Shown: positions 1 through 64,000 of the stretch, piece after piece
How the letters are laid out: each line of letters begins with the position of its first letter
How positions within the stretch are numbered: the first letter of the stretch is position 1
Assembly (NCBI RefSeq): GCF_026000375.1
Contig: NZ_AP026708.1
Span: forward strand, 1,180,501 to 1,244,500
Length of the DNA stretch: 64,000 nucleotides
Source of the DNA: Pseudodesulfovibrio portus
GTDB lineage: Bacteria; Desulfobacterota; Desulfovibrionia; Desulfovibrionales; Desulfovibrionaceae
Direction: 5' to 3'
Notes under the pieces: generated by a model
What the model saw: the letters and a program-made list of their open reading frames with translations, nothing else
Told to the model about the DNA's origin: nothing
Databases searched by the model: none
Program-made: the position numbers and the translations under genes

Positions 1-173
1 ACAAGACCCAGCACGAACAGCTGCTGCTGCGCTGCCGGATGCTCTGGAATCTCGACCGGCGGAACGACCCCATCAAACCCGAGGGCGTCGCATTTTTCCT
101 GGCCGAATGGCTCGACGAGCACGTCTCAACCAGCGACAAGGCCATCGGGGATTTCGTCAGGTCCCGGAAATAA
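1..173 (+). CDS. Bacteriohemerythrin, C-terminal end (partial)
   Basis: The reading frame is open from the window edge to a TAA at 171-173 and gives 56 residues. The tail FFLAEWLDEHV followed by DKAIGDFV matches the last helix of bacteriohemerythrins (W-L-x-x-H-I-x-x-x-D-K), where the His and Asp are di-iron ligands. Hemerythrins bind O2 reversibly and are common in Desulfovibrio as oxygen carriers or as sensor domains of larger proteins. The upstream part is outside the window, so a fused chemoreceptor or kinase cannot be excluded. Confidence 0.7.
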   Translation, partial: KTQHEQLLLRCRMLWNLDRRNDPIKPEGVAFFLAEWLDEHVSTSDKAIGDFVRSRK

Positions 174-260
174 CCGGTGCCAAACCGGCACCAATGGCGC
201 ACCCCTTGAACCATGGGCCGGGCCATAGGTATCCTCATCGGAACAGGAACCGATACCATC

Positions 261-1514
261 ATGAATCACGGATTTTTCACCATCATCAGCCGCGAGGAGT
301 TCGTGGAACGCCTCAAGGTGTTCGCCTCCCTTGAGGCCGAAACCGTGGACCTGGCTCTGGCCCGCGACCGGGTCCTGGCCGCAGGACTGACGGCGTCCCA
401 CGACTGGCCCCTGCTCGACCGATCCTGCATGGACGGGTTCGCGGTCAACGCCCGCGACGTGTTCGGGGCCGGCGAATCCAATCCAGGGTATCTGGAGTGC
501 GTGGCCTCCCTGCCCATCGACCGGCTGCCGGACATCACCCTGCAGCCCGGCGAGTGCGCCCGCATCGCAACGGGCGGCATCCTGCCCGAAGGCGCCGACG
601 CCGTGGTCATGGTCGAGCACACCCAGGCCATGGAAGAGGAAACCGTGGGCAGCACCATCGAAATCCGCAAGAGCGCGGCCCCCGGCGAAAACGTCATGCA
701 GCGCGGCGAAGATGCCCGCGAGGGCAGGACAGCCCTGGCCCAGGGGATTGTCATGCGGCCCCAGGAAATCGGACTGGCCGCCGCCCTGGGCTTCGAGTCC
801 GTGGAGCTGACGCGAAGGCCGCGCGTGGGCATCCTGTCCACAGGCGACGAACTCATCGAAGTGACCGGGACGCCCCGGCCCGGCCAGGTGCGCGACGTCA
901 ACTCCCTGACCCTGGCCGCCCTGGTCGAACAGGCGGGCGGCGTTCCGACCCGCTACGGCATCATCAAGGATGTTCTGCCCTCCCTGTCCGAGGCCCTGGA
1001 ACGGGCAATCGATGAAAACGACCTGGTGCTCCTCTCCGGCGGCAGCTCCATCGGCGTGCGCGACCTCACGGTCCAGGCCATCGAGTCCATGGACAAGGCC
1101 GAAATCCTGGCCCACGGCGTGGCCCTCAGCCCCGGCAAGCCAACCATTCTCGGTCGCGTCGGGAACAAGCCCGTCCTCGGCCTGCCCGGCCAGGTGACCT
1201 CCGCCCTGGTGGTCATGCACGTGCTCATCCTGCCCCTGGTCCGCCACCTCCAGGGCGACGGCCACGCCTTCTCCGAAACCGGCCGCGCCGTGCGCAAGGC
1301 AGTCCTTTCGCGGAACCTGCCGTCCAAACCGGGCCGGGAGGACTACGTCCGCATCCGGCTGGAAACGCGCGACGGCAAACCGGACGCGGCCCACCCCGTG
1401 CTGGGCAAGTCGGGACTGCTGCGGACCATTGTCCAGGCCCACGGGCTGGCCCGCATCCCCGCCGAATCCGAAGGATTCTACGAGAACGACCTGATTGATG
1501 TATGGATTATATAA
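261..1514 (+). CDS. moeA: Molybdopterin molybdenumtransferase MoeA
   Basis: This 417-residue protein inserts molybdate into adenylylated molybdopterin in the last step of molybdenum cofactor synthesis, in the cytoplasm. It has the N-terminal MoeA domain with MDGFAVNARDV near residue 55, then the cofactor-binding core with GILSTGDELIE, SGGSSIGVRDL and LSPGKPTILG, and a C-terminal beta-barrel domain. The length is usual for the family. An in-frame ATG exists at 213, but the ATG at 261 starts the conserved sequence MNHGFFTIISREEF, so I chose it. The product would serve the molybdoenzyme encoded at 39836-41971. Confidence 0.93.
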   Translation: MNHGFFTIISREEFVERLKVFASLEAETVDLALARDRVLAAGLTASHDWPLLDRSCMDGFAVNARDVFGAGESNPGYLECVASLPIDRLPDITLQPGECARIATGGILPEGADAVVMVEHTQAMEEETVGSTIEIRKSAAPGENVMQRGEDAREGRTALAQGIVMRPQEIGLAAALGFESVELTRRPRVGILSTGDELIEVTGTPRPGQVRDVNSLTLAALVEQAGGVPTRYGIIKDVLPSLSEALERAIDENDLVLLSGGSSIGVRDLTVQAIESMDKAEILAHGVALSPGKPTILGRVGNKPVLGLPGQVTSALVVMHVLILPLVRHLQGDGHAFSETGRAVRKAVLSRNLPSKPGREDYVRIRLETRDGKPDAAHPVLGKSGLLRTIVQAHGLARIPAESEGFYENDLIDVWII

Positions 1515-1543
1515 GCTATCGGAATCGATAGCTTTCGATTAGA

Positions 1544-2482
1544 TCAGTCCTGTTCGTCCAACTCCAGTATCCGCCACCCTTCCCCGCCCTTCATGAGCAC
1601 AAACACGGAGTCATCCTCGAAGTTCTTGTCCAGGTTCTCGACCTTCACGTTATAGGAGCCGAAGACCCGGACCTCGGCCAGGTCCCTGTCCAGATAGATC
1701 AGGTCGAAGCGCAGCCCGGCCGGGTCCACCCTGGCCGTGCGCAGCCGCTTGAAGGTCCCGCGCTGGCGCTGGATTTCCTTGAACACCTCGAACTGGAAGT
1801 CGAACTTGTCGCGCACATGGTGCGCGAACAGCAGATAGTAATCGTCGTCCAATGACGTCTGGCGGACGTAGAAGGTCCGCAGCAGGTCCTTGATCTCCTC
1901 GGGGACCTCGCTGGTCAGATCCGCCGGGGGCAGGCCGGAAATATCGGCGTTGTGGGCATCGATGGCCGCGCCGTCGGTCTGGGAGTTCATGAGCGTGAGG
2001 TAGAACTTGACCTCGGACACGGCCAGCTTCTTGCGGGCCACGGGCACGGACTTGGGGAACACCTCGTCCACCACGATCCTCAGCGACTTCACGGGCTGGA
2101 TGGGACAGGCCACGATCTGCTCGCCTGGCTCGTCCCGCAGCCAGAACCGGGTTTCGGTGCCGTCGGGGTAGATGATGCGGCCGGAGCGGATGCGGCGGAA
2201 CTGATCGAACAGGCCTTCGCCCTGATGGCCGTTGTAAATGCCGAGCTTGACCACGTTCACGGGCAGACCGAAGGAGAACTCCATCCACTGCCCCGCACCC
2301 GAGGACGCCTTGCCCACGGCCCAGGCCGTTGTCGGGTCGTTGTCCAGGAGATACTCCGGCCCGTACTCCAGGCCGAAATCCACCTTCTGGCTGGACACCT
2401 TGACGTCCACGTCCAGGGCCTGGGCCGGACAGGCCGCCAGTGCCGCGAAGCCGAGAATGAGAAGCATCAGGCTGAAACGCAT
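1544..2482 (-). CDS. Secreted discoidin-like (NADase-type glycan-binding) protein
   Basis: The start was set at MRFSLMLLILGFAAL, which begins a clear signal peptide ending near AQA; a longer frame reaches 2524 but adds charged residues before the signal. After the signal comes an F5/8-type C-like domain with the pattern LLDNDPTTAW, GQWMEFSF, LGIYNGHQGEGLFDQFRR and RIIYPDGT, seen in NADase-type glycan-binding domains. The C-terminal half (about 200-312) is an alpha+beta region of unknown fold. The neighbouring leftward gene has the same architecture, so the two look like diverged duplicates. The ligand is unknown; binding of a cell-envelope polymer is inference. Confidence 0.7.
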   Translation of the reverse strand: MRFSLMLLILGFAALAACPAQALDVDVKVSSQKVDFGLEYGPEYLLDNDPTTAWAVGKASSGAGQWMEFSFGLPVNVVKLGIYNGHQGEGLFDQFRRIRSGRIIYPDGTETRFWLRDEPGEQIVACPIQPVKSLRIVVDEVFPKSVPVARKKLAVSEVKFYLTLMNSQTDGAAIDAHNADISGLPPADLTSEVPEEIKDLLRTFYVRQTSLDDDYYLLFAHHVRDKFDFQFEVFKEIQRQRGTFKRLRTARVDPAGLRFDLIYLDRDLAEVRVFGSYNVKVENLDKNFEDDSVFVLMKGGEGWRILELDEQD

Positions 2483-2604
2483 GGCCGACTCATAGCACAA
2501 CTTTTCCCGGACCGCTTCCATCAAATGGTCGCAAATTCAGGACGCCCGAACCGGGGTCGACATATCAATAGAAAGTATGGCCGAGGGGGTTGGAACGCAG
2601 GAAG

Positions 2605-3948
2605 TCACTTGTCCCTGACGCCGCTGATCAGCCACGTTCCGCCCTCGTTGACCAGCGTGAACAAGGCATTGACCTGGAACTCGTATCCCCGGTCGCCCAC
2701 ATAATACCGGCAGGGACCGTGCACCAGCGTGGACACCGCGCCACCGGACTCCACGGGCTTGTCGAAATTCAGGCCGATGAGTTCAAGCATGGCGATGTGG
2801 TGATTGTTGAACTCCTTCTTCTTCCGGGTCTCGGCCTGGAGGGAGAGGAACGCGCCGCGCTCCTTTTCCCGGATCGCCGAGGCGAGCACGTCGGGAAAAC
2901 TGTCGGAGAGCGTGGTCAGATGGGACAGGAACCGCTTTATCCCGGCCACCAGTTCCAGGTCGAGCCAGGGGCTGATCACGCCCGCCTGCAAAGGCTTGTC
3001 CGCAGGGACTTCCGTGACCGGCCGCAGGTAGGCGACGGACCCTGCCGCCGTGTTCCCGGCCTTGGCCTTGGGCTTGGGCTTGGCAGCAGACTTTTTGGAC
3101 ACGGGCTTTTCGGCCGCAATTTTTTTGGCCGCAATTTTTTTGGGCGGGGTCTTTGCCGCCGGCTTCGACGCGGGCTTGACAGGTTCCGCCTTATCGACCG
3201 GCGCGGCTTTCTTCGGGGCCGTTTCCCCGGCCTCCGCAGGTTCGGTCCGACCGGCCTCCGCCTTGGCTGCCGGTTTCGGTTTGACTGCGGGCTTTGCCTT
3301 GGCAATGGGCCCGGGCACCTTCTCGCCCTTCGGCTTCGGCGTGGCCTGGGCCACAGGGTCCGGCTTCCCGGCAGCGGTCTCCACCTCTGCGGGCAGGTTC
3401 GCTTCCCCGGCGGCTCCCGCTCCCGCCGCGCCGACGATCTCGCCGAACACGGTCATCTCGGAAACGGCCACCTTGGCCTTGCCCATGGCCTCGTCCCCGG
3501 CAGCCGGGGCCACGCCGGTAATGATCACCCGGAAGGTCCTGACCGTCTTGGGCTCCAGCCGGATGGTCTGCACTCCGGACACGGGCTTGAGGGTGAACTT
3601 CTGGCGGGTCTCGTCGGGATAGAGAATGACCCCCCTGGTCAAACGCCGGAACTTGTCGAACCGTCCCTTGCCCTGGTGGCCGTTGGCCACCCTGAGGGAA
3701 TCCAGCCGGACATCGGCCGGGAAGGTGAACTCGATCCACTTGCCCGGCCCCACGCCCGTGCCGCCGCCGACCCACGCCGTCTCCGGGTCGTTGTCGATGA
3801 GATTGGCGCCCACGAAGCTCCCCTCATGGTTGCGCACGGTCACCTCCACGCCGTCCACGGGCGCGCCCAGGGCGGGCACGCAGACGAGTACCGCCAGCAG
3901 CAACGCGGCCGGACCCAGGAGCAGTGGTTTCACATTCGACATAGGCAT
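2605..3948 (-). CDS. Secreted discoidin-like protein with Lys/Pro/Ala-rich linker
   Basis: This 447-residue paralogue of the preceding leftward gene has a signal peptide (MPMSNVKPLLLGPAALLLAV), then the same discoidin-like domain (LIDNDPETAW, GKWIEFTF, VANGHQGKGRFDKFRR, GVILYPDE). From about residue 165 to 300 it has a long linker dominated by Lys, Pro and Ala (for example KKIAAKKIAAEKP), resembling histone H1 tails and periplasmic wall-spanning linkers. The C-terminal domain (about 320-447) corresponds to that of the paralogue and ends GGTWLISGVRDK. The linker probably gives reach across the periplasm or binds anionic polymers (inference). Confidence 0.65.
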   Translation of the reverse strand: MPMSNVKPLLLGPAALLLAVLVCVPALGAPVDGVEVTVRNHEGSFVGANLIDNDPETAWVGGGTGVGPGKWIEFTFPADVRLDSLRVANGHQGKGRFDKFRRLTRGVILYPDETRQKFTLKPVSGVQTIRLEPKTVRTFRVIITGVAPAAGDEAMGKAKVAVSEMTVFGEIVGAAGAGAAGEANLPAEVETAAGKPDPVAQATPKPKGEKVPGPIAKAKPAVKPKPAAKAEAGRTEPAEAGETAPKKAAPVDKAEPVKPASKPAAKTPPKKIAAKKIAAEKPVSKKSAAKPKPKAKAGNTAAGSVAYLRPVTEVPADKPLQAGVISPWLDLELVAGIKRFLSHLTTLSDSFPDVLASAIREKERGAFLSLQAETRKKKEFNNHHIAMLELIGLNFDKPVESGGAVSTLVHGPCRYYVGDRGYEFQVNALFTLVNEGGTWLISGVRDK

Positions 3949-3962
3949 TCGTTTTCCCGTAA

Positions 3963-3996
3963 CAAAAAAGGGAGCCGTTTGGCTCCCCTCTTTTTC
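3963..3996 (-). terminator. Rho-independent terminator of ahcY
   Basis: A GGGAGCC/GGCTCCC hairpin is flanked by A-rich and T-rich tracts on both sides, so it can act in both directions. Read leftward it lies 45 bases past the ahcY stop and separates ahcY from the discoidin-like gene. Confidence 0.8.
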
Positions 3997-4040
3997 GGAC
4001 GAATCCGATTATTTCTTAATGCTTGATATACCGCCGGTTG

Positions 4041-5471
4041 CTAGTAGCGGTAGTGGTCGGGCTTGAAGGGGCCTTCCACGTCCACGCCGATGTAGTCGGC
4101 CTGGGCCTTGGTCAGCTTTTCCAGCTTCACGCCGAGGCGGGCGAGATGCAGCCGGGCCACTTCCTCGTCCAGCTTCTTGGGCAGGATCATGACCTTGGGG
4201 TCGTAGTCGTTCTTGGCCAGGTCGAGCTGGGCCAGCACCTGGTTGGTGAAGGAGTTGGACATGACGAAGCTCGGGTGGCCGGTGGCGCAGCCGAGGTTCA
4301 CCAGACGGCCTTCGGCCAGGATGATGATGGAACGACCGGATTCCAGGGTCCACTTGTCCACCTGGGGCTTGACCTGCTTGCGCACGCACTTGGGGTTCTT
4401 CTCCAGGTAGATCATCTCGATCTCGGAGTCGAAGTGGCCGATGTTGCACAGGATGGCCTCGTCCTTCATCTGCTCCATGTGCTCGCCGGTGACCACGTGG
4501 TAGTTGCCGGTGCAGGTGACGAAGATGTCGCCGCGGGAGGCGGCGTCGTCCATAGTGGTGACCTCGAAGCCTTCCATGGCGGCCTGAAGCGCGCAGATGG
4601 GATCGATCTCGGTAACCAGGACACGGGCGCCGAAGCCGCGCATGGACTGGGCGCAGCCCTTGCCCACATCGCCGTAACCGACCACGACCGCGATCTTGCC
4701 CGCCACCATGACGTCGGTGGCGCGCTTGATGCCGTCGGCCAGGGACTCGCGGCAGCCGTACAGGTTGTCGAACTTGGACTTGGTCACGGAATCGTTGACG
4801 TTGATGGCCGGGAAGAGCAACTCGCCTGCGCGCTGCATCTCATAGAGGCGATGCACGCCGGTGGTGGTCTCCTCGGACACGCCGCGCACCTTCTTGGCGA
4901 TCTCGGTCCACTTGGTCGGGTTGGCCTTCACGGACGCGGCCAGCCGGTCCATGATCAGCTGGAACTCGTGGACGTCGTATTCCTTGTCGCACAGGGACGG
5001 GTCCTTCTCGACCTTGACGCCCTGGTGGATGAGCAGGGTGGCGTCGCCGCCGTCGTCCACGATCAGGTCCGGGCCGGAGCCGTCGGGCCAGGTCAGGGCC
5101 TGCTCGGTGCACCACCAGTACTCTTCCAGGGTCTCGCCCTTCCAGGCGAACACCTTGGCCATGCCGGACTCGGCGATGGCGGCTGCGGCGTGGTCCTGGG
5201 TGGAAAAGATGTTGCAGGACGCCCAGCGGATGTCGGCACCCAGCTCATAGAGGGTCTGGATGAGCATGGCGGTCTGGATGGTCATGTGCAGAGAGCCCAT
5301 GACCTTCAACCCCTTGAGGGGTTTATCCTTGCCGTATTTCTCGATGATGGACATCAGGCCCGGCATCTCGCGCTCGGACAACTGCATTTCCATGCGGCCC
5401 CATTCGGCCTGGGACGGATCAGCGACCTTGTTCTCGCAAGTCGGGTCGACGGGCAGGACATTCTTGGACAT
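4041..5471 (-). CDS. ahcY: Adenosylhomocysteinase
   Basis: This 476-residue enzyme hydrolyses S-adenosylhomocysteine reversibly to adenosine and homocysteine in the cytoplasm, closing the activated-methyl cycle. The NAD-binding segment [18 protein letters not shown], the upstream [13 protein letters not shown] and the conserved C-terminal KPDHYRY are all present, and the length is typical of bacterial enzymes. It lies 27 bases downstream of the ArsR/methyltransferase gene in the same direction, so the two form an operon, presumably with SAH-responsive control (SahR model). Confidence 0.97.
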
Positions 5472-5498
5472 ATTTCCTCCGATTCTAAGGTGATATTC

Positions 5499-6410
5499 TT
5501 ATTTTTTCTCGGCCTCGTACAAAACGACGACAAGGCCCATGTTGACGGAAAATTCCGTGACGGACCGGACTTCGAACCGGGCCTGTTCCAGCCATGCGCT
5601 CATCTTCTCGCGCGGGATGCCCAACCGCCGGTCGCCGTACTCGCTGCGCATGAGCTCGTTCTCGTGCTGGTCGAACTCGGCGATGATCAGCCTTCCGCCG
5701 ATCTTGAGCACGCGGCCCGCCTCGATGAGCGCGTCCAGGGGGCGGGGCAGATGGTGCAGGACCAGGGAGATGACCGTGCAGTCCGCCTCCCAGTCGCGCA
5801 GGGGCAGGTGCGTCAGGTCGCCGATGCGCAGGCTCATCCGGCCGTCGCCGGAGAACCGCTCCTCGGCCAGCTCAAGCATCCTGGGCGAGTTGTCCACGCC
5901 GATGACGGTCTCGGCGGTCTTGGAAAGAATCTCCAGCATATCGCCGGGGCCGCAGCCGATGTCCGCCGCGCAGGTGCAACGGGGCAGCCGCTTGCGGATC
6001 TCGCGTCCAAGGTCGAGGTCGCCCAGGACCTCGGCGGTCATGCGGTCCCATTCCGGCGCGATGTCGTCGAAGAACTTGCGGGTGGCCGCAGTCCGCTCCC
6101 GGATGACCTTTTCGGCCCGGTTGCGGTCGCGCAAGGCGTCGGTCTCCTCGGACAACAGCGAGCGCACGCCGTCCAGGAACGTCCGGCCGGGCCCTTCCTC
6201 GCTGGCCCGGTAGAACGCCCAAAGCCCGTCGCGCCTGACCTCCACCAGCCCGGATTCCGACAGGATCTTGAGGTGCCGCGAAATGCGCGACTGGCCCATG
6301 GCCATGACCTGCACGATCTCGCCCACGTTCAACTCGTATTCAAGAAGAACATTGACCAGCCGGGCTCGGGTTTCGTCGGCTAACGCCTTACAATATTTTA
6401 TTATTTCCAT
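5499..6410 (-). CDS. sahR: ArsR-family regulator fused to a SAM-methyltransferase domain (SahR-like)
   Basis: Residues 1-85 are an ArsR winged helix (LADETRARLVNVLL, then SRISRHLKILSESGLVEV). Residues about 110-250 are a class I methyltransferase fold with motif I DIGCGPG at 150-156 and a post-I acidic region GVDNSPRML. SahR regulators of Desulfovibrionales have this two-domain form, bind S-adenosylhomocysteine and control the methionine cycle. Here the gene directly precedes ahcY and has a strong palindrome just upstream, which fits autoregulation. The methyltransferase fold probably serves as the SAH sensor; whether it retains catalysis cannot be told. Confidence 0.85.
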   Translation of the reverse strand: MEIIKYCKALADETRARLVNVLLEYELNVGEIVQVMAMGQSRISRHLKILSESGLVEVRRDGLWAFYRASEEGPGRTFLDGVRSLLSEETDALRDRNRAEKVIRERTAATRKFFDDIAPEWDRMTAEVLGDLDLGREIRKRLPRCTCAADIGCGPGDMLEILSKTAETVIGVDNSPRMLELAEERFSGDGRMSLRIGDLTHLPLRDWEADCTVISLVLHHLPRPLDALIEAGRVLKIGGRLIIAEFDQHENELMRSEYGDRRLGIPREKMSAWLEQARFEVRSVTEFSVNMGLVVVLYEAEKK

Positions 6411-6421
6411 CTATTTCGTCC

Positions 6422-6443
6422 TATATCAGGATATCTTGATATA
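6422..6443. promoter_or_regulatory. Palindromic operator upstream of sahR-ahcY
   Basis: TATATCA and TGATATA arms flank an inner GATATC, giving a 22-base near-perfect palindrome 12 bases upstream of the sahR start codon. The position overlaps where a leftward promoter should lie, so it is a good candidate for the SahR-like regulator's own operator. Confidence 0.6.
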
Positions 6444-6697
6444 AGGAATAAACCCTTCCTACATGAAGATGCGGGGCACGGTCAAGACGCTTTTTCCCAC
6501 ACGCTTGTCGATTTCGCCCCGGGATGCAGCAGCCTGAACAACGCCGGCAGCCGGGAAGCCGCCTCCTTTTGCGCCGCAGCCGCCCTTTTGATATTGCTTG
6601 CCCTGCTCATCTGAAATTGCAATAGTAGCAGTGGAAAGCCGCCAGCCGGTTGGCGGCGAACTGACCTCATATACCGGCCCAGACGGAGGAAACGCAC

Positions 6698-7588
6698 ATG
6701 TTCAAGAAGATACTCCTGGCAGTGACCCCGCTGATAGACGTGCAGACCGCGCCCAAGACGGCATTCGACCTGGCCCGAAAGCGCGGCGCCGAACTGATCC
6801 TCTTCCATGCCCTGCCCATCGGCAGGGACCCCTGGTGCTCCTTTGACGAAACTATTTCCAGCGACGAACTCGTCGCCTCGGCCCGGAAGAAGATCGCCGA
6901 GTTCTTTGCCGAGGGCCTGAAGGACATCCCCAACCACTCCATCCGGGTGGCCACGGGCACTCCCCACAAGGAGCTGCTCAAGATCATCCACGCCGAGTCC
7001 GTCGACCTCATCATCATGGGGCACCACACCGCGGCCATGGACCGTCCGGACCGCATGTGGGGCGTGGTGGACACCACCATCCGCAAGGTATGCGCCAACG
7101 TGTTCTGCCCGGTCATGGTGGTGACCAGCGAAATCCCCGCCGATGCCGAGATCAAGCGCGTCCTCATGGCCACGGACTTCTCGACGCCGTCCGACTCCGC
7201 CCTGTGTTACGCCATCCAGCTGGCCCGGGCCAACGACGCCCACCTGGACATCTTCCATGTGCTGGACGTGGGCCAGACCTCGCCCAACCCCAAGTACTAC
7301 ATGCAGGCGATGAACGTGTTCATCGACAAGGCCAAGGAGCGGATGGCCCGGCGCTACACCAAGGCCCTCGCGGGCGTCAGCCACGCCTTCCACTGCTGGG
7401 AGGGCATCCCCTATGTCGAGATACTCAAGCAGGCCAGGTTCGAGAAGGCCGACGTGGTGGTCATGGCCCAGTATTCATCCAGCGAGGACGAGGCCAAGCC
7501 GTCGGTCGGGTCCACCCCCATCCAGGTGGCCCTTTCGCCCGGCTGCCCGGCCATCATCGTCAACTACCGCGCCCGCAACTGCATGTAA
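6698..7588 (+). CDS. Tandem universal stress protein (two UspA domains)
   Basis: This 296-residue protein has two UspA domains. Each begins with the typical first strand (MFKKILLAVTP at residue 1, IKRVLMATDFS near 152) and ends with a family C-terminal strand (ANVFCPVMVVTS and PGCPAIIVNYRA). The loop MGHHTAAMDRPDRMWG of the first half is where ATP-binding Usps hold the nucleotide. Usps are cytoplasmic stress factors with poorly defined mechanism. A GGAGG site precedes the ATG by 9 bases. The PEGA lipoprotein gene follows after 9 bases, probably in one transcript. A second tandem Usp is encoded at 54067-54960. Confidence 0.88.
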   Translation: MFKKILLAVTPLIDVQTAPKTAFDLARKRGAELILFHALPIGRDPWCSFDETISSDELVASARKKIAEFFAEGLKDIPNHSIRVATGTPHKELLKIIHAESVDLIIMGHHTAAMDRPDRMWGVVDTTIRKVCANVFCPVMVVTSEIPADAEIKRVLMATDFSTPSDSALCYAIQLARANDAHLDIFHVLDVGQTSPNPKYYMQAMNVFIDKAKERMARRYTKALAGVSHAFHCWEGIPYVEILKQARFEKADVVVMAQYSSSEDEAKPSVGSTPIQVALSPGCPAIIVNYRARNCM

Positions 7589-7597
7589 GGAGCATTC

Positions 7598-8017
7598 ATG
7601 TCCCGACCAGTCGCCCCCCTGCTCGCCGTCGCCTGCCTGCTCGCCCTGGCCGCCTGCGGCGTGCCCAAGCAGAAGATTCCCGTGTCCACCGACCCCATCG
7701 GGGCCGCCATCTACCTGGACGGCGAAAAACAATGCACCAGCCCCTGCGCGGTGCGGGCGGACAAACAGGGCGACCACCTGCTGACCATCGTCAAGGAGGG
7801 GTACGAGCAGGAAGAGATCATCCTCAAGCGGCAATTCAAGCCCGACAGGGCCCTGCGCGACGGCGTCATCTCCGGCATCATCAGAGGCGGCGGGGCCGAG
7901 GGCGTGGCCAAGGAGACCGCCAGGGAAGTGGACGAGCAGGAGCGGTCCGGCGAGGCATACGTGCTCACGCCGTCCATCGTCACCATCAGGCTGACCCCGA
8001 AGGGAGACCGGCTGTAA
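7598..8017 (+). CDS. PEGA-domain lipoprotein
   Basis: The 139-residue product starts with a lipoprotein signal whose lipobox reads LAAC, with the lipidated Cys at residue 20. It is followed by a PEGA domain (VSTDPIGAAIYLDGEKQCTSPCAVR, discontinuous motif P-x-G-A-x-V/I-Y-L-D-G then T-P-C). PEGA domains are beta-sandwich modules found in envelope proteins. A Gly-rich stretch GIIRGGGAEG follows. The product is expected to be membrane-anchored on the periplasmic side. The next gene starts 1 base after the stop, so translation is probably coupled. Confidence 0.75.
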   Translation: MSRPVAPLLAVACLLALAACGVPKQKIPVSTDPIGAAIYLDGEKQCTSPCAVRADKQGDHLLTIVKEGYEQEEIILKRQFKPDRALRDGVISGIIRGGGAEGVAKETAREVDEQERSGEAYVLTPSIVTIRLTPKGDRL

Positions 8018-8018
8018 C

Positions 8019-8507
8019 ATGACCCGCTACTTCCGCGCATACAACAAACCCGGTCGCGCCAACACAACCAAAAAGGTGGGCAAGGCCCTGCCCCGATTCC
8101 TCGACAGGCTGGACACCACGGGCGGCTTCGCCCTGGTCAGGCTGTGGCGCGCCTGGGACGACATCATGGGCGACATGGCGCAGTTCGCCCGCCCCCTGGG
8201 CCACAGGCGAACAACGATCATCCTGGCCGCCGACGACCCCATCGTCATGCAGGAGGCCCAATATCTGGCCCCCATGCTGCTCCAGAAAATCAACGCTTTT
8301 CTGAGCGAAGAAGTCTTTGACAAAATAGTATTCGAGCTGCTAAACGGCAGAGTTCCTTTGGACGGAGCAATCCGGCCGGAGGCTCCAGAGCCTCCGAGGA
8401 AACTTAAAAAGCCTAAGAAATTAGGCGATTTAAACGAGGAACTGGACCCCGACTCCCCCGTGGGGAGATGTTACCGGGCGTACCAGAGGGTGTTCGACGA
8501 CGAGTAG
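8019..8507 (+). CDS. DUF721 (DciA-like) protein
   Basis: This 162-residue protein has the DUF721 core: W-x-x-I-M-G-D near residue 46-51 (WDDIMGD), then ARPLGHRRTTIILAADDP and an MLLQKINAFL segment. DUF721 proteins include DciA, which loads the replicative helicase in bacteria lacking DnaC, so a DNA-replication role is possible but not shown here. The C-terminal third is basic then acidic (RKLKKPKKLGDLNEELDPD) and probably disordered. It overlaps no neighbour but is tightly spaced after the PEGA gene. Confidence 0.7.
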   Translation: MTRYFRAYNKPGRANTTKKVGKALPRFLDRLDTTGGFALVRLWRAWDDIMGDMAQFARPLGHRRTTIILAADDPIVMQEAQYLAPMLLQKINAFLSEEVFDKIVFELLNGRVPLDGAIRPEAPEPPRKLKKPKKLGDLNEELDPDSPVGRCYRAYQRVFDDE

Positions 8508-8544
8508 TCCATCCTTCCTCAATCCACATTTTAAGGAGTACACC

Positions 8545-8895
8545 ATGAGTGAAGAAGTGAAAGAAATTGCCTTTGACGAGCTTGGCCTGACCAAGCCGCT
8601 GGAAAAGATGACCACCAAAGAGCTGCGCACCCTGTGCATCGAAAAGCTCCCCATGATCACCGGCGCTTCCGGCAGGGACAAGGCCGAGCTGGTCCAGTCC
8701 ATCAAGGACGTCTTCGGCATCGTCGAAGAGCAGCAGGTCTCTCCCTACAAGAAGCAGATCGCCGAGATCAAGCGTCAGATCCGCGCCATGCGCGTCGAAA
8801 AGGAAGCCCTTCAGGACCGCGCCAAGCGCGACTACCTGCGCCGCAAGATCAACAAGCTGAAAAAGCGCACCCGTCAGCTCGCCAAAGCTGTCTAA
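8545..8895 (+). CDS. Small SAP/Rho-N-like helical protein
   Basis: The 116-residue product has a helix-extended-helix region (about 22-58: KMTTKELRTLCIEKLPMI and DKAELVQSIKDVFGI) like SAP or Rho N-terminal domains that bind nucleic acid. A basic helical C-terminus follows (EIKRQIRAMRVEKEAL and RKINKLKKRTRQL), likely a coiled coil. A strong AAGGAG site precedes the ATG. I recognise the architecture but no assigned function; small nucleic-acid-associated protein is inference. Confidence 0.6.
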   Translation: MSEEVKEIAFDELGLTKPLEKMTTKELRTLCIEKLPMITGASGRDKAELVQSIKDVFGIVEEQQVSPYKKQIAEIKRQIRAMRVEKEALQDRAKRDYLRRKINKLKKRTRQLAKAV

Positions 8896-8912
8896 ATAGC
8901 GCAAAAAAGAAG

Positions 8913-8940
8913 TTGACATTCCAGGGGCCAGCCCTTAAAT
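8913..8940 (+). promoter_or_regulatory. Sigma-70 promoter of the tRNA-Gln/tRNA-Glu operon
   Basis: A consensus TTGACA lies at 8913-8918 and TTAAAT at 8935-8940 with a 16-base spacer, 14 bases before the tRNA-Gln gene. Confidence 0.7.
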
Positions 8941-8954
8941 CAACTTCTCGCTGC

Positions 8955-9029
8955 TGGGCTGTCGTTCAATTGGCAGGACGACGGGTTCTGGCTCCGTTAA
9001 TCAAGGTTCGAGTCCTTGCAGCCCAGCCA
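8955..9029 (+). tRNA. tRNA-Gln (CUG anticodon)
   Basis: The acceptor arms TGGGCTG and CAGCCCA pair fully, the anticodon loop TTCTGGC places CTG at positions 34-36, the T-arm contains GGTTCGAGTCC, and CCA is encoded. It is followed after 6 bases by tRNA-Glu. Confidence 0.95.
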
Positions 9030-9035
9030 AATTGC

Positions 9036-9113
9036 GTCCCCATCGTCTAGCCTGGTCCAGGACGGCGGCCTTTCACGCCGTTAACAGGGGTTCAAATCCC
9101 CTTGGGGACGCCA
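9036..9113 (+). tRNA. tRNA-Glu (UUC anticodon), integration site of the first island
   Basis: Acceptor GTCCCCA pairs with TGGGGAC, the anticodon loop is CTTTCAC (TTC), and CCA is encoded. Its last 48 bases recur exactly at 15890-15937 and in the second tRNA-Glu at 19671-19748. The gene stays intact after island insertion because the element supplies an identical 3' end. Confidence 0.95.
9066..9113 (+). repeat. attL of the tRNA-Glu island (48-bp direct repeat)
   Basis: This 3' part of tRNA-Glu, from the anticodon stem through CCA, is duplicated perfectly at 15890-15937. It marks the left end of the element whose integrase gene begins about 50 bases to the right. Confidence 0.88.
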
Positions 9114-9121
9114 AGGAAATC

Positions 9122-9155
9122 AAAGGCCTTACGCACACCGCGTAAGGCCTTTTCC
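9122..9155. terminator. Bidirectional terminator between tRNA-Glu and integrase
   Basis: AAGGCCTTACG and CGTAAGGCCTT form an 11-bp perfect stem, with A-rich sequence on the left and T-rich on the right. It can stop tRNA transcripts rightward and integrase transcripts leftward. Confidence 0.75.
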
Positions 9156-9159
9156 TTTT

Positions 9160-9182
9160 CACGTGTCACCCGCAAGTGTCAT
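9160..9182 (+). repeat. Left arm-type repeat of the tRNA-Glu island
   Basis: The segment CACGTGTCACCC, a spacer of GC, then AAGTGTCAT contains two GTGTCA units. It recurs without the GC spacer at 15779-15799, near the other end. It overlaps the last codons of the integrase gene. Paired repeats inside both ends are what integrase or excisionase arm sites look like. Confidence 0.6.
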
Positions 9183-10248
9183 TTTTCCGGGCTCGGCCTC
9201 TGACCGCATCGGCCAAGGCCGCGTCCAGGGCATCCACGGCACCGGTGGTCTTCTTCGTCCGGAGGATGTAGCGCTGGGTCGTGGCGATGGACTTGTGCCT
9301 GAGCAGGTGCTTCACTTCCATGATGGTCGCACCGTTGTCGATAGCCACTCGGGCCGCCAGGTGACGGATGCCATGAAAGCCGAACGGCTTCACCCCGGCT
9401 TCGGCGCACAACCGCTTCAGCCACCGATTGTTCGGGTCCAGAAGGCCGTTGAACCGACTGCCAAAGACCAGGTCCTCGGAGCCGGACACCAGCTTCCATT
9501 CGGCCAGCTTGGCGCGAAGCCCTGCGGACATGGGGAGTTCGTCGAATTCCGCGTTTCCGCTTCGCCGCTTCCGTGTCCAGTAGCCGACAAGTCCGGAACC
9601 GAAGTCGACCTCGCTCCACTTGAGCTTCCAAAGCTCGCTCCTGCGCGGCGCGGTATGGAAGGCCAGCAACAGCAGTTGCCTACGACGAGGTCCAGCCAGG
9701 TCCACCACCTTGCGGAAGTCGCCCAACGGCGGGACGTAGCGCGGGTGGCGATCCTCGGGGAACCTGTCCACATGCTGGAAGGGATTGTCCCTGTCCAGAT
9801 TGAGGTACTTGATTCCCCACACCCAGGCGGCGGCGAGATTCTTGCGATCCTTGTTCGCCGAATTCCCGGTTACCGTCCTGGAGACCATGGCCAGATGCTC
9901 CAGAGCCACGTGAAGGCTGATTCGCCCGACCAGCGACCGGTCGTCCCTGAGGAAAGACCCCAGTCGCTGGAAAGCCAACCGCTTTTCGTTGTAGGTCTTC
10001 CGGCACATCGTGTCCTCGACGTGATCGAGGTAACGATTCGCCCATTCCGTCACGGTCAGAGCCCGGCCAATCACATCGGCCTTGGCAGGGTTTCTCTGAT
10101 CGGCCACCTTGAATGCCTTGACGGTTTCGCCTTCCCAGTCCTCTGCCTGTCTCTTGGTTTCAAAGAACTTCGTGCGCCTGATGATCGGACCATGTGTCGG
10201 GGTGAAACGCACCACGCCCCTCCACCGTTTTCCTTCCTTGTAGGGCAT
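9166..10248 (-). CDS. Tyrosine recombinase (island integrase)
   Basis: This 360-residue site-specific integrase has an N-terminal SAM-like DNA-binding region and a C-terminal catalytic domain. The catalytic signature is visible: Arg in APRRSELWKLKW, HGIRH (H-x-x-R), LRHKSIATTQRYI with the later His and the nucleophilic Tyr. It lies next to tRNA-Glu and reads toward it, as tRNA-targeting integrases usually do. A GGAGAAAAT ribosome site precedes the ATG. It should recombine the 48-bp repeats at 9066 and 15890 to insert or excise the 6.8-kb island. No internal stops are seen, so it may still be active. Confidence 0.93.
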   Translation of the reverse strand: MPYKEGKRWRGVVRFTPTHGPIIRRTKFFETKRQAEDWEGETVKAFKVADQRNPAKADVIGRALTVTEWANRYLDHVEDTMCRKTYNEKRLAFQRLGSFLRDDRSLVGRISLHVALEHLAMVSRTVTGNSANKDRKNLAAAWVWGIKYLNLDRDNPFQHVDRFPEDRHPRYVPPLGDFRKVVDLAGPRRRQLLLLAFHTAPRRSELWKLKWSEVDFGSGLVGYWTRKRRSGNAEFDELPMSAGLRAKLAEWKLVSGSEDLVFGSRFNGLLDPNNRWLKRLCAEAGVKPFGFHGIRHLAARVAIDNGATIMEVKHLLRHKSIATTQRYILRTKKTTGAVDALDAALADAVRGRARKNDTCG

Positions 10249-10287
10249 ATTTTCTCCTGCAGGGAAGGTCGCTTACCATTATTGAAG

Positions 10288-10533
10288 TTACCAAATGCCA
10301 TGACGATCCGTCAAATTGGACCGGCTTCCGCCTTCGTCCGTGACTGGCGTCTTTTCTGCATGGCCGATCTGGCCCCTGGCGATATACGCCTCGAGCAGAT
10401 CATGGTGAAATCGGATGCCCCGTTTTCCGATCCGAAAAGCCCCCAGCGCGGCAAGCATGGCCGGAGTTCTGACCAGGCTTTCCGAACAATTCAGGATTCG
10501 GGCGACATCCTTGACCTTCAATGCGTTCGACAT
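10288..10533 (-). CDS. Excisionase-like HTH protein
   Basis: The 81-residue protein has a MerR/AlpA-type winged helix (LKVKDVARILNCSESLVRT, then IGKRGIRFHHDLLEAYI), the form used by recombination directionality factors and helix-turn-helix DNA-binding proteins of mobile elements. It is the gene upstream of the integrase in the same direction, 39 bases away. The C-terminal 25 residues are not conserved-looking. The role of switching the integrase to excision is inferred from position and fold. Confidence 0.7.
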   Translation of the reverse strand: MSNALKVKDVARILNCSESLVRTPAMLAALGAFRIGKRGIRFHHDLLEAYIARGQIGHAEKTPVTDEGGSRSNLTDRHGIW

Positions 10534-10671
10534 GCGACCTAAACCAAAGGGTTAAACACCTGTCCCGCAGCGGGACTCCCAGCCAACCCTTCAGTCTGAT
10601 CACACCGGCACCTTTGAACTCAAGGAATCGGGATAGGGTATTTTCACTTTTCGATGAGTCGCTCATCAGGG

Positions 10672-10765
10672 GGCAACCGTCCTCCCGCCCATCGGCCACA
10701 AGCCGACGGGCGGGAGGACGGTTGCCTGGAGATGAATCGCCTGAGCGATTCATCTCCAGGCAACC
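10672..10765. repeat. Two overlapping long hairpins sharing one arm
   Basis: Hairpin A pairs 10672-10696 with 10702-10726 (25-bp arms, one T/C change, 5-base loop). Hairpin B pairs 10720-10740 with 10745-10765 (21-bp perfect arms, 4-base loop). Bases 10720-10726 (GGTTGCC) belong to both, so the two folds exclude each other. The element lies between the excisionase and the second recombinase, both transcribed leftward. Function is unknown. Confidence 0.7.
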
Positions 10766-10780
10766 TCATGCCCAATAAGG

Positions 10781-10808
10781 GAAACCCCGCCGGAAAGGGC
10801 GGGGCTTC
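10781..10808 (-). terminator. Probable terminator of the second recombinase gene
   Basis: CCCCGCC pairs with GGCGGGG around a short loop just past the stop of the leftward gene at 10811-11767. Only a short T-run (TTTCCC) follows, so it may be weak. Confidence 0.5.
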
Positions 10809-10810
10809 TT

Positions 10811-11767
10811 CTAACGGGAGCTGCCAAGATAGGCGTCGGACACATCCCGGCGGCCGGGGGAATGACCGGCAGTGACCTCGATGTCGTCACGGGCTTCGGC
10901 GTCGAGCCGAGGCCATTCGTTCCCAGCCGTGTCCCGCGCGGCTTTCTGGAAGGCTTCCACGGAATCGTGCTGGTTGGGCGGCTGAAAGCCCGTGTGCTCG
11001 ACGTACATATGGTGGAACCGTTCATGACGATTGCTGTGCAGCGTCCACCCGCTTTCCTTCTTGGTGAAGCCGCAAAGCCTGGCCGCGTAGGACAGCTTTT
11101 CCTGCCATTTGTCGCCCATCCCGCTCGGCATGAGGTTATGAATCCCCGGCCTGTCGGATTGACTGACGTATGGTAGAGCTCGCTCAAGAGCTTCCTGCTG
11201 CCGATCGGACAGATTGTGCAGCGTCCGGGGGCGTCCACCCTTCGGGCCATACTGGATGCGAAGAGTGCGGCCTTCCTTGTCCCAATCGTTGATCAGATCG
11301 ACTTTTGCCGATTCTTCGCGTCGGAGCCCCAGTTCGTATTGAAGCCGGATCTGGGCGGCGCACCGGGGACCGTGCTCGTATGACGATTCGGCTTCCAATT
11401 TGGCGATTGCCCCCAAGACGAATTCAGGGGCAACCGCCTTGCTGTTGGCGTTGGCAATGGTCCCGCGCTTCACGCCGAACACGTCATTGGTCGGACTGAT
11501 GCGGGTGTTGCCATATGCTTCGCACAGGTGACGGGCTGCCGAAAAGATTTCGGCGATACGCCCGTCACCCACGCCCTGTTCTTTCATTTTGTCGGCCACA
11601 GCCGCAAAATGCTTGTTGGAAATGTTGGTCCATTTGCGGACCCCAAACCCGGCTTCACGCAACCGGCTTGCGAAGGCTTTGGCGTTCTGCCGGATTCTGT
11701 GTTGTTTCGAGCGCGGGCCGGACAAGGTTGCCCTGTTCGCGCCCAGTACCAGACTGATGGATTTCAT
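10811..11767 (-). CDS. Second tyrosine-recombinase-family protein (Integrase_1-like)
   Basis: The start at 11767 was chosen because AGGAAGGAG sits 6-7 bases upstream; an open frame extends to 11914 but has no such site. The 318-residue product has a helical N-terminal domain and a C-terminal part with ELGLRREES (catalytic Arg), a His/Arg-rich stretch HSNRHERFHHMY and TAGHSPGRRDVSDAYLG, which resembles the final His and Tyr of tyrosine recombinases. Proteins of this type are found in integrative elements of Proteobacteria, often in addition to the main integrase. Its substrate is unknown; resolution of dimers or a second recombination site are possibilities. Confidence 0.65.
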   Translation of the reverse strand: MKSISLVLGANRATLSGPRSKQHRIRQNAKAFASRLREAGFGVRKWTNISNKHFAAVADKMKEQGVGDGRIAEIFSAARHLCEAYGNTRISPTNDVFGVKRGTIANANSKAVAPEFVLGAIAKLEAESSYEHGPRCAAQIRLQYELGLRREESAKVDLINDWDKEGRTLRIQYGPKGGRPRTLHNLSDRQQEALERALPYVSQSDRPGIHNLMPSGMGDKWQEKLSYAARLCGFTKKESGWTLHSNRHERFHHMYVEHTGFQPPNQHDSVEAFQKAARDTAGNEWPRLDAEARDDIEVTAGHSPGRRDVSDAYLGSSR

Positions 11768-12567
11768 ATTGAATCTCCTTCCTGAAGTTCGGGGCAGTGC
11801 CCCGGGACAAAGCGAACCCACGGGTCCGCCTATGGCGCGAATGCGCCACACAACAACCGACACGGGACAAATCAATGTCCGTTTCCCACAGAAGGAAAAA
11901 TCCTGAGAATCCATTCAATAAGGGGTGCCACCACGCAGGCTCGTTCGTCCTGCGCAAAAAGCGGTGGCCATGGGGGAATTTCGACAACGGCAGATTTCTA
12001 GATACCTGTCGTTTGTCCGGCGGGGGTGCTGTGTTTCAGCCTGGCGTTTGGATGTGAAAGTGTGCCGTTTGGAAATGAACGGCAGCGAAGTGTTTGGTGT
12101 TCCGGCATGTTGGTGCCGATTTAAGCGTTCATCAGTTTAGACTGTCGTCAAAACTTATGAACGCGCCTGAACGCGATTCTTACCTCCTTCTGGTTCCTCA
12201 ACCTGACTGGTTATGCCCTGTCCTATCACTCCGAGAAATCGCCGCGCAAGGTCCGACGGCAGGGTTTCTCTCCCTCACGCCGATTTCCCCTGCGAGCGTG
12301 ACGCAAGCAGCCGCCGGGGCAAGGCCAAGCCCTTCGGGCGACCGGCGAGCCGGTCGGCCTTGCCTCGACGGCTTTACTTGCGTCGTTATCCGCGCAGGCA
12401 ACGGCGAGAGGGATGGCGGGATCGACTCGAGCTCAAGGGATTATAAGCTGTCACGTTTTACCATGTGGTGAGAAGCAAGGTGGACCCATTTCTGTTTCAC
12501 CAAAAAATAACACGATTTGAATTGTGGATTCCCATGATCGGAGTACTATGCATATGAGGTGAAAATT
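11768..12567. other. 800-base non-coding region of the island
   Basis: No convincing gene is seen. It lies between the divergent recombinase (left) and radical SAM gene (right), so promoters for both must be here. The part 12040-12180 repeats short words such as GTTTGG and AACGC; the part 12290-12390 folds into a strong three-way structure listed separately. An open frame at 12094-12471 has no ribosome site and an implausible composition. Confidence 0.5.
12300..12384. other. Large imperfect inverted repeat with two apical hairpins
   Basis: The outer arms 12300-12326 and 12356-12384 pair over about 25 positions (GACGCAAG with CTTGCGTC, then CAAGGCC with GGCCTTG). Inside sit GCCC-TTC-GGGC (12329-12339) and the perfect GACCGGC-GA-GCCGGTC (12340-12355). 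The whole could form a three-way junction as RNA or a cruciform as DNA. Confidence 0.6.
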
Positions 12568-14046
12568 ATGAACGCTCTTTTGGTCTACCCTGCCTATCCC
12601 GATACATTCTGGAGTTTCAAAAGCATACTGTCCTTTGTATCAAAAAAGGCGGCTTTCCCCCCGCTCGGTTTGCTCACTGTGGCCGCCATGCTTCCCGTGG
12701 AATGGGAAAAAAAACTGGTTGATACGAATATCGCCCCTCTGGAAAACGCCGACCTCGAATGGGCGGACGTTGTCATGGTCAGCGCCATGTTGGTGCAACT
12801 TCCCAGCGCGAGGAATATCATGAAACGCGCCAGGGAAGCCGGAAAAACCGTGATCGCGGGAGGACCAGCCTTCAGGTCGCATCTCGAGCAATTTCCCGAT
12901 GTGGATCATTTCATCATCGGTGAATCGGAAACCGTCATGCCAGAATTTCTGCGGGACTTCGAACGAGGAGTAGCCAAGAAGCACTATACGTCCTCCGAAC
13001 ACCCCGATTTGGACATCACCCCCCTTCCGGCGTGGAACCTGCTGAGAATGAAGGATTATATCTCCATGTCGGTGCAGTATTCCAGAGGCTGCCCTTTTGA
13101 TTGCGAGTTTTGCGACATTGTGGCCATGAACGGACGTCGCCCTCGCGTCAAAAATCCCGATCAGATGATGCGGGAAATTCAAAGTCTGTATGATGCCGGG
13201 TGGAGGGAGTCCGTCTTTATCGTGGACGACAACTTTATCGGGAACATAGTCCGGGTGAAGGAGTTTCTGCCCAGGCTCGCCGAATGGCAGAGGCTGCACC
13301 ATTACCCCTTCAAGCTCATGACCGAGGCCAGCGTGAATCTGGCACAGGACAATGAACTCATGGAGATGATGAGCGCGGCGAACTTCCACAAGGTGTTCAT
13401 CGGCATTGAAACGCCTTCCACGGAGAGCCTAGTTGAGTGCGGGAAAAAACAGAACGTAACCGCCGATTTCAGCTCGGCGATCAGGAATATTCACCAACAC
13501 GGCATGCAGGTGATGGGTGGTTTCATCGTGGGGTTCGACAACGACACCTCGTCGATTTTCGGGCAGCAATTCAGATTCATTCAGGAGATCGGTGTCGTGA
13601 CGGCCATGATCGGGGTTCTCAATGCGATGCCGCATACGAGATTATGGGCTCGGCTCAAATCCGAAGGGAGACTGCTTGGCGAATTGAGCGGAGAGAATAC
13701 CGACGCCTGCCTGAACTTCGATCCCCGCATGGGATGCGAAACCCTGCTGGATGGATACAAGAAACTCGTGGGTGAGCTTTACTCTCCAAGGAAATATTAT
13801 GACCGGATCAGCACGTTTCTCTCTTCCTACGCGCCCACGGCACGGGGGAAAATGGTGCGGACGGATGTTCAGGCTTTCTTGAAAAGCATGTGGGCTGTCG
13901 GGTTCGCCTCACCAGCCCGCATCCTCTACTGGAAGCTGGTGCTAAAAACACTGTTGACCAAGCCCAAAGCCCTCTCCGCCGTGGTTGAAATGGCGATTCA
14001 GGGCTTGCATTTTGCCCGGGTGTCCCAGCGTATCATGGGCGTGTGA
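12568..14046 (+). CDS. B12-binding radical SAM protein (DUF4070 type, HpnP-like)
   Basis: This 492-residue protein has a cobalamin-binding Rossmann domain (about 1-140), a radical SAM domain with the [4Fe-4S] motif C175-x3-C179-x2-C182 (GCPFDCEFCDIV), and a C-terminal region of the DUF4070 type. The start region MNALLVYPAYPDTFWSFKS and PPLGLLTVAAMLP closely resembles the hopanoid C-2 methylase HpnP and its many relatives, which carry out B12-dependent radical methylations or ring rearrangements. No hopanoid genes are nearby, so the substrate is unknown. A GTG at 12559 is in frame, but GAGGTG spaced 6 bases supports the ATG at 12568. It is the first cargo gene of the island. Confidence 0.85.
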   Translation: MNALLVYPAYPDTFWSFKSILSFVSKKAAFPPLGLLTVAAMLPVEWEKKLVDTNIAPLENADLEWADVVMVSAMLVQLPSARNIMKRAREAGKTVIAGGPAFRSHLEQFPDVDHFIIGESETVMPEFLRDFERGVAKKHYTSSEHPDLDITPLPAWNLLRMKDYISMSVQYSRGCPFDCEFCDIVAMNGRRPRVKNPDQMMREIQSLYDAGWRESVFIVDDNFIGNIVRVKEFLPRLAEWQRLHHYPFKLMTEASVNLAQDNELMEMMSAANFHKVFIGIETPSTESLVECGKKQNVTADFSSAIRNIHQHGMQVMGGFIVGFDNDTSSIFGQQFRFIQEIGVVTAMIGVLNAMPHTRLWARLKSEGRLLGELSGENTDACLNFDPRMGCETLLDGYKKLVGELYSPRKYYDRISTFLSSYAPTARGKMVRTDVQAFLKSMWAVGFASPARILYWKLVLKTLLTKPKALSAVVEMAIQGLHFARVSQRIMGV

Positions 14047-14237
14047 GGCAGCAGGGGGGGCAGGGCCGGACGCCTCCTTCATGCCATCGGGTGCGACTCT
14101 CATATGGAGATGGCGCTGAGCAATATGACTTGTATATTCATTGTAGGCAATTGCATGATAACCCGACGGCGAAATTTGAAAATTCAAGATTGAAACCGTT
14201 GGTAACCGAATTCGACATCTTTACCAGGAGATATCCG

Positions 14238-14426
14238 ATGGAAGAATCATGTGAAAACTGTCGTTACTATCTCTCGGTTCAAACTGCCTATAAAGAAGAT
14301 GGAACATGCAGATTCTCCCCCCCCACGGTCTCTATGGTCTCGGAGTCAGCCATGGCCATCTGGCCAAGAGTGGCAAAAACTGATTGGTGTGGCCAATTCT
14401 CTCCCAAAAAAAAGAAAAAATCTTAG
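14238..14426 (+). CDS. Small cysteine-rich protein
   Basis: The 62-residue product begins MEESCENCRYYL and has a C-x2-C pair, a Cys in GTCRFSP and another in DWCGQFSP, four cysteines that could hold a metal. It ends with a run of lysines. An AGGAG site precedes the ATG by 7 bases. Short proteins with CENCRYY and WCGQF patterns are common orphan genes in bacteria and phages. It lies between the radical SAM gene and the kinase gene; function unknown. Confidence 0.6.
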   Translation: MEESCENCRYYLSVQTAYKEDGTCRFSPPTVSMVSESAMAIWPRVAKTDWCGQFSPKKKKKS

Positions 14427-14458
14427 CATCCACTCCGTATCAACCAAGGAGATCGTTG

Positions 14459-15649
14459 ATGGGAAGCAAGTTCACAGCGTTTCGGGGAAAGGCCCACCTG
14501 GCCGTTTCCATTGCGCTCGTATTATTATGCTTGTTGTTCATTCTGCAAAACATTGAACAGACCCAGATATCATTTCTGTTTTGGACGATTTCAACATCAC
14601 GTTCGATAATGCTTCTGGTCACCATGCTTGTCGGCGTCATCATTGGATTGGTTGCCGTTTTGGGAAAACGGGCAAGAAAAGCTGCACCCGTCACGCCAAG
14701 GCAGGACAGTAACTGGGCGGAACAGCAAAATACGATGGCGAACAACGACGCCGAGAGATTGGAATTGCACTCGAAACTGATCAAAGCTGAGCAGGCTTCA
14801 GCAGTACTCGAGGCAAGTCAAAAGGAGTCACTCGACCGAATCAGGTCATCCGAAAGTAAACAACGGCTCTCTGAAGAAGAATTATCGACGGTCAAGACAG
14901 CCTTGAGCGATGCCAGATATGCCATTTCAGCTCTGACGAACGAAATGGAAAAACTACATGAAGAACTTGATACTAAAGAATTAATTGATAGAATTATTCA
15001 GCACGACCTCAGAGGAGCCATCTCGGCGTCGGTCCTGCTCCCTGAAGCGATTCTAGATGACGCCAACTTGGATGAAAACCAGAAGGAAATTGTGACTCTC
15101 ATACGTGATAGTGGGAAAAAGATGCTTGAGATATTGGACTCAAGCCTGACGATTTATCGGATAGAGCAAGGAGCGTATGAAAAAAAATTCACCTCAGTAA
15201 ACCTTCGCAAGGTTATTTCCACAGTAATCGAACGGATTCAACGAGTCATTACAAACTCAAACCAAGATATTTCAATCAATTGCATGGATGCTGGCGATCA
15301 ACGAAACGATGTATTCCTTGTTTGTGGAGATGAGTTTCTTCTCTTCAGCACCTTCATGAATCTGATTACCAACGCTATCGAAGCCTCCCCGAACGGAAAG
15401 CAAATTTCAATAACTCTCAGTCGAAACGACTATTGCACCGTTTCAATCCGCAATCATGGCGAAGTGCCGGAAAGCATCCGGGATACTTTTTTCAACAAAA
15501 TGGTAACTGCGGGCAAGAAGTTCGGAACAGGCCTTGGGACATACTCAGCCATGCTGATGGTCAAAGCCCAAAACGGGAGCATTGAATTAGATTGCTCCGA
15601 GCCCGGGATGACAACCATTTACGTCAATCTGCCAAAGGCAGAAGCCTAG
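14459..15649 (+). CDS. Histidine kinase with LapA-like membrane anchor
   Basis: The 396-residue product starts with two membrane helices (about 13-31 and 50-69) in the LapA/DUF1049 pattern, ILQNIEQTQISFLFW between them. A coiled coil spans about 90-175. The kinase core has the phosphorylated His182 in IIQHDLRGAISAS, an N-box NLITNAIEAS and a G-box GTGLGTYSAM. No input domain beyond the LapA part is visible, and no response regulator lies in the island. Base composition is clearly AT-richer than the surrounding chromosome. The AAGGAG site at 14445 supports the start; upstream in-frame ATG at 14384 overlaps the previous gene. Confidence 0.82.
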   Translation: MGSKFTAFRGKAHLAVSIALVLLCLLFILQNIEQTQISFLFWTISTSRSIMLLVTMLVGVIIGLVAVLGKRARKAAPVTPRQDSNWAEQQNTMANNDAERLELHSKLIKAEQASAVLEASQKESLDRIRSSESKQRLSEEELSTVKTALSDARYAISALTNEMEKLHEELDTKELIDRIIQHDLRGAISASVLLPEAILDDANLDENQKEIVTLIRDSGKKMLEILDSSLTIYRIEQGAYEKKFTSVNLRKVISTVIERIQRVITNSNQDISINCMDAGDQRNDVFLVCGDEFLLFSTFMNLITNAIEASPNGKQISITLSRNDYCTVSIRNHGEVPESIRDTFFNKMVTAGKKFGTGLGTYSAMLMVKAQNGSIELDCSEPGMTTIYVNLPKAEA

Positions 15650-15778
15650 CAGGAAGCAAGGGTAGACAAGCCAAAAGCAGCAGCTCCAACAATCATTCTC
15701 CGTGAGATCCGCCCTCAGAACCACACCGAGACAGGCTCCTCACTCCCCACCTATCGGCTAGTTCAAACCTGACGCACC

Positions 15779-15799
15779 CACGTGTCACCCAAGTGTCAT
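15779..15799 (+). repeat. Right arm-type repeat of the tRNA-Glu island
   Basis: CACGTGTCACCC is followed directly by AAGTGTCAT, matching 9160-9182 except for two spacer bases. It lies 91 bases inside attR, a plausible integrase arm site. Confidence 0.6.
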
Positions 15800-15889
15800 A
15801 CTCAGCGGCAACAATGGTTTTAGTGGCGAATATGGCGATTTTAAACAATTGAAATAATGTAGGTAAGCAACCTTCCGGTTGATTGTTTA

Positions 15890-15937
15890 CGGCCTTTCAC
15901 GCCGTTAACAGGGGTTCAAATCCCCTTGGGGACGCCA
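15890..15937 (+). repeat. attR of the tRNA-Glu island (48-bp direct repeat)
   Basis: It is an exact copy of the last 48 bases of tRNA-Glu without the 5' half, the usual footprint of site-specific insertion. It should not be annotated as a tRNA gene. Confidence 0.88.
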
Positions 15938-15944
15938 CGAAAAC

Positions 15945-15980
15945 AAAAAGCGGCAGTTGCTGAAGCAGCTGCCGCTTTTT
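15945..15980 (+). terminator. Terminator formerly belonging to tRNA-Glu
   Basis: AAAAAGCGGCAG pairs with CTGCCGCTTTTT around a small internal loop, a strong intrinsic terminator. It sits 8 bases after the displaced tRNA 3' end, as the terminator after the intact tRNA-Glu at 19671-19748 does. Confidence 0.8.
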
Positions 15981-16141
15981 CATGCCCTCCGGCTTGCGCC
16001 AGACCGCTCTGGCCGACCTCTTTCCTCATGCCGGTCCCCCCGCCTCTTTTTTGACGTCCCCATCCCTTCTCAAAAAATAATGGCCCGACTTCTCAATTTG
16101 TTGAACAGTGTCGGAAGATAGAAGTTTTGCATGGAGGGAAC

Positions 16142-18139
16142 ATGAAGGACATCAAACTGGGCATCAAACTGATCGGCGGATTCATCGCAACCGCGCTCAT
16201 CACCCTGCTCGTCGGCGGAGTTGGCTACATCCAACTTTCCAAAATGGCCGGCCACGCGGAAATGCTGGGAAACGAGGACATGCCGAAGATGGTGAATCTG
16301 CTTCAGGCTGAATCGTACATCAACGAGGTCATGATTTCCCTCGCTGCCATGATGTCGCCATACACCACGCTGGAAGACAGGAAACAACAGTTCCTGACCG
16401 TGGACGAAAGCCGACAGTTGTACAAGAAGCACTTCGATGCGTACAGCAACCTGCCCCACTCGGACGAGGAGGAGGAAATCATCCAGCGATTCCTTGCCGG
16501 TGTGACGAAATGGGCGGGATACAACGACGAAGCCACGGAAAAATCGAAAGAGCTCATCAAGCTGGATATCCTCAACCCGGACCAGTACCAGAAACGGCTG
16601 TGGATGTTCATCAGCGACCACCACATGCTCGCCTCCAAGATCGGCGTGCTGCTCCTTGACGACCGACCGTTCGAGGGTGGGGAAGACCCCACCGCATGCA
16701 GATTCGGCCACTGGATGGAGTCATATTCGACTTCAAATCCCGAAATCCGGGCATTGATGGAGGAAATCAAGGAGCCGCACGACACATTCCATGCAACGGT
16801 CGCCAAAATCAAGGCGGCGGCGGCGAACAGCGAATTCGGCAAGGCAATGGACCTCTACCAGAAACAGATGCTCCCCGCCGCCGAAGAGGTATTCACCCTG
16901 TTCGCGAAGCTGGACGAGCAGGCGGAGATTTCCGCCAAGGTCCTGCATGACATGGAAATCACCATGACCACGAAATCCATGGCCGAACAGGAAAGGACCA
17001 TGGGGATTGTCGACGAACTCATCTCCCTCAACCAGCGGGAATCCGAGAACTCCCTGGCCCAGGCCCACAACGACGTGACGTCGGGCTCGATAATCGCCGT
17101 CACCGGCATCGTCGTGGGCGCGATCCTGGCCGTCGTCCTGGGCGTGGTCCTCACTGCCGGGATCACCAAACCGGTGCGCAAGGGCGTGACCTTTGCCCAA
17201 CGGTTGGCCGAGGGCGACTTCAGCGAACACCTCGACGTCGACCAGAAGGACGAAATCGGCGTGCTGGCGACGGCCCTGAACGACATGGTCGACAAGTTGC
17301 GCGCCATCGTGGAATCGGTCCAATCCGCCTCCGACAATGTGGCCGCCGGAAGCGAAGAGCTGTCCGCGTCCTCCCAGGCCCTGTCACAGGGCGCCACCGA
17401 GCAGGCCGCCTCCATAGAGGAGGTTTCCTCGTCCATGGAAGAAATGGGCGCAAGCATCAGCCAGAATGCCCAGAACGCCCGGCAGACCGAAGGGATTTCC
17501 CGCAAGGCCGCCGACGATGCCCGCAAGGGCGGAGAGGCCGTGACCATGACCGTCCAGGCCATGAAGGACATTGCGGAGAAAATCTCCATCATCGAGGAAA
17601 TCGCCCGGCAGACCAACCTGCTCGCCCTGAACGCGGCCATTGAAGCGGCCCGCGCCGGAGAGCACGGCAAGGGCTTCGCCGTGGTGGCGGCCGAGGTCAG
17701 GAAACTGGCCGAAAGATCCGGGACCGCAGCGGCAGAGATCAGCGAGCTCTCGTCTTCAAGCGTCGAAGTGGCCGAAAACGCGGGAAAAATGTTGGACCAG
17801 ATCATACCGGATATTCAAAAGACTGCCGAACTGGTGCAGGAAATCGCCGAATCATCCAACGAGCAGGACGCCGGGGCAAACCAGATCAACACCGCCATCC
17901 AACAGCTGGACGACGTCATCCAGCAGAACGCGTCCGCCTCGGAGGAAATGGCCTCCACTTCCGAAGAGCTGTCTGGCCAGTCCCAGAGCATGCAGGCGAC
18001 CATGGCGTTCTTCAAGATCGGCGGAACCGGTCACTCCGGCACGATGCGGGTCATGGCCGAAAGGCCCAGGGCTCTGCCCGGAAAAACCGGGATATCCGAG
18101 GATTTCGACGAAGCCGGAGACGACTTCGAGCGATTTTAA
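16142..18139 (+). CDS. Methyl-accepting chemotaxis protein with periplasmic CZB-like domain
   Basis: This 665-residue receptor has a membrane helix at 9-29, a periplasmic domain to about 310, a second helix ([18 protein letters not shown]), HAMP, and the signalling hairpin with [29 protein letters not shown]. In the periplasmic part, H160/H161, CRFGHW (Cys186) and EPHDTFH (H213, H217) match the chemoreceptor zinc-binding (CZB) pattern, which is more often cytoplasmic. The chosen ATG follows GGAGGG; an in-frame TTG at 16127 is less likely. It transmits a ligand or redox/metal signal to CheA; the ligand is unknown. Confidence 0.9.
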
Positions 18140-18175
18140 CCGTTCCCTATCAACCATGCATACCTACCCCATGAT

Positions 18176-18216
18176 CCGGGAGCGGGAGCTGCGGCTCCCC
18201 TCCCGGAGCTCCTTTT
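18176..18216 (+). terminator. Terminator after the chemoreceptor gene
   Basis: CGGGAGCGGGAGC and GCTCCCCTCCCG form a long GC stem with a TGCG loop; a short T-run (CCTTTTC) follows. Confidence 0.6.
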
Positions 18217-18375
18217 CTGGCTCCGGGAATCCACCGGAATCATGAGTTTTTCTCCTTCCTTGGACCTTTTTCCCACCCCGGCTTGAATCGGGCCTGTTCC
18301 GGTGGTACGGTTTCCACAAACCTATCGATCAGCCCGGCAGTGCCGGTCGGCCTGCCGGTTACAGGAGGTCGCAAC

Positions 18376-19536
18376 ATGGATACAAGCAGACAGTTCCTTG
18401 CCAATCTGCTGGCCGAGGCCGGTGTCCAGGTTGACGGCGGGGCCCCCTGGGACCTGCGCGTCAAGGACGATCGCCTCTTCCGCGAGGTGTTGCTCAAGAA
18501 AAACCTGGGACTCGGCGAGGGCTACATGCTCGGCTGGTGGGACTGCGAACGGGTGGACGAACTCATATGCCGGGTGCTCAAAAGCGGCACGGCAGACCGG
18601 GTCCGGGGCTGCTGGCGGCTCATCGTGCGCCTCGTGCCGACCCTGCTCGTCAACCTGCAAAGCCTGTCGCGCGCCCGGATCGTGGCCAGACGGCATTACG
18701 ACCTGGGCAACGACCTCTTCCAGGCATTCCTCGACTCATACCTCCAATACAGCTGCGCCTATTTCAAGGGGATGGCCTGCGAACCGGACCCGCTTCAACT
18801 GACCGCAGACCAGGTCTCCCGGGACCTGGAAACGGCCCAGCAGTCCAAAATGCGCCTGATCTGTGAAAAACTGGAGCTCAAACCGGGCGAGACCCTGCTG
18901 GACATCGGCTGCGGCTGGGGCGGGCTGGCCCGATTCGCCGCCGAGAACTACGGCTGCACCGTGACGGGCGTGAACATCTCCCGCCGGCAGATCGACTTTG
19001 CCAGGGAATTCTGCAAGGGGCTGCCCGTGGAAATCAGTGAAGCCGACTACAGGCTGCTCCACGGGAGCTACGACAAGATCGTGTCCGTGGGCATGTTCGA
19101 ACACGTCGGGTACAAGAACTACAGGACCTTCATGGAGACCGCCGCACGCTGCCTTGCGCCGGACGGCCTGTTCCTGCTCCACACCATCGGCAGCAACGCG
19201 ACCAGCCCGGACATCGACCCCTGGATCTCCAAATACATCTTCCCCAACGGCGTCCTGCCGAGCATAGCCCAGATTTCCCGGGCCGCGGAGAAATGGTTCA
19301 CCGTGGAAGACCTGCACAACTTCGGCCCGGATTACGACCGGACGCTCCTGTGTTGGCTCAGGAAATTCCGCGACGCCTGGCCGGATCTCCAACAGCGGTA
19401 CGGCCAACGGTTCGGGCGCATGTGGGAATACTATCTGCAGTCCTGCGCAGGCTGCTTCCGCGCCCGCGACATCCAGCTGTGGCAGATCGTTTTCACGAAA
19501 ATCGGCCGGGATCAGCCCTGCTGCCGCCTGACGTGA
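18376..19536 (+). CDS. cfa: Cyclopropane-fatty-acid-phospholipid synthase
   Basis: The 386-residue enzyme transfers a methylene from SAM to cis double bonds of membrane phospholipid acyl chains. The family core is clear: HYDLGNDLFQAFLD, YSCAYF, LDIGCGWGGLARFAAE (SAM motif I), GVNISRRQIDFAR, and VSVGMFEHVGYKNY, with FLLHTIGSN and IFPNGVLPS further on. An N-terminal lipid-binding domain precedes it. The start follows ACAGGAGG by 8 bases; an upstream in-frame ATG at 18283 lies in the preceding non-coding stretch. SAM use links it loosely to ahcY. Modified lipids usually help survival in stationary phase and acid. Confidence 0.95.
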   Translation: MDTSRQFLANLLAEAGVQVDGGAPWDLRVKDDRLFREVLLKKNLGLGEGYMLGWWDCERVDELICRVLKSGTADRVRGCWRLIVRLVPTLLVNLQSLSRARIVARRHYDLGNDLFQAFLDSYLQYSCAYFKGMACEPDPLQLTADQVSRDLETAQQSKMRLICEKLELKPGETLLDIGCGWGGLARFAAENYGCTVTGVNISRRQIDFAREFCKGLPVEISEADYRLLHGSYDKIVSVGMFEHVGYKNYRTFMETAARCLAPDGLFLLHTIGSNATSPDIDPWISKYIFPNGVLPSIAQISRAAEKWFTVEDLHNFGPDYDRTLLCWLRKFRDAWPDLQQRYGQRFGRMWEYYLQSCAGCFRARDIQLWQIVFTKIGRDQPCCRLT

Positions 19537-19670
19537 CATAAAACGTCCGGAATCCCGATGTTTTTCAGCAGGATGAGCCGATAAACCAAAAATCGCCGAA
19601 CCAGTGCACAAAACGGTGGACAGGATGCGCCTTGTGTGTAAAAAGAGCGTTCCTTTCAGGCACCACATGC

Positions 19671-19748
19671 GTCCCCATCGTCTAGCCTGGTCCAGGACGG
19701 CGGCCTTTCACGCCGTTAACAGGGGTTCAAATCCCCTTGGGGACGCCA
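19671..19748 (+). tRNA. tRNA-Glu (UUC anticodon), second copy
   Basis: All 78 bases match tRNA-Glu at 9036-9113, including the encoded CCA. It is followed by its own terminator. It offers a second, unoccupied integration site for the island integrase. Confidence 0.95.
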
Positions 19749-19756
19749 CGTCATCA

Positions 19757-19796
19757 AAAAGGCGGGAGTTGCGAAGCAACTCCCGCCTTTTTTTCT
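19757..19796 (+). terminator. Terminator of the second tRNA-Glu
   Basis: AAGGCGGGAGTTGC pairs with GCAACTCCCGCCTT (loop GAA), followed by a run of T. Confidence 0.85.
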
Positions 19797-20106
19797 TGTT
19801 CGCCGGCTTGCGATAGCGGCGCATCTGCACCACTCTCCCAAGCCTCAAGGGGTCGGGGAAATACGTTTGGGTGAACGCAGTTCTGTTCGGAACGGCGGGC
19901 GTTGACCCGCTGTTGGGTGCCTTTGGCACCCAAATCGCTCGTGGTGAATTTTTGGGGAGAGAAAGAGGGCATGGGAATCGCAGCAGAATATCATTCGATT
20001 CATTTTACATTGATAAATAAGTGAGATAGTGAGCGGTTGATTACTTGACGGTGTACCGGTTCGTATTTTATTCGAAAAACGGGCTTAGCCTTGGAGGGGA
20101 GGAACA
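19797..20106. other. Intergenic DNA before the MFS gene
   Basis: No gene is supported. A TTGGGTGCC-TTT-GGCACCCAA hairpin lies near 19913-19933, and a TTGACG hexamer at 20045-20050 with AT-rich sequence downstream may be part of the MFS promoter. A leftward open frame across the tRNA is a tRNA artefact. Confidence 0.4.
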
Positions 20107-21327
20107 ATGAAGAGGACCGCAGCCCTGCACTATGGATGGGTGATCTGCCTTACCGGGGCGGTGGTGCTGTTTTCGTGCCTGGGACTGGGACGTTTCTCCC
20201 TCGGCATGCTCCTGCCGTCAATGGGATCGTCGTTGGATCTCAGCTATTCGCGGATGGGGCTCATCAGCACCGGGAACTTCGCCGGGTACATGGTGGCCGT
20301 GCTGCTGGCCGGGACCGTCACACAGGCGCTGGGCGCGCGCAAGACCATTGCCGCCGGGCTCGTTCTGGTCAGCCTGTCCATGATCCTGATCAGCTTTTGT
20401 GCGGGGTTCCACGGCATCCTGATCCTGTATTTCGCCACCGGCATAGGGTCCGGGCTGGCCAACGTGCCGCTCATGGGGCTCATTTCCCACTGGTTCCTGA
20501 AGGATATTCGGGGGCGGGCCGCCGGATTCATGGTCTCGGGAAACGGCGCGGCCATCATTTTTTCCGGCCTGTTCGTGCCCTGGGTGAATGCGGATTCGGG
20601 CGGGGAAGGATGGCGCACGGGCTGGCTGGCCCTCGGCGCGATCTCGCTGGCCATCTCCATGGTCGCCGCCTTTCTGTTGCGCAACCACCCCCGCGAAAAG
20701 GGACTCCTGCCGCTGGGCCGGGCCGCCGACGCGCCTGCGGTCGGCAAGGCAAAAACCGGCGAGAAGACGGGAATATTCCGCCGCGACATCCTGCACCTGG
20801 GCGCCATCTATCTGCTTTACGGCGCCACCTACGTGGTCTACGCCACCTTCATCGTCACGGCCATGGTCGACCAGCGCCACTTCGGCGAAGACACGGCGGG
20901 ACAGTTCTGGGCCATCGTGGGCGGCCTGTCCATCGTCTCCGGCCCCCTGTTCGGATGGCTGTCCGACAAATACGGTCGCAAGGCGGGCATGATCGCGGTC
21001 TTCCTGCTGTTCACCCTGTCCTATTCCTTTGCCGCCCTGGGGCTGTCGGACCTCTTCCTCTACGCCTCCATATTCATCTTCGGCATCGCGTGCTGGAGCA
21101 TACCGACCATCATGTCCGCCGCCGTAGGCGACTACATGGGTCCGGAACAGGCGGTGAAGGCCTTCGGGTTCATCACTCTTTTCTTCGGAGCGGGCCAGAT
21201 CATCGGCCCCGCGCTGGCCGGATATCTGGCCGATGTCTCGGGCAGCTTCAATACGGCCTTCTGGATGTGCGCCGGCCTGACGGCCTGCGCAGCAGCCCTG
21301 TCAGCCGCCTTGAGGCAATCGAAATAA
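20107..21327 (+). CDS. Major facilitator superfamily transporter (YbfB/YjiJ type)
   Basis: The 406-residue protein has about 12 hydrophobic helices. It starts HYGWVICLTGAVVLFSCLGLGRFSLGMLLPSM, like YbfB/YjiJ and oxalate/formate-antiporter relatives, and has an MFS-type loop between helices 2 and 3 (TQALGARKT) and again in the second half (GWLSDKYGRKAGM). It should move a small organic solute across the cytoplasmic membrane by proton coupling or exchange. The substrate cannot be read from sequence. GGAGGGGAGG precedes the ATG. The next gene is convergent. Confidence 0.85.
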   Translation: MKRTAALHYGWVICLTGAVVLFSCLGLGRFSLGMLLPSMGSSLDLSYSRMGLISTGNFAGYMVAVLLAGTVTQALGARKTIAAGLVLVSLSMILISFCAGFHGILILYFATGIGSGLANVPLMGLISHWFLKDIRGRAAGFMVSGNGAAIIFSGLFVPWVNADSGGEGWRTGWLALGAISLAISMVAAFLLRNHPREKGLLPLGRAADAPAVGKAKTGEKTGIFRRDILHLGAIYLLYGATYVVYATFIVTAMVDQRHFGEDTAGQFWAIVGGLSIVSGPLFGWLSDKYGRKAGMIAVFLLFTLSYSFAALGLSDLFLYASIFIFGIACWSIPTIMSAAVGDYMGPEQAVKAFGFITLFFGAGQIIGPALAGYLADVSGSFNTAFWMCAGLTACAAALSAALRQSK

Positions 21328-21365
21328 CCCCGGACACCCACCAAGGGGCATATGCAGGCAAGGGT

Positions 21366-22415
21366 TCAATCCCTCTTGGCCATCTCGGGCTTGTTCAGGA
21401 CATCCAGGAGATATTCGCCCAGAAGCTGGGCTGCGTTGATGAAACCGAGGACCTGGAAGAGGCGGCGGGCTTCGAAGCGGTCGGTGACGCCCTGGTGGCG
21501 AAGCTCATGGAAGCGCTCGTCCGCAGCCACCACGGCACCGGCCAGGGCGTGGCTGTCGTGGGGCTCCCCCCGACCCAGGGCCCGCAGGGCCTCGGCGGTG
21601 GCAGAGCACAGCGCGTTCAACTCCGGGGCCATGATGATATCGAACCCCTCCCCCTCCACGTCGTTGAGCAGGTTGAGCAGGGCGTGCATCCGTTCCAGGA
21701 CCGACCGGAGCGTGGTCACCTGCAGGGAAAGCAACGCCACGTCCTCCCTGAACAGGCGGCGTTCCATGGCGTACACCTTGTGGAACATGTCCACGTTCTG
21801 CCGAATCTCGCCGTTGAGGTCGAAAAGCAGGTCCGGGTCCGCCTTTTCCTGGCGACTGAGAAAATGGCCCACGAGCCGGGCGTAGAGTTCGGCGGCCTCG
21901 TCATACTGCGCCCGAAGACGGGCCCGCAGATTTTCGCCCGTGCGGTTGGGCCAGACGAGCACGGACACCAGGAAGGCGCACGAGACGCCCATGCCTATCT
22001 CGGCCACCCGGGACAGGGTGAACCAGATGCGGTTGTCCTCGTGCAGGCTGGTCAGAAAGACGATGGCCACGGTGATGGCGGCCATGCGGAACCGCTCGTT
22101 ATAACGGGTCAGGTAGGCGCAGAGCCCGGTGCCGACGAAGATGCCGACCAGGGTGTACGCGGGCTCGGGCGGCAGGACCAGGATCATGACGATGCCCATG
22201 GCCGCGCCCAGGGCCGTGCCCGTGAACCGGTACACGCTCATGCGGATTGAGTCGGCCACGTGGACCTGCATGACGATGACCGTGGTGATGACCGCCCAAT
22301 AGGCGTAGGGGATTCCCGCTAGGTCCGACAGGACGTAGGCCATGACGCCGGCCAGGCCGACCTTGATGCCGTGGCGGACGTGGTCCCGCGTCATGCTTTC
22401 CGGTAATGCCGTCAT
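21366..22415 (-). CDS. FUSC-family (aromatic acid exporter type) membrane protein
   Basis: The chosen start gives 349 residues, MTALPESMTRDHVRHGIK, preceded by GGAG; the frame stays open to 22595 but the extra sequence is not protein-like. The N-terminal half has about six membrane helices with the FUSC pattern YAYWAVITTVIVMQ and SIRMSVYRFTGTALGAAMG; the C-terminal half is a cytoplasmic helical domain. FUSC proteins include AaeB- and YccS-like efflux components. The substrate is unknown. It is convergent with the MFS gene. Confidence 0.78.
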   Translation of the reverse strand: MTALPESMTRDHVRHGIKVGLAGVMAYVLSDLAGIPYAYWAVITTVIVMQVHVADSIRMSVYRFTGTALGAAMGIVMILVLPPEPAYTLVGIFVGTGLCAYLTRYNERFRMAAITVAIVFLTSLHEDNRIWFTLSRVAEIGMGVSCAFLVSVLVWPNRTGENLRARLRAQYDEAAELYARLVGHFLSRQEKADPDLLFDLNGEIRQNVDMFHKVYAMERRLFREDVALLSLQVTTLRSVLERMHALLNLLNDVEGEGFDIIMAPELNALCSATAEALRALGRGEPHDSHALAGAVVAADERFHELRHQGVTDRFEARRLFQVLGFINAAQLLGEYLLDVLNKPEMAKRD

Positions 22416-22656
22416 TGTTGCTCCATGGCCCGCTGCATGGGCCGAAGGGTCCTTCTCACATGGTGCCGACCAGGTCAAGCCGGAGCGCTTCTCACCCCCG
22501 GATACCTCTTTTTCCTTGTCATGGGCAAACAAATCCCCCTGCGCTGACGCAAAAAACGGAAGCAGCCATGTCATTGACCGAAATATCGCCGACATCGAGC
22601 CCGGCGAGGAGTCAGGCAGTGTTTCAAGCAGCGGGACCGTCCCCCGGACAAGACAA

Positions 22657-22690
22657 GAGGCCCCCGTCCGTCAGGATGGGGGCCTCTCAT
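22657..22690 (-). terminator. Terminator of the monooxygenase-like gene
   Basis: GAGGCCCCCGTCC pairs with GGATGGGGGCCTC around a GTCA loop, 20 bases past the stop of the leftward gene. The leftward T-run is short. Confidence 0.65.
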
Positions 22691-22706
22691 TCATTTGCAG
22701 GGCCGA

Positions 22707-23003
22707 CTATTCAGCCACGTCCACCGCTTCCCATATGTTCACGGACTTGTCCGCCACCAGGTCGGTCGTGGCCGCGTGCATGGCGGCGATATGCGGGGTC
22801 TTGCCGTGGGCCGCGAGGTGGGCCGGGCTTTCCCATATTTCATAGAACAGGAAGGCGTTGCCGTATTCCGACCGGTGCAGGTCGTACCGGATGCAGCCCG
22901 CTTCCGCGCGGACCGGGGCAACCACCTTGTTGAGTTCCGCTTCCAGAGCCGCCTCGCAGCCGTCCTTGGCCATGATGGAGGCCGATACGTATGTCAGAGC
23001 CAT
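22707..23003 (-). CDS. Antibiotic biosynthesis monooxygenase (ABM) domain protein
   Basis: This 98-residue single-domain protein has the ABM dimeric ferredoxin-like fold pattern: YVSASIMAKDG, EAELNKVVAPVRAEAGCIRYDLHRS, FLFYEIWESPAHLAAHGKTPHIAAM. Relatives include YgiN-type quinol monooxygenases and Dabb-like stress proteins. The start at 23003 follows an AGGGGGAG site. It is divergent from the cupin gene across a 106-base gap, and both may answer to the same stimulus. Substrate unknown. Confidence 0.85.
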   Translation of the reverse strand: MALTYVSASIMAKDGCEAALEAELNKVVAPVRAEAGCIRYDLHRSEYGNAFLFYEIWESPAHLAAHGKTPHIAAMHAATTDLVADKSVNIWEAVDVAE

Positions 23004-23109
23004 GATCTCCCCCTTAAGGAATTTCGTGTTGTCCAAAATGCGACCTTCCAATACGCTACCCGTCATAAAACGACAAGCTGCCGCACACCTGCTGCACGAG
23101 GAGCCGATT

Positions 23110-23469
23110 ATGCCCGACAAGGTCAATCTCGCGGAAAAATTCGCCCTGTTTACCGAGCAGTGGAGCCACAGGCTGGTGGGCCGGATCAACGACATGGACG
23201 TCAAGCTGGTCAAGATCGAAGGGGAATTCATCTGGCATTCCCACGAAACCGAAGACGAAATGTTCTTCGTGACCAGGGGACGGCTGACCATGCACTTCCG
23301 GGACAAGGATGTGGTCGTGGAGCCGGGGGAATTCATCATCATCCCCCACGGGGTGGAGCACAAGCCCTCCTGCGGGGAAGAGACGCACATCATGCTCGTC
23401 GAGCCGGCGACCACCGTCAACACCGGGGCCGAGGAGTCGGACTTCACCCATACTCCCGAAGCTCTTTGA
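23110..23469 (+). CDS. Small cupin protein
   Basis: The 119-residue product is a single cupin barrel with motif 1 around FIWHSHETEDEMFFVTRGRL (two His and a Glu as metal ligands) and motif 2 PGEFIIIPHGVEHKP (last His ligand). It is likely a metal-binding enzyme or sensor in the cytoplasm. A GAGGAG site precedes the ATG by about 8 bases. It is divergent from the ABM gene. The precise reaction is unknown. Confidence 0.85.
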   Translation: MPDKVNLAEKFALFTEQWSHRLVGRINDMDVKLVKIEGEFIWHSHETEDEMFFVTRGRLTMHFRDKDVVVEPGEFIIIPHGVEHKPSCGEETHIMLVEPATTVNTGAEESDFTHTPEAL

Positions 23470-23980
23470 CCTCGCCTGTAACCATCCCCCGGGTCCGCGC
23501 GATTACTCTATCGTAACCGGACTTGTCAGCCGGACTCCGCCCCGGGGAGGGGAGCGGCGATGTCCCGGATGACGGTGATACGCAAGTCCGTGGTCAAGGA
23601 GCCCGGCTTATGGAAAACTGTTTCATGGGCGACGGTTCACTTTCCGCCGGGAAACCCGGCGACGGCGAGGATGGTCTCTTGCCGCAGAAGGGAACCGTGA
23701 ACCGCCCTCCGGTCCGGCACGGAGGAGGCCCTGCCGGGCCCTGGTTCAGGCACCACGCCCTCCGCAAATGACCGGCGAAGCATGGAGCGGATGCGGCCCT
23801 TGACGAGCAAGGCTCGCAGCGCAATTCCGACTCTCCGCCTTCTCCCCCTCCCAATCCCGAGAAGGAGCCGTCTCCAGGCCGCGCCCCTCAACGGGCGCGG
23901 CCATTGACCGACAGGACTTGTGGTCCCCGGTACGGTAAGGCTATGTAACGTGTCGGAGCGACGGAAAAACCAAGGACGCG
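23470..23980. other. 511-base intergenic region
   Basis: I see no supported gene. An open frame of 82 codons at 23523-23771 has no ribosome site and low-complexity Gly/Arg/Pro composition. The promoter of the ECF sigma operon should lie in the last 60 bases. Some short GC inverted repeats are present but no clear terminator. Confidence 0.4.
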
Positions 23981-24574
23981 ATGGCCGTACAGCCCGACGA
24001 GACAGCGATTATCGCCAGGATACTGGCCGGAGAGGTGAACGCCTACGAGGAACTCATGCACAGGCATGAGTCTTACATAGCGCGCCTCGTCTCGGCCCAT
24101 GTTCCCGGCGATCAGGTGCCGGAGGTGGCGCACGAGGCCTTTGTCCGGGCTTACCGGTCGCTGTCCGGCTACTCGCCCACCGCGCCGTTCCGCAACTGGC
24201 TGACGACCATCGCCCTGCGCAGTTGCCACGACTTCTGGAGGGCGGCGTACCGGCGAAGGGAATCGCCGGCAAGCGGTCTGAGCGAAGACGGCCGACGGTT
24301 CATCGAAACCGCCCTGGCAACGCGGTCCAGGGAGGAATTCGAGCGGCTCGCCCGGCAGACCGAGGCGCGCCAGATACTCGACCTCGTGCTCGACCGGCTG
24401 AAGCCTCTGGACAGGATGATCATCACCCTGACCTACCTGGAGGAAAGGACCGTCAGCGAGACCGCGGCGATGCTCGGCATCAGCGTGCCCAACGCCAAGG
24501 TGCGGGCCTTCCGGGCCAAGAGACAACTGAAGAGCTTCTTGAAACGACACGGCATCCAAGGAGGGGAAGCATGA
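23981..24574 (+). CDS. ECF sigma factor
   Basis: This 197-residue protein has sigma region 2 (YEELMHRHESYIARLVSAHV, VAHEAFVRAYRSLSGYSPTAPFRNWLTTIAL) and region 4 (LDRMIITLTYLEERTVSETAAMLGISVPNAKVRAFRAKRQL). It directs RNA polymerase to an extracytoplasmic-stress regulon. Its stop overlaps the start of the next gene (ATGA), and a Metal_resist-type periplasmic protein follows, an arrangement like the sigma/anti-sigma/sensor set CnrH-CnrY-CnrX. A metal or envelope stress signal is therefore likely but inferred. Confidence 0.9.
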   Translation: MAVQPDETAIIARILAGEVNAYEELMHRHESYIARLVSAHVPGDQVPEVAHEAFVRAYRSLSGYSPTAPFRNWLTTIALRSCHDFWRAAYRRRESPASGLSEDGRRFIETALATRSREEFERLARQTEARQILDLVLDRLKPLDRMIITLTYLEERTVSETAAMLGISVPNAKVRAFRAKRQLKSFLKRHGIQGGEA

Positions 24575-24867
24575 CTCGTACCAAGAGGGATATACACGCC
24601 CTGTTCAGGGCCATCCACGACAGCAGGAATATCCCGCCCCTGCCCGCCGCCTGGCGATGGGGGGTAATGGACCAGGTGCTGCGGAACACCGGGCCGGAGG
24701 ACCCCCTGTCCCGCATGGCTCCCCGGTTCACCCTCGCGGCCATGGCCCTTTCCGCCATCGGCCTTGCCGCCGGTTCCTGGTCTATCCACAAACTGGCCGT
24801 TGACATGGGCAGCGCCTACGCCTCCATGCTCCTCGACCTGACATCAAGCGCCTGGGCGCTGCTGTAG
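24571..24867 (+). CDS. Putative membrane anti-sigma factor
   Basis: The 98-residue product has a cytoplasmic N-terminus rich in Arg and Trp (TKRDIHALFRAIHDSRNIPPLPAAWRWGV), then a membrane helix at about 51-70 (FTLAAMALSAIGLAAG) and a short hydrophobic tail. It overlaps the sigma gene by four bases, the usual coupling of ECF sigma and anti-sigma genes. CnrY-type anti-sigmas are similarly short with one membrane helix. I recognise no conserved family domain, so the role rests on context. Confidence 0.6.
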   Translation: MTRTKRDIHALFRAIHDSRNIPPLPAAWRWGVMDQVLRNTGPEDPLSRMAPRFTLAAMALSAIGLAAGSWSIHKLAVDMGSAYASMLLDLTSSAWALL

Positions 24868-24878
24868 GGAGTGTTGCC

Positions 24879-25292
24879 ATGAAAAACCGGAAAGTCTGGA
24901 CGGCGTTCCTGTCGGTCTTTGTCGCGGGCGTCATCGTCGGCGCGGCGGGCCTGGGCATGACCTTGCGGTTCCACATGAAACCGCCCCGGGACAGGCAGGA
25001 ATTCCACGCCAAGGTGCGCAGCCACCTGCTGGAGGAACTGGTGGAAGAGGTCCGACCGGACAAGGCGGCCATCCCGGCCATTGCCGCGTCCCTGGACCAG
25101 ACCCTGCACGAACTCGAGGCCATCCGGGAATCCGTGGACCCCAAGGTCAAGGCCACCTTCGAGCGCGGCCACGAGCGCATCCGGCAACAGCTGACGCCCG
25201 AACAGATCAAACGGTTCGACGCCATGCTGGAAAACATGCGGACCGGCAAATTCGGCCTGTTCCGCCCACCGCCGCCTCCGCCCCCGTTCTAG
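24879..25292 (+). CDS. Periplasmic metal-sensor/resistance protein (Metal_resist/CnrX-like)
   Basis: The 137-residue protein has an N-terminal membrane anchor (about 8-28) and a helical periplasmic domain with LTPEQIKRFDAMLENM near the C-terminus, typical of the Metal_resist/CnrX and Spy-related families. It ends with a proline run. It lies 11 bases after the putative anti-sigma gene and probably senses metal or misfolding outside the membrane and passes it to the anti-sigma. The particular metal cannot be read. Confidence 0.68.
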   Translation: MKNRKVWTAFLSVFVAGVIVGAAGLGMTLRFHMKPPRDRQEFHAKVRSHLLEELVEEVRPDKAAIPAIAASLDQTLHELEAIRESVDPKVKATFERGHERIRQQLTPEQIKRFDAMLENMRTGKFGLFRPPPPPPPF

Positions 25293-25301
25293 GGCGTCGG
25301 A

Positions 25302-25592
25302 TCACTCGCAGATGGCCGGGTCCCCCGGCTCCAATGCGGCGAGGTATTCCGCAGCCGGCTCGATGCTGCGGGTCGTGAGGCGCGCTCCCCGGGCGACCAT
25401 GTTCCGGACGACCAGCTTCCAGCCCGCCAGCGATCGCACCCCCAGCTCCTGGCAAACGGGCTTGAGCGAATGACAGGACCGGCAGGCCCGCCGGACATCA
25501 TCGGCAATGTCATCGCCCGCCGCCGAAAAACCGGAAAATGCCACGGTCACCGCCAGCACCACGCCAACAAAAAACATTTTTCTCAAGCTCAT
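25302..25592 (-). CDS. Small monohaem c-type cytochrome
   Basis: The start at 25592 (MSLRKMFFVGVVLAV) follows GGAGG and gives a signal peptide ending near FSAAG. The mature part of about 70 residues has one haem site CRSCH and a Met in RNMVARGA that could be the axial ligand. A likely periplasmic electron carrier. It is convergent with the metal-sensor gene, 9 bases apart. Confidence 0.75.
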   Translation of the reverse strand: MSLRKMFFVGVVLAVTVAFSGFSAAGDDIADDVRRACRSCHSLKPVCQELGVRSLAGWKLVVRNMVARGARLTTRSIEPAAEYLAALEPGDPAICE

Positions 25593-25842
25593 ATAAGCCT
25601 CCGACGAGATGGATGACTCCATATAACCATATTTCGCCCAAAGTTGCATGTCGGAATCCGTACGTCCCCCCGACACCGGCCGCCGCCGGACAAGCCCCCA
25701 TTATTGCGGGTCAAAATCGTACCCAAAACAATCCCGCTTGTCTCGCGGGTTCAAACTTGCTACTCAATATCTCCCCGAACGAGGCACCAGCCGCATGCGG
25801 CCGAGTTGTTGGCTCCCCGCAAGGAGCCCGTGCCCCAAACAG

Positions 25843-25936
25843 GGAGGCGTGTCGTCACCGGTGTGGCGCTTGGTCTTCAAAACCAATGTAGGGCAGTGAT
25901 GTCCTGGGCAGGTTCGACTCCTGTACGCCTCCGCCA
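25843..25936 (+). tRNA. selC: tRNA-Sec (UCA anticodon), integration site of the second element
   Basis: The gene has an 8-bp acceptor stem (GGAGGCGT with ACGCCTCC), an anticodon loop around TCTTCAA with TCA, a long extra arm (AGGGCA-GTGA-TGTCCT), a T-arm GGTTCGACTCC and encoded GCCA. It decodes UGA as selenocysteine, consistent with a formate dehydrogenase- or hydrogenase-rich sulfate reducer. Its 3' part is repeated with four changes at 37167-37232, the far end of the inserted element. Confidence 0.95.
25871..25936 (+). repeat. attL of the selC element (66-bp imperfect repeat)
   Basis: The sequence from the anticodon arm (TGGTCTTCAAAACCAATGT) to GCCA recurs at 37167-37232 with four substitutions, all in the extra arm, which is discussed as a finding. 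Crossover most likely took place in the identical 19 bases 25871-25889. Confidence 0.88.
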
Positions 25937-25989
25937 TATTTGAAGAAATTGGGAGCCTGCGGGTTCCCTTTTCTTTGCCTTGTCGTCAT

Positions 25990-26011
25990 TCCCCCACGCT
26001 ATCCCCCACAC
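25990..26011 (+). repeat. Left arm-type repeat of the selC element
   Basis: Two CCCCCAC words separated by GCTAT form a 22-base segment that recurs exactly, in the same orientation, at 37028-37049. Together they flank the recombination core in the circular form, as integrase arm sites do. Confidence 0.65.
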
Positions 26012-26183
26012 CACATAGCGCTCAACAGTGAACACTTCCCAATACCCCGACGACTTTTGTCCCCTCCGTATAATAGAGTGAGAGGGCTGTTCCAGGCCTC
26101 TCACAGATCGGTCATATTTCGGACGTGTTTTACCTAGTTGAGTTCCATAATTCCGAGTATAAAGAGCTATATCCCAGCAGACA

Positions 26184-26201
26184 GTTAAGCATACGCTTAA
26201 C
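26184..26201. promoter_or_regulatory. Operator-like palindrome at the left end of the selC element
   Basis: GTTAAGC and GCTTAAC are perfect 7-base arms around ATAC, 65 bases before the first gene of the element and 100 bases after a TATAAT hexamer. A candidate binding site for an element-encoded repressor. Confidence 0.45.
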
Positions 26202-26265
26202 GGCCCAATTCAGGGCATTTATTTTTCCCATTCTTCTAAACCATATCCCATAATTGGAGGCTCAC

Positions 26266-26484
26266 ATGATCTGTGAATCATTGGAGCGGTACAGGCCGGT
26301 CAAGTCACCTTGGCATGCTCGTTTTCGTGAATGGCAGATTCCCTACCATGTGGTTGGTCGATTTTGCGGCGTCTCCCCTGGACGTATCGCTCAAATCGTC
26401 AACGGCTTCACTGGCACCCCAGAACACATCGAGGAGAAGTTCCGCGAATTGGAACACATCATCGAGCAGGAGATGACACAGTGA
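26266..26484 (+). CDS. Small HTH protein of the selC element
   Basis: The 72-residue product contains a helix-turn-helix-like region (IPYHVVGRFCGVSPGRIAQIVNGFT) and an acidic helical tail (HIEEKFRELEHIIEQEM). TTGGAGG precedes the ATG; a TTG at 26254 is an unlikely start. It resembles short Cro-like regulators of mobile elements and is the first gene of the rightward module, next to the palindrome at 26184. Role inferred only from this. Confidence 0.6.
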   Translation: MICESLERYRPVKSPWHARFREWQIPYHVVGRFCGVSPGRIAQIVNGFTGTPEHIEEKFRELEHIIEQEMTQ

Positions 26485-26495
26485 GGAAAAACAAA

Positions 26496-26951
26496 ATGAC
26501 AGACATCGCAATGCACGCCGTCAAAGGCGGTATGCCCATGAAGGAAGCAGCCGAGGCAGCCGGGGTACACCGGACAACTTTATGGCGTGCGCTTCAGAAG
26601 GCTAAAACTGCCACAGAACAGCTTGAGCGTGTGCGAGGCGGCAGGAAGCGGGAAGCGCTTGAAATGCTTCTCTCGAAGCAAATGGAGTTGATCTACAATG
26701 CCCTGGAGAGACTTCCCCCTGAAGAACTGGACAAACAAGGGGCCTCATTCCTCAAGGACCTTGCCAGGACTGGCACCGTTAACATGGGCATCCTGATTGA
26801 TAAGATCGCTAAGAGCGAGGAGGCAGGGGAAGGTGGCACGACCATCATTATCAACGTACCCGACTCCCCAGCCCGTGATGGCGAACAAGTCGAACAACCA
26901 GCCGAGGACCAAACCACCCAGGCCGCGCCCACCGTTGAGGTGAAAATCTAA
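26496..26951 (+). CDS. Resolvase-type HTH protein, terminase-small-subunit-like
   Basis: The 151-residue protein begins with an HTH (GGMPMKEAAEAAGVHRTTLWRALQKA), followed by a helical region (ALEMLLSKQMELIYNALERLP, SFLKDLARTGTVNMGILIDKI) and a disordered tail with TTIIINVPDS. This HTH-plus-helical-oligomerisation-plus-tail plan is that of small terminase subunits and related phage DNA-binding proteins, but the sequence alone does not prove it. A GTG at 26481 overlaps the previous stop; the ATG at 26496 follows GAGGA and is preferred. Confidence 0.5.
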   Translation: MTDIAMHAVKGGMPMKEAAEAAGVHRTTLWRALQKAKTATEQLERVRGGRKREALEMLLSKQMELIYNALERLPPEELDKQGASFLKDLARTGTVNMGILIDKIAKSEEAGEGGTTIIINVPDSPARDGEQVEQPAEDQTTQAAPTVEVKI

Positions 26952-27162
26952 ACCGCCTTTTATTCTACCCCCCGTATTTTCAGCGGGGAACCTACCGTCT
27001 CAAAATCGCGTCCCGTCCTACAGCAAAGCGGGAGACACCCCCGGCCAGTCCTTTATGGCGGCTTGAGCTGTGAATCATAGGTGTAGATTTATCATGAAGG
27101 CGGGGACACTTTTGAGACACCCGCCGCCCCGCCATAGACACCCCCCCCATAAGGAGAAAATA

Positions 27163-27579
27163 ATGAGCAAGACCAAGCTAGACCCCGGCAAAACCATTGA
27201 GCTTGCCAGCAAGGGCCTAAACAATGCCGAGATTGCCAAGGTTCAGGGCGTTCACAAGTCCACCGTTGGACGTTTTCTCGACAAGCACAAAGATGAACTC
27301 GCGGCAGCCGAATACTTTCAGGAGAATCACAGCACCTTCCTCACGGCCCTGCAGTCCAGTGCGGCGAGCCTCCGCTTCGACATCTTGGCGGAACTCCGCA
27401 AGCGTGGCGTTGAAGGTATGACCTCCCACGAGCTAAAAAGCCTTTATCACTCCCTCTCGGTATGCCAGGGCGTGGACTTCGACAAGGAACGCCTTCTCTC
27501 GGGGCACAGCACGGCGAACGTCTATCACATCTTCGACTCAGCCAATCAGAGAGCCAACGAAGAGCTTGGGATAAAGTAG
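27163..27579 (+). CDS. Second HTH DNA-binding protein of the selC element
   Basis: This 138-residue protein has an HTH at about 11-38 (KTIELASKGLNNAEIAKV, GVHKSTVGRFLDKH) and a helical remainder with FDILAELRKRGVEGMTSHELKSLYHSL. A good AAGGAG site lies 8 bases upstream. Its plan parallels the gene at 26496-26951, so the two may be related terminase-like or regulatory proteins of the same element. No partner large terminase is present. Confidence 0.5.
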   Translation: MSKTKLDPGKTIELASKGLNNAEIAKVQGVHKSTVGRFLDKHKDELAAAEYFQENHSTFLTALQSSAASLRFDILAELRKRGVEGMTSHELKSLYHSLSVCQGVDFDKERLLSGHSTANVYHIFDSANQRANEELGIK

Positions 27580-27742
27580 CCTTTTTGAAATTCAATGCGG
27601 GTGAAAAGGGGTGTGCATATAACTTTCCTTGCCGCCCCGGATCCCCCCCTACCTCCCCCCGCTACCCCCTGACCATATTTCACTAGTGAAACCCTGTAAC
27701 CCGCAGCCACGGAAGGCAGCGGCAGCGCATAGGAGTAACACT

Positions 27743-28024
27743 ATGCCGAGCATCTACTGTGTGACGGTCAACCTAGACCGTAAGGACCCCGATGAACCGC
27801 CTTTGATCGGGGAGCACCTGGTTATAGCCGACAGCCTTGAGCAGCTATTGACCAGGTACCCGGAGGATCAGGAGCGCAAGAGATGGGTACATGAGCGGAT
27901 AACCGAGATCCGCTTGCTTGCCTCAACCACAAGCACGGCGGCACCGATGGCCTATCTCGACATCCGGGATACCCCAGACAAAAAGGCAACCGACCAAGGC
28001 AAAACCACGCCCGTGGTCCACTAG
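27743..28024 (+). CDS. Hypothetical protein of the selC element
   Basis: The 93-residue product starts MPSIYCVTVNLDRKD after a TAGGAG site and contains HLVIADSLEQLLTRYPEDQERK followed by a segment ITEIRLLASTTSTAA. No recognised family. It is translated just ahead of the glycine-rich protein (9 bases apart), suggesting a shared transcript. Confidence 0.5.
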   Translation: MPSIYCVTVNLDRKDPDEPPLIGEHLVIADSLEQLLTRYPEDQERKRWVHERITEIRLLASTTSTAAPMAYLDIRDTPDKKATDQGKTTPVVH

Positions 28025-28033
28025 GAGGTAGCC

Positions 28034-29101
28034 ATGCCATTTGGCAGTACAGGAATAGGCGGTGTCGGTGGCGGTAGTATGGCCGGGAGCAACAGGTCAA
28101 CGCCCTCCGGGTTTGGTTCATCTCGTGGCGGCGATATTGTTAGTCAGATTAATGATATTCTCGGCGGTTCGTGGAGTACGAGCGGCAATCGAGCTTACAC
28201 CGTTGATCGTGCCGGAAACGTGATCCAAATTGGTTCGCCCTCTCGCATGGGCGGAATGCAAACCACCGCTAGAGGATATCAACTCGGCACAGGCATTGGC
28301 GATACCGGGGCCATTAATTGGCGAGGCGGATTGCTCTCGAGCGTGGCGAGCCCGTTCTATCAGGCCCATTACTCTAACCGGCAACGGAACATCAGAGACA
28401 GAGCGGCACGGAAACGAACAGCCGAGGCCCGCGATAGGGCAACCCTGGCAACGAAAGACCCATTCAGCCGTATCATGGGAACCAAGGCTGCATACAAGGG
28501 CGATTTGCCCGAACTTGAGTCTTACCTTGGCGGCCCATCGGCAATGCGCCAGACGCACAATACGGGCGGCATGTGGGGCAGTATGTTCGACACAAGGGGT
28601 GACGACGTACAGACCTCACATGAAGACCGGGCTGAACTTCAAGCAAGTGGACACCTGAACAAGTACGGGAACCTTCAGGGCTGGGGGCCTATGAATCCGG
28701 TTGGCTTTTTGGGTTCCATGACCTCTCCACAGGTGGCCCAAGCAATGGCGAAAGCGACCTATGGCTACACAGGCAACCTCCCGGCAGCAAAGAGTCTCGG
28801 GCGGGTGGTTCGTGCCGGGATGAATAAGGTAGGTACGACTTCTCAGCCTGATTACTTCAGCGAAACGGCAAAGTCATATGTTGGCGGGTTTCCCGGTGGT
28901 GGGTTCCTGTCCAGCGCACCTACGGCGATAGCCTCCGCGTTGACCGGCGTTCCCGTTGGACAGATTGGGCAAACCTTATCCGCCATTGATACCGCAGCGG
29001 CCTTAAACAGCTTGGGCATTACCGCCCACCCCGAAGCCCCGGATGACTACGCCAATAAGGATCATGACAATTGGTGGTGGTTGAATACCGGTTCGGCCTA
29101 A
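28034..29101 (+). CDS. Glycine-rich phage-like protein, unknown function
   Basis: The 355-residue product begins with a Gly/Ser-rich stretch (GSTGIGGVGGGSMAGSN) and has a central charged helix (NRQRNIRDRAARKRTAEARDRATLAT). Further on are low-complexity Gly, Ala and Ser segments with FPGGGFLSSAPTAIASAL. There is no signal peptide. Such composition is seen in phage structural or ejected internal proteins, which would fit a satellite that modifies a helper's virion, but I recognise no family. It ends 4 bases inside the convergent lipoprotein gene. Confidence 0.55.
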   Translation: MPFGSTGIGGVGGGSMAGSNRSTPSGFGSSRGGDIVSQINDILGGSWSTSGNRAYTVDRAGNVIQIGSPSRMGGMQTTARGYQLGTGIGDTGAINWRGGLLSSVASPFYQAHYSNRQRNIRDRAARKRTAEARDRATLATKDPFSRIMGTKAAYKGDLPELESYLGGPSAMRQTHNTGGMWGSMFDTRGDDVQTSHEDRAELQASGHLNKYGNLQGWGPMNPVGFLGSMTSPQVAQAMAKATYGYTGNLPAAKSLGRVVRAGMNKVGTTSQPDYFSETAKSYVGGFPGGGFLSSAPTAIASALTGVPVGQIGQTLSAIDTAAALNSLGITAHPEAPDDYANKDHDNWWWLNTGSA

Positions 29102-29355
29102 TCCCTCTTAAACCAATCCGGCGGTGGCGAGCCGTCCAAGTCGGTGTTGCCGCTATCCCACAAGAAATAGTTGAGGGCTGCCTCTCCTGTGAAGAGCAGG
29201 ATTTCCCCAATAATCTCGTTGGATGAAGTCGGCTTAGAGTGGCTTGAACTGTAAGCTCTGGCCCTTGAGGCCTCGGCCTGTCCCTTCATCGTCGGCTCCT
29301 TGGTGGCGCAGCCCACCAAACACACCAAAACCAAAATCAGCATCAAGCGTTTCAC
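29098..29355 (-). CDS. Small lipoprotein of the selC element
   Basis: The 85-residue product begins at a GTG preceded by AAGGAGG and has a lipoprotein signal (KRLMLILVLVCLVGCATKE) with lipobox LVGC. The remainder is Ser-rich then contains EIIGEILLFTGEAALNYFLW, a hydrophobic stretch. It could be an envelope-modifying or entry-exclusion lipoprotein, or an Rz1-like spanin component, but no partner is visible. Confidence 0.6.
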   Translation of the reverse strand: MKRLMLILVLVCLVGCATKEPTMKGQAEASRARAYSSSHSKPTSSNEIIGEILLFTGEAALNYFLWDSGNTDLDGSPPPDWFKRD

Positions 29356-29475
29356 GGTCTACCTCCTTGGAAGGCAGGGCATACGGTTTGAACATATCAG
29401 GCCGTGTGTCTTGCCGCAAGGAGAGCAACCTCAACCACCGGCAGGAAGTCGGTGATAATTCCAAGGATGGAAATA

Positions 29476-29790
29476 ATGAAAAAGATAACCCCGCTACAAG
29501 CTGTCCGGGCGCATTGCCTTGAATGCACCAATGGCGATATGACCTATGTTCGGAAATGCCCGTCCGTGAATTGTGATGTTCACGCCATCCGTTCCGGCAG
29601 AAATGGCGGCAGAGTCAAAAGCGTTCTCGGAGCAATCAGGCGCAGGTGTCTGGACTGTTGCGGGGATGAGCGAAAGCGTGTTGCCGAGTGCGAAGTGACG
29701 GACTGTTTTCTGCATCCGTTCCGCATGGGGAATAATCCGAACCGAAAGGGGGCGACCATTCCCAAGAGCAAGCAGCCCCAGGATGACTAG
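29476..29790 (+). CDS. Zinc-ribbon-like cysteine-rich protein of the selC element
   Basis: The 104-residue protein has repeating cysteine pairs: CLEC, CPSVNC, CLDCC and CEVTDC, in two similar halves (AVRAHCLECTNGDM... and AIRRRCLDCCGDE...). The pattern fits two metal-binding knuckles and is common in small prophage genes of sulfate reducers. AAGGA lies before an ATG at 29467 and the one chosen here at 29476, so the exact start is uncertain. DNA or RNA binding is likely but unproven. Confidence 0.62.
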   Translation: MKKITPLQAVRAHCLECTNGDMTYVRKCPSVNCDVHAIRSGRNGGRVKSVLGAIRRRCLDCCGDERKRVAECEVTDCFLHPFRMGNNPNRKGATIPKSKQPQDD

Positions 29791-29950
29791 AAACACCCCC
29801 TTCACGAGGCATTATAGGCCCAACACACGAAAGATCGGGCTTTAGGCGACCCGATGTATGGGCGAGCTGATTTGCTTGGCCTGTGAGTGATAAAAATTGA
29901 TTGCATGAGAGCAGACCTTCGACATTGCGTCGGGGGTCCTTTTTCTTTTT

Positions 29951-29985
29951 GAACGATACGGGATTTGAACCTGTATCCAACCGAC
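29951..29985 (-). other. tRNA 3'-end-like fragment
   Basis: Read leftward, a GGTTCAAATCC T-loop is flanked by ACAGG and CCCGT and followed by ATCGTTC, like the T-arm and acceptor of a tRNA. No matching 5' acceptor or D-arm is found, so it is at most a decayed fragment or an old attachment site. Confidence 0.25.
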
Positions 29986-30002
29986 CGATTCAAGTGCCAC
30001 AA

Positions 30003-30045
30003 ATAAAAGCGGACGCCCTGGCGACATGCCGAGGTGTCCGCTTGT
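30003..30045 (-). terminator. Terminator of the higBA operon
   Basis: AAGCGGAC pairs with GTCCGCTT with further pairing inside (CC/GG), and leftward it is followed by TTTTATTT. It lies 17 bases past the higA stop. Confidence 0.65.
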
Positions 30046-30061
30046 TGATGATGGGCAACTA

Positions 30062-30373
30062 TTATGCGCAGAGTTGGAGTTCTTCACACGTCCTGACTTC
30101 ACGTTCAACCCGTTCTATCAAGGCTCCTTCTTTGGCGGATTCAAGATCATACCGCTGTTGAAGGTTCAGCCAGAACTCAGGGGTTGTGCCAAAAAAATGA
30201 GCGAGGCGTATCGCCGTGTCAACGGTTATCCCCCTGTGGCCCATAACGATTTGCCCAACACGTTGTGCCGGTATGCAAAGAGCCTGTGAAAGCTTGTTCC
30301 GGCTCAATCCGAGCGGAGCCATGAACTCTTCCAAAAGGATTTCTCCCGGATGAATTGGTGCAAGGTTTGCCAT
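30062..30373 (-). CDS. higA: HigA-family antitoxin
   Basis: This 103-residue protein is a typical HigA/VapI antitoxin: HPGEILLEEFMAPLGLSRNKLSQAL, then IPAQRVGQIVMGHRGITVDTAIRLAHFFGTTPEFWLNLQ. The XRE-type helix-turn-helix binds the operon promoter and the protein neutralises the HigB toxin. It follows higB by 9 bases (toxin first, as usual for higBA). It probably stabilises the element in its host. Confidence 0.92.
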   Translation of the reverse strand: MANLAPIHPGEILLEEFMAPLGLSRNKLSQALCIPAQRVGQIVMGHRGITVDTAIRLAHFFGTTPEFWLNLQQRYDLESAKEGALIERVEREVRTCEELQLCA

Positions 30374-30382
30374 TGTATCCCC

Positions 30383-30664
30383 CTAGTGGTAGTCGGTTAT
30401 CTCGACTTGATATGCGTGGTTGTTCTTCCACTTAAAGCATATCCTGAATTGATCGTTTATCCTTATGCTGTGCTGCCCCCGTCGATTGCCAGAAAGAGCC
30501 TCAAGGCGATTCCCCGGCGGCACCCTCAAGTCGTTCAATTTAAACGCCGCGTCAATAATTAATAATTTGCGGTAAGCCCTTTTCGCTAAGTCCTCCGGGA
30601 AGCCTTTCGGCACCTCCCTATTGAAGAGGGCTTCAGTCGTTTTGTTGTTGAATGACTTGATCAC
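30383..30664 (-). CDS. higB: HigB-family toxin
   Basis: The 93-residue product has the RelE/HigB mRNA-interferase pattern: MIKSFNNKTTEALF, FPEDLAKRAYRKLLIIDAA, LNDLRVPPGNRLEAL, QHSIRINDQFRICFKW and VEITDYH at the C-terminus. It should cleave mRNA on the ribosome when HigA is lost. A complete sequence with the conserved Arg, Lys and terminal His argues that it is functional. Confidence 0.92.
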   Translation of the reverse strand: MIKSFNNKTTEALFNREVPKGFPEDLAKRAYRKLLIIDAAFKLNDLRVPPGNRLEALSGNRRGQHSIRINDQFRICFKWKNNHAYQVEITDYH

Positions 30665-30851
30665 GATTTCTAACTATCACCCCAAAGGTGTAACGTCAAG
30701 CGTTGCCCCTTCTTTTTTTTCTGGGAACATTCCGGGAGTTCAAACTCGGTTGATAATACGTTTTCTAAAGAAATAGTGTTGACATTTTCCTGCAAACCCT
30801 TGCATGGTGGCGTTGAAGCTGGATATAAAAATATAGCTAAACGAGGATTCC

Positions 30852-31529
30852 ATGAAGGCATACGGATATTTACGAGTGAGCGGAGCCGGTCAGATCGACG
30901 GTGACGGATTTACCCGCCAGCAAGAAGAGATCGAGCGCCACGCCAAAACAGCCGGGATTGAAATTGTGCGATACTACCGAGAGGAAGGAGTGAGGGGCAC
31001 AACCAGTGAGACAGACCGGCCCGCCTTCCAGGAAATGGTATCCGCAATCTTGAAAAACGGCGTCCGCACAATCGTCATAGAGGGCATGGACCGCCTAGCC
31101 CGTGAGTACCGTATCCAGGAAAGTCTGGTTATCTATCTCGCCTCCAAGGGGATCACACTTATCTCTGCCAGGACCGGCGAGGACGTAACCGAGGCCATGC
31201 AAGCCGATCCCATGCGAAAGGCCCTTATCCAGATGCAGGGCATATTCTCAGAACTTGAAAAGTCGATGCTGGTGAAGAAACTGAGGGCGGCCCGTGAGCG
31301 GGTGAAGCAAAAGACCGGCAAGTGCGAGGGGCGCAAGAGCCTGAAAGAGGCCAAGCCCGACACCTGGAAAGAGATCAAGCGACTGTACCGTAAACCGAGA
31401 CTCGGAGAACGGAGGACATACAAACAGATTGCCGAGGCCCTAAACGCCGGAGGTCATACCACAATGGCGGGTAAGCCTTTCACAGCGGGCAATCTCCAAC
31501 AAATTATTTGGAGGGAACAGCAAGAGTAG
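30852..31529 (+). CDS. Serine recombinase (resolvase/invertase family)
   Basis: This 225-residue protein has the catalytic domain of small serine recombinases: the nucleophile Ser10 in YLRVSG, GVRGTTSETDRPAFQEM, IVIEGMDRLAREYRIQESLV and the E-helix region. A C-terminal HTH-like region (TYKQIAEALNAGGHTTMAGKPFTAGNLQQII) completes it. It may resolve element multimers or invert a segment; no clear inverted recombination sites were seen around it. It is divergent from higB. Confidence 0.88.
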   Translation: MKAYGYLRVSGAGQIDGDGFTRQQEEIERHAKTAGIEIVRYYREEGVRGTTSETDRPAFQEMVSAILKNGVRTIVIEGMDRLAREYRIQESLVIYLASKGITLISARTGEDVTEAMQADPMRKALIQMQGIFSELEKSMLVKKLRAARERVKQKTGKCEGRKSLKEAKPDTWKEIKRLYRKPRLGERRTYKQIAEALNAGGHTTMAGKPFTAGNLQQIIWREQQE

Positions 31530-31545
31530 CTGTACTCATAGAATC

Positions 31546-31580
31546 GGCCCAAGGGGGTGTCACGACCACACCCTTGGGCC
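31546..31580 (+). promoter_or_regulatory. Hairpin ahead of the small gene at 31610
   Basis: GGCCCAAGGG and CCCTTGGGCC pair perfectly with extra GTGT/ACAC pairing in the loop. No T-run follows. It may slow readthrough from the recombinase gene or protect the downstream mRNA. Confidence 0.45.
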
Positions 31581-31609
31581 TAACCATCAAAACCTGTTTG
31601 GAGGTTCAA

Positions 31610-31873
31610 ATGGCTGAAGCGAAAGTAACTTGTGTGACGGAAAAGGCAAGCAGCGAGTGGGAACGCCTGTCAATCGGGTACAAGACTCCTGCCGGTGAAA
31701 TTGGCATGGCCTCTCTTGCCCTTGACGGGATTGGCAAGCAAATCACGGTCGAACAGGCCGATGGTTCAATGGGGTATGTCCTGGAAGTGATCGCAAGGCG
31801 GCTTCAGGACCTCGCAACATTCATGGGCAAGCACGAAGAGCAACCCCTGCCGAAGCTCAAGGAGGTGGCGTAA
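31610..31873 (+). CDS. Small hypothetical protein of the selC element
   Basis: The 87-residue product starts at ATG after TTTGGAGG. It is mixed alpha/beta, with IGYKTPAGEIGMASLALDGIGKQITVEQ and a C-terminal helix EVIARRLQDLATFMGKH. No signal peptide or cysteines of note beyond one. Not recognised. It has its own terminator directly downstream. Confidence 0.5.
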   Translation: MAEAKVTCVTEKASSEWERLSIGYKTPAGEIGMASLALDGIGKQITVEQADGSMGYVLEVIARRLQDLATFMGKHEEQPLPKLKEVA

Positions 31874-31902
31874 TTTTCCAAGCGAACAGGGCAAAATAAT
31901 TC

Positions 31903-31934
31903 AAAGCGGGGGCTTCGGCTCCCGCTTTTTTGTG
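31903..31934 (+). terminator. Terminator after the gene at 31610-31873
   Basis: AAAGCGGG and CCCGCTTT pair around a GGCTTCGGCT apex and are followed by seven T, a strong intrinsic terminator. Confidence 0.85.
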
Positions 31935-31966
31935 CCTGAGTTAGGTCGGAGGGGGGACACTCTAGG

Positions 31967-32005
31967 TGCTCACTCAGTAAGCACCCCCTGCTCACTCAGT
32001 AAGCA
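31967..32005. repeat. Two 17-bp direct repeats spaced 22 bp
   Basis: TGCTCACTCAGTAAGCA occurs at 31967-31983 and again at 31989-32005. Each copy has dyad ends TGCT/AGCA. A 22-base period places both on one face of the helix, as for cooperative operator or iteron sites. Confidence 0.6.
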
Positions 32006-32089
32006 TGAACCAAATAGTAACCAAAGACCCACAACTAAAAGGCGCACCCCGTTTGGAGTACGCCTCTATGGAAAGACCGCTAAAGCCGT

Positions 32090-32773
32090 TTAGGATAATT
32101 TTTTGCGAAGGCCGATGAGTCCGACCAAGCCAGAACCCAGCAGCCATACAGCACCGGGGATGGGAGTGGCGACGTCTTCGGTTAAAATCGAAAAGTTTGC
32201 CAAGGCTTCTCCGCTACCAGATATGTCCAAACTCGAATTCGGGATTTCAACAAAGCCTGAAACGCCGACTTCAAGACTCCAAGAGTACTCTTCGTCGAGG
32301 TTGAGCGACAACATTACAGGAGCCATGTTGAGATTGGCGCTTGTTACGGCAAAGCTTTCGTCACCGTCTTCTGTCTGGAACCACTTATTAAACACCTGGG
32401 TATCGCTTGAGTCTTTTACGAGAAGTTGTACGTGGGATTCTACACCTGGAAGCAAGCCCCCCGTCGCGTATACAGACGTGAGCCAGGAAAGTCCCCACGA
32501 CGTGTCGATTTGTCCCGTGTTGCCGTAAGACGAGCTGATGGTAAATTTGCCGGACAGCTCCATGGAGTCACCGGCAATCGCCTGATCGGGGATAGATTTT
32601 CCGTCGGCCACATAGTCAGCCCAATCGTAGCTGACCGAGGTGTTGGCCTGTGTAGTGTTCCACGAAGTGGCATTCGCCCAACCATTCCCATCCAGAGTGA
32701 TTGTGTAGGCAAAGGCCTGTGGGGTGACGCTCAGTACGGTCACCATGAGGACCGCGAGAAATAGTTTTTTCAT
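32090..32773 (-). CDS. VPLPA-CTERM (exosortase-sorted) surface protein
   Basis: This 227-residue secreted protein has a signal peptide (MKKLFLAVLMVTVLSVTPQAFA), a beta-rich Ser/Thr-rich body and a C-terminal sorting signal: a TPIPGAVWLL motif, a hydrophobic helix GSGLVGLIGL and basic end RKKLS. This is the VPLPA-CTERM variant of PEP-CTERM, cut by a membrane exosortase and attached at the outer surface, often as extracellular-matrix protein. No exosortase is in the window, so it must be elsewhere in the genome. A perfect GGAGGAGG site precedes the ATG. Its place inside a small mobile element is unusual. Confidence 0.82.
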   Translation of the reverse strand: MKKLFLAVLMVTVLSVTPQAFAYTITLDGNGWANATSWNTTQANTSVSYDWADYVADGKSIPDQAIAGDSMELSGKFTISSSYGNTGQIDTSWGLSWLTSVYATGGLLPGVESHVQLLVKDSSDTQVFNKWFQTEDGDESFAVTSANLNMAPVMLSLNLDEEYSWSLEVGVSGFVEIPNSSLDISGSGEALANFSILTEDVATPIPGAVWLLGSGLVGLIGLRKKLS

Positions 32774-33057
32774 TCGTACCTCCTCCGAATTTTATTGTGC
32801 GTTAGTCGTTATGCAAAAACCATTCAAAGTTAGTATAAATGAATGTTTGTTTATATAAACAAATTGTTGATAATAGCCAGTCTGATTTTATTGGAAACAA
32901 ACTCCAGCACGACAACTGAAATTCACCAAACATCCCTCTCACATCCTTATTTGGATTTGAAGCCGTCGAGACGATGTCTACCTAATGGCTGATGATTTGA
33001 GGACAGAAAAACGCCCGTGAGGCAATGGTATCTTTTTTTTATACCAAGCTGGTTGCG

Positions 33058-33726
33058 CTAGCTTCCTGCTTTCCCCAACCTTTTCCCTTTCTTACTCCCA
33101 CACCAGGGACAAACCCCACGCCGTAGAATCTTGGGGTGATCGCTCCATTTCCATGAGGTCTTACAGTCGAAGCAATAAGCCGTATATCTGGGCACGGCCT
33201 TCTCGATGATGTCATAGCCCGAATCGAACTCACGCTCATTGAGGGCGTCCGCTAGCTCCTGGCGGTAGTCCTGTGCCGTATTTTCACACACCCTGAAAAA
33301 ATATGTCTTGATGCTAGCCTCATGCTTCTGTCCCTTCCGCAGGCAACCGGGGACAAACGCTCGTAGCGTGTCCGCGACCTTGCCCATGAACCGTGATTCA
33401 AGTTCCTGTCGGTCAGCGTCATTGAATTTTTGATTCTTGAGAATGTAGTAGTGTCGTCCTGCATACTGTCGGGCAAGTCGCGCAAGTAATCGCTCATTCT
33501 CGCGGGTGCCGTTCATGTGCGTGTTGTCTCGCCGAAGTTGGTGCCGATGAATGAACCGGCTAACCGTTCTCGGACTGCATCCGTAATCGCGAGCTATGTC
33601 CTTTTGGCGCTGCCCACGGTTGAGACGGTCTTGAATGTCGGGGATATGACATTCTGTCAGTCGGCGCGGGCGGCCACCGCCCCGGAGAGAGGGTCGAAAC
33701 CCTAGCGAAGCCAAGTAATCAAACAT
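33058..33726 (-). CDS. HTH and zinc-ribbon protein with a sigma-region-2-like middle
   Basis: The 222-residue protein has an N-terminal resolvase-type HTH (IPDIQDRLNRGQRQKDIARDY, SPRTVSRFIHRH). The middle part (about 95-160) contains ELESRFMGKVADTLRAF and ASIKTYFFRVCENTAQDYRQE, which resembles sigma-70 region 2 (F-x-x-x-V/I-x-x-T-A-x-D-Y). The C-terminus is a zinc ribbon (CFDCKTSW, CPWCGSKKGKR). Such a combination suggests a transcription factor controlling element genes, but this is inference. It is cotranscribed leftward with nothing obvious. Confidence 0.55.
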   Translation of the reverse strand: MFDYLASLGFRPSLRGGGRPRRLTECHIPDIQDRLNRGQRQKDIARDYGCSPRTVSRFIHRHQLRRDNTHMNGTRENERLLARLARQYAGRHYYILKNQKFNDADRQELESRFMGKVADTLRAFVPGCLRKGQKHEASIKTYFFRVCENTAQDYRQELADALNEREFDSGYDIIEKAVPRYTAYCFDCKTSWKWSDHPKILRRGVCPWCGSKKGKRLGKAGS

Positions 33727-33772
33727 AAGACAACTCCAAGAACATTCTACTATTACTGGGGTTAGTTAGGTG

Positions 33773-35173
33773 TTATTGGCTGTAAGTACGATGGGTTACG
33801 AAAGCGAAAGGGCTGTTTCCTGGATATTTGATTTCTGTGGGGATGGCTTGGCCGGTGATGGCTACAGATGCCTCAGACATAGTCATAACCAACTCGTGCT
33901 CATGTATGTTCTGGACCAAGAGAGAATCGTGGATGGGGATGGCTAAGATTCCCTTGCGCATGAGGTCGAGCATCACCATTTCCATCATTTCGGAGTCCAA
34001 ACGTTGAAGTCGTTTCCCCACGCCGGAGGCAATATGATGGGCGATGGGCGCATGGTGGCGGGATATGTCGTCCAGGGCTTGGTACAAGAAGTCGTCGGTC
34101 ATGCACTCATGGTACCGCCTGAGGAGTTCCGGGTTGCCGTGGACCTCTCCACGGATTCCCTCGACGGCCTTGGTGTCGGACTCGGCATTGAACATGATGA
34201 GGAAAAAAACTTTGATGAGGTCTCTGTATGGCTGCCCATATCCTGGTATCAAGTACGGGTCTCCAACCATTGGTGCGCCTTCTTCAATATAGAGCATGGT
34301 GGGATGCAGCCCTTTGTAATCGACCTCCTGAACGGGAACGCCATTGATGGTGACATAGGCCCTAAGCTCACTTGGAATATTTTGAATCCATGTTCCGTAG
34401 AACCGCCCCCCGAACTCAAACGTCACATTGAAAACCCGGTGGAGTTTGACGGCGAGGGGGTTGGGTGGTGTGCACGTTTTTTTCTTTCCCGCTGCAACCC
34501 GGACATAGTGCTCAATGAATTTCTCTTCATCGATGACAAGGCGTAGGTCGTGCTTGAGGATGAAAGCATTGATCCGGTTTACACGCTCCCGCATTTTGTT
34601 GGCCTGTTGGGCCAATGGCCCACGTGTGATGTTTATGGACTCACCTTTGCTCTTTCCGTCCTTCTCGCCTCGAAGCTCTATGGGGTCACGGTCAACCATA
34701 CAGAAGCTTCTCAGATTGAATCTGTGCTTCAAGAACACATGTACAAGATCGGGTGTCGCCCTGGCCCTCGTTGTTCTTGAGAGGTTGTCAAAGTGGATGC
34801 CTCGGTGGACCTCGATAAGATCCGCTTTATGCATTTGTTCGACAGCCCACTTCATTGGGGCGTAATTCAAATATAGGTCCCGCATCCTGCCGCCTTTCTC
34901 GTATTGTCGCTTCCCAAGGGGGATTGCCAAGAACGGGTTGCCCCTAGTGCTGAAAGCCACGAAAAGGGCCACTAAAAGCTTGGCGACATGTTCGCGGTAA
35001 TCTTTTCTGTTCCGCTTCCCCAGGTCGCGCTCTAGGAGGCCCCATACCTCCCGGACAGCTTCAACCATTCCGGGGGTGTCAGTGCGACTGTATCCATAGA
35101 AGGGCATCGAATATTCGAGCTTGTCGTGGTAACGACCAATACTTTTTGTGGTGGTGATTGCGCCAACTTGCAT
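33773..35173 (-). CDS. Putative replication protein with family A polymerase-like motifs
   Basis: The ATG at 35173 overlaps the excisionase stop (TGATG), giving 466 residues. The N-terminal half looks like a winged-helix DNA-binding region. The C-terminal half carries a possible polymerase palm: VQEVDYKGLHPTML (motif A, Asp285), YRDLIKVFFLIMFN (motif B-like, Arg/Lys) and LAIPIHDSLLV (motif C, His415-Asp416), in the right order and spacing. HDS occurs in T7-like RNA polymerases and HDE in DNA polymerase I. The segment GRFYGTWIQNIP before motif A resembles replication proteins of phages and plasmids. It likely copies or primes the excised element. No similarity search could be run. Confidence 0.55.
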   Translation of the reverse strand: MQVGAITTTKSIGRYHDKLEYSMPFYGYSRTDTPGMVEAVREVWGLLERDLGKRNRKDYREHVAKLLVALFVAFSTRGNPFLAIPLGKRQYEKGGRMRDLYLNYAPMKWAVEQMHKADLIEVHRGIHFDNLSRTTRARATPDLVHVFLKHRFNLRSFCMVDRDPIELRGEKDGKSKGESINITRGPLAQQANKMRERVNRINAFILKHDLRLVIDEEKFIEHYVRVAAGKKKTCTPPNPLAVKLHRVFNVTFEFGGRFYGTWIQNIPSELRAYVTINGVPVQEVDYKGLHPTMLYIEEGAPMVGDPYLIPGYGQPYRDLIKVFFLIMFNAESDTKAVEGIRGEVHGNPELLRRYHECMTDDFLYQALDDISRHHAPIAHHIASGVGKRLQRLDSEMMEMVMLDLMRKGILAIPIHDSLLVQNIHEHELVMTMSEASVAITGQAIPTEIKYPGNSPFAFVTHRTYSQ

Positions 35174-35358
35174 CACGCCCCCAGATGTGTGACCAAATTT
35201 TCTTCCACATATGCTTTCAAATCTTCAGGCCGATACCGAACCGCACCCCCCAGCTTCAGATAGGAAGGGCCTTCGGAGTTACACCGCCAATTCCGAAGCG
35301 TGCCCACGCTCAGGCCCAAACACTCCGCCGCTTTCTTCTCATTCATCAGGCTCATCAT
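35173..35358 (-). CDS. AlpA/HTH_17-type excisionase of the selC element
   Basis: The 61-residue protein is nearly all HTH: MNEKKAAECLGLSVGTLRNWRC, then SYLKLGGAVRYRPEDLKAYVEE, a textbook MerR-like excisionase fold. ATGATG at 35358 follows GGAGAAAAGAGA. Its TGA stop overlaps the ATG of the polymerase-like gene, so the two are translationally coupled and excision is tied to replication. It is the counterpart of the integrase at 35870-36997. Confidence 0.8.
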   Translation of the reverse strand: MMSLMNEKKAAECLGLSVGTLRNWRCNSEGPSYLKLGGAVRYRPEDLKAYVEENLVTHLGA

Positions 35359-35468
35359 TCTCTTTTCTCCATAAAAAAAGCCGACAACCCCGATTCCTCG
35401 GTGGTGGTCGGCTGGCTGGTCCAACTTAATGGATTGGCTTGCCGGATATTATCCGCTCGTGTCGATGC

Positions 35469-35627
35469 TTACTTTATTTTGTCATGCTGCAAATTACCTG
35501 GCCCGGTTATCCACATGACATACCGCTGCCTTCGGCCTTCGGCCAAGATTTCAACGGTCACACGCCCGTCGCTACGTGACATTTCCAGAATTGATTTATT
35601 TTTTTCGCCATTGGTAAAATGTGCCAT
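35469..35627 (-). CDS. Small 52-residue protein
   Basis: Starting ATG at 35627 follows TCGGGAGATCGAATT with a good ribosome site. The product MAHFTNGEKNKSILEMSRSD continues with GRVTVEILAEGRRQRYVMWI and ends with KIK. It is a basic, beta-strand-like small protein upstream of the excisionase in the same direction. Gene calling is supported by the ribosome site and plausible composition; function unknown. Confidence 0.5.
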   Translation of the reverse strand: MAHFTNGEKNKSILEMSRSDGRVTVEILAEGRRQRYVMWITGPGNLQHDKIK

Positions 35628-35678
35628 AATTCGATCTCCCGATAGAGCTAATCGGCCTTATCTTTAGCCGTCAAAAAC

Positions 35679-35696
35679 ATACCCTATAGTATACCC
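35679..35696 (-). promoter_or_regulatory. Repeat and possible promoter upstream of the leftward replication module
   Basis: ATACCC occurs twice, 12 bases apart (ATACCC-TATAGT-ATACCC). Read leftward the same sequence contains TATACT, a fair -10 hexamer. It lies 50 bases upstream of the 52-residue gene and is a candidate for its promoter or an operator. Confidence 0.35.
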
Positions 35697-35869
35697 AAAG
35701 CAAAGATTTTTACCCACTTTCACCAGGCTCCACTGGCCTTCAAATTCAAAAGTCTAGACTTTTGCAAGAAACAAACCGAAGGGACAAAAGGCATTCGGTA
35801 TCAATGGGATGCAAAACCACCATCAATTCCAGATCGCATAAAACACAAAAGAGGGACAAGTTTATGACA

Positions 35870-36997
35870 CTACTTGGAGGCGGCCTCTTTAAGCAGGTCG
35901 TCAACGACAGCCGCACCATTTTTTAATGCCTCATCCCGAAGGTGGGCATACCGCTTGGTCATGCCTGGCGTGCTGTGTGTAAGGAGATTTTGGAGCGTGA
36001 ACAGATCGACCTTGCCGGAACTCGCCAGCATTGAGGCGTAGGCGTGCCGAAGACCATGAAGTGGCCGAAAATCATCCGGCAAGCCCGCCCGCCTTTTAAT
36101 TCGATTAATCGGCCCACGGATGTCCTTTCGCTGCCCCCCACTTGGCCCGGGAAACACAAATGGGCTTCCCCTGCGCTCGTGCTTTTCAAGGAGTTCACGG
36201 GTGCCAGCATTGAGCGGTATCTTCTTCCCCACCCCGCCCTTCGGATCTTCGAGGAAAATAAATCCTCGGTTGAAATCTATGTCAGCCCATTTAAGCTTAA
36301 ACAACTCCCCGCGCCTCATACCAGTGAACAGGGCCATTTTCATCATGCCCACAGCATCAACGTGATGATCTTCATCCATAGCCTTGAGAAGCGCCTTAAG
36401 TTGTTCGTCGGTCAGGTCTTCGGTCTTCTCATTGTCCACATGGGGCATTTCAATATGAAGCTTTGCTGGGGCTGGCATCGAGGTAAGGCCCTTCCGAGCA
36501 CCAAACAGAACTAACCGTTTAAAAAGGGCCAGACACAGTTTTACTGTCTGGGGAGACTTCGACCTCAAGAGACGCAAACGGAATCTATCTACATCGGCTG
36601 TCGTAATTTCATCGGGAGACAGATCGCCGAACTCAGGCTCAAGATGTTTGGTGAACCGGCTCTTATCAGCGACCTCGCCCTTATAGTCCACCCTCTGCTC
36701 TCTGTATTCGTCCCACAGCTTCGACAAAGTCCATCGATTAACCCTGGATGCCCTGACCGCCTCTCGCTGTTCCGAATTTGGCAACACCTCGCCGTCAATT
36801 TTCTTGGCACGTATCCGTGAAGCCTTGGCCTCGGTCATTTTGTTTTGTTTCTGGCGGCCAACCTTCTCCTCGACCATTTTCCCGTCACGGCGATACCGAA
36901 TGTAATAGATCCTCTCAGGCTGACCCGTCACAACATGAGAGCCCATGACATAGAACACGCCAGGATAATCCGTCTTGTATCGTCGTTGCTTGGGCAT
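35870..36997 (-). CDS. Tyrosine recombinase (selC integrase)
   Basis: This 375-residue integrase has an N-terminal arm-binding domain (YYIRYRRDGKMVEEKVGRQ), a SAM-like core-binding domain and a catalytic domain with all hallmarks: Arg in FTGMRRGELFKLKW, HGLRHAYA, and THSTPGMTKRYAHL with the final His and nucleophilic Tyr. The gene is intact and ends 1.1 kb from attR, with its start nearest attR (170 bases away). AAGGAG precedes the ATG. It should recombine selC with the element. Confidence 0.93.
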   Translation of the reverse strand: MPKQRRYKTDYPGVFYVMGSHVVTGQPERIYYIRYRRDGKMVEEKVGRQKQNKMTEAKASRIRAKKIDGEVLPNSEQREAVRASRVNRWTLSKLWDEYREQRVDYKGEVADKSRFTKHLEPEFGDLSPDEITTADVDRFRLRLLRSKSPQTVKLCLALFKRLVLFGARKGLTSMPAPAKLHIEMPHVDNEKTEDLTDEQLKALLKAMDEDHHVDAVGMMKMALFTGMRRGELFKLKWADIDFNRGFIFLEDPKGGVGKKIPLNAGTRELLEKHERRGSPFVFPGPSGGQRKDIRGPINRIKRRAGLPDDFRPLHGLRHAYASMLASSGKVDLFTLQNLLTHSTPGMTKRYAHLRDEALKNGAAVVDDLLKEAASK

Positions 36998-37027
36998 GCA
37001 TTGGTCTCCTTCTTGGTCTTCCTCGTG

Positions 37028-37049
37028 TCCCCCACGCTATCCCCCACAC
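37028..37049 (+). repeat. Right arm-type repeat of the selC element
   Basis: An exact 22-base copy of 25990-26011 in the same orientation, 118 bases inside attR and just upstream of the integrase start, where integrase arm sites are usually found. Confidence 0.65.
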
Positions 37050-37166
37050 ACAAAGCCAAAATAGAGTGAAATTGGGTGAAAGGCAACCAAAACAGAGTCC
37101 TGCATTAACCCATTTTATTTGTATAAATTAGGAAAAAAAAATGAAATCCAGTGAAAACAACATCGA

Positions 37167-37232
37167 TGGTCTTCAAAACCAATGTGTGGCAGTGATGTCA
37201 CGGGCAGGTTCGACTCCTGTACGCCTCCGCCA
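37167..37232 (+). repeat. attR of the selC element (displaced selC 3' end)
   Basis: The sequence matches selC from the anticodon arm through GCCA but has GT for AG and AC for CT at the base of the extra arm. It has no 5' half and is not a gene. It marks the right end of the element. Confidence 0.88.
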
Positions 37233-37243
37233 CAAGTAAATGA

Positions 37244-37270
37244 GGGCCTGCTCAAGCAGGCCCTTTTTCT
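37244..37270 (+). terminator. Original selC terminator, now right of the element
   Basis: GGGCCTGC pairs with GCAGGCCC around TCAA and is followed by five T. It lies 11 bases after the displaced tRNA 3' end. Confidence 0.85.
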
Positions 37271-37465
37271 TGCTCCCGGACATTCCCGTCGGCACGCGGA
37301 AGGAGTGACACGGAAGGCGCAGAGAAAAATCAAAGCGTTTTTCCGTGGGACCGTATAGTATCCGGCTGATGGGATCGTGCAGGATTCAGGACGCCTGCCG
37401 ACCATGAAGCCGTAGGGGCCAAGGCCCGTGCCTGACGGGCTTTTCCCTGCCGACAAGAGGATTCG

Positions 37466-39187
37466 ATGATAGCCGAAAACACCCTATATACCCTGCTCAT
37501 CCTGCTGGGAGCCATCCTGGTCGCCCTTGTCGCCGATCTCATCAGACGCCGGAAGGCCGAGGACAGTCTGAAAGACCGGGTCCACATCTTGACCACCCTG
37601 GCCGACAGTATCCCGAGTCCAATCTTCTACAAAGACCGCGAAGGGATATACCAAGGATGCAACACGGCATTTCTGAACATGCTCGGGCGGACCAGAGAAG
37701 AGGTCGTCGGCAAATCGGTCTACGACATCTCCCCCAAGCATCTGGCCGAAGTATACGAGAAGGCGGACAACGACCTGCTCCGCAAGGGCGGCGTCCAGCG
37801 GTACGAAACGCAGGTTAAATTCGCGGACGGGTCCATTCACGAGATGTTCTTCACCAAGAGCGTCTTTCACGACGAAAAAAGCGAAGTGGCAGGCCTTCTG
37901 GGAGTGATGCTCGACATCACGGAACGGAAAAAGGCCGAGGAAAAGCTCCGGCTCGCCCACGAGACGCTTGAGCGGAAGGTCGAGGAACGTACGCACAAAC
38001 TCAAGGAAGCGGAAAAGGAAAGCCGCACCAAGAGCGACTTTCTCAATACGGTCATCAACTCGATCAATCACGGGATCGTGGTCATCGACGCCAAGGACCA
38101 CACCATCAAGCTCGCGAACAAGGCCGCCAGCGGCGGTCGGTCCACCGAGGGAATGCATTGCTTCGAACTGCTCCACAACCGGGGCACCCCCTGCGTTGAG
38201 GACGTTGGCCTGTGCCCCATGCATCAAGTCACCAAAACGGGCGAGCCGTGCACGACCATGCACAACCACACCTCGCCCGACGGGGAGCCGCGCTTCGTCG
38301 AGATACACACCTACCCCGTCTTCGACGAGAACGGGGAAGTTGTTCAGATCATCGACAACATCATGGACGTCACGTCCCGCAGGCTGGCCGAGAAGGCCCT
38401 CATGGACGCCAAGGACCTGGCGGAGTCGACCAACCAGCACATGTCCGAGTTCCTGGACACCGTCTCCCATGAATTGCGCACCCCCATGACATCGGTCCAG
38501 GGCTTCTCCAAACTCATCCAGAAGTCGTTTTGCGACAGGTTCGCGCCCATCACGTCGGAAAACGCCACCCTGCGCAAGGCGGCCGACCGGATCGAGCAGA
38601 ACCTGGCCATCGTCATTTCAGAGAGCGAACGAATGGTCTCGCTGATAAACGACCAGCTCGACCTGTCCAAACTCCAATCCGGCCGCATCGACTGGAAAAT
38701 GACCCGTCTGGCCCCTGCGGAGCTGATCGAACGAACCCTGAAGGCGGTCACTCCGCTCTTCTCGGAAGACGACATCTCCTTGATCTCGGAGGTGGAGGAA
38801 GGGCTGCCCATGCTGACCGGCGACCCCGACCGGCTGATGCAGGTGTTGATAAACCTGATCTCCAATGCCGCGAAGTTCACCCAGGAAGGGACCGTCCGGT
38901 GCAGGGTCGCCCGGGAGGGCGAGGGCGTCCTGTTTGCCGTGAGCGACACAGGAATCGGCATACCCGAAGATCAGATCGACCACATCTTCAACAAGTTCAA
39001 GCAGGTACAGAACGATATCACCGGAAAACCCGCAGGAACGGGACTCGGCCTGCCCATCTCCAAGGAGATCGTCCAGCATCATGGCGGCAGGATATGGGCC
39101 GAAAGCGTCTTCGGCGAAGGCAGCACCTTCTACGTCAGCCTGCCCGCGGAAGAGAATAAGCCTCCGGAAGGCGCGGACGCCCCCTGA
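37466..39187 (+). CDS. PAS-PAS histidine kinase
   Basis: The 573-residue kinase has one N-terminal membrane helix (about 7-26), a PAS domain (about 38-155), a coiled coil, a second PAS (about 190-305) with cysteines at 232, 243 and 250 (HCFELLHNRGTPC... then GLCPMHQ), and a HisKA/HATPase core with His335 in DTVSHELRTP, NLISNAAKF, DTGIGIP and GTGLGLPISKE. No partner response regulator lies next to it. The cysteine pattern resembles that of two kinases downstream of hmc and may serve redox or metal sensing (inference). The gene ends at a strong terminator. Confidence 0.88.
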   Translation: MIAENTLYTLLILLGAILVALVADLIRRRKAEDSLKDRVHILTTLADSIPSPIFYKDREGIYQGCNTAFLNMLGRTREEVVGKSVYDISPKHLAEVYEKADNDLLRKGGVQRYETQVKFADGSIHEMFFTKSVFHDEKSEVAGLLGVMLDITERKKAEEKLRLAHETLERKVEERTHKLKEAEKESRTKSDFLNTVINSINHGIVVIDAKDHTIKLANKAASGGRSTEGMHCFELLHNRGTPCVEDVGLCPMHQVTKTGEPCTTMHNHTSPDGEPRFVEIHTYPVFDENGEVVQIIDNIMDVTSRRLAEKALMDAKDLAESTNQHMSEFLDTVSHELRTPMTSVQGFSKLIQKSFCDRFAPITSENATLRKAADRIEQNLAIVISESERMVSLINDQLDLSKLQSGRIDWKMTRLAPAELIERTLKAVTPLFSEDDISLISEVEEGLPMLTGDPDRLMQVLINLISNAAKFTQEGTVRCRVAREGEGVLFAVSDTGIGIPEDQIDHIFNKFKQVQNDITGKPAGTGLGLPISKEIVQHHGGRIWAESVFGEGSTFYVSLPAEENKPPEGADAP

Positions 39188-39215
39188 CCCTCCGACTCCG
39201 GCCACGAAAAACAAC

Positions 39216-39248
39216 AAGCCCCCCGACGGACGATCCGCCGGGGGGCTT
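39216..39248. terminator. Terminator between the kinase and the ferredoxin gene
   Basis: AAGCCCCCCGACGG pairs with CCGCCGGGGGGCTT around ACGAT. It serves the rightward kinase transcript and, with the leftward TTGTTGTTTTTC, also the converging operon. Confidence 0.75.
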
Positions 39249-39267
39249 CCTTGTTCCTGTTCCCGCC

Positions 39268-39822
39268 CTACGGCGTTTTCACATAGACGATGGATTGGGC
39301 GCTCAATTTCTTGATCACCTGCTTGCCCGCCGCATCCGCCTGCATGAGGAGGATTTCCTTTTCCCCAAAGGTCAGGGCGTTGGTCAGGCAGGTTTCCACG
39401 CACACCGGGTCCAGACCGTGGGTGACGCGGTCGTAGCAGAGATTGCACTTGTGGGCGTAATTCTCTTTCTCGTTGAACTGAATGACCTTGTACGGGCATT
39501 TCTCGACACACTCGCCGCAACCGGTACATTTTTCGCGGTCAAAAAGCACGATGCCGGTCTGCACGTCCTTGGTGATGGCCCCTTCTTCGCACCCCTTGGC
39601 GCACGGGGTCTTCTTGCAGTGCTGGCACATGACCACCCACGAGTCTTCCTTGATCTCCGGGAACTTCCCTTCGCTTTTGGACTCCACGCGGAGATAGTAG
39701 GGGATTTCTCCGGGCATATCGTATTCGTGGTCGATCAACCCGTGGTGGTTCCGGCAGGCCACGATGCAGGTCTTGCACCCGATACAGCGATCAAGATCAA
39801 CCATTATGCTGAGCTGTTTCAT
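39268..39822 (-). CDS. Four-cluster ferredoxin subunit of the molybdoenzyme
   Basis: The 184-residue protein has four [4Fe-4S] sites of the DmsB/PsrB/NrfC type: CIGCKTCIVAC, CQHCKKTPCAKGC, CTGCGECVEKC and CNLCYDRVTHG-x-x-x-VC. It carries electrons to or from the catalytic subunit encoded 13 bases upstream. No Tat or other signal is present, which matches the lack of one in the catalytic subunit. It is the last gene of the leftward operon. AAGGAG supports the start; in-frame sequence upstream is not coding. Confidence 0.93.
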   Translation of the reverse strand: MKQLSIMVDLDRCIGCKTCIVACRNHHGLIDHEYDMPGEIPYYLRVESKSEGKFPEIKEDSWVVMCQHCKKTPCAKGCEEGAITKDVQTGIVLFDREKCTGCGECVEKCPYKVIQFNEKENYAHKCNLCYDRVTHGLDPVCVETCLTNALTFGEKEILLMQADAAGKQVIKKLSAQSIVYVKTP

Positions 39823-39835
39823 CTTGTACTCCTTC

Positions 39836-41971
39836 TTATTTGTAGATCCTGACCCGGGTGGTAACGTGGGCTTCACCGCCCCGGAGATCCTGCTCGTCCA
39901 AGGTCGTACCGGCGTCGGAGATGAGCTCGTTGTCGCTCACCCACGAACCGCGACACGCCACCTTGCCCATTGTCTGGCCAAAGCCGTGAATGATGCCCGC
40001 GCAGCCGGGGATGATCTTTTCCGTCAGTTCGACCGGGAGCTTGACCTGACCCGAGTTGGATTCCATGGTCACCACGTCGCCGCTCTTCACGCCGAGCCTT
40101 TCGGCGTCGATGGGGTTGAGCAGGCAGGGGTTGGCGTCCAGGCCCGACACGGGGTCGCGCAGCTGGGCGTTGTTCTGCGACCAGGCGCCGGTGTTGTTCA
40201 GGTAGATGGTGCGGAAGTTGACCAGGACAAAGGGGAACTCGTCCTCGCCCCGGCGGTATTCCAGGGGCAGTTCCGGGCTGGGCCATTCCCGGCCGATATC
40301 CTTGTACATGTTCCACTTCAGCTCGATCTTGCCGGAAGGGGTATTGAATTTGCCCGCGTCCTCGTACTTGCGGAATCCCACGGTCCCGGGGCTCCAGAGA
40401 CCGCCGTTCTCCTGCAGCTTCTTCACGGACATGCCCACACCGGCAAGCTCGATGTCGTAGTAGTCGACGTCGTCCTTGAAGGCGAAGTATTCGGGGAACA
40501 TCCGTTTGCCGAGGTCGATGAACACGCGGTTGGCGTGGCGGGATTCGCCGATGGGCTCCACCACGGGCTGGCACAGGGCGGCGCAGTGGCCGTAGTTGTA
40601 CCACCACGGCATGTACAGCATTTCCCAGCGCTCGAAGTTGGTCTGGTCGGGCAGGACCAGGTCCGCCCACTTCATGGTCTCGGACGGCATGATCTCGGTG
40701 ACCACCAGCAGTTCCAGCTTGTAGTCGCCGTTCTCGTCCTTCATGGTCACGGCCTTGCGCCATTCGCCGGACCCCATCTCGGACAGGGCGGGATTGCACT
40801 CGGAGGCGAAGAACACCTTGAGGGTGTCGTCCTTGATGGCCTGGGCCGCGTACCACGTGGGCTGCAGGAAGAACTTGTAGCTATCGAACTGCGAGCGGTC
40901 CGGACCGGTGCGGTGATAGCCGAGTTCCGTGACGTCCGGTGCCGGAGGGACCGGCTCCACCGGGGCCATGGGCGCGATTTCCGGCAGGGGCTGGCCGCCG
41001 GGGTTGTCCAGGTTGCCGGTGATGACCAGGAAGATGGACCACGCGTGGCCCCAGTCCATGCCGTTGCCGTACATGATGGACTTGAAGGCGTCGATACAGG
41101 CGCTGGGGGCCTCTGCCGCCATCCTGGCCAGCTTGATGATGTCGCCGGCGGGTACGCCGCAGATTTTGCTCATGGCCTCGGGCGTCATATCCTTGAGATG
41201 CGCCTTGAGGCCGTCCATGTCGCCTTCCTGAACCCACTTGTCGCAGAATTCCTTGTCGTAGAGATCGTTGGCGAGCAGATAGTTGGAAACGCCGAGGAAG
41301 AGCGCCGCGTCGCCGCCCGGCTTGATGGGAATCCACCAGTCCGCCTTGGCCGCCTCGGCCCGGAAGATGGGGTCGATGACGATGAGTTTGGCGCCGCGTT
41401 CCTTGGCGTCCAGGATGTGGGACGGCACGCAGGCGTCGTCCAGGCAGCCGAAGGGATGACGGCCGGACAGGATCATCAGGCCGCCCTTGGGAACCGCATA
41501 GTACATGGGCGCGATGTGGTGGTTCGGGAAGCAGCCGAAAGTATGCATGTGGGCCATGATCTTGGCCGAATCGCAATGCGGCAGTCCCGTGGAGATGAAT
41601 CCCCCGCAGGCATTGACGAACCGCCACTTGGGGTCGGTCACGGAGTGCGGGAACATCGAATAGGTGAACTTGTGCGCCTCGCCGCGATCACGCAGCTCGG
41701 TCAGCTTCGTCTCCATGATGTCCATGGCCTCGTCCCAGGTGATGCGCTCGAACTCGCCGCTGCCGCGTTCGCCGACGCGCTTCATGGGATATTTGAGCCG
41801 CTCGTTGGAGTACAGGGAGGTGATGCCGGCCATCCCCTTGACGCAGGCCTTGCCGCGTGCGCGGGGGTTGCCCTTCACTTCCTTGACGACCCCGCCTTCC
41901 ACGCGGGCGAGAATGGCGCATTCAGCCTTGCATTGATAACAAACGGTTGGGATCCACCCATCTCCAGACAT
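39836..41971 (-). CDS. Molybdopterin (bis-MGD) oxidoreductase catalytic subunit
   Basis: This 711-residue protein belongs to the DMSO-reductase superfamily. An N-terminal [4Fe-4S] site (CYQCKAEC...GKACVKG) is followed by FERITWDEAMDIM, LILSGRHPFG, AKLIVIDPIF, DAALFLGVSNYLL and the C-terminal cap (TPSGKIELKWNMYKD, LLNPIDAERLGVKSGDVV). It resembles the thiosulfate/polysulfide-reductase and acetylene-hydratase group rather than nitrate reductases. No Tat signal is seen, so it probably stays in the cytoplasm. It sits between a small membrane protein and a ferredoxin and behind an FNT channel. AAGGAG precedes the chosen ATG. The substrate is not determinable. Confidence 0.88.
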   Translation of the reverse strand: MSGDGWIPTVCYQCKAECAILARVEGGVVKEVKGNPRARGKACVKGMAGITSLYSNERLKYPMKRVGERGSGEFERITWDEAMDIMETKLTELRDRGEAHKFTYSMFPHSVTDPKWRFVNACGGFISTGLPHCDSAKIMAHMHTFGCFPNHHIAPMYYAVPKGGLMILSGRHPFGCLDDACVPSHILDAKERGAKLIVIDPIFRAEAAKADWWIPIKPGGDAALFLGVSNYLLANDLYDKEFCDKWVQEGDMDGLKAHLKDMTPEAMSKICGVPAGDIIKLARMAAEAPSACIDAFKSIMYGNGMDWGHAWSIFLVITGNLDNPGGQPLPEIAPMAPVEPVPPAPDVTELGYHRTGPDRSQFDSYKFFLQPTWYAAQAIKDDTLKVFFASECNPALSEMGSGEWRKAVTMKDENGDYKLELLVVTEIMPSETMKWADLVLPDQTNFERWEMLYMPWWYNYGHCAALCQPVVEPIGESRHANRVFIDLGKRMFPEYFAFKDDVDYYDIELAGVGMSVKKLQENGGLWSPGTVGFRKYEDAGKFNTPSGKIELKWNMYKDIGREWPSPELPLEYRRGEDEFPFVLVNFRTIYLNNTGAWSQNNAQLRDPVSGLDANPCLLNPIDAERLGVKSGDVVTMESNSGQVKLPVELTEKIIPGCAGIIHGFGQTMGKVACRGSWVSDNELISDAGTTLDEQDLRGGEAHVTTRVRIYK

Positions 41972-42008
41972 ATCAAACTCCTTGCTTACTCGGTGTCCGT
42001 GCATTGAT

Positions 42009-42143
42009 TTATTCACCACGCCGCTCCGCTTGACCGAAACGATACTTCTTTCGATATGCGTTGCCGATGAGCCGGATAACGACCCATGCGGCGACAAAGG
42101 CCCCCCAGATGTACGGGTTGAACGGGCTGTAGTCGTAGTCCAC
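42009..42143 (-). CDS. 44-residue single-span membrane protein
   Basis: A GTG start at 42143 follows AAGGAGG. The product begins VDYDYSPFNPYIWGAFVAAW, continues as a membrane helix VVIRLIGNAY and ends with a basic tail RKKYRFGQAERRGE. It is in the gap between the FNT and molybdoenzyme genes, 9 bases from the former and 37 bases from the latter, in the same direction. It may anchor the cytoplasmic enzyme to the membrane near the channel (inference). Confidence 0.65.
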   Translation of the reverse strand: MDYDYSPFNPYIWGAFVAAWVVIRLIGNAYRKKYRFGQAERRGE

Positions 42144-42152
42144 CGCGCCTCC

Positions 42153-43043
42153 TTATGACGTCGTATCCGACCCGAGGTCGGATGCCCGGTTGCGGTACAG
42201 TTGCTGCAACTTGAGCGGGTCCGCCACCAACTGGAAAACAACGGCCACGAACAGGGTCCCGCCCACGCCGTTGCCCATGACGGTGAAGAGCTGGTTGTGC
42301 GCCCATCCGTATCGACCGAACCCCCAGTGCATGAGGACCGGCTTCACGCTCTCCATGCCGGAGACCGCCGTGAGCCACAGGTCCTGCTGGAAGAGCGGGA
42401 CGGCCAGAAAGCCTATGTTGGCGATGCAGTGCTCGTTCATGCCCGCCACAAAGGCCAGGGGGCCGTAGGCGGCCAGAACGATCTTGCTCAGGTCGTCGTT
42501 GGTTTTCATGAACAGGATGGCTGCGGATTGCAGGGTCCAGGTACAGATGATGCCCATGACGAAAATCTCCATGGCCGTCTCACCCGTCTTGGCCACGCCG
42601 ATGTCATGGGCGCGCATGAGCCACGGCAGGGCGTGGTACCCGCCCCCCTTGCTCATGATCCACATGAAGGCCATGGACCCGGCGAAATTGCCCACATACC
42701 CGACAAACACCCCCCAAACAAAACTGGCCCACGAAATGCGGCTCTGGAATACGCCGACCAGCCCGTAGGCCATGTCCGCCGTCACCAGGGTCATGCCGCT
42801 GAACATGATCAGGACCAGCGAGAACATGAAGACCAGCCCCATGAGCAGGTTGGCCAACCCCGGCGCGAGGTTCTGCGGCACACCGGCCGAGACCGCCAGC
42901 GCCAGCATGGCCCCGAAACAGACAAAGGCTCCCCCGGCAAAGGCCGACAGCAGGAACGCCAGCGGCCGTTCCGCGAGCATGTCCCATTTCTTGGAGCAGA
43001 CGTCGGCAACTCCGAGGATGTGTTCTTCAGCATTGAGAGGCAT
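42153..43043 (-). CDS. Formate/nitrite-family (FNT) channel
   Basis: The 296-residue protein has six membrane helices and FNT signatures: FLLSAFAGGAFVCFGAM, LFTGE-type loop replaced by MFSGMTLVTADMAYGL, FVGYVGNFAGSM and GMNEHCIANIGF (the channel HIS). FNT proteins pass formate, nitrite or hydrosulfide across the membrane. The start MPLNAEEHI follows GGAGAATCT; an in-frame ATG at 43061 is less well placed. As first gene of the operon its substrate is probably that of the molybdoenzyme. Confidence 0.9.
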   Translation of the reverse strand: MPLNAEEHILGVADVCSKKWDMLAERPLAFLLSAFAGGAFVCFGAMLALAVSAGVPQNLAPGLANLLMGLVFMFSLVLIMFSGMTLVTADMAYGLVGVFQSRISWASFVWGVFVGYVGNFAGSMAFMWIMSKGGGYHALPWLMRAHDIGVAKTGETAMEIFVMGIICTWTLQSAAILFMKTNDDLSKIVLAAYGPLAFVAGMNEHCIANIGFLAVPLFQQDLWLTAVSGMESVKPVLMHWGFGRYGWAHNQLFTVMGNGVGGTLFVAVVFQLVADPLKLQQLYRNRASDLGSDTTS

Positions 43044-43077
43044 AGATTCTCCAGGCAACAAATTGAACCGTTTTCAG

Positions 43078-43101
43078 CTGTGCGCCGTGCACTGCGCACA
43101 G
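43078..43101. promoter_or_regulatory. Palindrome upstream of the FNT operon
   Basis: CTGTGCGC and GCGCACAG are perfect 8-base arms around CGTGCACT, 34 bases before the FNT start. A second inverted repeat, GGGCGG-CGATCA-CCGCCC, follows at once. The location fits an operator controlling the FNT-molybdoenzyme operon. Confidence 0.5.
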
Positions 43102-43262
43102 GGCGGCGATCACCGCCCTTGATGACAGGAGCCATGAGGGACCGAAAAAGTTACCCGGAAAAGAATAAAAAAGACGAAGAAAAAGAAAAAACACAACAAC
43201 ACCAACGTGTTCGAGTGGTGCAGATAAACACCGGGGCGTCCGACATCCCCATTCTTCGGCGT

Positions 43263-44663
43263 TTACGGATAGTCGGTGCAGACAAAGGCGTCCAGATCGC
43301 ACGGACCGGGAAGCACGCCGCTGGCAATGGCCAGGTTCATGAACGATTCCATACGTCCCCGGTCAGGCCGCAGATCCTCAAACGTCACCAGCCGCTTTTC
43401 AAGGACCTGCTTCGCGAGTTCGGCGGGGACGCCCGTGTACAGCTCCTGCGTTTCGGCGCAATACGTGACATCGGTGTACAATTTGTCACGGGCCTTGAGC
43501 AGGGCCCGCACGAAGACGGACACCAGATCGCCGTGCACCCGGCAGAAATCCTCCCGCACGGCGACCACGCAACAGGGGTGGCCGGGAATGACGTCTTTCG
43601 AATTGATCAGCAGGTCCCCGCCACCTTCGAGCACGCACTTGGACGTCCATGGCTCGGCGCAGAAAAAGGCGTCGATAAGCTGTGTCTTCAGCGACCGGAT
43701 GGCGTATGAGGGGTGGGTGTCCGCCATGGCGATGTTGTCCCAGAGATTGGGAAAATCAGTGGCCAGCTTGCCGAGCAGGACCCTGTGCGTCGAATAGGGA
43801 CCGGGAACGCCCACGCGCTTGCCCCGCAGTTCCCTGGTCGATGTGGCCAGGGCGCTGCCGTCGTGATGGCCGTCCAGAATGTACTTGAGCGGTGTACCGG
43901 AAAGGCACAGCTGCATGGCGAGCGGCGCCATGATGAACGCGGCATCGATGGTCTTCGACGACAAGGCTTCGGCCAAGGCCTTCCACGACAGGAACCGCTT
44001 CATCCGGATACCGGAGTTGCGCCCTTGGTGCATCCGATGGGCGACCATGCCGAGGAGGTGGTCGGAAATCGAAAGATAGCCGACGCGTATGGCGGGCGAA
44101 CCGAGCTCCGGGCCGAGCAGCTCCGAGAGCTGGGACTGGGCGTCATGCAGCCGCTTCCGCACGGTCCCCTTCCTCAGGGAGAGGATGTCCGCTATCTCCG
44201 AAACCGAGTACCCGGATTCGTAATACAGGACCGTGGCGTCCTGCAGCGGCAGGGAAAGTTGTTGGAAGGCGTTCCGGGCGGCGGCCCTCACGCACGACCA
44301 TTCATACTGCTTCGCCGGGTCGGCGGACCTGGGAGCCAACGGCTCGACACACTCGAGGGAATCCAGCGACGTTTCCCGCCCCCGCTTCCGCAAAGTCCGG
44401 TAGCATTGGGAATCCACGATGGTCCTGAACCAGACCGGAAAGCTCTTTATGTCCCGCAACTGCTCCAATCGGGCAAAGGCAACGAGCAACGACTCCTGCA
44501 CTGCGTCCTGGGCCGCATCCCGCGACTTGAGAATCCGTTCGGCGCGAACGATCATCCCCGGGGTCAACTCGGCAACCACGCGGCTGAAATCATGGGAATG
44601 AGCCCAACCGCCGGGTGCGCGCTCTTTCCCGCCGAACTGATCGGAATCTTTGTAATAGGCCAT
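43263..44663 (-). CDS. ECF-type sigma factor fused to an NrtA/NMT1-like ligand-binding domain
   Basis: The 466-residue protein begins with sigma region 2 (about 25-95: SRDAAQDAVQESLLVAFARLEQLRD, FPVWFRTIVDSQCYRTLRK) and region 4 (about 135-182: LSLPLQDATVLYYESGYSVSE, IADILSLRKGTVRKRLHDAQ). From about 190 to 445 it has a periplasmic-binding-protein fold of the NrtA/SsuA/NMT1 type: IRVGYLSISDHLLGMVAHR, DAAFIMAPLAMQLCLSG, LRGKRVGVPGPYSTHRVLL and DAFFCAEPWTSKCVLEGGG, the last matching the EPW-containing strand of nitrate-binding proteins. No signal peptide exists, so the domain is cytoplasmic. It lies directly upstream of the FNT-molybdoenzyme operon in the same direction, its probable target. 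I know of no described sigma of this type. Confidence 0.85.
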   Translation of the reverse strand: MAYYKDSDQFGGKERAPGGWAHSHDFSRVVAELTPGMIVRAERILKSRDAAQDAVQESLLVAFARLEQLRDIKSFPVWFRTIVDSQCYRTLRKRGRETSLDSLECVEPLAPRSADPAKQYEWSCVRAAARNAFQQLSLPLQDATVLYYESGYSVSEIADILSLRKGTVRKRLHDAQSQLSELLGPELGSPAIRVGYLSISDHLLGMVAHRMHQGRNSGIRMKRFLSWKALAEALSSKTIDAAFIMAPLAMQLCLSGTPLKYILDGHHDGSALATSTRELRGKRVGVPGPYSTHRVLLGKLATDFPNLWDNIAMADTHPSYAIRSLKTQLIDAFFCAEPWTSKCVLEGGGDLLINSKDVIPGHPCCVVAVREDFCRVHGDLVSVFVRALLKARDKLYTDVTYCAETQELYTGVPAELAKQVLEKRLVTFEDLRPDRGRMESFMNLAIASGVLPGPCDLDAFVCTDYP

Positions 44664-45007
44664 ACAGCCAAGCCCTCAATCCCATGAAGGGAACACCAAA
44701 TCTGATCGGCGGTCCCGAATGGGTTACGCCCTGCCTTTGCGTAACACACCCTTTTGGGAAAAAAAACGAATTCCGGTTGACGACGTCTGAACGGCCAGGA
44801 ACTGAAGCGACCGGACAGGAGGTGCTGTTTCAAGGTGAAGCACCCGGCTTAGCGGGTGGTTTGTATTGTGAGACGGTCCACTCGTCCTCTCCAGGCAATT
44901 TTACGGCGTGCGCATTATAATCAGAATAATCCGATGAAGGATGGCCTCAAGGGCCGCCTTGGGTTATCCTCGCGTCCACACAACAACCACACTTCACGGA
45001 TAGGGCC
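44664..45007. other. Intergenic DNA between the sigma fusion and the next kinase
   Basis: No gene. It contains the divergent promoters of the sigma-fusion gene (left) and the PAS kinase (right), and two overlapping hairpins at 44821-44858. Confidence 0.45.
44821..44858 (+). promoter_or_regulatory. Overlapping hairpins, attenuator-like
   Basis: GGTGCT (44821-44826) pairs with AGCACC (44839-44844), while CACCCG (44841-44846) pairs with CGGGTG (44853-44858). The two share CACC, so only one can form. TTTGTATTG follows the second. It lies 150 bases before the PAS kinase gene. Confidence 0.35.
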
Positions 45008-46885
45008 ATGATCTTCACGTTGACCGCCATACGCACCTGCCTTCTTATGCTGACTCTGGCAGCGCTCCTGCTCGTCGGGAAAAACCCTAATGTACGAAGG
45101 GGTACGGGATGGGGATTCGTCACCCTCGGGTTCGGCATCGTCGCCCTAGGCAGCATGTTGCAGTTGGGGGCTCACGCACCGTTTCTGCAAAGCTACACCG
45201 TATTCGGCGACCCTGACACCAACAAGATCATCGCTGAAATTTTCGGCTTTTACCTGGGCATCTGCTTCGTCTTCATCGGCCTGTGGAAACTGGGCCCGAT
45301 CCTGTACAAATTTTTTATTTCAGAAAAAAAACTGAGCGAAAGCGAACGCAATTTCCAGACAATCATCGACACCACGATTGAAGGTCTCGTTATCATCAAG
45401 GATGGATGCATCGTTTTTGCCAACCCGAGCCTGGAAAAGATGTTCGGCGTCAGCCCCGGCGAACTGATCGGCGCAAGGGCCATGGATTTCATCGTCAAAG
45501 AGGATCATGACAGGGTGTACTCCCGGCGGGACGACATTATCGCCCACAAGGACGGGAAAAACATTTCGGAATACCGGCTGCTCAATACAAACGGTGAAAT
45601 CCGTTCGGCCCTGATATCCTCCCAGTACATCAACTGGAAGGGAGAGGACGCATTCCTGAGCGTCATTTCCGACATTACCGAGCTCAAACAGGTCGAGGAA
45701 AGTCTCTCGGCCATAGCCAACACGGCTGCGGAAGCCATCGGCATCTTCCAGGACGAATACCTGGTCTACTGCAACCCGGCCATGATCACCACCTTCGGCT
45801 ATACTTTCGCGGAGTTGCAAAACAAGCCCTTCCACCAATTCGTCCATCCCGACGACCGGGCCATGCTCTACGAGCGCTACAACGCCCGACAGGCCGGGGA
45901 GGAGGTGCCGGCGCAGTATGATTACCGGCTCATCGGCAAGAACGGCGAGACCGTATGGGTCATGATCAGCGCAGGGATCACCCGGTGGAAAGGCAGGATC
46001 GCCACGGTCACGATCCTGACCAATGTCACGGACCGCAAAAAGGCGGAAGAGGCGGTTCGCCTGGCCAAGGAAGACCTGGAAATCCGGGTCGAGGAAAGGA
46101 CCAGGGACCTGCGGGTGATCAACGACCAGCTCATCGCCATCAGCAATCAGAAATCGGCCTTCGTGTCCGCCGCCTCTCACGAGCTGCGGACCCCGCTCGC
46201 GTCGATTCTCGGATTTTCCGCCCTGGTCCGGAAAATCCTGGACAAACATGTCGCCCCGACCGTCAACGACCCGGCCCTGGAAGAAAAGATCGGGGTGGCC
46301 CTGGAGAACCTGGACATCATCAAACTGGAGGGCGACCGGCTGACGCGCCTCCTCGACGACATGCTCGACGTCAGCAAGATCGAGGCGGGCCAGGCGGACT
46401 GGAGAGACAAGCCGCTTTCGGTCCGGTCCATCGTGGACGACGCACTGGCCGTGTCCCGCATCAAGCTGGATGCCAAGCCGAAAGTCACGCTGAAGGCACA
46501 ATCCGAGGATCCTTCGCTCCGCATTCTTGCGGACCCGGACCGCATCATGCAGGTCGTCACCAACCTGCTGGACAACGCCATCAAATTCACTGAACAGGGC
46601 GAGATCGTCATCTCGACCCGACTGGCGCGAAAAGACGTCCTGGAGTTTCGGATAACGGATACGGGGACCGGAATGACGGAAAGGGAACGGGGATTGGTTT
46701 TCCAGAAATACTATCAGGCCGAATCACCTTCCAAAGGCATCTCCAAAGCGCCCAAGGGAACCGGCCTCGGGCTGGCCATCTGCAAGGAGATCATCGAGCA
46801 TTATCAGGGCATGATCGGCGTGGAGCCCGGCCCGGACGGAGTCGGCTCCAGCTTCTACTTCCGGCTGCCGCTGCTCAAGGATTAG
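45008..46885 (+). CDS. Membrane PAS-PAS histidine kinase
   Basis: The 625-residue kinase has about three N-terminal membrane helices (about 2-22, 35-52, 75-97) with short loops, two PAS domains (about 115-230 and 235-350; DGCIVFANPSLEKMFGVSPGEL and DEYLVYCNPAMITTFGYTFAEL), a coiled coil and a HisKA/HATPase core (SAASHELRTPLASILGF, NLLDNAIKF, DTGTGMT, GTGLGLAICKE). No adjacent regulator gene. The PAS domains lack the cysteine triad of the other kinases here. Confidence 0.88.
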   Translation: MIFTLTAIRTCLLMLTLAALLLVGKNPNVRRGTGWGFVTLGFGIVALGSMLQLGAHAPFLQSYTVFGDPDTNKIIAEIFGFYLGICFVFIGLWKLGPILYKFFISEKKLSESERNFQTIIDTTIEGLVIIKDGCIVFANPSLEKMFGVSPGELIGARAMDFIVKEDHDRVYSRRDDIIAHKDGKNISEYRLLNTNGEIRSALISSQYINWKGEDAFLSVISDITELKQVEESLSAIANTAAEAIGIFQDEYLVYCNPAMITTFGYTFAELQNKPFHQFVHPDDRAMLYERYNARQAGEEVPAQYDYRLIGKNGETVWVMISAGITRWKGRIATVTILTNVTDRKKAEEAVRLAKEDLEIRVEERTRDLRVINDQLIAISNQKSAFVSAASHELRTPLASILGFSALVRKILDKHVAPTVNDPALEEKIGVALENLDIIKLEGDRLTRLLDDMLDVSKIEAGQADWRDKPLSVRSIVDDALAVSRIKLDAKPKVTLKAQSEDPSLRILADPDRIMQVVTNLLDNAIKFTEQGEIVISTRLARKDVLEFRITDTGTGMTERERGLVFQKYYQAESPSKGISKAPKGTGLGLAICKEIIEHYQGMIGVEPGPDGVGSSFYFRLPLLKD

Positions 46886-46906
46886 GATCGAAAGCCCGAC
46901 CCCGGG

Positions 46907-47128
46907 CTATTTGTCGCAACCCGACGGGTTGTCGCGGGTGTACCGACCGGTGGGCGTCACGGCGAAACGGTTGGCGACCATCTGGCGGCAGTCGGTGCAG
47001 TAGCAGTAGTAGTCGACGGTGTAAGCGCAATCGCACACAGGACAAAGCAGCTTGTTGCAGCCGGCGCACGCCACGCCCCTGGCGAGCAGGTTCTCGCCGC
47101 ACCTGTGGCAAATATAGGGATTACTCAT
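46907..47128 (-). CDS. Small four-knuckle zinc-ribbon protein
   Basis: The 73-residue product has four cysteine pairs: CHRCGE, CAGCNK, CPVCDC and CYCTDC, typical of a double zinc ribbon, and an Arg/Thr-rich tail (RFAVTPTGRYTRDNPSGCDK). The start MSNPYICHRCGE follows GAGGTG; two further ATGs lie just upstream (47137, 47146), so the exact start is uncertain. Function unknown. It is divergent from the hmc operon across 809 bases. Confidence 0.65.
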   Translation of the reverse strand: MSNPYICHRCGENLLARGVACAGCNKLLCPVCDCAYTVDYYCYCTDCRQMVANRFAVTPTGRYTRDNPSGCDK

Positions 47129-47542
47129 AGCTTTCATACACCTCATAATGACGGCCCCGCTGCCTGCTCCGGCTTCCTCGCCCAAGGGGAAACGGCAGGT
47201 CGGGCCATGGTTCGAGAATATTTCGCCAGCCGAAACCGGACAGATGAAAATGACGGCCTGCCCAGCCGGATCGTCCTGATATTTCGGATGGTTCTATATT
47301 TTTACCTACAATTCAGGTTGTTACGCAAACACTTTTTCTAGATTTTTTCTATAATCAATAAAATCAGCTGTTTGTATAAACAACCGAATCCTCCTGCCAC
47401 CACCGAGCGGCCTGTAATCCCATGCCACCCCTTCCGATCCGCAGAATTTTGTCTTGGGAAAAACGGCCCGGCAAATAGTGACCTCCTCTTCCGCCGGCAC
47501 CCCAAACTTTTTTCTGTTTTTTTTGTCTTAACCCTTAATTGC

Positions 47543-47557
47543 ATACCTTTCGGGTAT
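47543..47557. promoter_or_regulatory. ATACC-N5-GGTAT dyad, site 1
   Basis: ATACC-TTTCG-GGTAT, the same arms and spacing as the site at 47738-47752. Candidate operator for Rrf2 (IscR-family sites also end in ATA...TAT). Confidence 0.45.
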
Positions 47558-47737
47558 ATTTTTATTCATTCGCAACTTTTTTCACAAACCCTTGTCGCGC
47601 CTGCCTCCAAGAGGTCAAGTGAAAACCATTTTCAAAAAACCTCCTTATCTGGTTCCACCATTATTCCAGCTAATTATATACAAAATAGGAATTGATCTTG
47701 TTTTATTTTTTTCCTTGACGACCCCTTCACAATTAAC

Positions 47738-47752
47738 ATACCGGGCCGGTAT
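47738..47752. promoter_or_regulatory. ATACC-N5-GGTAT dyad, site 2
   Basis: ATACC-GGGCC-GGTAT, extended by one base pair (C/G) on each side to a 17-base palindrome, with a TTGACG hexamer 18 bases upstream. It lies 186 bases before hmcA. Confidence 0.55.
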
Positions 47753-47823
47753 GGATTAAAAACCTCGCTGTCAGGTAGGTTTTTTAACCTGCCCAACTGG
47801 GAGGAATTTGAAACCAGATTTTT

Positions 47824-47842
47824 GCGCGGAAATTTTCCGCGC
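47824..47842. promoter_or_regulatory. GC-rich palindrome in the hmcA leader
   Basis: GCGCGGAAA and TTTCCGCGC form perfect arms around one T, 96 bases before the hmcA ATG. It could be an operator or an RNA hairpin in the leader. Confidence 0.45.
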
Positions 47843-47937
47843 GTGGGGGGCCGGTAGAGGACCCGGAAACGGGCTCCACGAATCAGCCGAAAGGCGGGTT
47901 CATTGCCATCAACGCTTTTGAGGAAAGGGATCGACAC

Positions 47938-49512
47938 ATGGCAAACGGTAAACAGTTGCTGCGAATGACTGTCATCGTGCTCGCGATCGCCGGCGTGCTG
48001 GGCTTCAGAATGGAAGCCATGGGCATGCTGGAAAAAGCCGCCGACACCAAAGGGCGGCCCGACGTGATCATGATTGACACCATCGCCAAGATCGAGAAAC
48101 TCGAACAGTCTGCAGCCGTGTTCAAGCACGACGCACACACCAAAGCCCTGAAGGACCAGGGCATGAGCTGCGAATCCTGCCACAAGAAGGACGCCAAGGG
48201 CGACATGGTCCTGGCATTCAACAGGCAGGGGGACGAGCTGTCCGCCGACGCACTCAAGGACATTTACCACGACGGCTGTATTTCCTGCCACGTCGAGTCC
48301 GGCGAAAAGGGATTCAAGACCGGCCCCATGGTGGGCGAGTGTCGCGGCTGTCACCAGGCTGCGCCCGAAGTGACCGGCGACCGCGTTGAAGCGGGCATGG
48401 ACAACGCGCTCCACTTCTCCCACTGGGATTCCAAGATCATCCCGGCGGACGCGGGCAAGGACACCAACTGCGGAGCCTGCCACACCAAGCAGGGCGAGGA
48501 AGACGCCTGGCGCTTCAACGCCGAATTCGCGTCCAAGCCCGAGAACGAGGCCTACCACGCCAAATGTGTTTCCTGCCATCAGGGCCTGATCGAGAAGAAG
48601 GCCGAACGTTCCGGTCCGGTGCAGTGCGCCGGTTGCCACGGCAAAGAGGAAGTGGCCGCCCGCAAGGTTGAGGAGGCCAAGACCCTCAAGGCCATGGGCG
48701 AACTGCCCAGGTTGCCGCGCAAGCAGCCCGACGCGGTCCTCATGACCGCCAAGGTTGAAGGTCCGGCTCCCGAGAAGGTCACCGGCATGGCTGCGGTCGC
48801 ATTTGACCACAAGCTGCATGAAGCCGGCGTGGACAACTGCCGCGTCTGCCACACCCAGGGCGTCAACGCTCCCATGGACAAGAGCTTCAAGGCCATGCAC
48901 GACCTGACCTCGGACGCTTCCTGCGTCGGCTGCCACGCGGTCGAGCAGAAGAAGCCCGAGTGCGCAGGCTGCCATGCCCAGCGCCCGGTCGCCGAGGCCA
49001 TGTCCGGCACCAGCGCCTCCTGCGTCGCCTGCCACAACGTGGGCACTGACGGGGAACCCTCCCTCGAACTGCTGGCCGCCGCTCCCAAGGAGATGCGGAC
49101 CGCCGTGGCCGCCGAGGCCGTCGCCGCACGTCCCGAGAGCCACGCCATGGTGGAAGTCGCCGCCATTCCCGAGTTCGTGACCATCGGGTCCATCGCCGAC
49201 AAGTACCAGCCGAGCAAGATGCCCCACCGCAAGATCGTGCTGAAGATCATGGACGGCATCAAGGACAGCCCGCTGGCCGCCTCCTTCCACGCCGCTCCCG
49301 AGGCCGTGTGCGCCGGTTGCCACCACAACAGCCCGGCCACCGTGACGCCGCCCAAGTGCGCGAGCTGCCATGCCAAGCCCTTTGAGGCCGAAGGCCGTCC
49401 CGGCCTGAAAGCCGCCTACCACGGCCAGTGCATGACCTGTCACACCGAAATGAAGCTCGAAAAGCCCGCCGCCACCGACTGCGCCGCGTGCCACGAGAAG
49501 AAAGCCAACTAA
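47938..49512 (+). CDS. hmcA: High-molecular-weight cytochrome c HmcA
   Basis: The 524-residue periplasmic cytochrome has an uncleaved or cleaved signal (KQLLRMTVIVLAIAGVLGF). I count 14 CxxCH haem sites (CESCH, CISCH, CRGCH, CGACH, CVSCH, CAGCH, CRVCH, CVGCH, CAGCH, CVACH, CAGCH, CASCH, CMTCH, CAACH), fewer than the 16 of D. vulgaris HmcA. The stretch EFVTIGSIADKYQPSKMPHRK and the end HEKKAN align with that protein, so identity is secure. It accepts electrons from periplasmic hydrogenases via cytochrome c3 and passes them to the membrane complex HmcB-F. AGGAAAGGG precedes the ATG. Confidence 0.95.
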   Translation: MANGKQLLRMTVIVLAIAGVLGFRMEAMGMLEKAADTKGRPDVIMIDTIAKIEKLEQSAAVFKHDAHTKALKDQGMSCESCHKKDAKGDMVLAFNRQGDELSADALKDIYHDGCISCHVESGEKGFKTGPMVGECRGCHQAAPEVTGDRVEAGMDNALHFSHWDSKIIPADAGKDTNCGACHTKQGEEDAWRFNAEFASKPENEAYHAKCVSCHQGLIEKKAERSGPVQCAGCHGKEEVAARKVEEAKTLKAMGELPRLPRKQPDAVLMTAKVEGPAPEKVTGMAAVAFDHKLHEAGVDNCRVCHTQGVNAPMDKSFKAMHDLTSDASCVGCHAVEQKKPECAGCHAQRPVAEAMSGTSASCVACHNVGTDGEPSLELLAAAPKEMRTAVAAEAVAARPESHAMVEVAAIPEFVTIGSIADKYQPSKMPHRKIVLKIMDGIKDSPLAASFHAAPEAVCAGCHHNSPATVTPPKCASCHAKPFEAEGRPGLKAAYHGQCMTCHTEMKLEKPAATDCAACHEKKAN

Positions 49513-49527
49513 CCGGAGGAGATTACG

Positions 49528-50583
49528 ATGTTACGCAGAACATTCCTCGGATTGTTGGGCGCCGCAGGCGCGAGCGTCGCGCTTCCCATGTCGGCCAAGG
49601 CCGGAGGCAAGAAGTTCGGCCCTCACCCCGACACGCAGGGCGTACTCTTTGACGCCACCCGCTGCATCGGCTGCCGCCAGTGCGAAGCCGCCTGCAACGA
49701 AGTCAACGAACTGCCCGCACCCGACAAGAAATTCGACGATCTGAGCGTCCTCGACACCGAGCGCCGGACCGACGAAAAGACCTATACCATCGTCAACAAG
49801 TACCAGACCGAGACCGGCCCGGTGTTCCGCAAGTCCCAGTGCAACCACTGCCTGGAACCTGCCTGCGCATCCGCCTGCTTTGTCAAGGCGTTCAAGAAGG
49901 AACCCAACGGCGCCGTCAGCTACGACGCGTCCGTCTGTGTCGGCTGCCGCTACTGCATGGTCGCCTGTCCCTTCTCCATCCCGGCCTACGAATACGGCGA
50001 GCCCCTGACCCCGCGGGTCATGAAGTGCACCATGTGCGCTCCCCGCCTGGCCGAAGGCAAGCTGCCCGGCTGTGTGGAGCGGTGTCCCAAGGAGGCCCTG
50101 ACCTTCGGACCGCGCGACGAGCTGATCAAGATCGCCCGCGCCCGCATCAACGCCTTCCCCGGCAAGTACGTGGACCACGTCTACGGCGAGCACGAGATGG
50201 GCGGCACCAGTTGGATGTACATCTCCGGCCAGCCGTTCTCCGAGATCGGCCTGCGCGAGGACCTGGGCACCGCGTCCGCTCCCGAGCTGACCGCCGGAGC
50301 CCTGGCGTCCGTGCCCATCGTCGTCGGCCTGTGGCCGGTGCTGCTGGGCGGCATCTACGCCGTGAGCAAGCGCAAGGACAAGATCGCCAACGACGAGCGC
50401 GTCATGGCCGTCAAGGACGCTTTGTCCAAGGCTGCGGATCAGGCCGAAAAGAAGCTCCACGAGGAGCTGTCCAAGGCCGAGACCGCCAGCCAGCGCCGCA
50501 TCGAAGTCGAAGTCAAGAAGGCCGTTGAAGAGGCCCTCTCCGCCAAGGACGAGGACGCCGAAAAGAGCGAGGAGGAGGCCTAG
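49528..50583 (+). CDS. hmcB: Hmc complex iron-sulfur protein HmcB
   Basis: The 351-residue protein starts with a Tat-like signal ([18 protein letters not shown]) and has four [4Fe-4S] sites ([46 protein letters not shown]...PGC). A membrane helix (about 255-277: [19 protein letters not shown]) and a long charged coiled coil (about 290-345) form the C-terminus. It links HmcA to the quinone/cytoplasmic side. It follows hmcA by 15 bases and is followed by hmcC with a 0-base gap. Confidence 0.93.
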
Positions 50584-51759
50584 ATGTCTGCTGAAACCGT
50601 TGCGGCTGAAAAGAAATCCCTGTTCACGCCGTTCAATATCATCGCTGGAATCATCCTCATCGCCGGACTTGTCGTCACGGTGATGCGGTTCACCGGCGGC
50701 CTGGGCGCCGTCACCAACCTCGACCAGAACAACCCGTGGGGCATCTGGATCGGCTTCGATCTGCTCTGCGGCGTGGCCCTGGCGGCCGGCGGCTACACCA
50801 CCTCCGCCGCCTGCTACGTGTTCGGTCTCAAAAAATACCATTCGGCCGTCCGCCCGGCCATCCTGACCGCCTTCCTGGGCTACGCCCTGGTGGTCTTCGC
50901 CCTGCATTACGATGTGGGTCGGCCGTGGCGTCTGCCATACCCCATCTTCGTGCAGCAGGGCACCACGTCCCTGCTGTTCGAAGTCGGTCTCTGCGTGTTC
51001 CTGTACCTGACCGTGCTGTTCATCGAATTCACCCCGGCCATGTTCGAATGGCTCGGCATGAAGAAGATCCGCAACGTCGTGGTCAAGCTGACCCTGGCCC
51101 TCACCATCATGGGTGTGGTCCTGTCCACCCTGCACCAGTCCTCCCTGGGCGCGCTGTTCACCATCGCCCCCTCGAAGCTGCATCCGCTCTGGTACTCACA
51201 GTACCTGCCGGTCTTCTTCTTCGTGTCGAGCATCTGCGCGGGGCTTTCCATGGTCATCTTCGAGGGCACGCTCTCCCACAAGCCCATGCACCACTTGATG
51301 GATGAAGAGTACCTGGACAACCACGATGGCCTGATTCTCGGTTTCGGGAAGGCCGCTTCCCTCGTGCTGTTCGGGTACTTTTCCATCAAGGTCATCGGCC
51401 TGGCATACGACAACAACTGGCACTACCTGACCACCGGCTACGGCGCGTGGTTCCTGGTCGAGATGCTCGGCTTCGTGGCCCTGCCCTCCTTCCTGTACGC
51501 CATCGGCGTCAGGGACAGGAGCATCCCGGTCATCAAATGGGCTGCGGCCTTGACCGTTCTCGGCATCGTGGTCAACCGGTTCAACATCTCCCTGGTGGCC
51601 TTCAACTACCAGCTGCCGTCTGCGCAGCGGTACTTCCCGAGCTGGGGCGAGATCACCATCTCCCTGTTCGTGGTCACCATCGGCGTGCTGGTCTTCCGGT
51701 TCGTCTCCACCCGTATGCCCATCTTCTACGAACATCCCGACTACAAGGGCGAGCACTAG
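50584..51759 (+). CDS. hmcC: Hmc complex NrfD-like membrane subunit HmcC
   Basis: This 391-residue integral membrane protein belongs to the NrfD/PsrC family with about ten helices, among them FNIIAGIILIAGLVVTVM, GFDLLCGVALAAGGYTTSA and WGEITISLFVVTIGVLVF. It is the quinone-interacting or proton-linked subunit of the Hmc complex. Start ATG follows the hmcB stop immediately (TAGATG), with GGAGGAGG in the end of hmcB, so the two are translationally coupled. Confidence 0.93.
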   Translation: MSAETVAAEKKSLFTPFNIIAGIILIAGLVVTVMRFTGGLGAVTNLDQNNPWGIWIGFDLLCGVALAAGGYTTSAACYVFGLKKYHSAVRPAILTAFLGYALVVFALHYDVGRPWRLPYPIFVQQGTTSLLFEVGLCVFLYLTVLFIEFTPAMFEWLGMKKIRNVVVKLTLALTIMGVVLSTLHQSSLGALFTIAPSKLHPLWYSQYLPVFFFVSSICAGLSMVIFEGTLSHKPMHHLMDEEYLDNHDGLILGFGKAASLVLFGYFSIKVIGLAYDNNWHYLTTGYGAWFLVEMLGFVALPSFLYAIGVRDRSIPVIKWAAALTVLGIVVNRFNISLVAFNYQLPSAQRYFPSWGEITISLFVVTIGVLVFRFVSTRMPIFYEHPDYKGEH

Positions 51760-51769
51760 GAGGCCCGAT

Positions 51770-51901
51770 ATGGAATTCTTCACACTCCAAGACTACTACA
51801 CGTTCACCAAAGGCACCGTGTACCTGATCATGGGCGGAATTCTCGTGGGGGTCACCCTCTACTGGCAGTTCCTGATGGGCGGCAACAACAAGGACGACTA
51901 G
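51770..51901 (+). CDS. hmcD: Small Hmc membrane subunit HmcD
   Basis: The 43-residue product starts MEFFTLQDYYTFTKGTVYLI and continues MGGILVGVTLYWQFLMGG, one membrane helix, matching the short HmcD of Desulfovibrio by size, position and character. TAGGAGG precedes the ATG. It probably stabilises the membrane part of the complex. Confidence 0.88.
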   Translation: MEFFTLQDYYTFTKGTVYLIMGGILVGVTLYWQFLMGGNNKDD

Positions 51902-51952
51902 GCTCACGCCTTCGTTTTTAACTAACGAATTGACAATCAAGGAGAAATGGAA

Positions 51953-52630
51953 ATGTACGATTTCCTGACAGGGCCGATGCTCTGGGTGACCTTCCTCGTC
52001 AGCTTCGGCGGCCTGCTCGTCCGCGCCGTGATGTACGTTCGCGGCCTGAACTGGCAGCTCGACCGGGTGGCCTATCGCCCGAACATGAGCTACGGAATAC
52101 GCGGCGCAATCCGCTCCATTCTGGCCTTCATCATACCGTTCAAGGCACAGGCGCAGCGTGAGCGTCCCGGTTTCACCATCATCTTCTTCGCTTTCCACAT
52201 CGGCCTGCTGGTCACGCCGATCTTCCTGGAAGCGCACAACGTGATGCTTGAAAAAGCCTTCGGCTTCAGCCTGCCCACCCTGGGCACCGGCTTTGCCGAC
52301 ACGCTGGCGTGGATGTGCCTGGTCGGCGGCCTGTTCATGGTCCTGCGCCGGATCGCCTTCCCCGAAGTGCGTATCATCACCACTGCCTATGACTACCTGC
52401 TGCTCGTCATCACGCTTGCCCCGTTCGTCACCGGACTGATCGCACGCTACGAGATGGGCGACTACAACTTCTGGTTGATGGCTCACATCATCACCGGCGA
52501 AATCTGGCTCCTGAGCCTCCCCTTCACCAAGCTCAGCCACGCCATCCTGTTCTTCATGTCCCGCATGCAGCTGGGCATGGACTACGGCATCAAGCGCGGC
52601 GGCATGAAGGGCAGCGACTTTGCCTGGTAG
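51953..52630 (+). CDS. hmcE: Hmc complex cytochrome b-like subunit HmcE
   Basis: The 225-residue membrane protein is of the NarI/DsrM type with about five helices and histidines that could bind haem b (FHIGLLVTPIFLEAHN, WLMAHIITGEIWLL, TKLSHAILFF). The ATG at 51953 is spaced 8 bases from AAGGAG; an ATG at 51947 lies too close. It transfers electrons to HmcF on the cytoplasmic side. Confidence 0.92.
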   Translation: MYDFLTGPMLWVTFLVSFGGLLVRAVMYVRGLNWQLDRVAYRPNMSYGIRGAIRSILAFIIPFKAQAQRERPGFTIIFFAFHIGLLVTPIFLEAHNVMLEKAFGFSLPTLGTGFADTLAWMCLVGGLFMVLRRIAFPEVRIITTAYDYLLLVITLAPFVTGLIARYEMGDYNFWLMAHIITGEIWLLSLPFTKLSHAILFFMSRMQLGMDYGIKRGGMKGSDFAW

Positions 52631-52655
52631 CCGGTCGTAAAAAGGAGAAGCACCA

Positions 52656-54047
52656 ATGCCTGAAGGTAAATTCTGCAATAAGACGCCCATCACCACCGAC
52701 GAGCAGCTCAAGGCGACGCTCAACGACAAGGGCGGCAAGCAATACTACGAAGAAATGAACCACCTGGAGGTGGACTCGGAGAAACTCTGGGGCACCATTC
52801 AGAAAACCATGAAGTCCAGGCTCAAGACCTGGCTCGAGATCTGCGCCCACTGCGGTCTCTGCGCCGAGCCCTGCTTCCTGTACCAGGTCAACGGGCGCGT
52901 ACCCGAGCAGGTTCCGTCCTACAAGATCCAGGCGACCCTTGGCCAGATCGTCAAGAAGAAGGGCAAGGTCGACAACGCGTTCATGCAGATGTGCATGGAG
53001 ACCGCATGGTCCAAATGCACCTGCTGCAACCGCTGCGGCCACTACTGCCCCCACGGTATCGACATGGGTGTCATGTTCAGCTACCTGCGCGGCCTGCTCT
53101 ACGGCCAGGGCTTTGTCCCCTGGGAACTGAAGATCGGCGCAGGCATGCACCGCGTGTACCGCGCCCAGATGGACGTCACCACCGAAGACTGGGTCGAGAC
53201 CTGCGAGTGGATGGCCGAAGAGAACGAGGACGAATGGCCGGGTCTTGAAATCCCCGTCGACAAGGTCGGCGCGGACATCATGTACACCTGCAACGCCCGC
53301 GAGCCCAAGCACTACCCGGAAGACCTGGCCGAAGCGGCCATCCTCTTCCATGTGGCCGGCGAAAACTGGACCGTCCCTTCCGAGGGTTGGGAACAGACGT
53401 CCCTGTCCATGTTCGCCGGCGACTGGGAATGCTGCAAGGACAACGTGGCCAACGTCTACGCCGCCATCGAGCGCCTGAAGCCCAAGCGGGCCACCGGCAC
53501 CGAATGCGGTCACGCCCACCGCGCAACCGTCATCGAAGGTCCCTACTGGATGGGTCGCGAAGACGGTCAGCCGCCGGTTCCCTTCCTGCACTACGTCGAG
53601 TGGCTCGCTGAAGCCCTGCGCGAAGGCAAGATCAAGATCGATCCCTCCAAGCGCATCAAGGAACCCGTCACCCTGCAGGACTCCTGCAACTACGTGCGCA
53701 ACCAGGGGCTGAAGGACGTCACCCGCGAGATCATCAGCTATCTGGTGGAACCCGGTTACTTTGTCGAAATGGCCCCGTGCAAGGAACACAACTACTGCTG
53801 CGGCGGCGGCGGCGGATTCAACGGCATCGGCAAATACCGCGAACAGCGCAACATGGCACTTCGCAAGAAGATGGACCAGATTCTCGATACGGGCTGCAAG
53901 CTCGTCATCGCTCCCTGCCACAACTGCTGGGACGCCATCCGCGACCTGGAGGAAGAGTACGAGATCGGCATCCGATGGACCTTCCTCAAGCCGCTGGTCA
54001 TCAAGATGATGGAAGTTCCCGAGCATCTGTTGCCCAAGGACGAGTAA
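52656..54047 (+). CDS. hmcF: Hmc complex HdrD-like iron-sulfur subunit HmcF
   Basis: The 463-residue cytoplasmic protein has two [4Fe-4S] sites ([25 protein letters not shown]) and CCG-type cysteine domains ([22 protein letters not shown]), as in heterodisulfide reductase HdrD and DsrK. It is the terminal electron-accepting part facing the cytoplasm. It ends the hmc structural genes; the stress-protein gene begins 19 bases later with its own ribosome site, so the transcript probably continues. Confidence 0.93.
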
Positions 54048-54066
54048 CCAAAGGACGAGGTGAGAT

Positions 54067-54960
54067 ATGTTCAAGAAGATTCTGCTGGCGACCAGCGGTG
54101 CTCCGTCCACCTTCGGCGCTGCCCGTGTCGCCTTTGACATGGCCAAGCGCTACGGGGCCGAAGTCGTGGTTCTCAATGTCATGGGAGTGCCCACCAAGGC
54201 GTTCTCGCACATCGTCAACGACGTGCGCACCGGCGAGGAGATCGAGGTCGACGAAGAGTACCGCTCCTGGGTCGAGGAAGAGCTCAAGACCACGTTCGAG
54301 AAACAGATCGAGACCGTTGAGTACTCGAAGATCGTCCTCACCACCGGCGTACCCAGCCGCGAGATTCTGCGCTGCGCCCGCGAAGAGGACGCCGACCTGA
54401 TCGTCATGGGCGCCAGCTCCGGCGACTCCAGCGTGTACCGCAAGGGCTACCCCGGTTCCACCCTGCAGAAGGTGGCCAAGGCCGCCCGCTGCCCGGTGAT
54501 GACCGTGCACCGCGAGACCGCTTCCTACTGGGGCGGCTTCTCCAACATCGTGTTCGCAACCGACTTCTCCAAACAGGCGGAAAGCGCATTCAGGTTCGCC
54601 CTGTCCTCCGCCAGGGAGATGGGCTGCGACCTGACCCTGCTCCACGCTCTGGACATCAGCGGCAAGGTGCTGGACCAGAACGAGATCGAGGACCAGCTCA
54701 TCGCTGCCCGCGACCGCATCCGCGCCACCTACGTCCCCCTGATGGGCGACTTCAAGGACTTCGACATCGAAGTCTGGGAAGGCGTGCCCTACGTGGAGAT
54801 CGTCAAGATGGCCCGCGAAAAGTCCGCGGACCTGATCGTCATGGCCCACCACAACCATGAGCTGGACCCGGAAAAGGCCCGCATCGGCTCCACCATGGAG
54901 CAGGTCATCCTGCGCGCCGGTTGCCCGGTGGTCAGCGTGTCCAAGCCCGACAAGGTCTAA
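54067..54960 (+). CDS. Tandem universal stress protein linked to hmc
   Basis: This 297-residue protein repeats the UspA fold twice (MFKKILLATSGAPSTFG at 1, FSNIVFATDFSKQAESAFR near 158). The first half has the ATP-binding signature MGASSGDSSVYRKGYPGST (G-x2-G-x9-G-S/T). It is close in plan to the protein at 6698-7588. Position right after hmcF suggests co-expression with the Hmc complex under stress. Confidence 0.9.
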   Translation: MFKKILLATSGAPSTFGAARVAFDMAKRYGAEVVVLNVMGVPTKAFSHIVNDVRTGEEIEVDEEYRSWVEEELKTTFEKQIETVEYSKIVLTTGVPSREILRCAREEDADLIVMGASSGDSSVYRKGYPGSTLQKVAKAARCPVMTVHRETASYWGGFSNIVFATDFSKQAESAFRFALSSAREMGCDLTLLHALDISGKVLDQNEIEDQLIAARDRIRATYVPLMGDFKDFDIEVWEGVPYVEIVKMAREKSADLIVMAHHNHELDPEKARIGSTMEQVILRAGCPVVSVSKPDKV

Positions 54961-54973
54961 ACCAATGAGAAAA

Positions 54974-54998
54974 GCGCCCGGCCTTGGGGGCCGGGCGC
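54974..54998 (+). terminator. Hairpin after the hmc-usp transcript
   Basis: GCGCCCGGCC pairs perfectly with GGCCGGGCGC around a 5-base loop. No T-run follows (ACAAATATT), so it may be an attenuator or RNA-stabilising hairpin and not a full terminator. Confidence 0.55.
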
Positions 54999-55085
54999 AC
55001 AAATATTAATGCCGCAGCCGGTCTTTGGCGGGACGACTGCGGCAATACAAGAATCCAAAGGATTCTGCGTACCAGGAGGATTATT

Positions 55086-55439
55086 ATGGCAAAGAAGATT
55101 CTGATTGTCGACGACGACCAGGAAATCCGCTCTTATCTGTCCGAACTGCTCGGCGACAACGGCTATGAGACCGTGACCGCCGAGGACGGCTCCGAGGCCG
55201 TGGGGATCGCCAAGGCCGAAAAGCCCGACCTGATCACCCTGGACCTGGAAATGCCCAACGAATGGGGCCCCAGGTTCTACCGCAAGATCAGCCAGGACGA
55301 AGAACTGAAACGTACTCCGGTGGTGGTCATCAGCGGCCTCAACGCGATCAAGTACGCTATTCCCAAGGCAATCGCAAGTCTGACAAAGCCTTTCGAGCCT
55401 GCCCAGCTGCTGAAAATCGTCAAGGACGCAATCGGCTAG
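55086..55439 (+). CDS. Single-domain response regulator, Rrf1-like (copy 1)
   Basis: The 117-residue receiver has the acidic pocket (VDDDQE), the phosphorylated Asp in LITLDLEMPNEWGP and the conserved Lys in TKPF. Rrf1 of Desulfovibrio vulgaris is a single-domain regulator just downstream of hmcF, and this matches it in position and plan. With no output domain it would act by protein contact. The start was placed at the ATG following AGGAGG. The second copy follows at 55582. Confidence 0.85.
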   Translation: MAKKILIVDDDQEIRSYLSELLGDNGYETVTAEDGSEAVGIAKAEKPDLITLDLEMPNEWGPRFYRKISQDEELKRTPVVVISGLNAIKYAIPKAIASLTKPFEPAQLLKIVKDAIG

Positions 55440-55460
55440 CCGGACGGACCGCCTTACATG

Positions 55461-55498
55461 CCGGCCCGCGCATTTTCCGGTGCGCGGGCCGGATTTTT
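55461..55498 (+). terminator. Terminator after the first Rrf1-like gene
   Basis: CCGGCCCGCGCA pairs with TGCGCGGGCCGG around an 8-base loop and is followed by TTTTT. Confidence 0.85.
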
Positions 55499-55581
55499 GG
55501 AACTTGAACTGGGGCGCAGGTTGAGTATACGGTGCAGGCGTTGCGGGGCCCTCCCCACACCGCGAACCCAAGGTGGAGCCA

Positions 55582-55938
55582 ATGCCGAAGAAGATCATGG
55601 TGGTGGACGACGACCCGGATATCGTCGATTACCTCATCAGTGTTTTTGAAGACCACGGATACGATACCTGCCGGGCCTCCGACGGAAAGTCGGCCTATGA
55701 CGTGGCCATGGCCGAGAGGCCGGACCTCATCACGCTGGACATCGAGATGCCCCATGAATGGGGGCCGCGTTTCTACCGGCGGCTGACAAGCGAGGAGAAA
55801 TTCTCGGACATCCCGGTGATCGTCATCAGCGGATTATCCGGGATACACTTGGCCATCAGACGGGCCGTGGCGACCATCAAGAAGCCATTCGACCCGGCGG
55901 ATGTGATTCAGATCGTGCGCGAAGCGCTGGGTGAATAG
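55582..55938 (+). CDS. Single-domain response regulator, Rrf1-like (copy 2)
   Basis: This 118-residue receiver has VDDDPD, LITLDIEMPHEWGP (phosphorylated Asp) and KKPFD. The shared segment around EWGPRFYR and SGLxxIxxAI makes it a clear duplicate of the copy at 55086. The ATG follows AAGGTGGAG; a GTG three codons upstream is less likely. It precedes a receiver-kinase gene, with which it could share phosphate. Confidence 0.85.
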   Translation: MPKKIMVVDDDPDIVDYLISVFEDHGYDTCRASDGKSAYDVAMAERPDLITLDIEMPHEWGPRFYRRLTSEEKFSDIPVIVISGLSGIHLAIRRAVATIKKPFDPADVIQIVREALGE

Positions 55939-56025
55939 ACCGAACCAATCTGAAGGGCTGGAACTGGGCGGAGCCGGGATACACCGTGGGGGCGGTGCGG
56001 CGACGAACCATTCCGGGAGGGACAG

Positions 56026-57942
56026 ATGGACTTCAGGAAATTGATGCTCGTGGATGACGAGGAGGGCGTTCGACGCTTCCTCGGTCTTTCCTTCATGGAC
56101 CTCGGCTTCGAGGTCGAGACCGCCGAGAACGGCCAGGCCGCCCTGGCGCTGTTCGACGAATTTCAACCCCAGGTGGTCTTCACGGACATCAAGATGCCCG
56201 TCATGGACGGCATCGAACTCCTGAAGGGGATCAAGGAAAGGGCCCCGGAAACCGAAGTGATCATGATCACCGGCCACGGAGACATGGACCTGGCCATCGA
56301 GTCCCTCAAGCACGACGCCTCGGACTTCATCACCAAACCCATCAACCACGACGTCCTCGAGTTCGCCCTACAGCGCGCCAGGGAACGCTTCACCATGCGC
56401 AACCAGCTTCGGGAACACACCGAAAACCTGGAAAAGCTGGTCGAGGAAAAGACCCGGCGCATCGTGGAGCTGGAACGGCAGAACGCCGCCTCCCAGGTGG
56501 TCAAGGGCCTCTCGGACGCCTTGTCCGACGCCACCCGATCCGTGGAGACGGGCGGCGGGCTGTTCAACGAGCTGCCCTGCCTGGTCTCCATCCACAACCG
56601 CTATCTCGAAATCGTGGCCCACAACACCCTGTTCGAGGAACGCCTCGGCAACCGGGTGGGCGACAACTCCTTCGACATTTACTCGGACCGGACCTCCCCG
56701 GGCAACGCATGCCCGGTGCAGAAGACCTTCGAGACCGGCAAGGGCCAGCGCAGCAAGGAGACATTCCTCAGCCGCGAGGGCGAGGAGATCCCGGTCACGG
56801 TCTACACGGCCCCCATCCCGGGCAACAACGGCGACATCGAGCTGGTGCTCGACATCTCCGTGGACATGACTGAGCTCCAGCGCCTCAAGGACGAGTTGCT
56901 GACCACCCAGTATAAATACCAGCGCCTCTTCGACGAGGCACCCTGCTACATCACGGTGCAGAACCCCGACCTTTCCATCGCCGAGGCCAACAAGCGGTTC
57001 GTCGAGGACTTCGGCGAGGCCGCGGGCAAGCCGTGCTTCGCCTACTACAAGCACCGCGACGAACAGTGCCAGGACTGCCTGATCAAGAAGACTTTCAAGG
57101 ACGGCCGGTCCCGTCAGCGCGAGACAGTGGTCACCACCCTGTCCGGCGAACAGAAGAACATGCTGGTCCAGAGCGCGCCCGTCCACGATGCCTCGGGCAA
57201 GGTGGTCCAGGCCATGGAGATGTCTACCGACATCACCGAGATCCGACGGTTGCAGGACCACCTGACGTCGCTTGGCATCATGCTCGGCTCCATGTCCCAC
57301 GGGGTCAAGGGCATGCTCACCTCGCTGGACGGCGGCATCTACCGGCTGGAGTCCGGCCTGAAAAAGAACGATCAGGAACGCGTGGACGCGGCCACCAAGA
57401 CCCTCAAGGCCATGATCGGCCGGGTCAAGAAAATGGTCCTCGACATATTGTATTACGCCAAGTCCCGCGAGCTGGAGACCGAGAAGGTGGACGCCACCGG
57501 GTTCCTCAGGGACACGGCCTCCATTGCCGAGGCCAAGGCCGACGCCGCCTGCGTCGAGTTCGCCTGCGACGTGCCCGACGACCTGGGCGAGCTGAATGTG
57601 GACACCGCTGCCATGTCGGCGGCCCTGGTCAACTTCCTGGAAAACGGTGTGGACGCCGTCGAGTGCAGGGAAAACGGCCGGGTGGAGCTGACCGCCCGCC
57701 GCGAGAACGGGGCCCTGGTCGTCACCGTGTCGGACAACGGCATGGGCATGGACCGGGAAACCCGGGAAAAGATATTTACGCTGTTCTTCTCCTCCAAGGG
57801 AAAGAAGGGCACGGGCATCGGCCTGTTCATCTCCAACCAGACCATTGAACGCCACGGCGGCTCCATCTCGGTGGACTCCGTGCCGGACAGGGGATCGACC
57901 TTCACGATCACCCTGCCGGACAAGGCGGCACGATCCATTTGA
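56026..57942 (+). CDS. Receiver-PAS-PAS histidine kinase
   Basis: The 638-residue cytoplasmic hybrid has an N-terminal receiver (1-120, Asp54 in FTDIKMP, Lys105), a coiled coil, two PAS domains (about 180-285 and 295-405) and a kinase core with His426 in LGSMSHGVKGM, N-box NFLENGVDAV, and GTGIGLFISN. PAS 2 has C338-x10-C349-x2-C352 (PCFAYYKHRDEQCQDCL). PAS 1 has CPVQKTF at 230. There are no membrane helices. It probably feeds the Rrf1-like receivers and thereby Hmc control (inference from order). Confidence 0.88.
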   Translation: MDFRKLMLVDDEEGVRRFLGLSFMDLGFEVETAENGQAALALFDEFQPQVVFTDIKMPVMDGIELLKGIKERAPETEVIMITGHGDMDLAIESLKHDASDFITKPINHDVLEFALQRARERFTMRNQLREHTENLEKLVEEKTRRIVELERQNAASQVVKGLSDALSDATRSVETGGGLFNELPCLVSIHNRYLEIVAHNTLFEERLGNRVGDNSFDIYSDRTSPGNACPVQKTFETGKGQRSKETFLSREGEEIPVTVYTAPIPGNNGDIELVLDISVDMTELQRLKDELLTTQYKYQRLFDEAPCYITVQNPDLSIAEANKRFVEDFGEAAGKPCFAYYKHRDEQCQDCLIKKTFKDGRSRQRETVVTTLSGEQKNMLVQSAPVHDASGKVVQAMEMSTDITEIRRLQDHLTSLGIMLGSMSHGVKGMLTSLDGGIYRLESGLKKNDQERVDAATKTLKAMIGRVKKMVLDILYYAKSRELETEKVDATGFLRDTASIAEAKADAACVEFACDVPDDLGELNVDTAAMSAALVNFLENGVDAVECRENGRVELTARRENGALVVTVSDNGMGMDRETREKIFTLFFSSKGKKGTGIGLFISNQTIERHGGSISVDSVPDRGSTFTITLPDKAARSI

Positions 57943-58015
57943 TGGTCCGGGGGTTTTTCCCTATGCTTGGACGACGCATCCCGCGCATCCACCTTCGCCC
58001 CCAGGAACGGACTCA

Positions 58016-58459
58016 ATGAAACTGACCACGCGCAGCAGATACGGCACCCGGTTGCTTCTGGACATCGCCCTCAACTCGGAGGACGGCGCTCCCGTGCCGA
58101 GCAAGGACACGGCCGAACGGGAAAACCTGTCTCTCAAGTACCTCGAGAAACTCATCAAGATGCTCAAGCAGGCGGGCTACGTCACTGGTAAGCGCGGCCC
58201 CAACGGCGGCAACGTGCTGGTCCGGAAACCGGAGGACATCTCCATCGGCGAGGTGGCCCGCATCCTGGACGGCGAGGAGCAGGTGCTGGACTGTGAATGC
58301 GACGTGTCCACCTGCCCGCGCGCGGCGGTCTGCCTCAGGCGGTCCATCTGGGACGACGCGTCCGTGGCCATGTACAAAATGCTCGACTCATATTCCCTGG
58401 CCGACCTGATGAAGGACGCCCACCTGTGCCCCGAGAACCCGAAACCGGCGGCCAGGTAA
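58016..58459 (+). CDS. rrf2: Rrf2-family transcriptional regulator
   Basis: The 147-residue protein is a founding-type Rrf2: MKLTTRSRYGTRLLLDIAL, a winged helix (LSLKYLEKLIKMLKQAGYV, GPNGGNVLVRKPEDISIGEVARILDGE) and a cysteine cluster DCECDVSTCPRAAVC that could hold an Fe-S cluster as in IscR and NsrR. In Desulfovibrio vulgaris Rrf2 lies in the hmc-rrf1-rrf2 operon and represses it. The ATG is poorly spaced from AGGAACGG but is the only sensible start. The sites at 47543 and 47738 are candidates for its operator. Confidence 0.93.
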   Translation: MKLTTRSRYGTRLLLDIALNSEDGAPVPSKDTAERENLSLKYLEKLIKMLKQAGYVTGKRGPNGGNVLVRKPEDISIGEVARILDGEEQVLDCECDVSTCPRAAVCLRRSIWDDASVAMYKMLDSYSLADLMKDAHLCPENPKPAAR

Positions 58460-58490
58460 GCAACCCGGCAACGCCCCGATGGGAGGTGGG

Positions 58491-60761
58491 ATGCTGTTCA
58501 AGCGCTTTCGCGAAAGCCTGATCGCCAAGATGATCCTGTCCGGCGGGGTCACTCTGCTCCTGTGCATCTTCCTGTGGGCCGGGTTCAACGTCTATTTCTA
58601 CAAGCGCAACGTGGTCACGGGCGTCATGTCGGACATCGAACTGGTATCCGACACCATCCTGCTCGCCCTGCACTACGCCATGATGCTCGACTCCGAAGAG
58701 GACATCAAAGAGAACATCAACAACATCGCCAAGCAGGAAGAGATCCGGACCATCCGCGTTTACAACAAGCAAGGGCGCATCGTCTTTTCCAACGCCCCCG
58801 GCGAGGTCGGCACGCTCATCACCATGGATTCCCCGGAATGCTGGACCTGCCATCAGTACACGCCCACTCCGCCCGCCATGCCCCTGAACGAGCGGACGCG
58901 GATGCTCGAAGACCCCGACGGCAACCAACTCATGGCCATCATGACCCCCATCGCCAACTCCGAGGGGTGTTCCCCCGGACCCTGCCACGTGCACGGCGAG
59001 GACGAGCAGATCCTCGGGCTGCTGGACGTGACCGTGTCCATGACCGAAAAAAACGCCATGATCCGCATGTTCCAGCGGGCCAACATGGGCATCTCCCTCC
59101 TCGTGTTCGCAGCCACCTTCCTGGCCCTGTTCACCTTTACCTTCAAGTTCATCTACCGCCCCATCAAACGGTTCATCTCGGCCACCCGGCACATCAGCGG
59201 CGGTGAATCCTTCACCGACATCGACATCGGCCAGGTGGACGAGATCGGCACCCTGGGCGAGGCCTTCAACGTCATGGGCCGCCGGGTCACGGAAAAGCAC
59301 CGGGAGCTCATGGAGCAGCGCGAGGAGTTCCGCAACCTGTTCGACAACGTGCCCTGCCTGGTCTCGGTGGTGGACACCGACTACCGCGTCATCCGCCACA
59401 ACGGGGCCTATGAGCGCCACTTCGGCCTGCCCCAGGGCAAGCGCTGCTGGCAGATCAACAAGGGGCGGCTGGAAAAATGCGAGGCCTGCCCCGTGGACAA
59501 CACGTTCCGCGACGGGCTCTCCCATATGAGTGAGGAGTCCGGCCTGTCCAAGGAAGGCAACCCGATCCACTGGATCGTTTACACCTCCCCGGTGCGCGAC
59601 AAGGAAGGCAAGGTGGTGGCCGCCATGGAGATGATGATCGACATCACCCGGCGCAAGGAGCTTGAATCCAAGCTGGCCGCATCCGAGCACCGCTACCACG
59701 CAATCTTCGACTCCATCCCCAGCGCGGTCTTTGTCCTGGACCTCGAGACCCTGGAGATCCTCCACTGCAACGAGTCGGCACAGGACATCTACGGCTGGAC
59801 CCTGGACGAGCTGCGCGGACGATCCTTCATGCAGTTCTTCCGCGAGGGCGAGGCCGCCGACTGGGAGGCCCCCCTGCGCACCTGGCCCGAGATCGAGCTG
59901 TGCACCCACGTGACCCGGTCGGGCGACCCCATCTTCGCGGTGGTGCGCATCTCGCCCACCCGGTTCGAAGACCGGGACACCCTGATCGTCACCTGCACGG
60001 ACGTGACCAAGAAGACGGAGGCCGAGCAGCAACTCATCCAGGCGAGCAAGATGACCACCCTGGGCGAGATGTCCACGGGCGTGGCCCACGAGCTCAACCA
60101 GCCCCTGACCATCCTCAAGGCCATCGCCAACCTGCTCTCGCGCAAGGTGGCCACCAAATCGCCGCTCGACCCGGAGATCATGGAGGAGATGGCCAGCGGC
60201 ATCAACACCCACGTGGACCGGGCCGCCAAGATTATCGAGCACATGCGCGACTTCGGCCGCAAGTCCGACCTCAAGACCATGCCCGTGCAGATCAACGAGG
60301 TTCTGGAGCGAGGCTTCGAATTCTTCAGCCGCCAGCTCGAGGTCCACAACATCAACGTGGTCTGGGAACTTGAGCCGGATCTGCCCGTGATCCTGGCCGA
60401 CTCCAACCGGCTGGAGCAGGTGGTCATCAACCTGCTGCTCAACGCCCGCGACGCCATCGAGGAGCGCTGGAAGGGAGAAGGCGGCGGCGCTGACAAGCGC
60501 ATCCACATCACCTCGTTCAGCACCGAAGACGCGATCGCCTTTCGGGTCTGCGACACCGGCGCGGGCATCCCCGACTCCATCCGGGAACGGCTCTTCGAAC
60601 CCTTCTTCACCACCAAGAACGTGGGCAAGGGAACGGGGCTTGGGTTGTCCATCTCCTACGGCATCGTCTCCGACTACGGCGGGGACATCAGGGCCGTGCC
60701 CTGGGAAGCCGAAGGAGCCTGTTTCGAGATATCCTTCCCCAGAGCCGAGTGCGAATTATAA
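58491..60761 (+). CDS. Membrane histidine kinase with haem c sites in the sensor domain
   Basis: This 756-residue kinase has a membrane helix (about 16-36), a periplasmic sensor with CWTCH (117-121) and CSPGPCH (160-166, C-x4-C-H), both fit to hold haem c, then a second helix (about 200-221), HAMP, PAS 1 (about 278-395) with C319-x10-C330-x2-C333, PAS 2 (about 405-510) and a NtrB-like core (GVAHELNQPLTILKAI, NLLLNARDAIEE, GTGLGLSISYG). The ATG at 58491 follows GGGAGGTGGG; one at 58479 is upstream. It ends the hmc-linked regulatory block and stands just before the NrfH/HAO operon, so it may sense redox state or nitrogen oxides. Confidence 0.9.
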   Translation: MLFKRFRESLIAKMILSGGVTLLLCIFLWAGFNVYFYKRNVVTGVMSDIELVSDTILLALHYAMMLDSEEDIKENINNIAKQEEIRTIRVYNKQGRIVFSNAPGEVGTLITMDSPECWTCHQYTPTPPAMPLNERTRMLEDPDGNQLMAIMTPIANSEGCSPGPCHVHGEDEQILGLLDVTVSMTEKNAMIRMFQRANMGISLLVFAATFLALFTFTFKFIYRPIKRFISATRHISGGESFTDIDIGQVDEIGTLGEAFNVMGRRVTEKHRELMEQREEFRNLFDNVPCLVSVVDTDYRVIRHNGAYERHFGLPQGKRCWQINKGRLEKCEACPVDNTFRDGLSHMSEESGLSKEGNPIHWIVYTSPVRDKEGKVVAAMEMMIDITRRKELESKLAASEHRYHAIFDSIPSAVFVLDLETLEILHCNESAQDIYGWTLDELRGRSFMQFFREGEAADWEAPLRTWPEIELCTHVTRSGDPIFAVVRISPTRFEDRDTLIVTCTDVTKKTEAEQQLIQASKMTTLGEMSTGVAHELNQPLTILKAIANLLSRKVATKSPLDPEIMEEMASGINTHVDRAAKIIEHMRDFGRKSDLKTMPVQINEVLERGFEFFSRQLEVHNINVVWELEPDLPVILADSNRLEQVVINLLLNARDAIEERWKGEGGGADKRIHITSFSTEDAIAFRVCDTGAGIPDSIRERLFEPFFTTKNVGKGTGLGLSISYGIVSDYGGDIRAVPWEAEGACFEISFPRAECEL

Positions 60762-60784
60762 CACACCGTTACCATTGAAACTTG

Positions 60785-60816
60785 AACGGCAGGAATGAAA
60801 ATTCCTGCCGTTTTCA
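60785..60816 (+). terminator. Terminator after the haem kinase gene
   Basis: AACGGCAGGAAT pairs with ATTCCTGCCGTT and is followed by TTTC. It separates the hmc regulator block from the nrfH-like operon. Confidence 0.82.
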
Positions 60817-60986
60817 CTTGTTATGGCCCACTCCCTACTCCACCGGTCTTCACTATCCAATACAGATAAAACTGATTTTGTAATGGCTTTTTCGCCCAAG
60901 TTTGCTACAGGTAAAGCTATCTCTCTATATCGTGGCCGGGGGCACGTGGCGCGATAACGGAGAAACCCTTTCAAGCTGGAGGAGGT

Positions 60987-61559
60987 ATGAAGCGACAGAC
61001 CAAATCGATCCTTTTGGTTTTGTGCGGTATCCTGATCGCATTTCCACTCTTCAGCATGACCTACTACACCATGGTCAGGACCTCGACGCCGGAGTTTTGC
61101 GGCTCCTGCCACGAGATCCGCCCTGCGGTCATGGCCTGGAAAATGTCGACACACGTGAACAACGGGCAGGGATTCGTGGCTGACTGCATGGACTGCCACC
61201 TGCCCGCGCCCCAGGACACGTTCGACTTCTTCTTCGCCAAGACGGCCCACGGCCTCAAGGACGTGGTTTCCCACTTCACGGGCGGAGCGGAATCCTACGA
61301 CAGGAAGGTCATGCGCGAGCGCATCTGGGCGACGATGAAAAACGACCAGTGCATGAAATGCCACCGGAACATCCTGCACATGCCCGGAAAACGCGGGGCC
61401 ATGCTGGCGCACCGGCGCGTCCTCTACAATGAGGGCGGCACCGAGTACCGCTGCACGGACTGCCACAGGGATCTTGTTCACAGGGACCGGCAATTCTTCG
61501 ACTACAAGCAGTTCAGCGCCCCCTACCGGGCGACCGGACTGTCGACACTGGGCATCTAG
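60987..61559 (+). CDS. NapC/NrfH-family tetrahaem quinol dehydrogenase
   Basis: The 190-residue protein has an N-terminal membrane anchor (about 8-27) and four CxxCH sites: CGSCH, CMDCH, CMKCH and CTDCH. The Met/Lys-type first haem environment of NrfH and the family motif HEIRPAVMAWKMSTH are present. It would oxidise menaquinol and pass electrons to the octahaem enzyme encoded 9 bases downstream. GGAGG precedes the ATG. Confidence 0.9.
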   Translation: MKRQTKSILLVLCGILIAFPLFSMTYYTMVRTSTPEFCGSCHEIRPAVMAWKMSTHVNNGQGFVADCMDCHLPAPQDTFDFFFAKTAHGLKDVVSHFTGGAESYDRKVMRERIWATMKNDQCMKCHRNILHMPGKRGAMLAHRRVLYNEGGTEYRCTDCHRDLVHRDRQFFDYKQFSAPYRATGLSTLGI

Positions 61560-61568
61560 GAGGTATCC

Positions 61569-62954
61569 ATGTATCGGAAAGCGATTCTCACACTGACAGC
61601 GCTGCTGGCCGTCCTCGGATTGTTCGCCGTGACCGCCACCGCGCAGAATTTCCCAAAAGTGCGCGAGCTGCGCATGGACCGGGCCATCCCGCCCCAGGGC
61701 AAGGCCTGCATCGAATGTCACAAACAGGAAAGCCCCGGCATCTTCGCGGACTGGGCCATGAGCCGCCACGCGGCGGCGGGCATCACCTGTCTGGACTGTC
61801 ACCAGGCCGAGCCCGGCGACCAGGACATCAGCATCGACCACGAGAAGTACTACTCCAGGGGCGACCTGCCCATGGGCGAGAAGCAGTACTTCGTGCCCAT
61901 CGCCTCCCCTGTGACACCCAAGGACTGTTCCCGGTGCCACCCGGACGAGGCCAAGCAGTATGCCAAGAGCAAGCACGCCAACACCATCGAGATCATGTGG
62001 AAGCTCGATCCGTGGCTGAACAAGGGCATGAACTCGGATAACGAGCGCAAGACCGGCTGCTACTACTGCCACGGCACCATCCTCAAGATGAAGGACGGCA
62101 AGCTCGATCCGGACACCTGGCCCAACGTGGGCGTGGGCCGCCTGAACATGGACGGCTCCCTCGGCTCCTGCACCAGCTGCCACACCCGCCACCGGTTCGC
62201 GGTCATGGAAGCGCGCAAGCCCGAGACCTGCGGCCAGTGCCACCTCGGCCCGGACCATCCGCAGATCGAGATCTACAACGAGTCCAAGCACGGCGACATC
62301 TACCAGGCCTTCAAGCACGAATACAACTTCGACTCCGCGCCCGGCGCCTGGACTCCCGGCGTGGACTACCGCGCCCCGACCTGCGCCTCCTGCCACATGT
62401 CCGGCTCGGGCAACCAGGCCACCACCCACGACGTGACCGAGCGGTTGTCCTGGGAAACCCAGGCCCCGCTGACCGTCCGCCCGCAGGACTTCAAGCCGTT
62501 CCCGTCCGGCACCGACTGGCAGGTGGAACGCGACAAGATGAAGGACGTCTGCAAGCAGTGCCACGGACAGGCCTGGATCGACTCCTTCTACGGCCAGCTG
62601 GACAAGGCGGTCGAGGAATACAACGAGGTCTACTTCAAGCCCGCCAAGAAGATGCTCGACGAGCTGTACGAAAAGGGCAACCTCGACAACACCACGTTCT
62701 TTGACGAGAACCTGGAGGTCCAGTTCTACGAACTGTGGCACCACGAGGGCCGCCGGGCCCGCATGGGCTCGGCCATGATGGCCCCGGACTACGCATGGTG
62801 GCACGGCTTCTACGAATGCAAGCACCGCTACAACCACTTCATGGAAGAGGCGCGGCACCTGCTCGAAACCAACACCAAGGCTTACAAGTACCCCGACTTC
62901 CCGAACACCGGCGGCGACACCACCCGTCCGCCCGCCATCTTCGGCAACCAGTAG
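61569..62954 (+). CDS. Octahaem hydroxylamine oxidoreductase-like cytochrome (HAO/IhOCC family)
   Basis: The 461-residue periplasmic protein has a signal peptide (KAILTLTALLAVLGLFAVTATA) and eight CxxCH sites: CIECH, CLDCH, CSRCH, CYYCH, CTSCH, CGQCH, CASCH and CKQCH, the number and order of the HAO family. In organisms without ammonia oxidation such enzymes, paired with NapC-type partners, reduce hydroxylamine or nitrite. The upstream gene is such a partner. The crosslinking Tyr of true HAO cannot be confirmed without an alignment, so the direction (reductive) is inferred from context. Confidence 0.88.
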   Translation: MYRKAILTLTALLAVLGLFAVTATAQNFPKVRELRMDRAIPPQGKACIECHKQESPGIFADWAMSRHAAAGITCLDCHQAEPGDQDISIDHEKYYSRGDLPMGEKQYFVPIASPVTPKDCSRCHPDEAKQYAKSKHANTIEIMWKLDPWLNKGMNSDNERKTGCYYCHGTILKMKDGKLDPDTWPNVGVGRLNMDGSLGSCTSCHTRHRFAVMEARKPETCGQCHLGPDHPQIEIYNESKHGDIYQAFKHEYNFDSAPGAWTPGVDYRAPTCASCHMSGSGNQATTHDVTERLSWETQAPLTVRPQDFKPFPSGTDWQVERDKMKDVCKQCHGQAWIDSFYGQLDKAVEEYNEVYFKPAKKMLDELYEKGNLDNTTFFDENLEVQFYELWHHEGRRARMGSAMMAPDYAWWHGFYECKHRYNHFMEEARHLLETNTKAYKYPDFPNTGGDTTRPPAIFGNQ

Positions 62955-62969
62955 GCTCCTGCGAACAAT

Positions 62970-62998
62970 AAAAAGGGGCGCTTCGGCGCCCCTTTTTC
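62970..62998 (+). terminator. Terminator after the octahaem cytochrome gene
   Basis: GGGGCGC-TTCG-GCGCCCC hairpin flanked by A and T runs. Confidence 0.88.
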
Positions 62999-63121
62999 AT
63001 CCTCCCCACCCTCATCGAGCCATGTCAACTCCAAGAGATCATTGACCTGAGCCGTAATTGTCGTAATAGTCATTCATACTGGAAGTGTTGAGCAAACCCA
63101 AACCTATCCGAGAGGATGCAC

Positions 63122-64000
63122 ATGCAGACAACGGGACACGACCTGCCCACACGCTTCGCCTCGCCGGAGAGGCTGCCCGTAGCCGCCGTGAAGGCGGAGG
63201 CCCGGCACTTGCGAAACGAACCTCTCATCAACTGGTTCGACGCCATGCCCATCCCCATGGTGGTGATCAACGACCACAGGCAGATCCTCTTCAGCAACGA
63301 GGCCTTCTGCGCCGTCTCCCTCAAAACGGAGTGCACCGACGTGCTGGGACTCAGGCCGGGGGAAGCCCTGGACTGCATACACGCCCACGTGATGGAGGCA
63401 GGCTGCGGCTGTTCCGATTTTTGCTCGGCCTGCGGCGCGGCCATCGCCATAATCAAGAGCCTTGAAGGCACTGCCGACTGCAAGGAGTGCCGCATGATGC
63501 GCCTGGAACAGGGCGCGGAGGTGCCCCTGGATCTCCAGATCTTTACCCGCCCGGTGGACCTCAACGGTTCCTCCCTGACCGCTATCTTCGCCCTGGACGT
63601 CAGCCACGAGAAACGGCTCGCCTACCTGAACAGGACCTTTTATCACACCCTTGTCAACGGGGTCGGCGGCATCAGCGCACTGGTCGACCTCATGGATCCC
63701 GACGCGGACAACGGCTCCCTCCTCGAACTACTGGAGGACGCCTCCCTGCGGACCCTCAGAAAAATCCTGTATCACCGGGACATCGAGACCGCGGAACAAG
63801 GCCGCCTGGCCGTGGACATGGAAGCCATCGACAGCGACGAATTTCTCCGCTCCATGGTCAAGGAGGAATGCCGCCTCAGGAACACCCAGCACAGCTGTGC
63901 CGAGGTAGACGTTTCCTGCGGGGAAATGTGGGCGGACAGACGCATACTGGGACACGTCCTGGGCAACATGCTCGAAAACGCCCTGGAGGCCCGCGAGGAA
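63122..64000 (+). CDS. PAS histidine kinase, 3' end outside window (partial)
   Basis: The frame stays open from ATG at 63122 to the window edge, 293 codons. A PAS domain (about 38-165: DAMPIPMVVINDHRQILFSNEAF) contains several cysteines (GLRPGEALDCIHAHVMEAGC, then GCSDFCSACGAAIAI and DCKEC). A dimerisation helix follows with FYHTLVNGVGGISALVDLM as likely His box, and the N-box NMLENALEAREE at the edge. No membrane helix is seen. It lies directly after the octahaem operon. GAGAGGA precedes the ATG. Confidence 0.8.
   Translation, partial: MQTTGHDLPTRFASPERLPVAAVKAEARHLRNEPLINWFDAMPIPMVVINDHRQILFSNEAFCAVSLKTECTDVLGLRPGEALDCIHAHVMEAGCGCSDFCSACGAAIAIIKSLEGTADCKECRMMRLEQGAEVPLDLQIFTRPVDLNGSSLTAIFALDVSHEKRLAYLNRTFYHTLVNGVGGISALVDLMDPDADNGSLLELLEDASLRTLRKILYHRDIETAEQGRLAVDMEAIDSDEFLRSMVKEECRLRNTQHSCAEVDVSCGEMWADRRILGHVLGNMLENALEAREE

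Follow-up and report, generated by a model that had tools for sequence, protein, structure and literature searches.

ECF sigma factors usually listen through a partner protein. In Pseudodesulfovibrio portus, one open reading frame joins an ECF sigma factor to an NMT1-like binding-protein domain, which raises the question of what this sigma factor controls and to what it responds. We followed up an earlier note on this locus, which lies in a window (the whole stretch of DNA that was analysed) of 64,000 nucleotides. The features discussed below are collected in Table 1.

Table 1. Features of the fusion gene and the neighbouring operon, with positions in the window
Feature	Position	Strand	Details and basis
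Sigma-NMT1_2 fusion gene	43263..44663	-	466 aa, single frame, ATG at 44663; ORF list and homologs
ECF sigma region 2	44376..44543	-	residues 41-96; Pfam PF04542 Sigma70_r2, 6.5e-8
ECF sigma region 4	44139..44279	-	residues 129-175; Pfam PF08281 Sigma70_r4_2, 3.2e-6
NMT1-like binding-protein domain	43266..44099	-	residues 189-466; Pfam PF13379 NMT1_2 at 189-395, 2.8e-22
Predicted ECF promoter of the operon	43128..43155	-	GGTAACTTTTTC-N10-GGCTCC; conserved place in host-family loci
FNT (formate/nitrite/hydrosulfide-type) transporter	42153..43043	-	Pfam PF01226, 8.1e-43
Molybdopterin oxidoreductase, cytoplasmic, PsrA/PhsA-like	39836..41971	-	711 aa, Cys metal ligand, no TAT signal
4Fe-4S electron-transfer subunit	39268..39822	-	184 aa; ORF, Pfam of the ortholog in L034, synteny

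The fusion gene and its relatives

The earlier note had given the ends of the gene exactly and without a strand; the gene lies on the minus strand and is present as a single copy in the P. portus genome. A Pfam profile search agreed with the reading that ECF regions 2 and 4 are followed in one frame by an NMT1-like domain, all three matches (Sigma70_r2, Sigma70_r4_2 and NMT1_2) exceeding the Pfam gathering cut-offs. NCBIfam placed the N-terminal part of the protein in the ECF superfamily (sigma70-ECF, 5.4e-16), in keeping with the presence of regions 2 and 4 and the absence of regions 1 and 3. NCBIfam also gave a SaoX lead (3.9e-11), on which a literature search returned no useful paper. The EPW strand that the note had seen was found as FFCAEPW at residues 333-339. 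The protein begins with the sigma domain and has no signal peptide, as the note had said, and no membrane helix was found either, none of the 22 homologs having a 19-residue stretch above KD 1.75.

Single-ORF homologs of near full length, with 36-66% identity, were found in 25 of the 288 genomes of the host family. The fusion also occurs in seven genomes of a second family of the same order, where six copies are uninterrupted and the seventh runs off the end of its contig. Among 395 genomes drawn evenly from the phylum, full-length fusions were seen in the host family alone. Pseudodesulfovibrio, Desulfovibrio and Nitratidesulfovibrio are the named relatives that carry it. All 22 members of the homolog alignment match both NMT1_2 and Sigma70_r2, and the fused NMT1_2 domains form one clade in the tree (support 100), as would be expected if the fusion arose once. 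A frameshift or assembly artefact joining two genes near position 44100, a possibility that the note had raised against its own claim, has practically no chance of being the explanation and is ruled out by homologs that keep one uninterrupted frame in more than 30 separate genomes and by the support for the fused-domain clade. The fusion is thus real, in a group of sulfate-reducing bacteria, and its family is, as far as searched, confined to one order.

The adjacent operon and its predicted promoter

The fusion gene is followed by genes for an FNT transporter, a molybdoenzyme and a 4Fe-4S protein. The FNT gene starts at a TTG at 43061 in the ORF list, and the ATG at 43043 is the likelier start. 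At all 25 host-family loci, genes behind the fusion on the same strand encode a molybdoenzyme (about 711 aa) and a 4Fe-4S protein (about 184 aa). Each of these loci has exactly one transporter, which is an FNT in 12 and an HPP (assigned by Pfam PF04982) in 13, and never both. A search in other genomes for the same fusion beside FNT or molybdenum genes, as suggested in the note, was thus successful. The molybdoenzyme was found in 26 of the 288 host-family genomes, and 25 of these are all the genomes with the fusion (Fisher p of about 4e-35, a value inflated by shared ancestry). Because the fusion family is, as far as searched, confined to one order, this co-occurrence partly reflects common descent.

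The best solved relative of the molybdoenzyme is PsrA of T. thermophilus (3.4e-63), and Cys 137 of the molybdoenzyme aligns with a PsrA Cys in the metal-ligand region. Formate dehydrogenases have His after the metal-ligand Cys. The molybdoenzyme has Asp at this position, and PsrA is its best match by far, so that formate dehydrogenase was rejected as its identity. FNT and HPP are unrelated families that replace each other, suggesting that one small anion is handled. FNT proteins carry nitrite, and because they also carry formate and hydrosulfide, nitrite, the known substrate common to FNT and HPP, is a lead to the candidate anion and not an identification. For HPP, nitrite transport is taken from Maeda 2014, cited in PMC7438415. 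Some Pseudodesulfovibrio-type loci have, immediately after the operon, a gene for an FmdE plus molybdopterin-binding-domain protein (e.g., L044:3200-4858:-), which may help to supply or insert the cofactor.

The gap between the fusion and the operon contains the motif GG[GT]AAC[TC]TTTT followed at constant spacing by [GC]CTCT, whichever gene follows the fusion. The motif is present in this gap in 24 of 24 aligned host-family loci, among which AAC, a single T in the tract and the second element's TC do not vary. The strict pattern occurs in 19 of the 24 gap sequences, compared with a mean of 0.5 (maximum 3) in Markov shuffles; it was found on the opposite strand in none of the 24. With its GAAC-like first element, short second element and fixed spacing, the motif fits an ECF-type promoter. 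The seven second-family loci were fetched after the motif had been defined and are thus out-of-sample. The operon (in one case as far as HPP, where the contig ends) and GAAC[CT]TTTT are present at all seven; the second element keeps its position or is displaced by about two bases. In a further record, L040, the first element is accompanied by a weak second one.

A pattern search of 12 whole genomes revealed the fusion-operon gap as the only clear promoter site, the predicted promoter at 43128..43155 being the best site in its genome. Other sites in these genomes had two mismatches at best and were no commoner than those of a reversed-pattern control, so that a large regulon was rejected. Autoregulation of the fusion gene was rejected as well, the strict pattern being absent upstream of it at all 24 loci. 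The strict pattern was also absent before four copies of the operon without the fusion, one of which is a second copy in the genome G228. This second copy of the molybdoenzyme and 4Fe-4S genes (L116:7835-11803) has no fusion, transporter or promoter motif, and lies directly behind transposase-like genes. The gap motif is the kind of trace to be expected of an ECF sigma factor that is dedicated to a single target.

The note had proposed that the target is the operon directly downstream, and the invariant synteny, the co-occurrence and the conserved ECF-type promoter in the gap strongly support this. Related genomes do share neighbours by descent, and the sigma factor could in principle drive other genes while something else uses the operon promoter, the linkage being coincidental or due to shared transfer. 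This is quite improbable: the downstream unit is conserved whereas the upstream neighbours are not, the motif tracks the presence of the fusion even where one genome has two copies of the operon, and the genome scan gave no clear second target. Control of the adjacent operon by the fusion sigma factor is thus well supported, and the sequences suggest that the sigma factor itself recognises the promoter.

In the leader behind the promoter lies an inverted repeat, CTGTGCGC-AGTGCACG-GCGCACAG (window 43078-43101), and a similar core, GCGCAGTGCAC, is found in the leaders of the Pseudodesulfovibrio-type loci L031, L032, L041, L042 and L044. The repeat is a possible operator or leader element. A search of the region in Rfam gave no known RNA element, and the leader folds no better than shuffled sequences (z -0.8). 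PAS-type sensor histidine kinase ORFs flank the operon in the window (45008-46885 and 37466-39187, both on the plus strand) and are not conserved at other fusion loci. A phage-type (tyrosine) integrase-like ORF (35870-36997, minus strand) lies near the downstream end of the operon region.

Binding domain, ligand and gating

A model of the protein was computed with AlphaFold2 from the window protein and 10 homologs (mean pLDDT 76, pTM 0.62). A Foldseek search against the PDB using this model revealed 3UN6 from S. aureus as the first match, with a target TM-score of 0.83, followed in order by TauA, SsuA, the CmpC regulatory domain and NrtA. The matches indicate that the C-terminal part of the fusion is, as modelled, a complete type-2 binding-protein fold, in agreement with the profile match and with the note's description of a complete binding-protein fold. 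3UN6 is an importer protein, and its entry title says that zinc is bound. NrtC/CmpC, TauA and SsuA score below 3UN6 in sequence comparison with the domain as well. Nitrate or sulfonate, after which the note had named the domain, is not supported as the ligand: the domain is closest to 3UN6 and to CO-dehydrogenase-linked substrate-binding proteins with a His/Cys-rich signature, not to NrtA or SsuA, so that "nitrate/sulfonate" is a family label only.

Within the fusion protein, conservation is highest in the binding domain (mean pairwise identity 51%, vs 41% in the sigma part); this domain has 42 of the 52 residues that are invariant, and its presumed pocket residues are kept. Invariant in it are D201 and H202, D264, H266 and H267, S291, T292 and H293, C335, P338 and W339, H362, and C364 and C365. 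The fused domain and many exported relatives have in common a signature of DH, SxH, EP and HxCC. The closest exported relatives resemble the NitT/TauT importers linked to clade B Ni-CODHs, which are related to 3UN6 and have been proposed to carry metals (Inoue et al. 2019, PMC6344411), an association repeated in PMC13056359; some of these relatives adjoin CO-dehydrogenase genes. Two loci, L094:9001-11924 and L101:9369-12375, agree with the clade B Ni-CODH clusters of PMC6344411: each has a gene for an exported NMT1_2 protein, genes for permease and ATPase, and an adjacent Prismane/CO-dehydrogenase-family gene. No ABC permease or ATPase gene was found among the conserved neighbours of the fusion, which therefore does not have the setting of an exported binding protein.

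We consider it probable that the fusion acts as a one-component ECF sigma factor, gated by a ligand with neither an anti-sigma factor nor a kinase, and that it serves one operon alone. The NMT1_2 domain would bind a small ligand in the cytoplasm, most likely a substrate, product or metal-anion complex handled by the adjacent transporter and molybdoenzyme. Binding would change the packing of the domain on sigma regions 2 and 4, and the changed packing would allow the sigma factor to associate with RNA polymerase, or would prevent this if control is of the opposite sign. The holoenzyme would start transcription at GG[GT]AAC[TC]TTTT...CTCT just behind the sigma gene and yield the FNT (elsewhere HPP) transporter, the molybdoenzyme and the 4Fe-4S subunit, while the fusion gene itself would be made from another promoter. 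As the note had proposed, no anti-sigma factor appears to be involved: no upstream neighbour of the fusion is conserved across genera, and an anti-sigma partner was rejected for this reason. No partner gene other than those of the operon is conserved beside the fusion across the examined loci. As the motif is also missing upstream of the fusion, the simplest reading is that the on-board domain gates the sigma factor by a cytoplasmic ligand. Ligand binding and allosteric gating, and with them the direct control by a ligand that the note had proposed, are a likely inference.

The leads to the ligand point in two directions. FNT and HPP point to an anion, whereas the His/Cys-rich relatives have been proposed to bind metals; nitrite, a related anion, a metal and a metal-anion complex are the candidates. 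A metal-gated sigma factor, whose His/Cys-rich domain would sense Zn, Ni or another metal in the manner of CorE and OrbS with a different fold, is a variant of the ligand-gated explanation that differs in the ligand. The zinc-bound 3UN6 as best match in both fold and sequence, the invariant His and Cys residues and the metal importers proposed in PMC6344411 all speak for a metal; however, the operon has an FNT or HPP anion transporter and no metal transporter, and C335, D201-H202 and H362 are not kept in 3UN6. We regard metal gating as possible, with a clearly smaller chance than the ligand-gated explanation as a whole. The NMT1_2 domain could also be structural or bind a protein partner. Control by a partner with no ligand bound, as proposed for the TPR extensions of ECF42, has a precedent in that some extended ECFs work so (PMC8999054), but it seems unlikely here, because the pocket signature is kept across the family and in exported relatives and the loci offer no conserved partner gene outside the operon.

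Comparison with known systems

Sensor-bearing ECF sigma factors without an anti-sigma factor are an accepted mechanism; ECF41 and CorE-type factors carry C-terminal sensors (PMC8999054), and OrbS has an iron-sensing C-terminus (PMC9023288). The fusion resembles them in having sigma regions 2 and 4, then a conserved, folded domain of presumed sensory or regulatory role, with no anti-sigma gene beside it. It differs in its extension, which comprises about 275 residues with a complete type-2 binding-protein fold (NMT1_2, neither SnoaL-like nor Cys-rich) and is unrelated to the SnoaL, Cys-rich, TPR and WD40 extensions named in PMC8999054. No sensor-bearing ECF sigma factor with a type-2 binding-protein fold was found: nothing relevant to a sigma-NMT1 or sigma-SBP fusion came up in the literature searched, which did not include the main ECF classification paper. 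With somewhat better than even confidence, we suggest that this is the first one-component sigma factor on which a small ligand acts directly, by binding to a complete type-2 binding-protein fold in the cytoplasm, and that it serves a single promoter, from which an anion transporter and a cytoplasmic molybdoenzyme with an uncharacterised substrate are expressed.

The C-terminal domain of NrtC/CmpC, from the cyanobacterial nitrate and bicarbonate importers, is likewise a cytosolic NrtA/NMT1-like domain with a regulatory role on a module that is not a binding protein. However, it sits on an ABC ATPase and acts on transport, and its sequence is more distant from the fused domain than that of 3UN6. 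The closest sequences and folds, 3UN6 and the NitT/TauT binding proteins of clade B Ni-CODH loci, many with the same DH, SxH, EP and HxCC elements, are by contrast exported transport proteins with a signal peptide or anchor and no sigma domain.

Here the sensor is a recognisable ligand-binding fold within the sigma factor chain, and a single promoter is predicted for a single operon, so that the route from ligand to transcript is open to tests with purified components. The fusion also gives access to two wider matters: the ligand of a larger binding-domain subfamily, to which the CO-dehydrogenase-linked importers and CheW fusions belong, and the substrate of a cytoplasmic molybdoenzyme that is conserved in sulfate-reducing bacteria. 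The REC-NMT1_2-CheW proteins of Desulfobacterota share with the sigma fusion a cytosolic NMT1_2 domain within a signalling protein, but they carry chemotaxis-type receiver and CheW modules and form a separate clade in the tree. They are encoded as one chain, often near chemotaxis genes (L091:4129-6066:+, L103:8388-10343:+ and L097:10320-12272:-).
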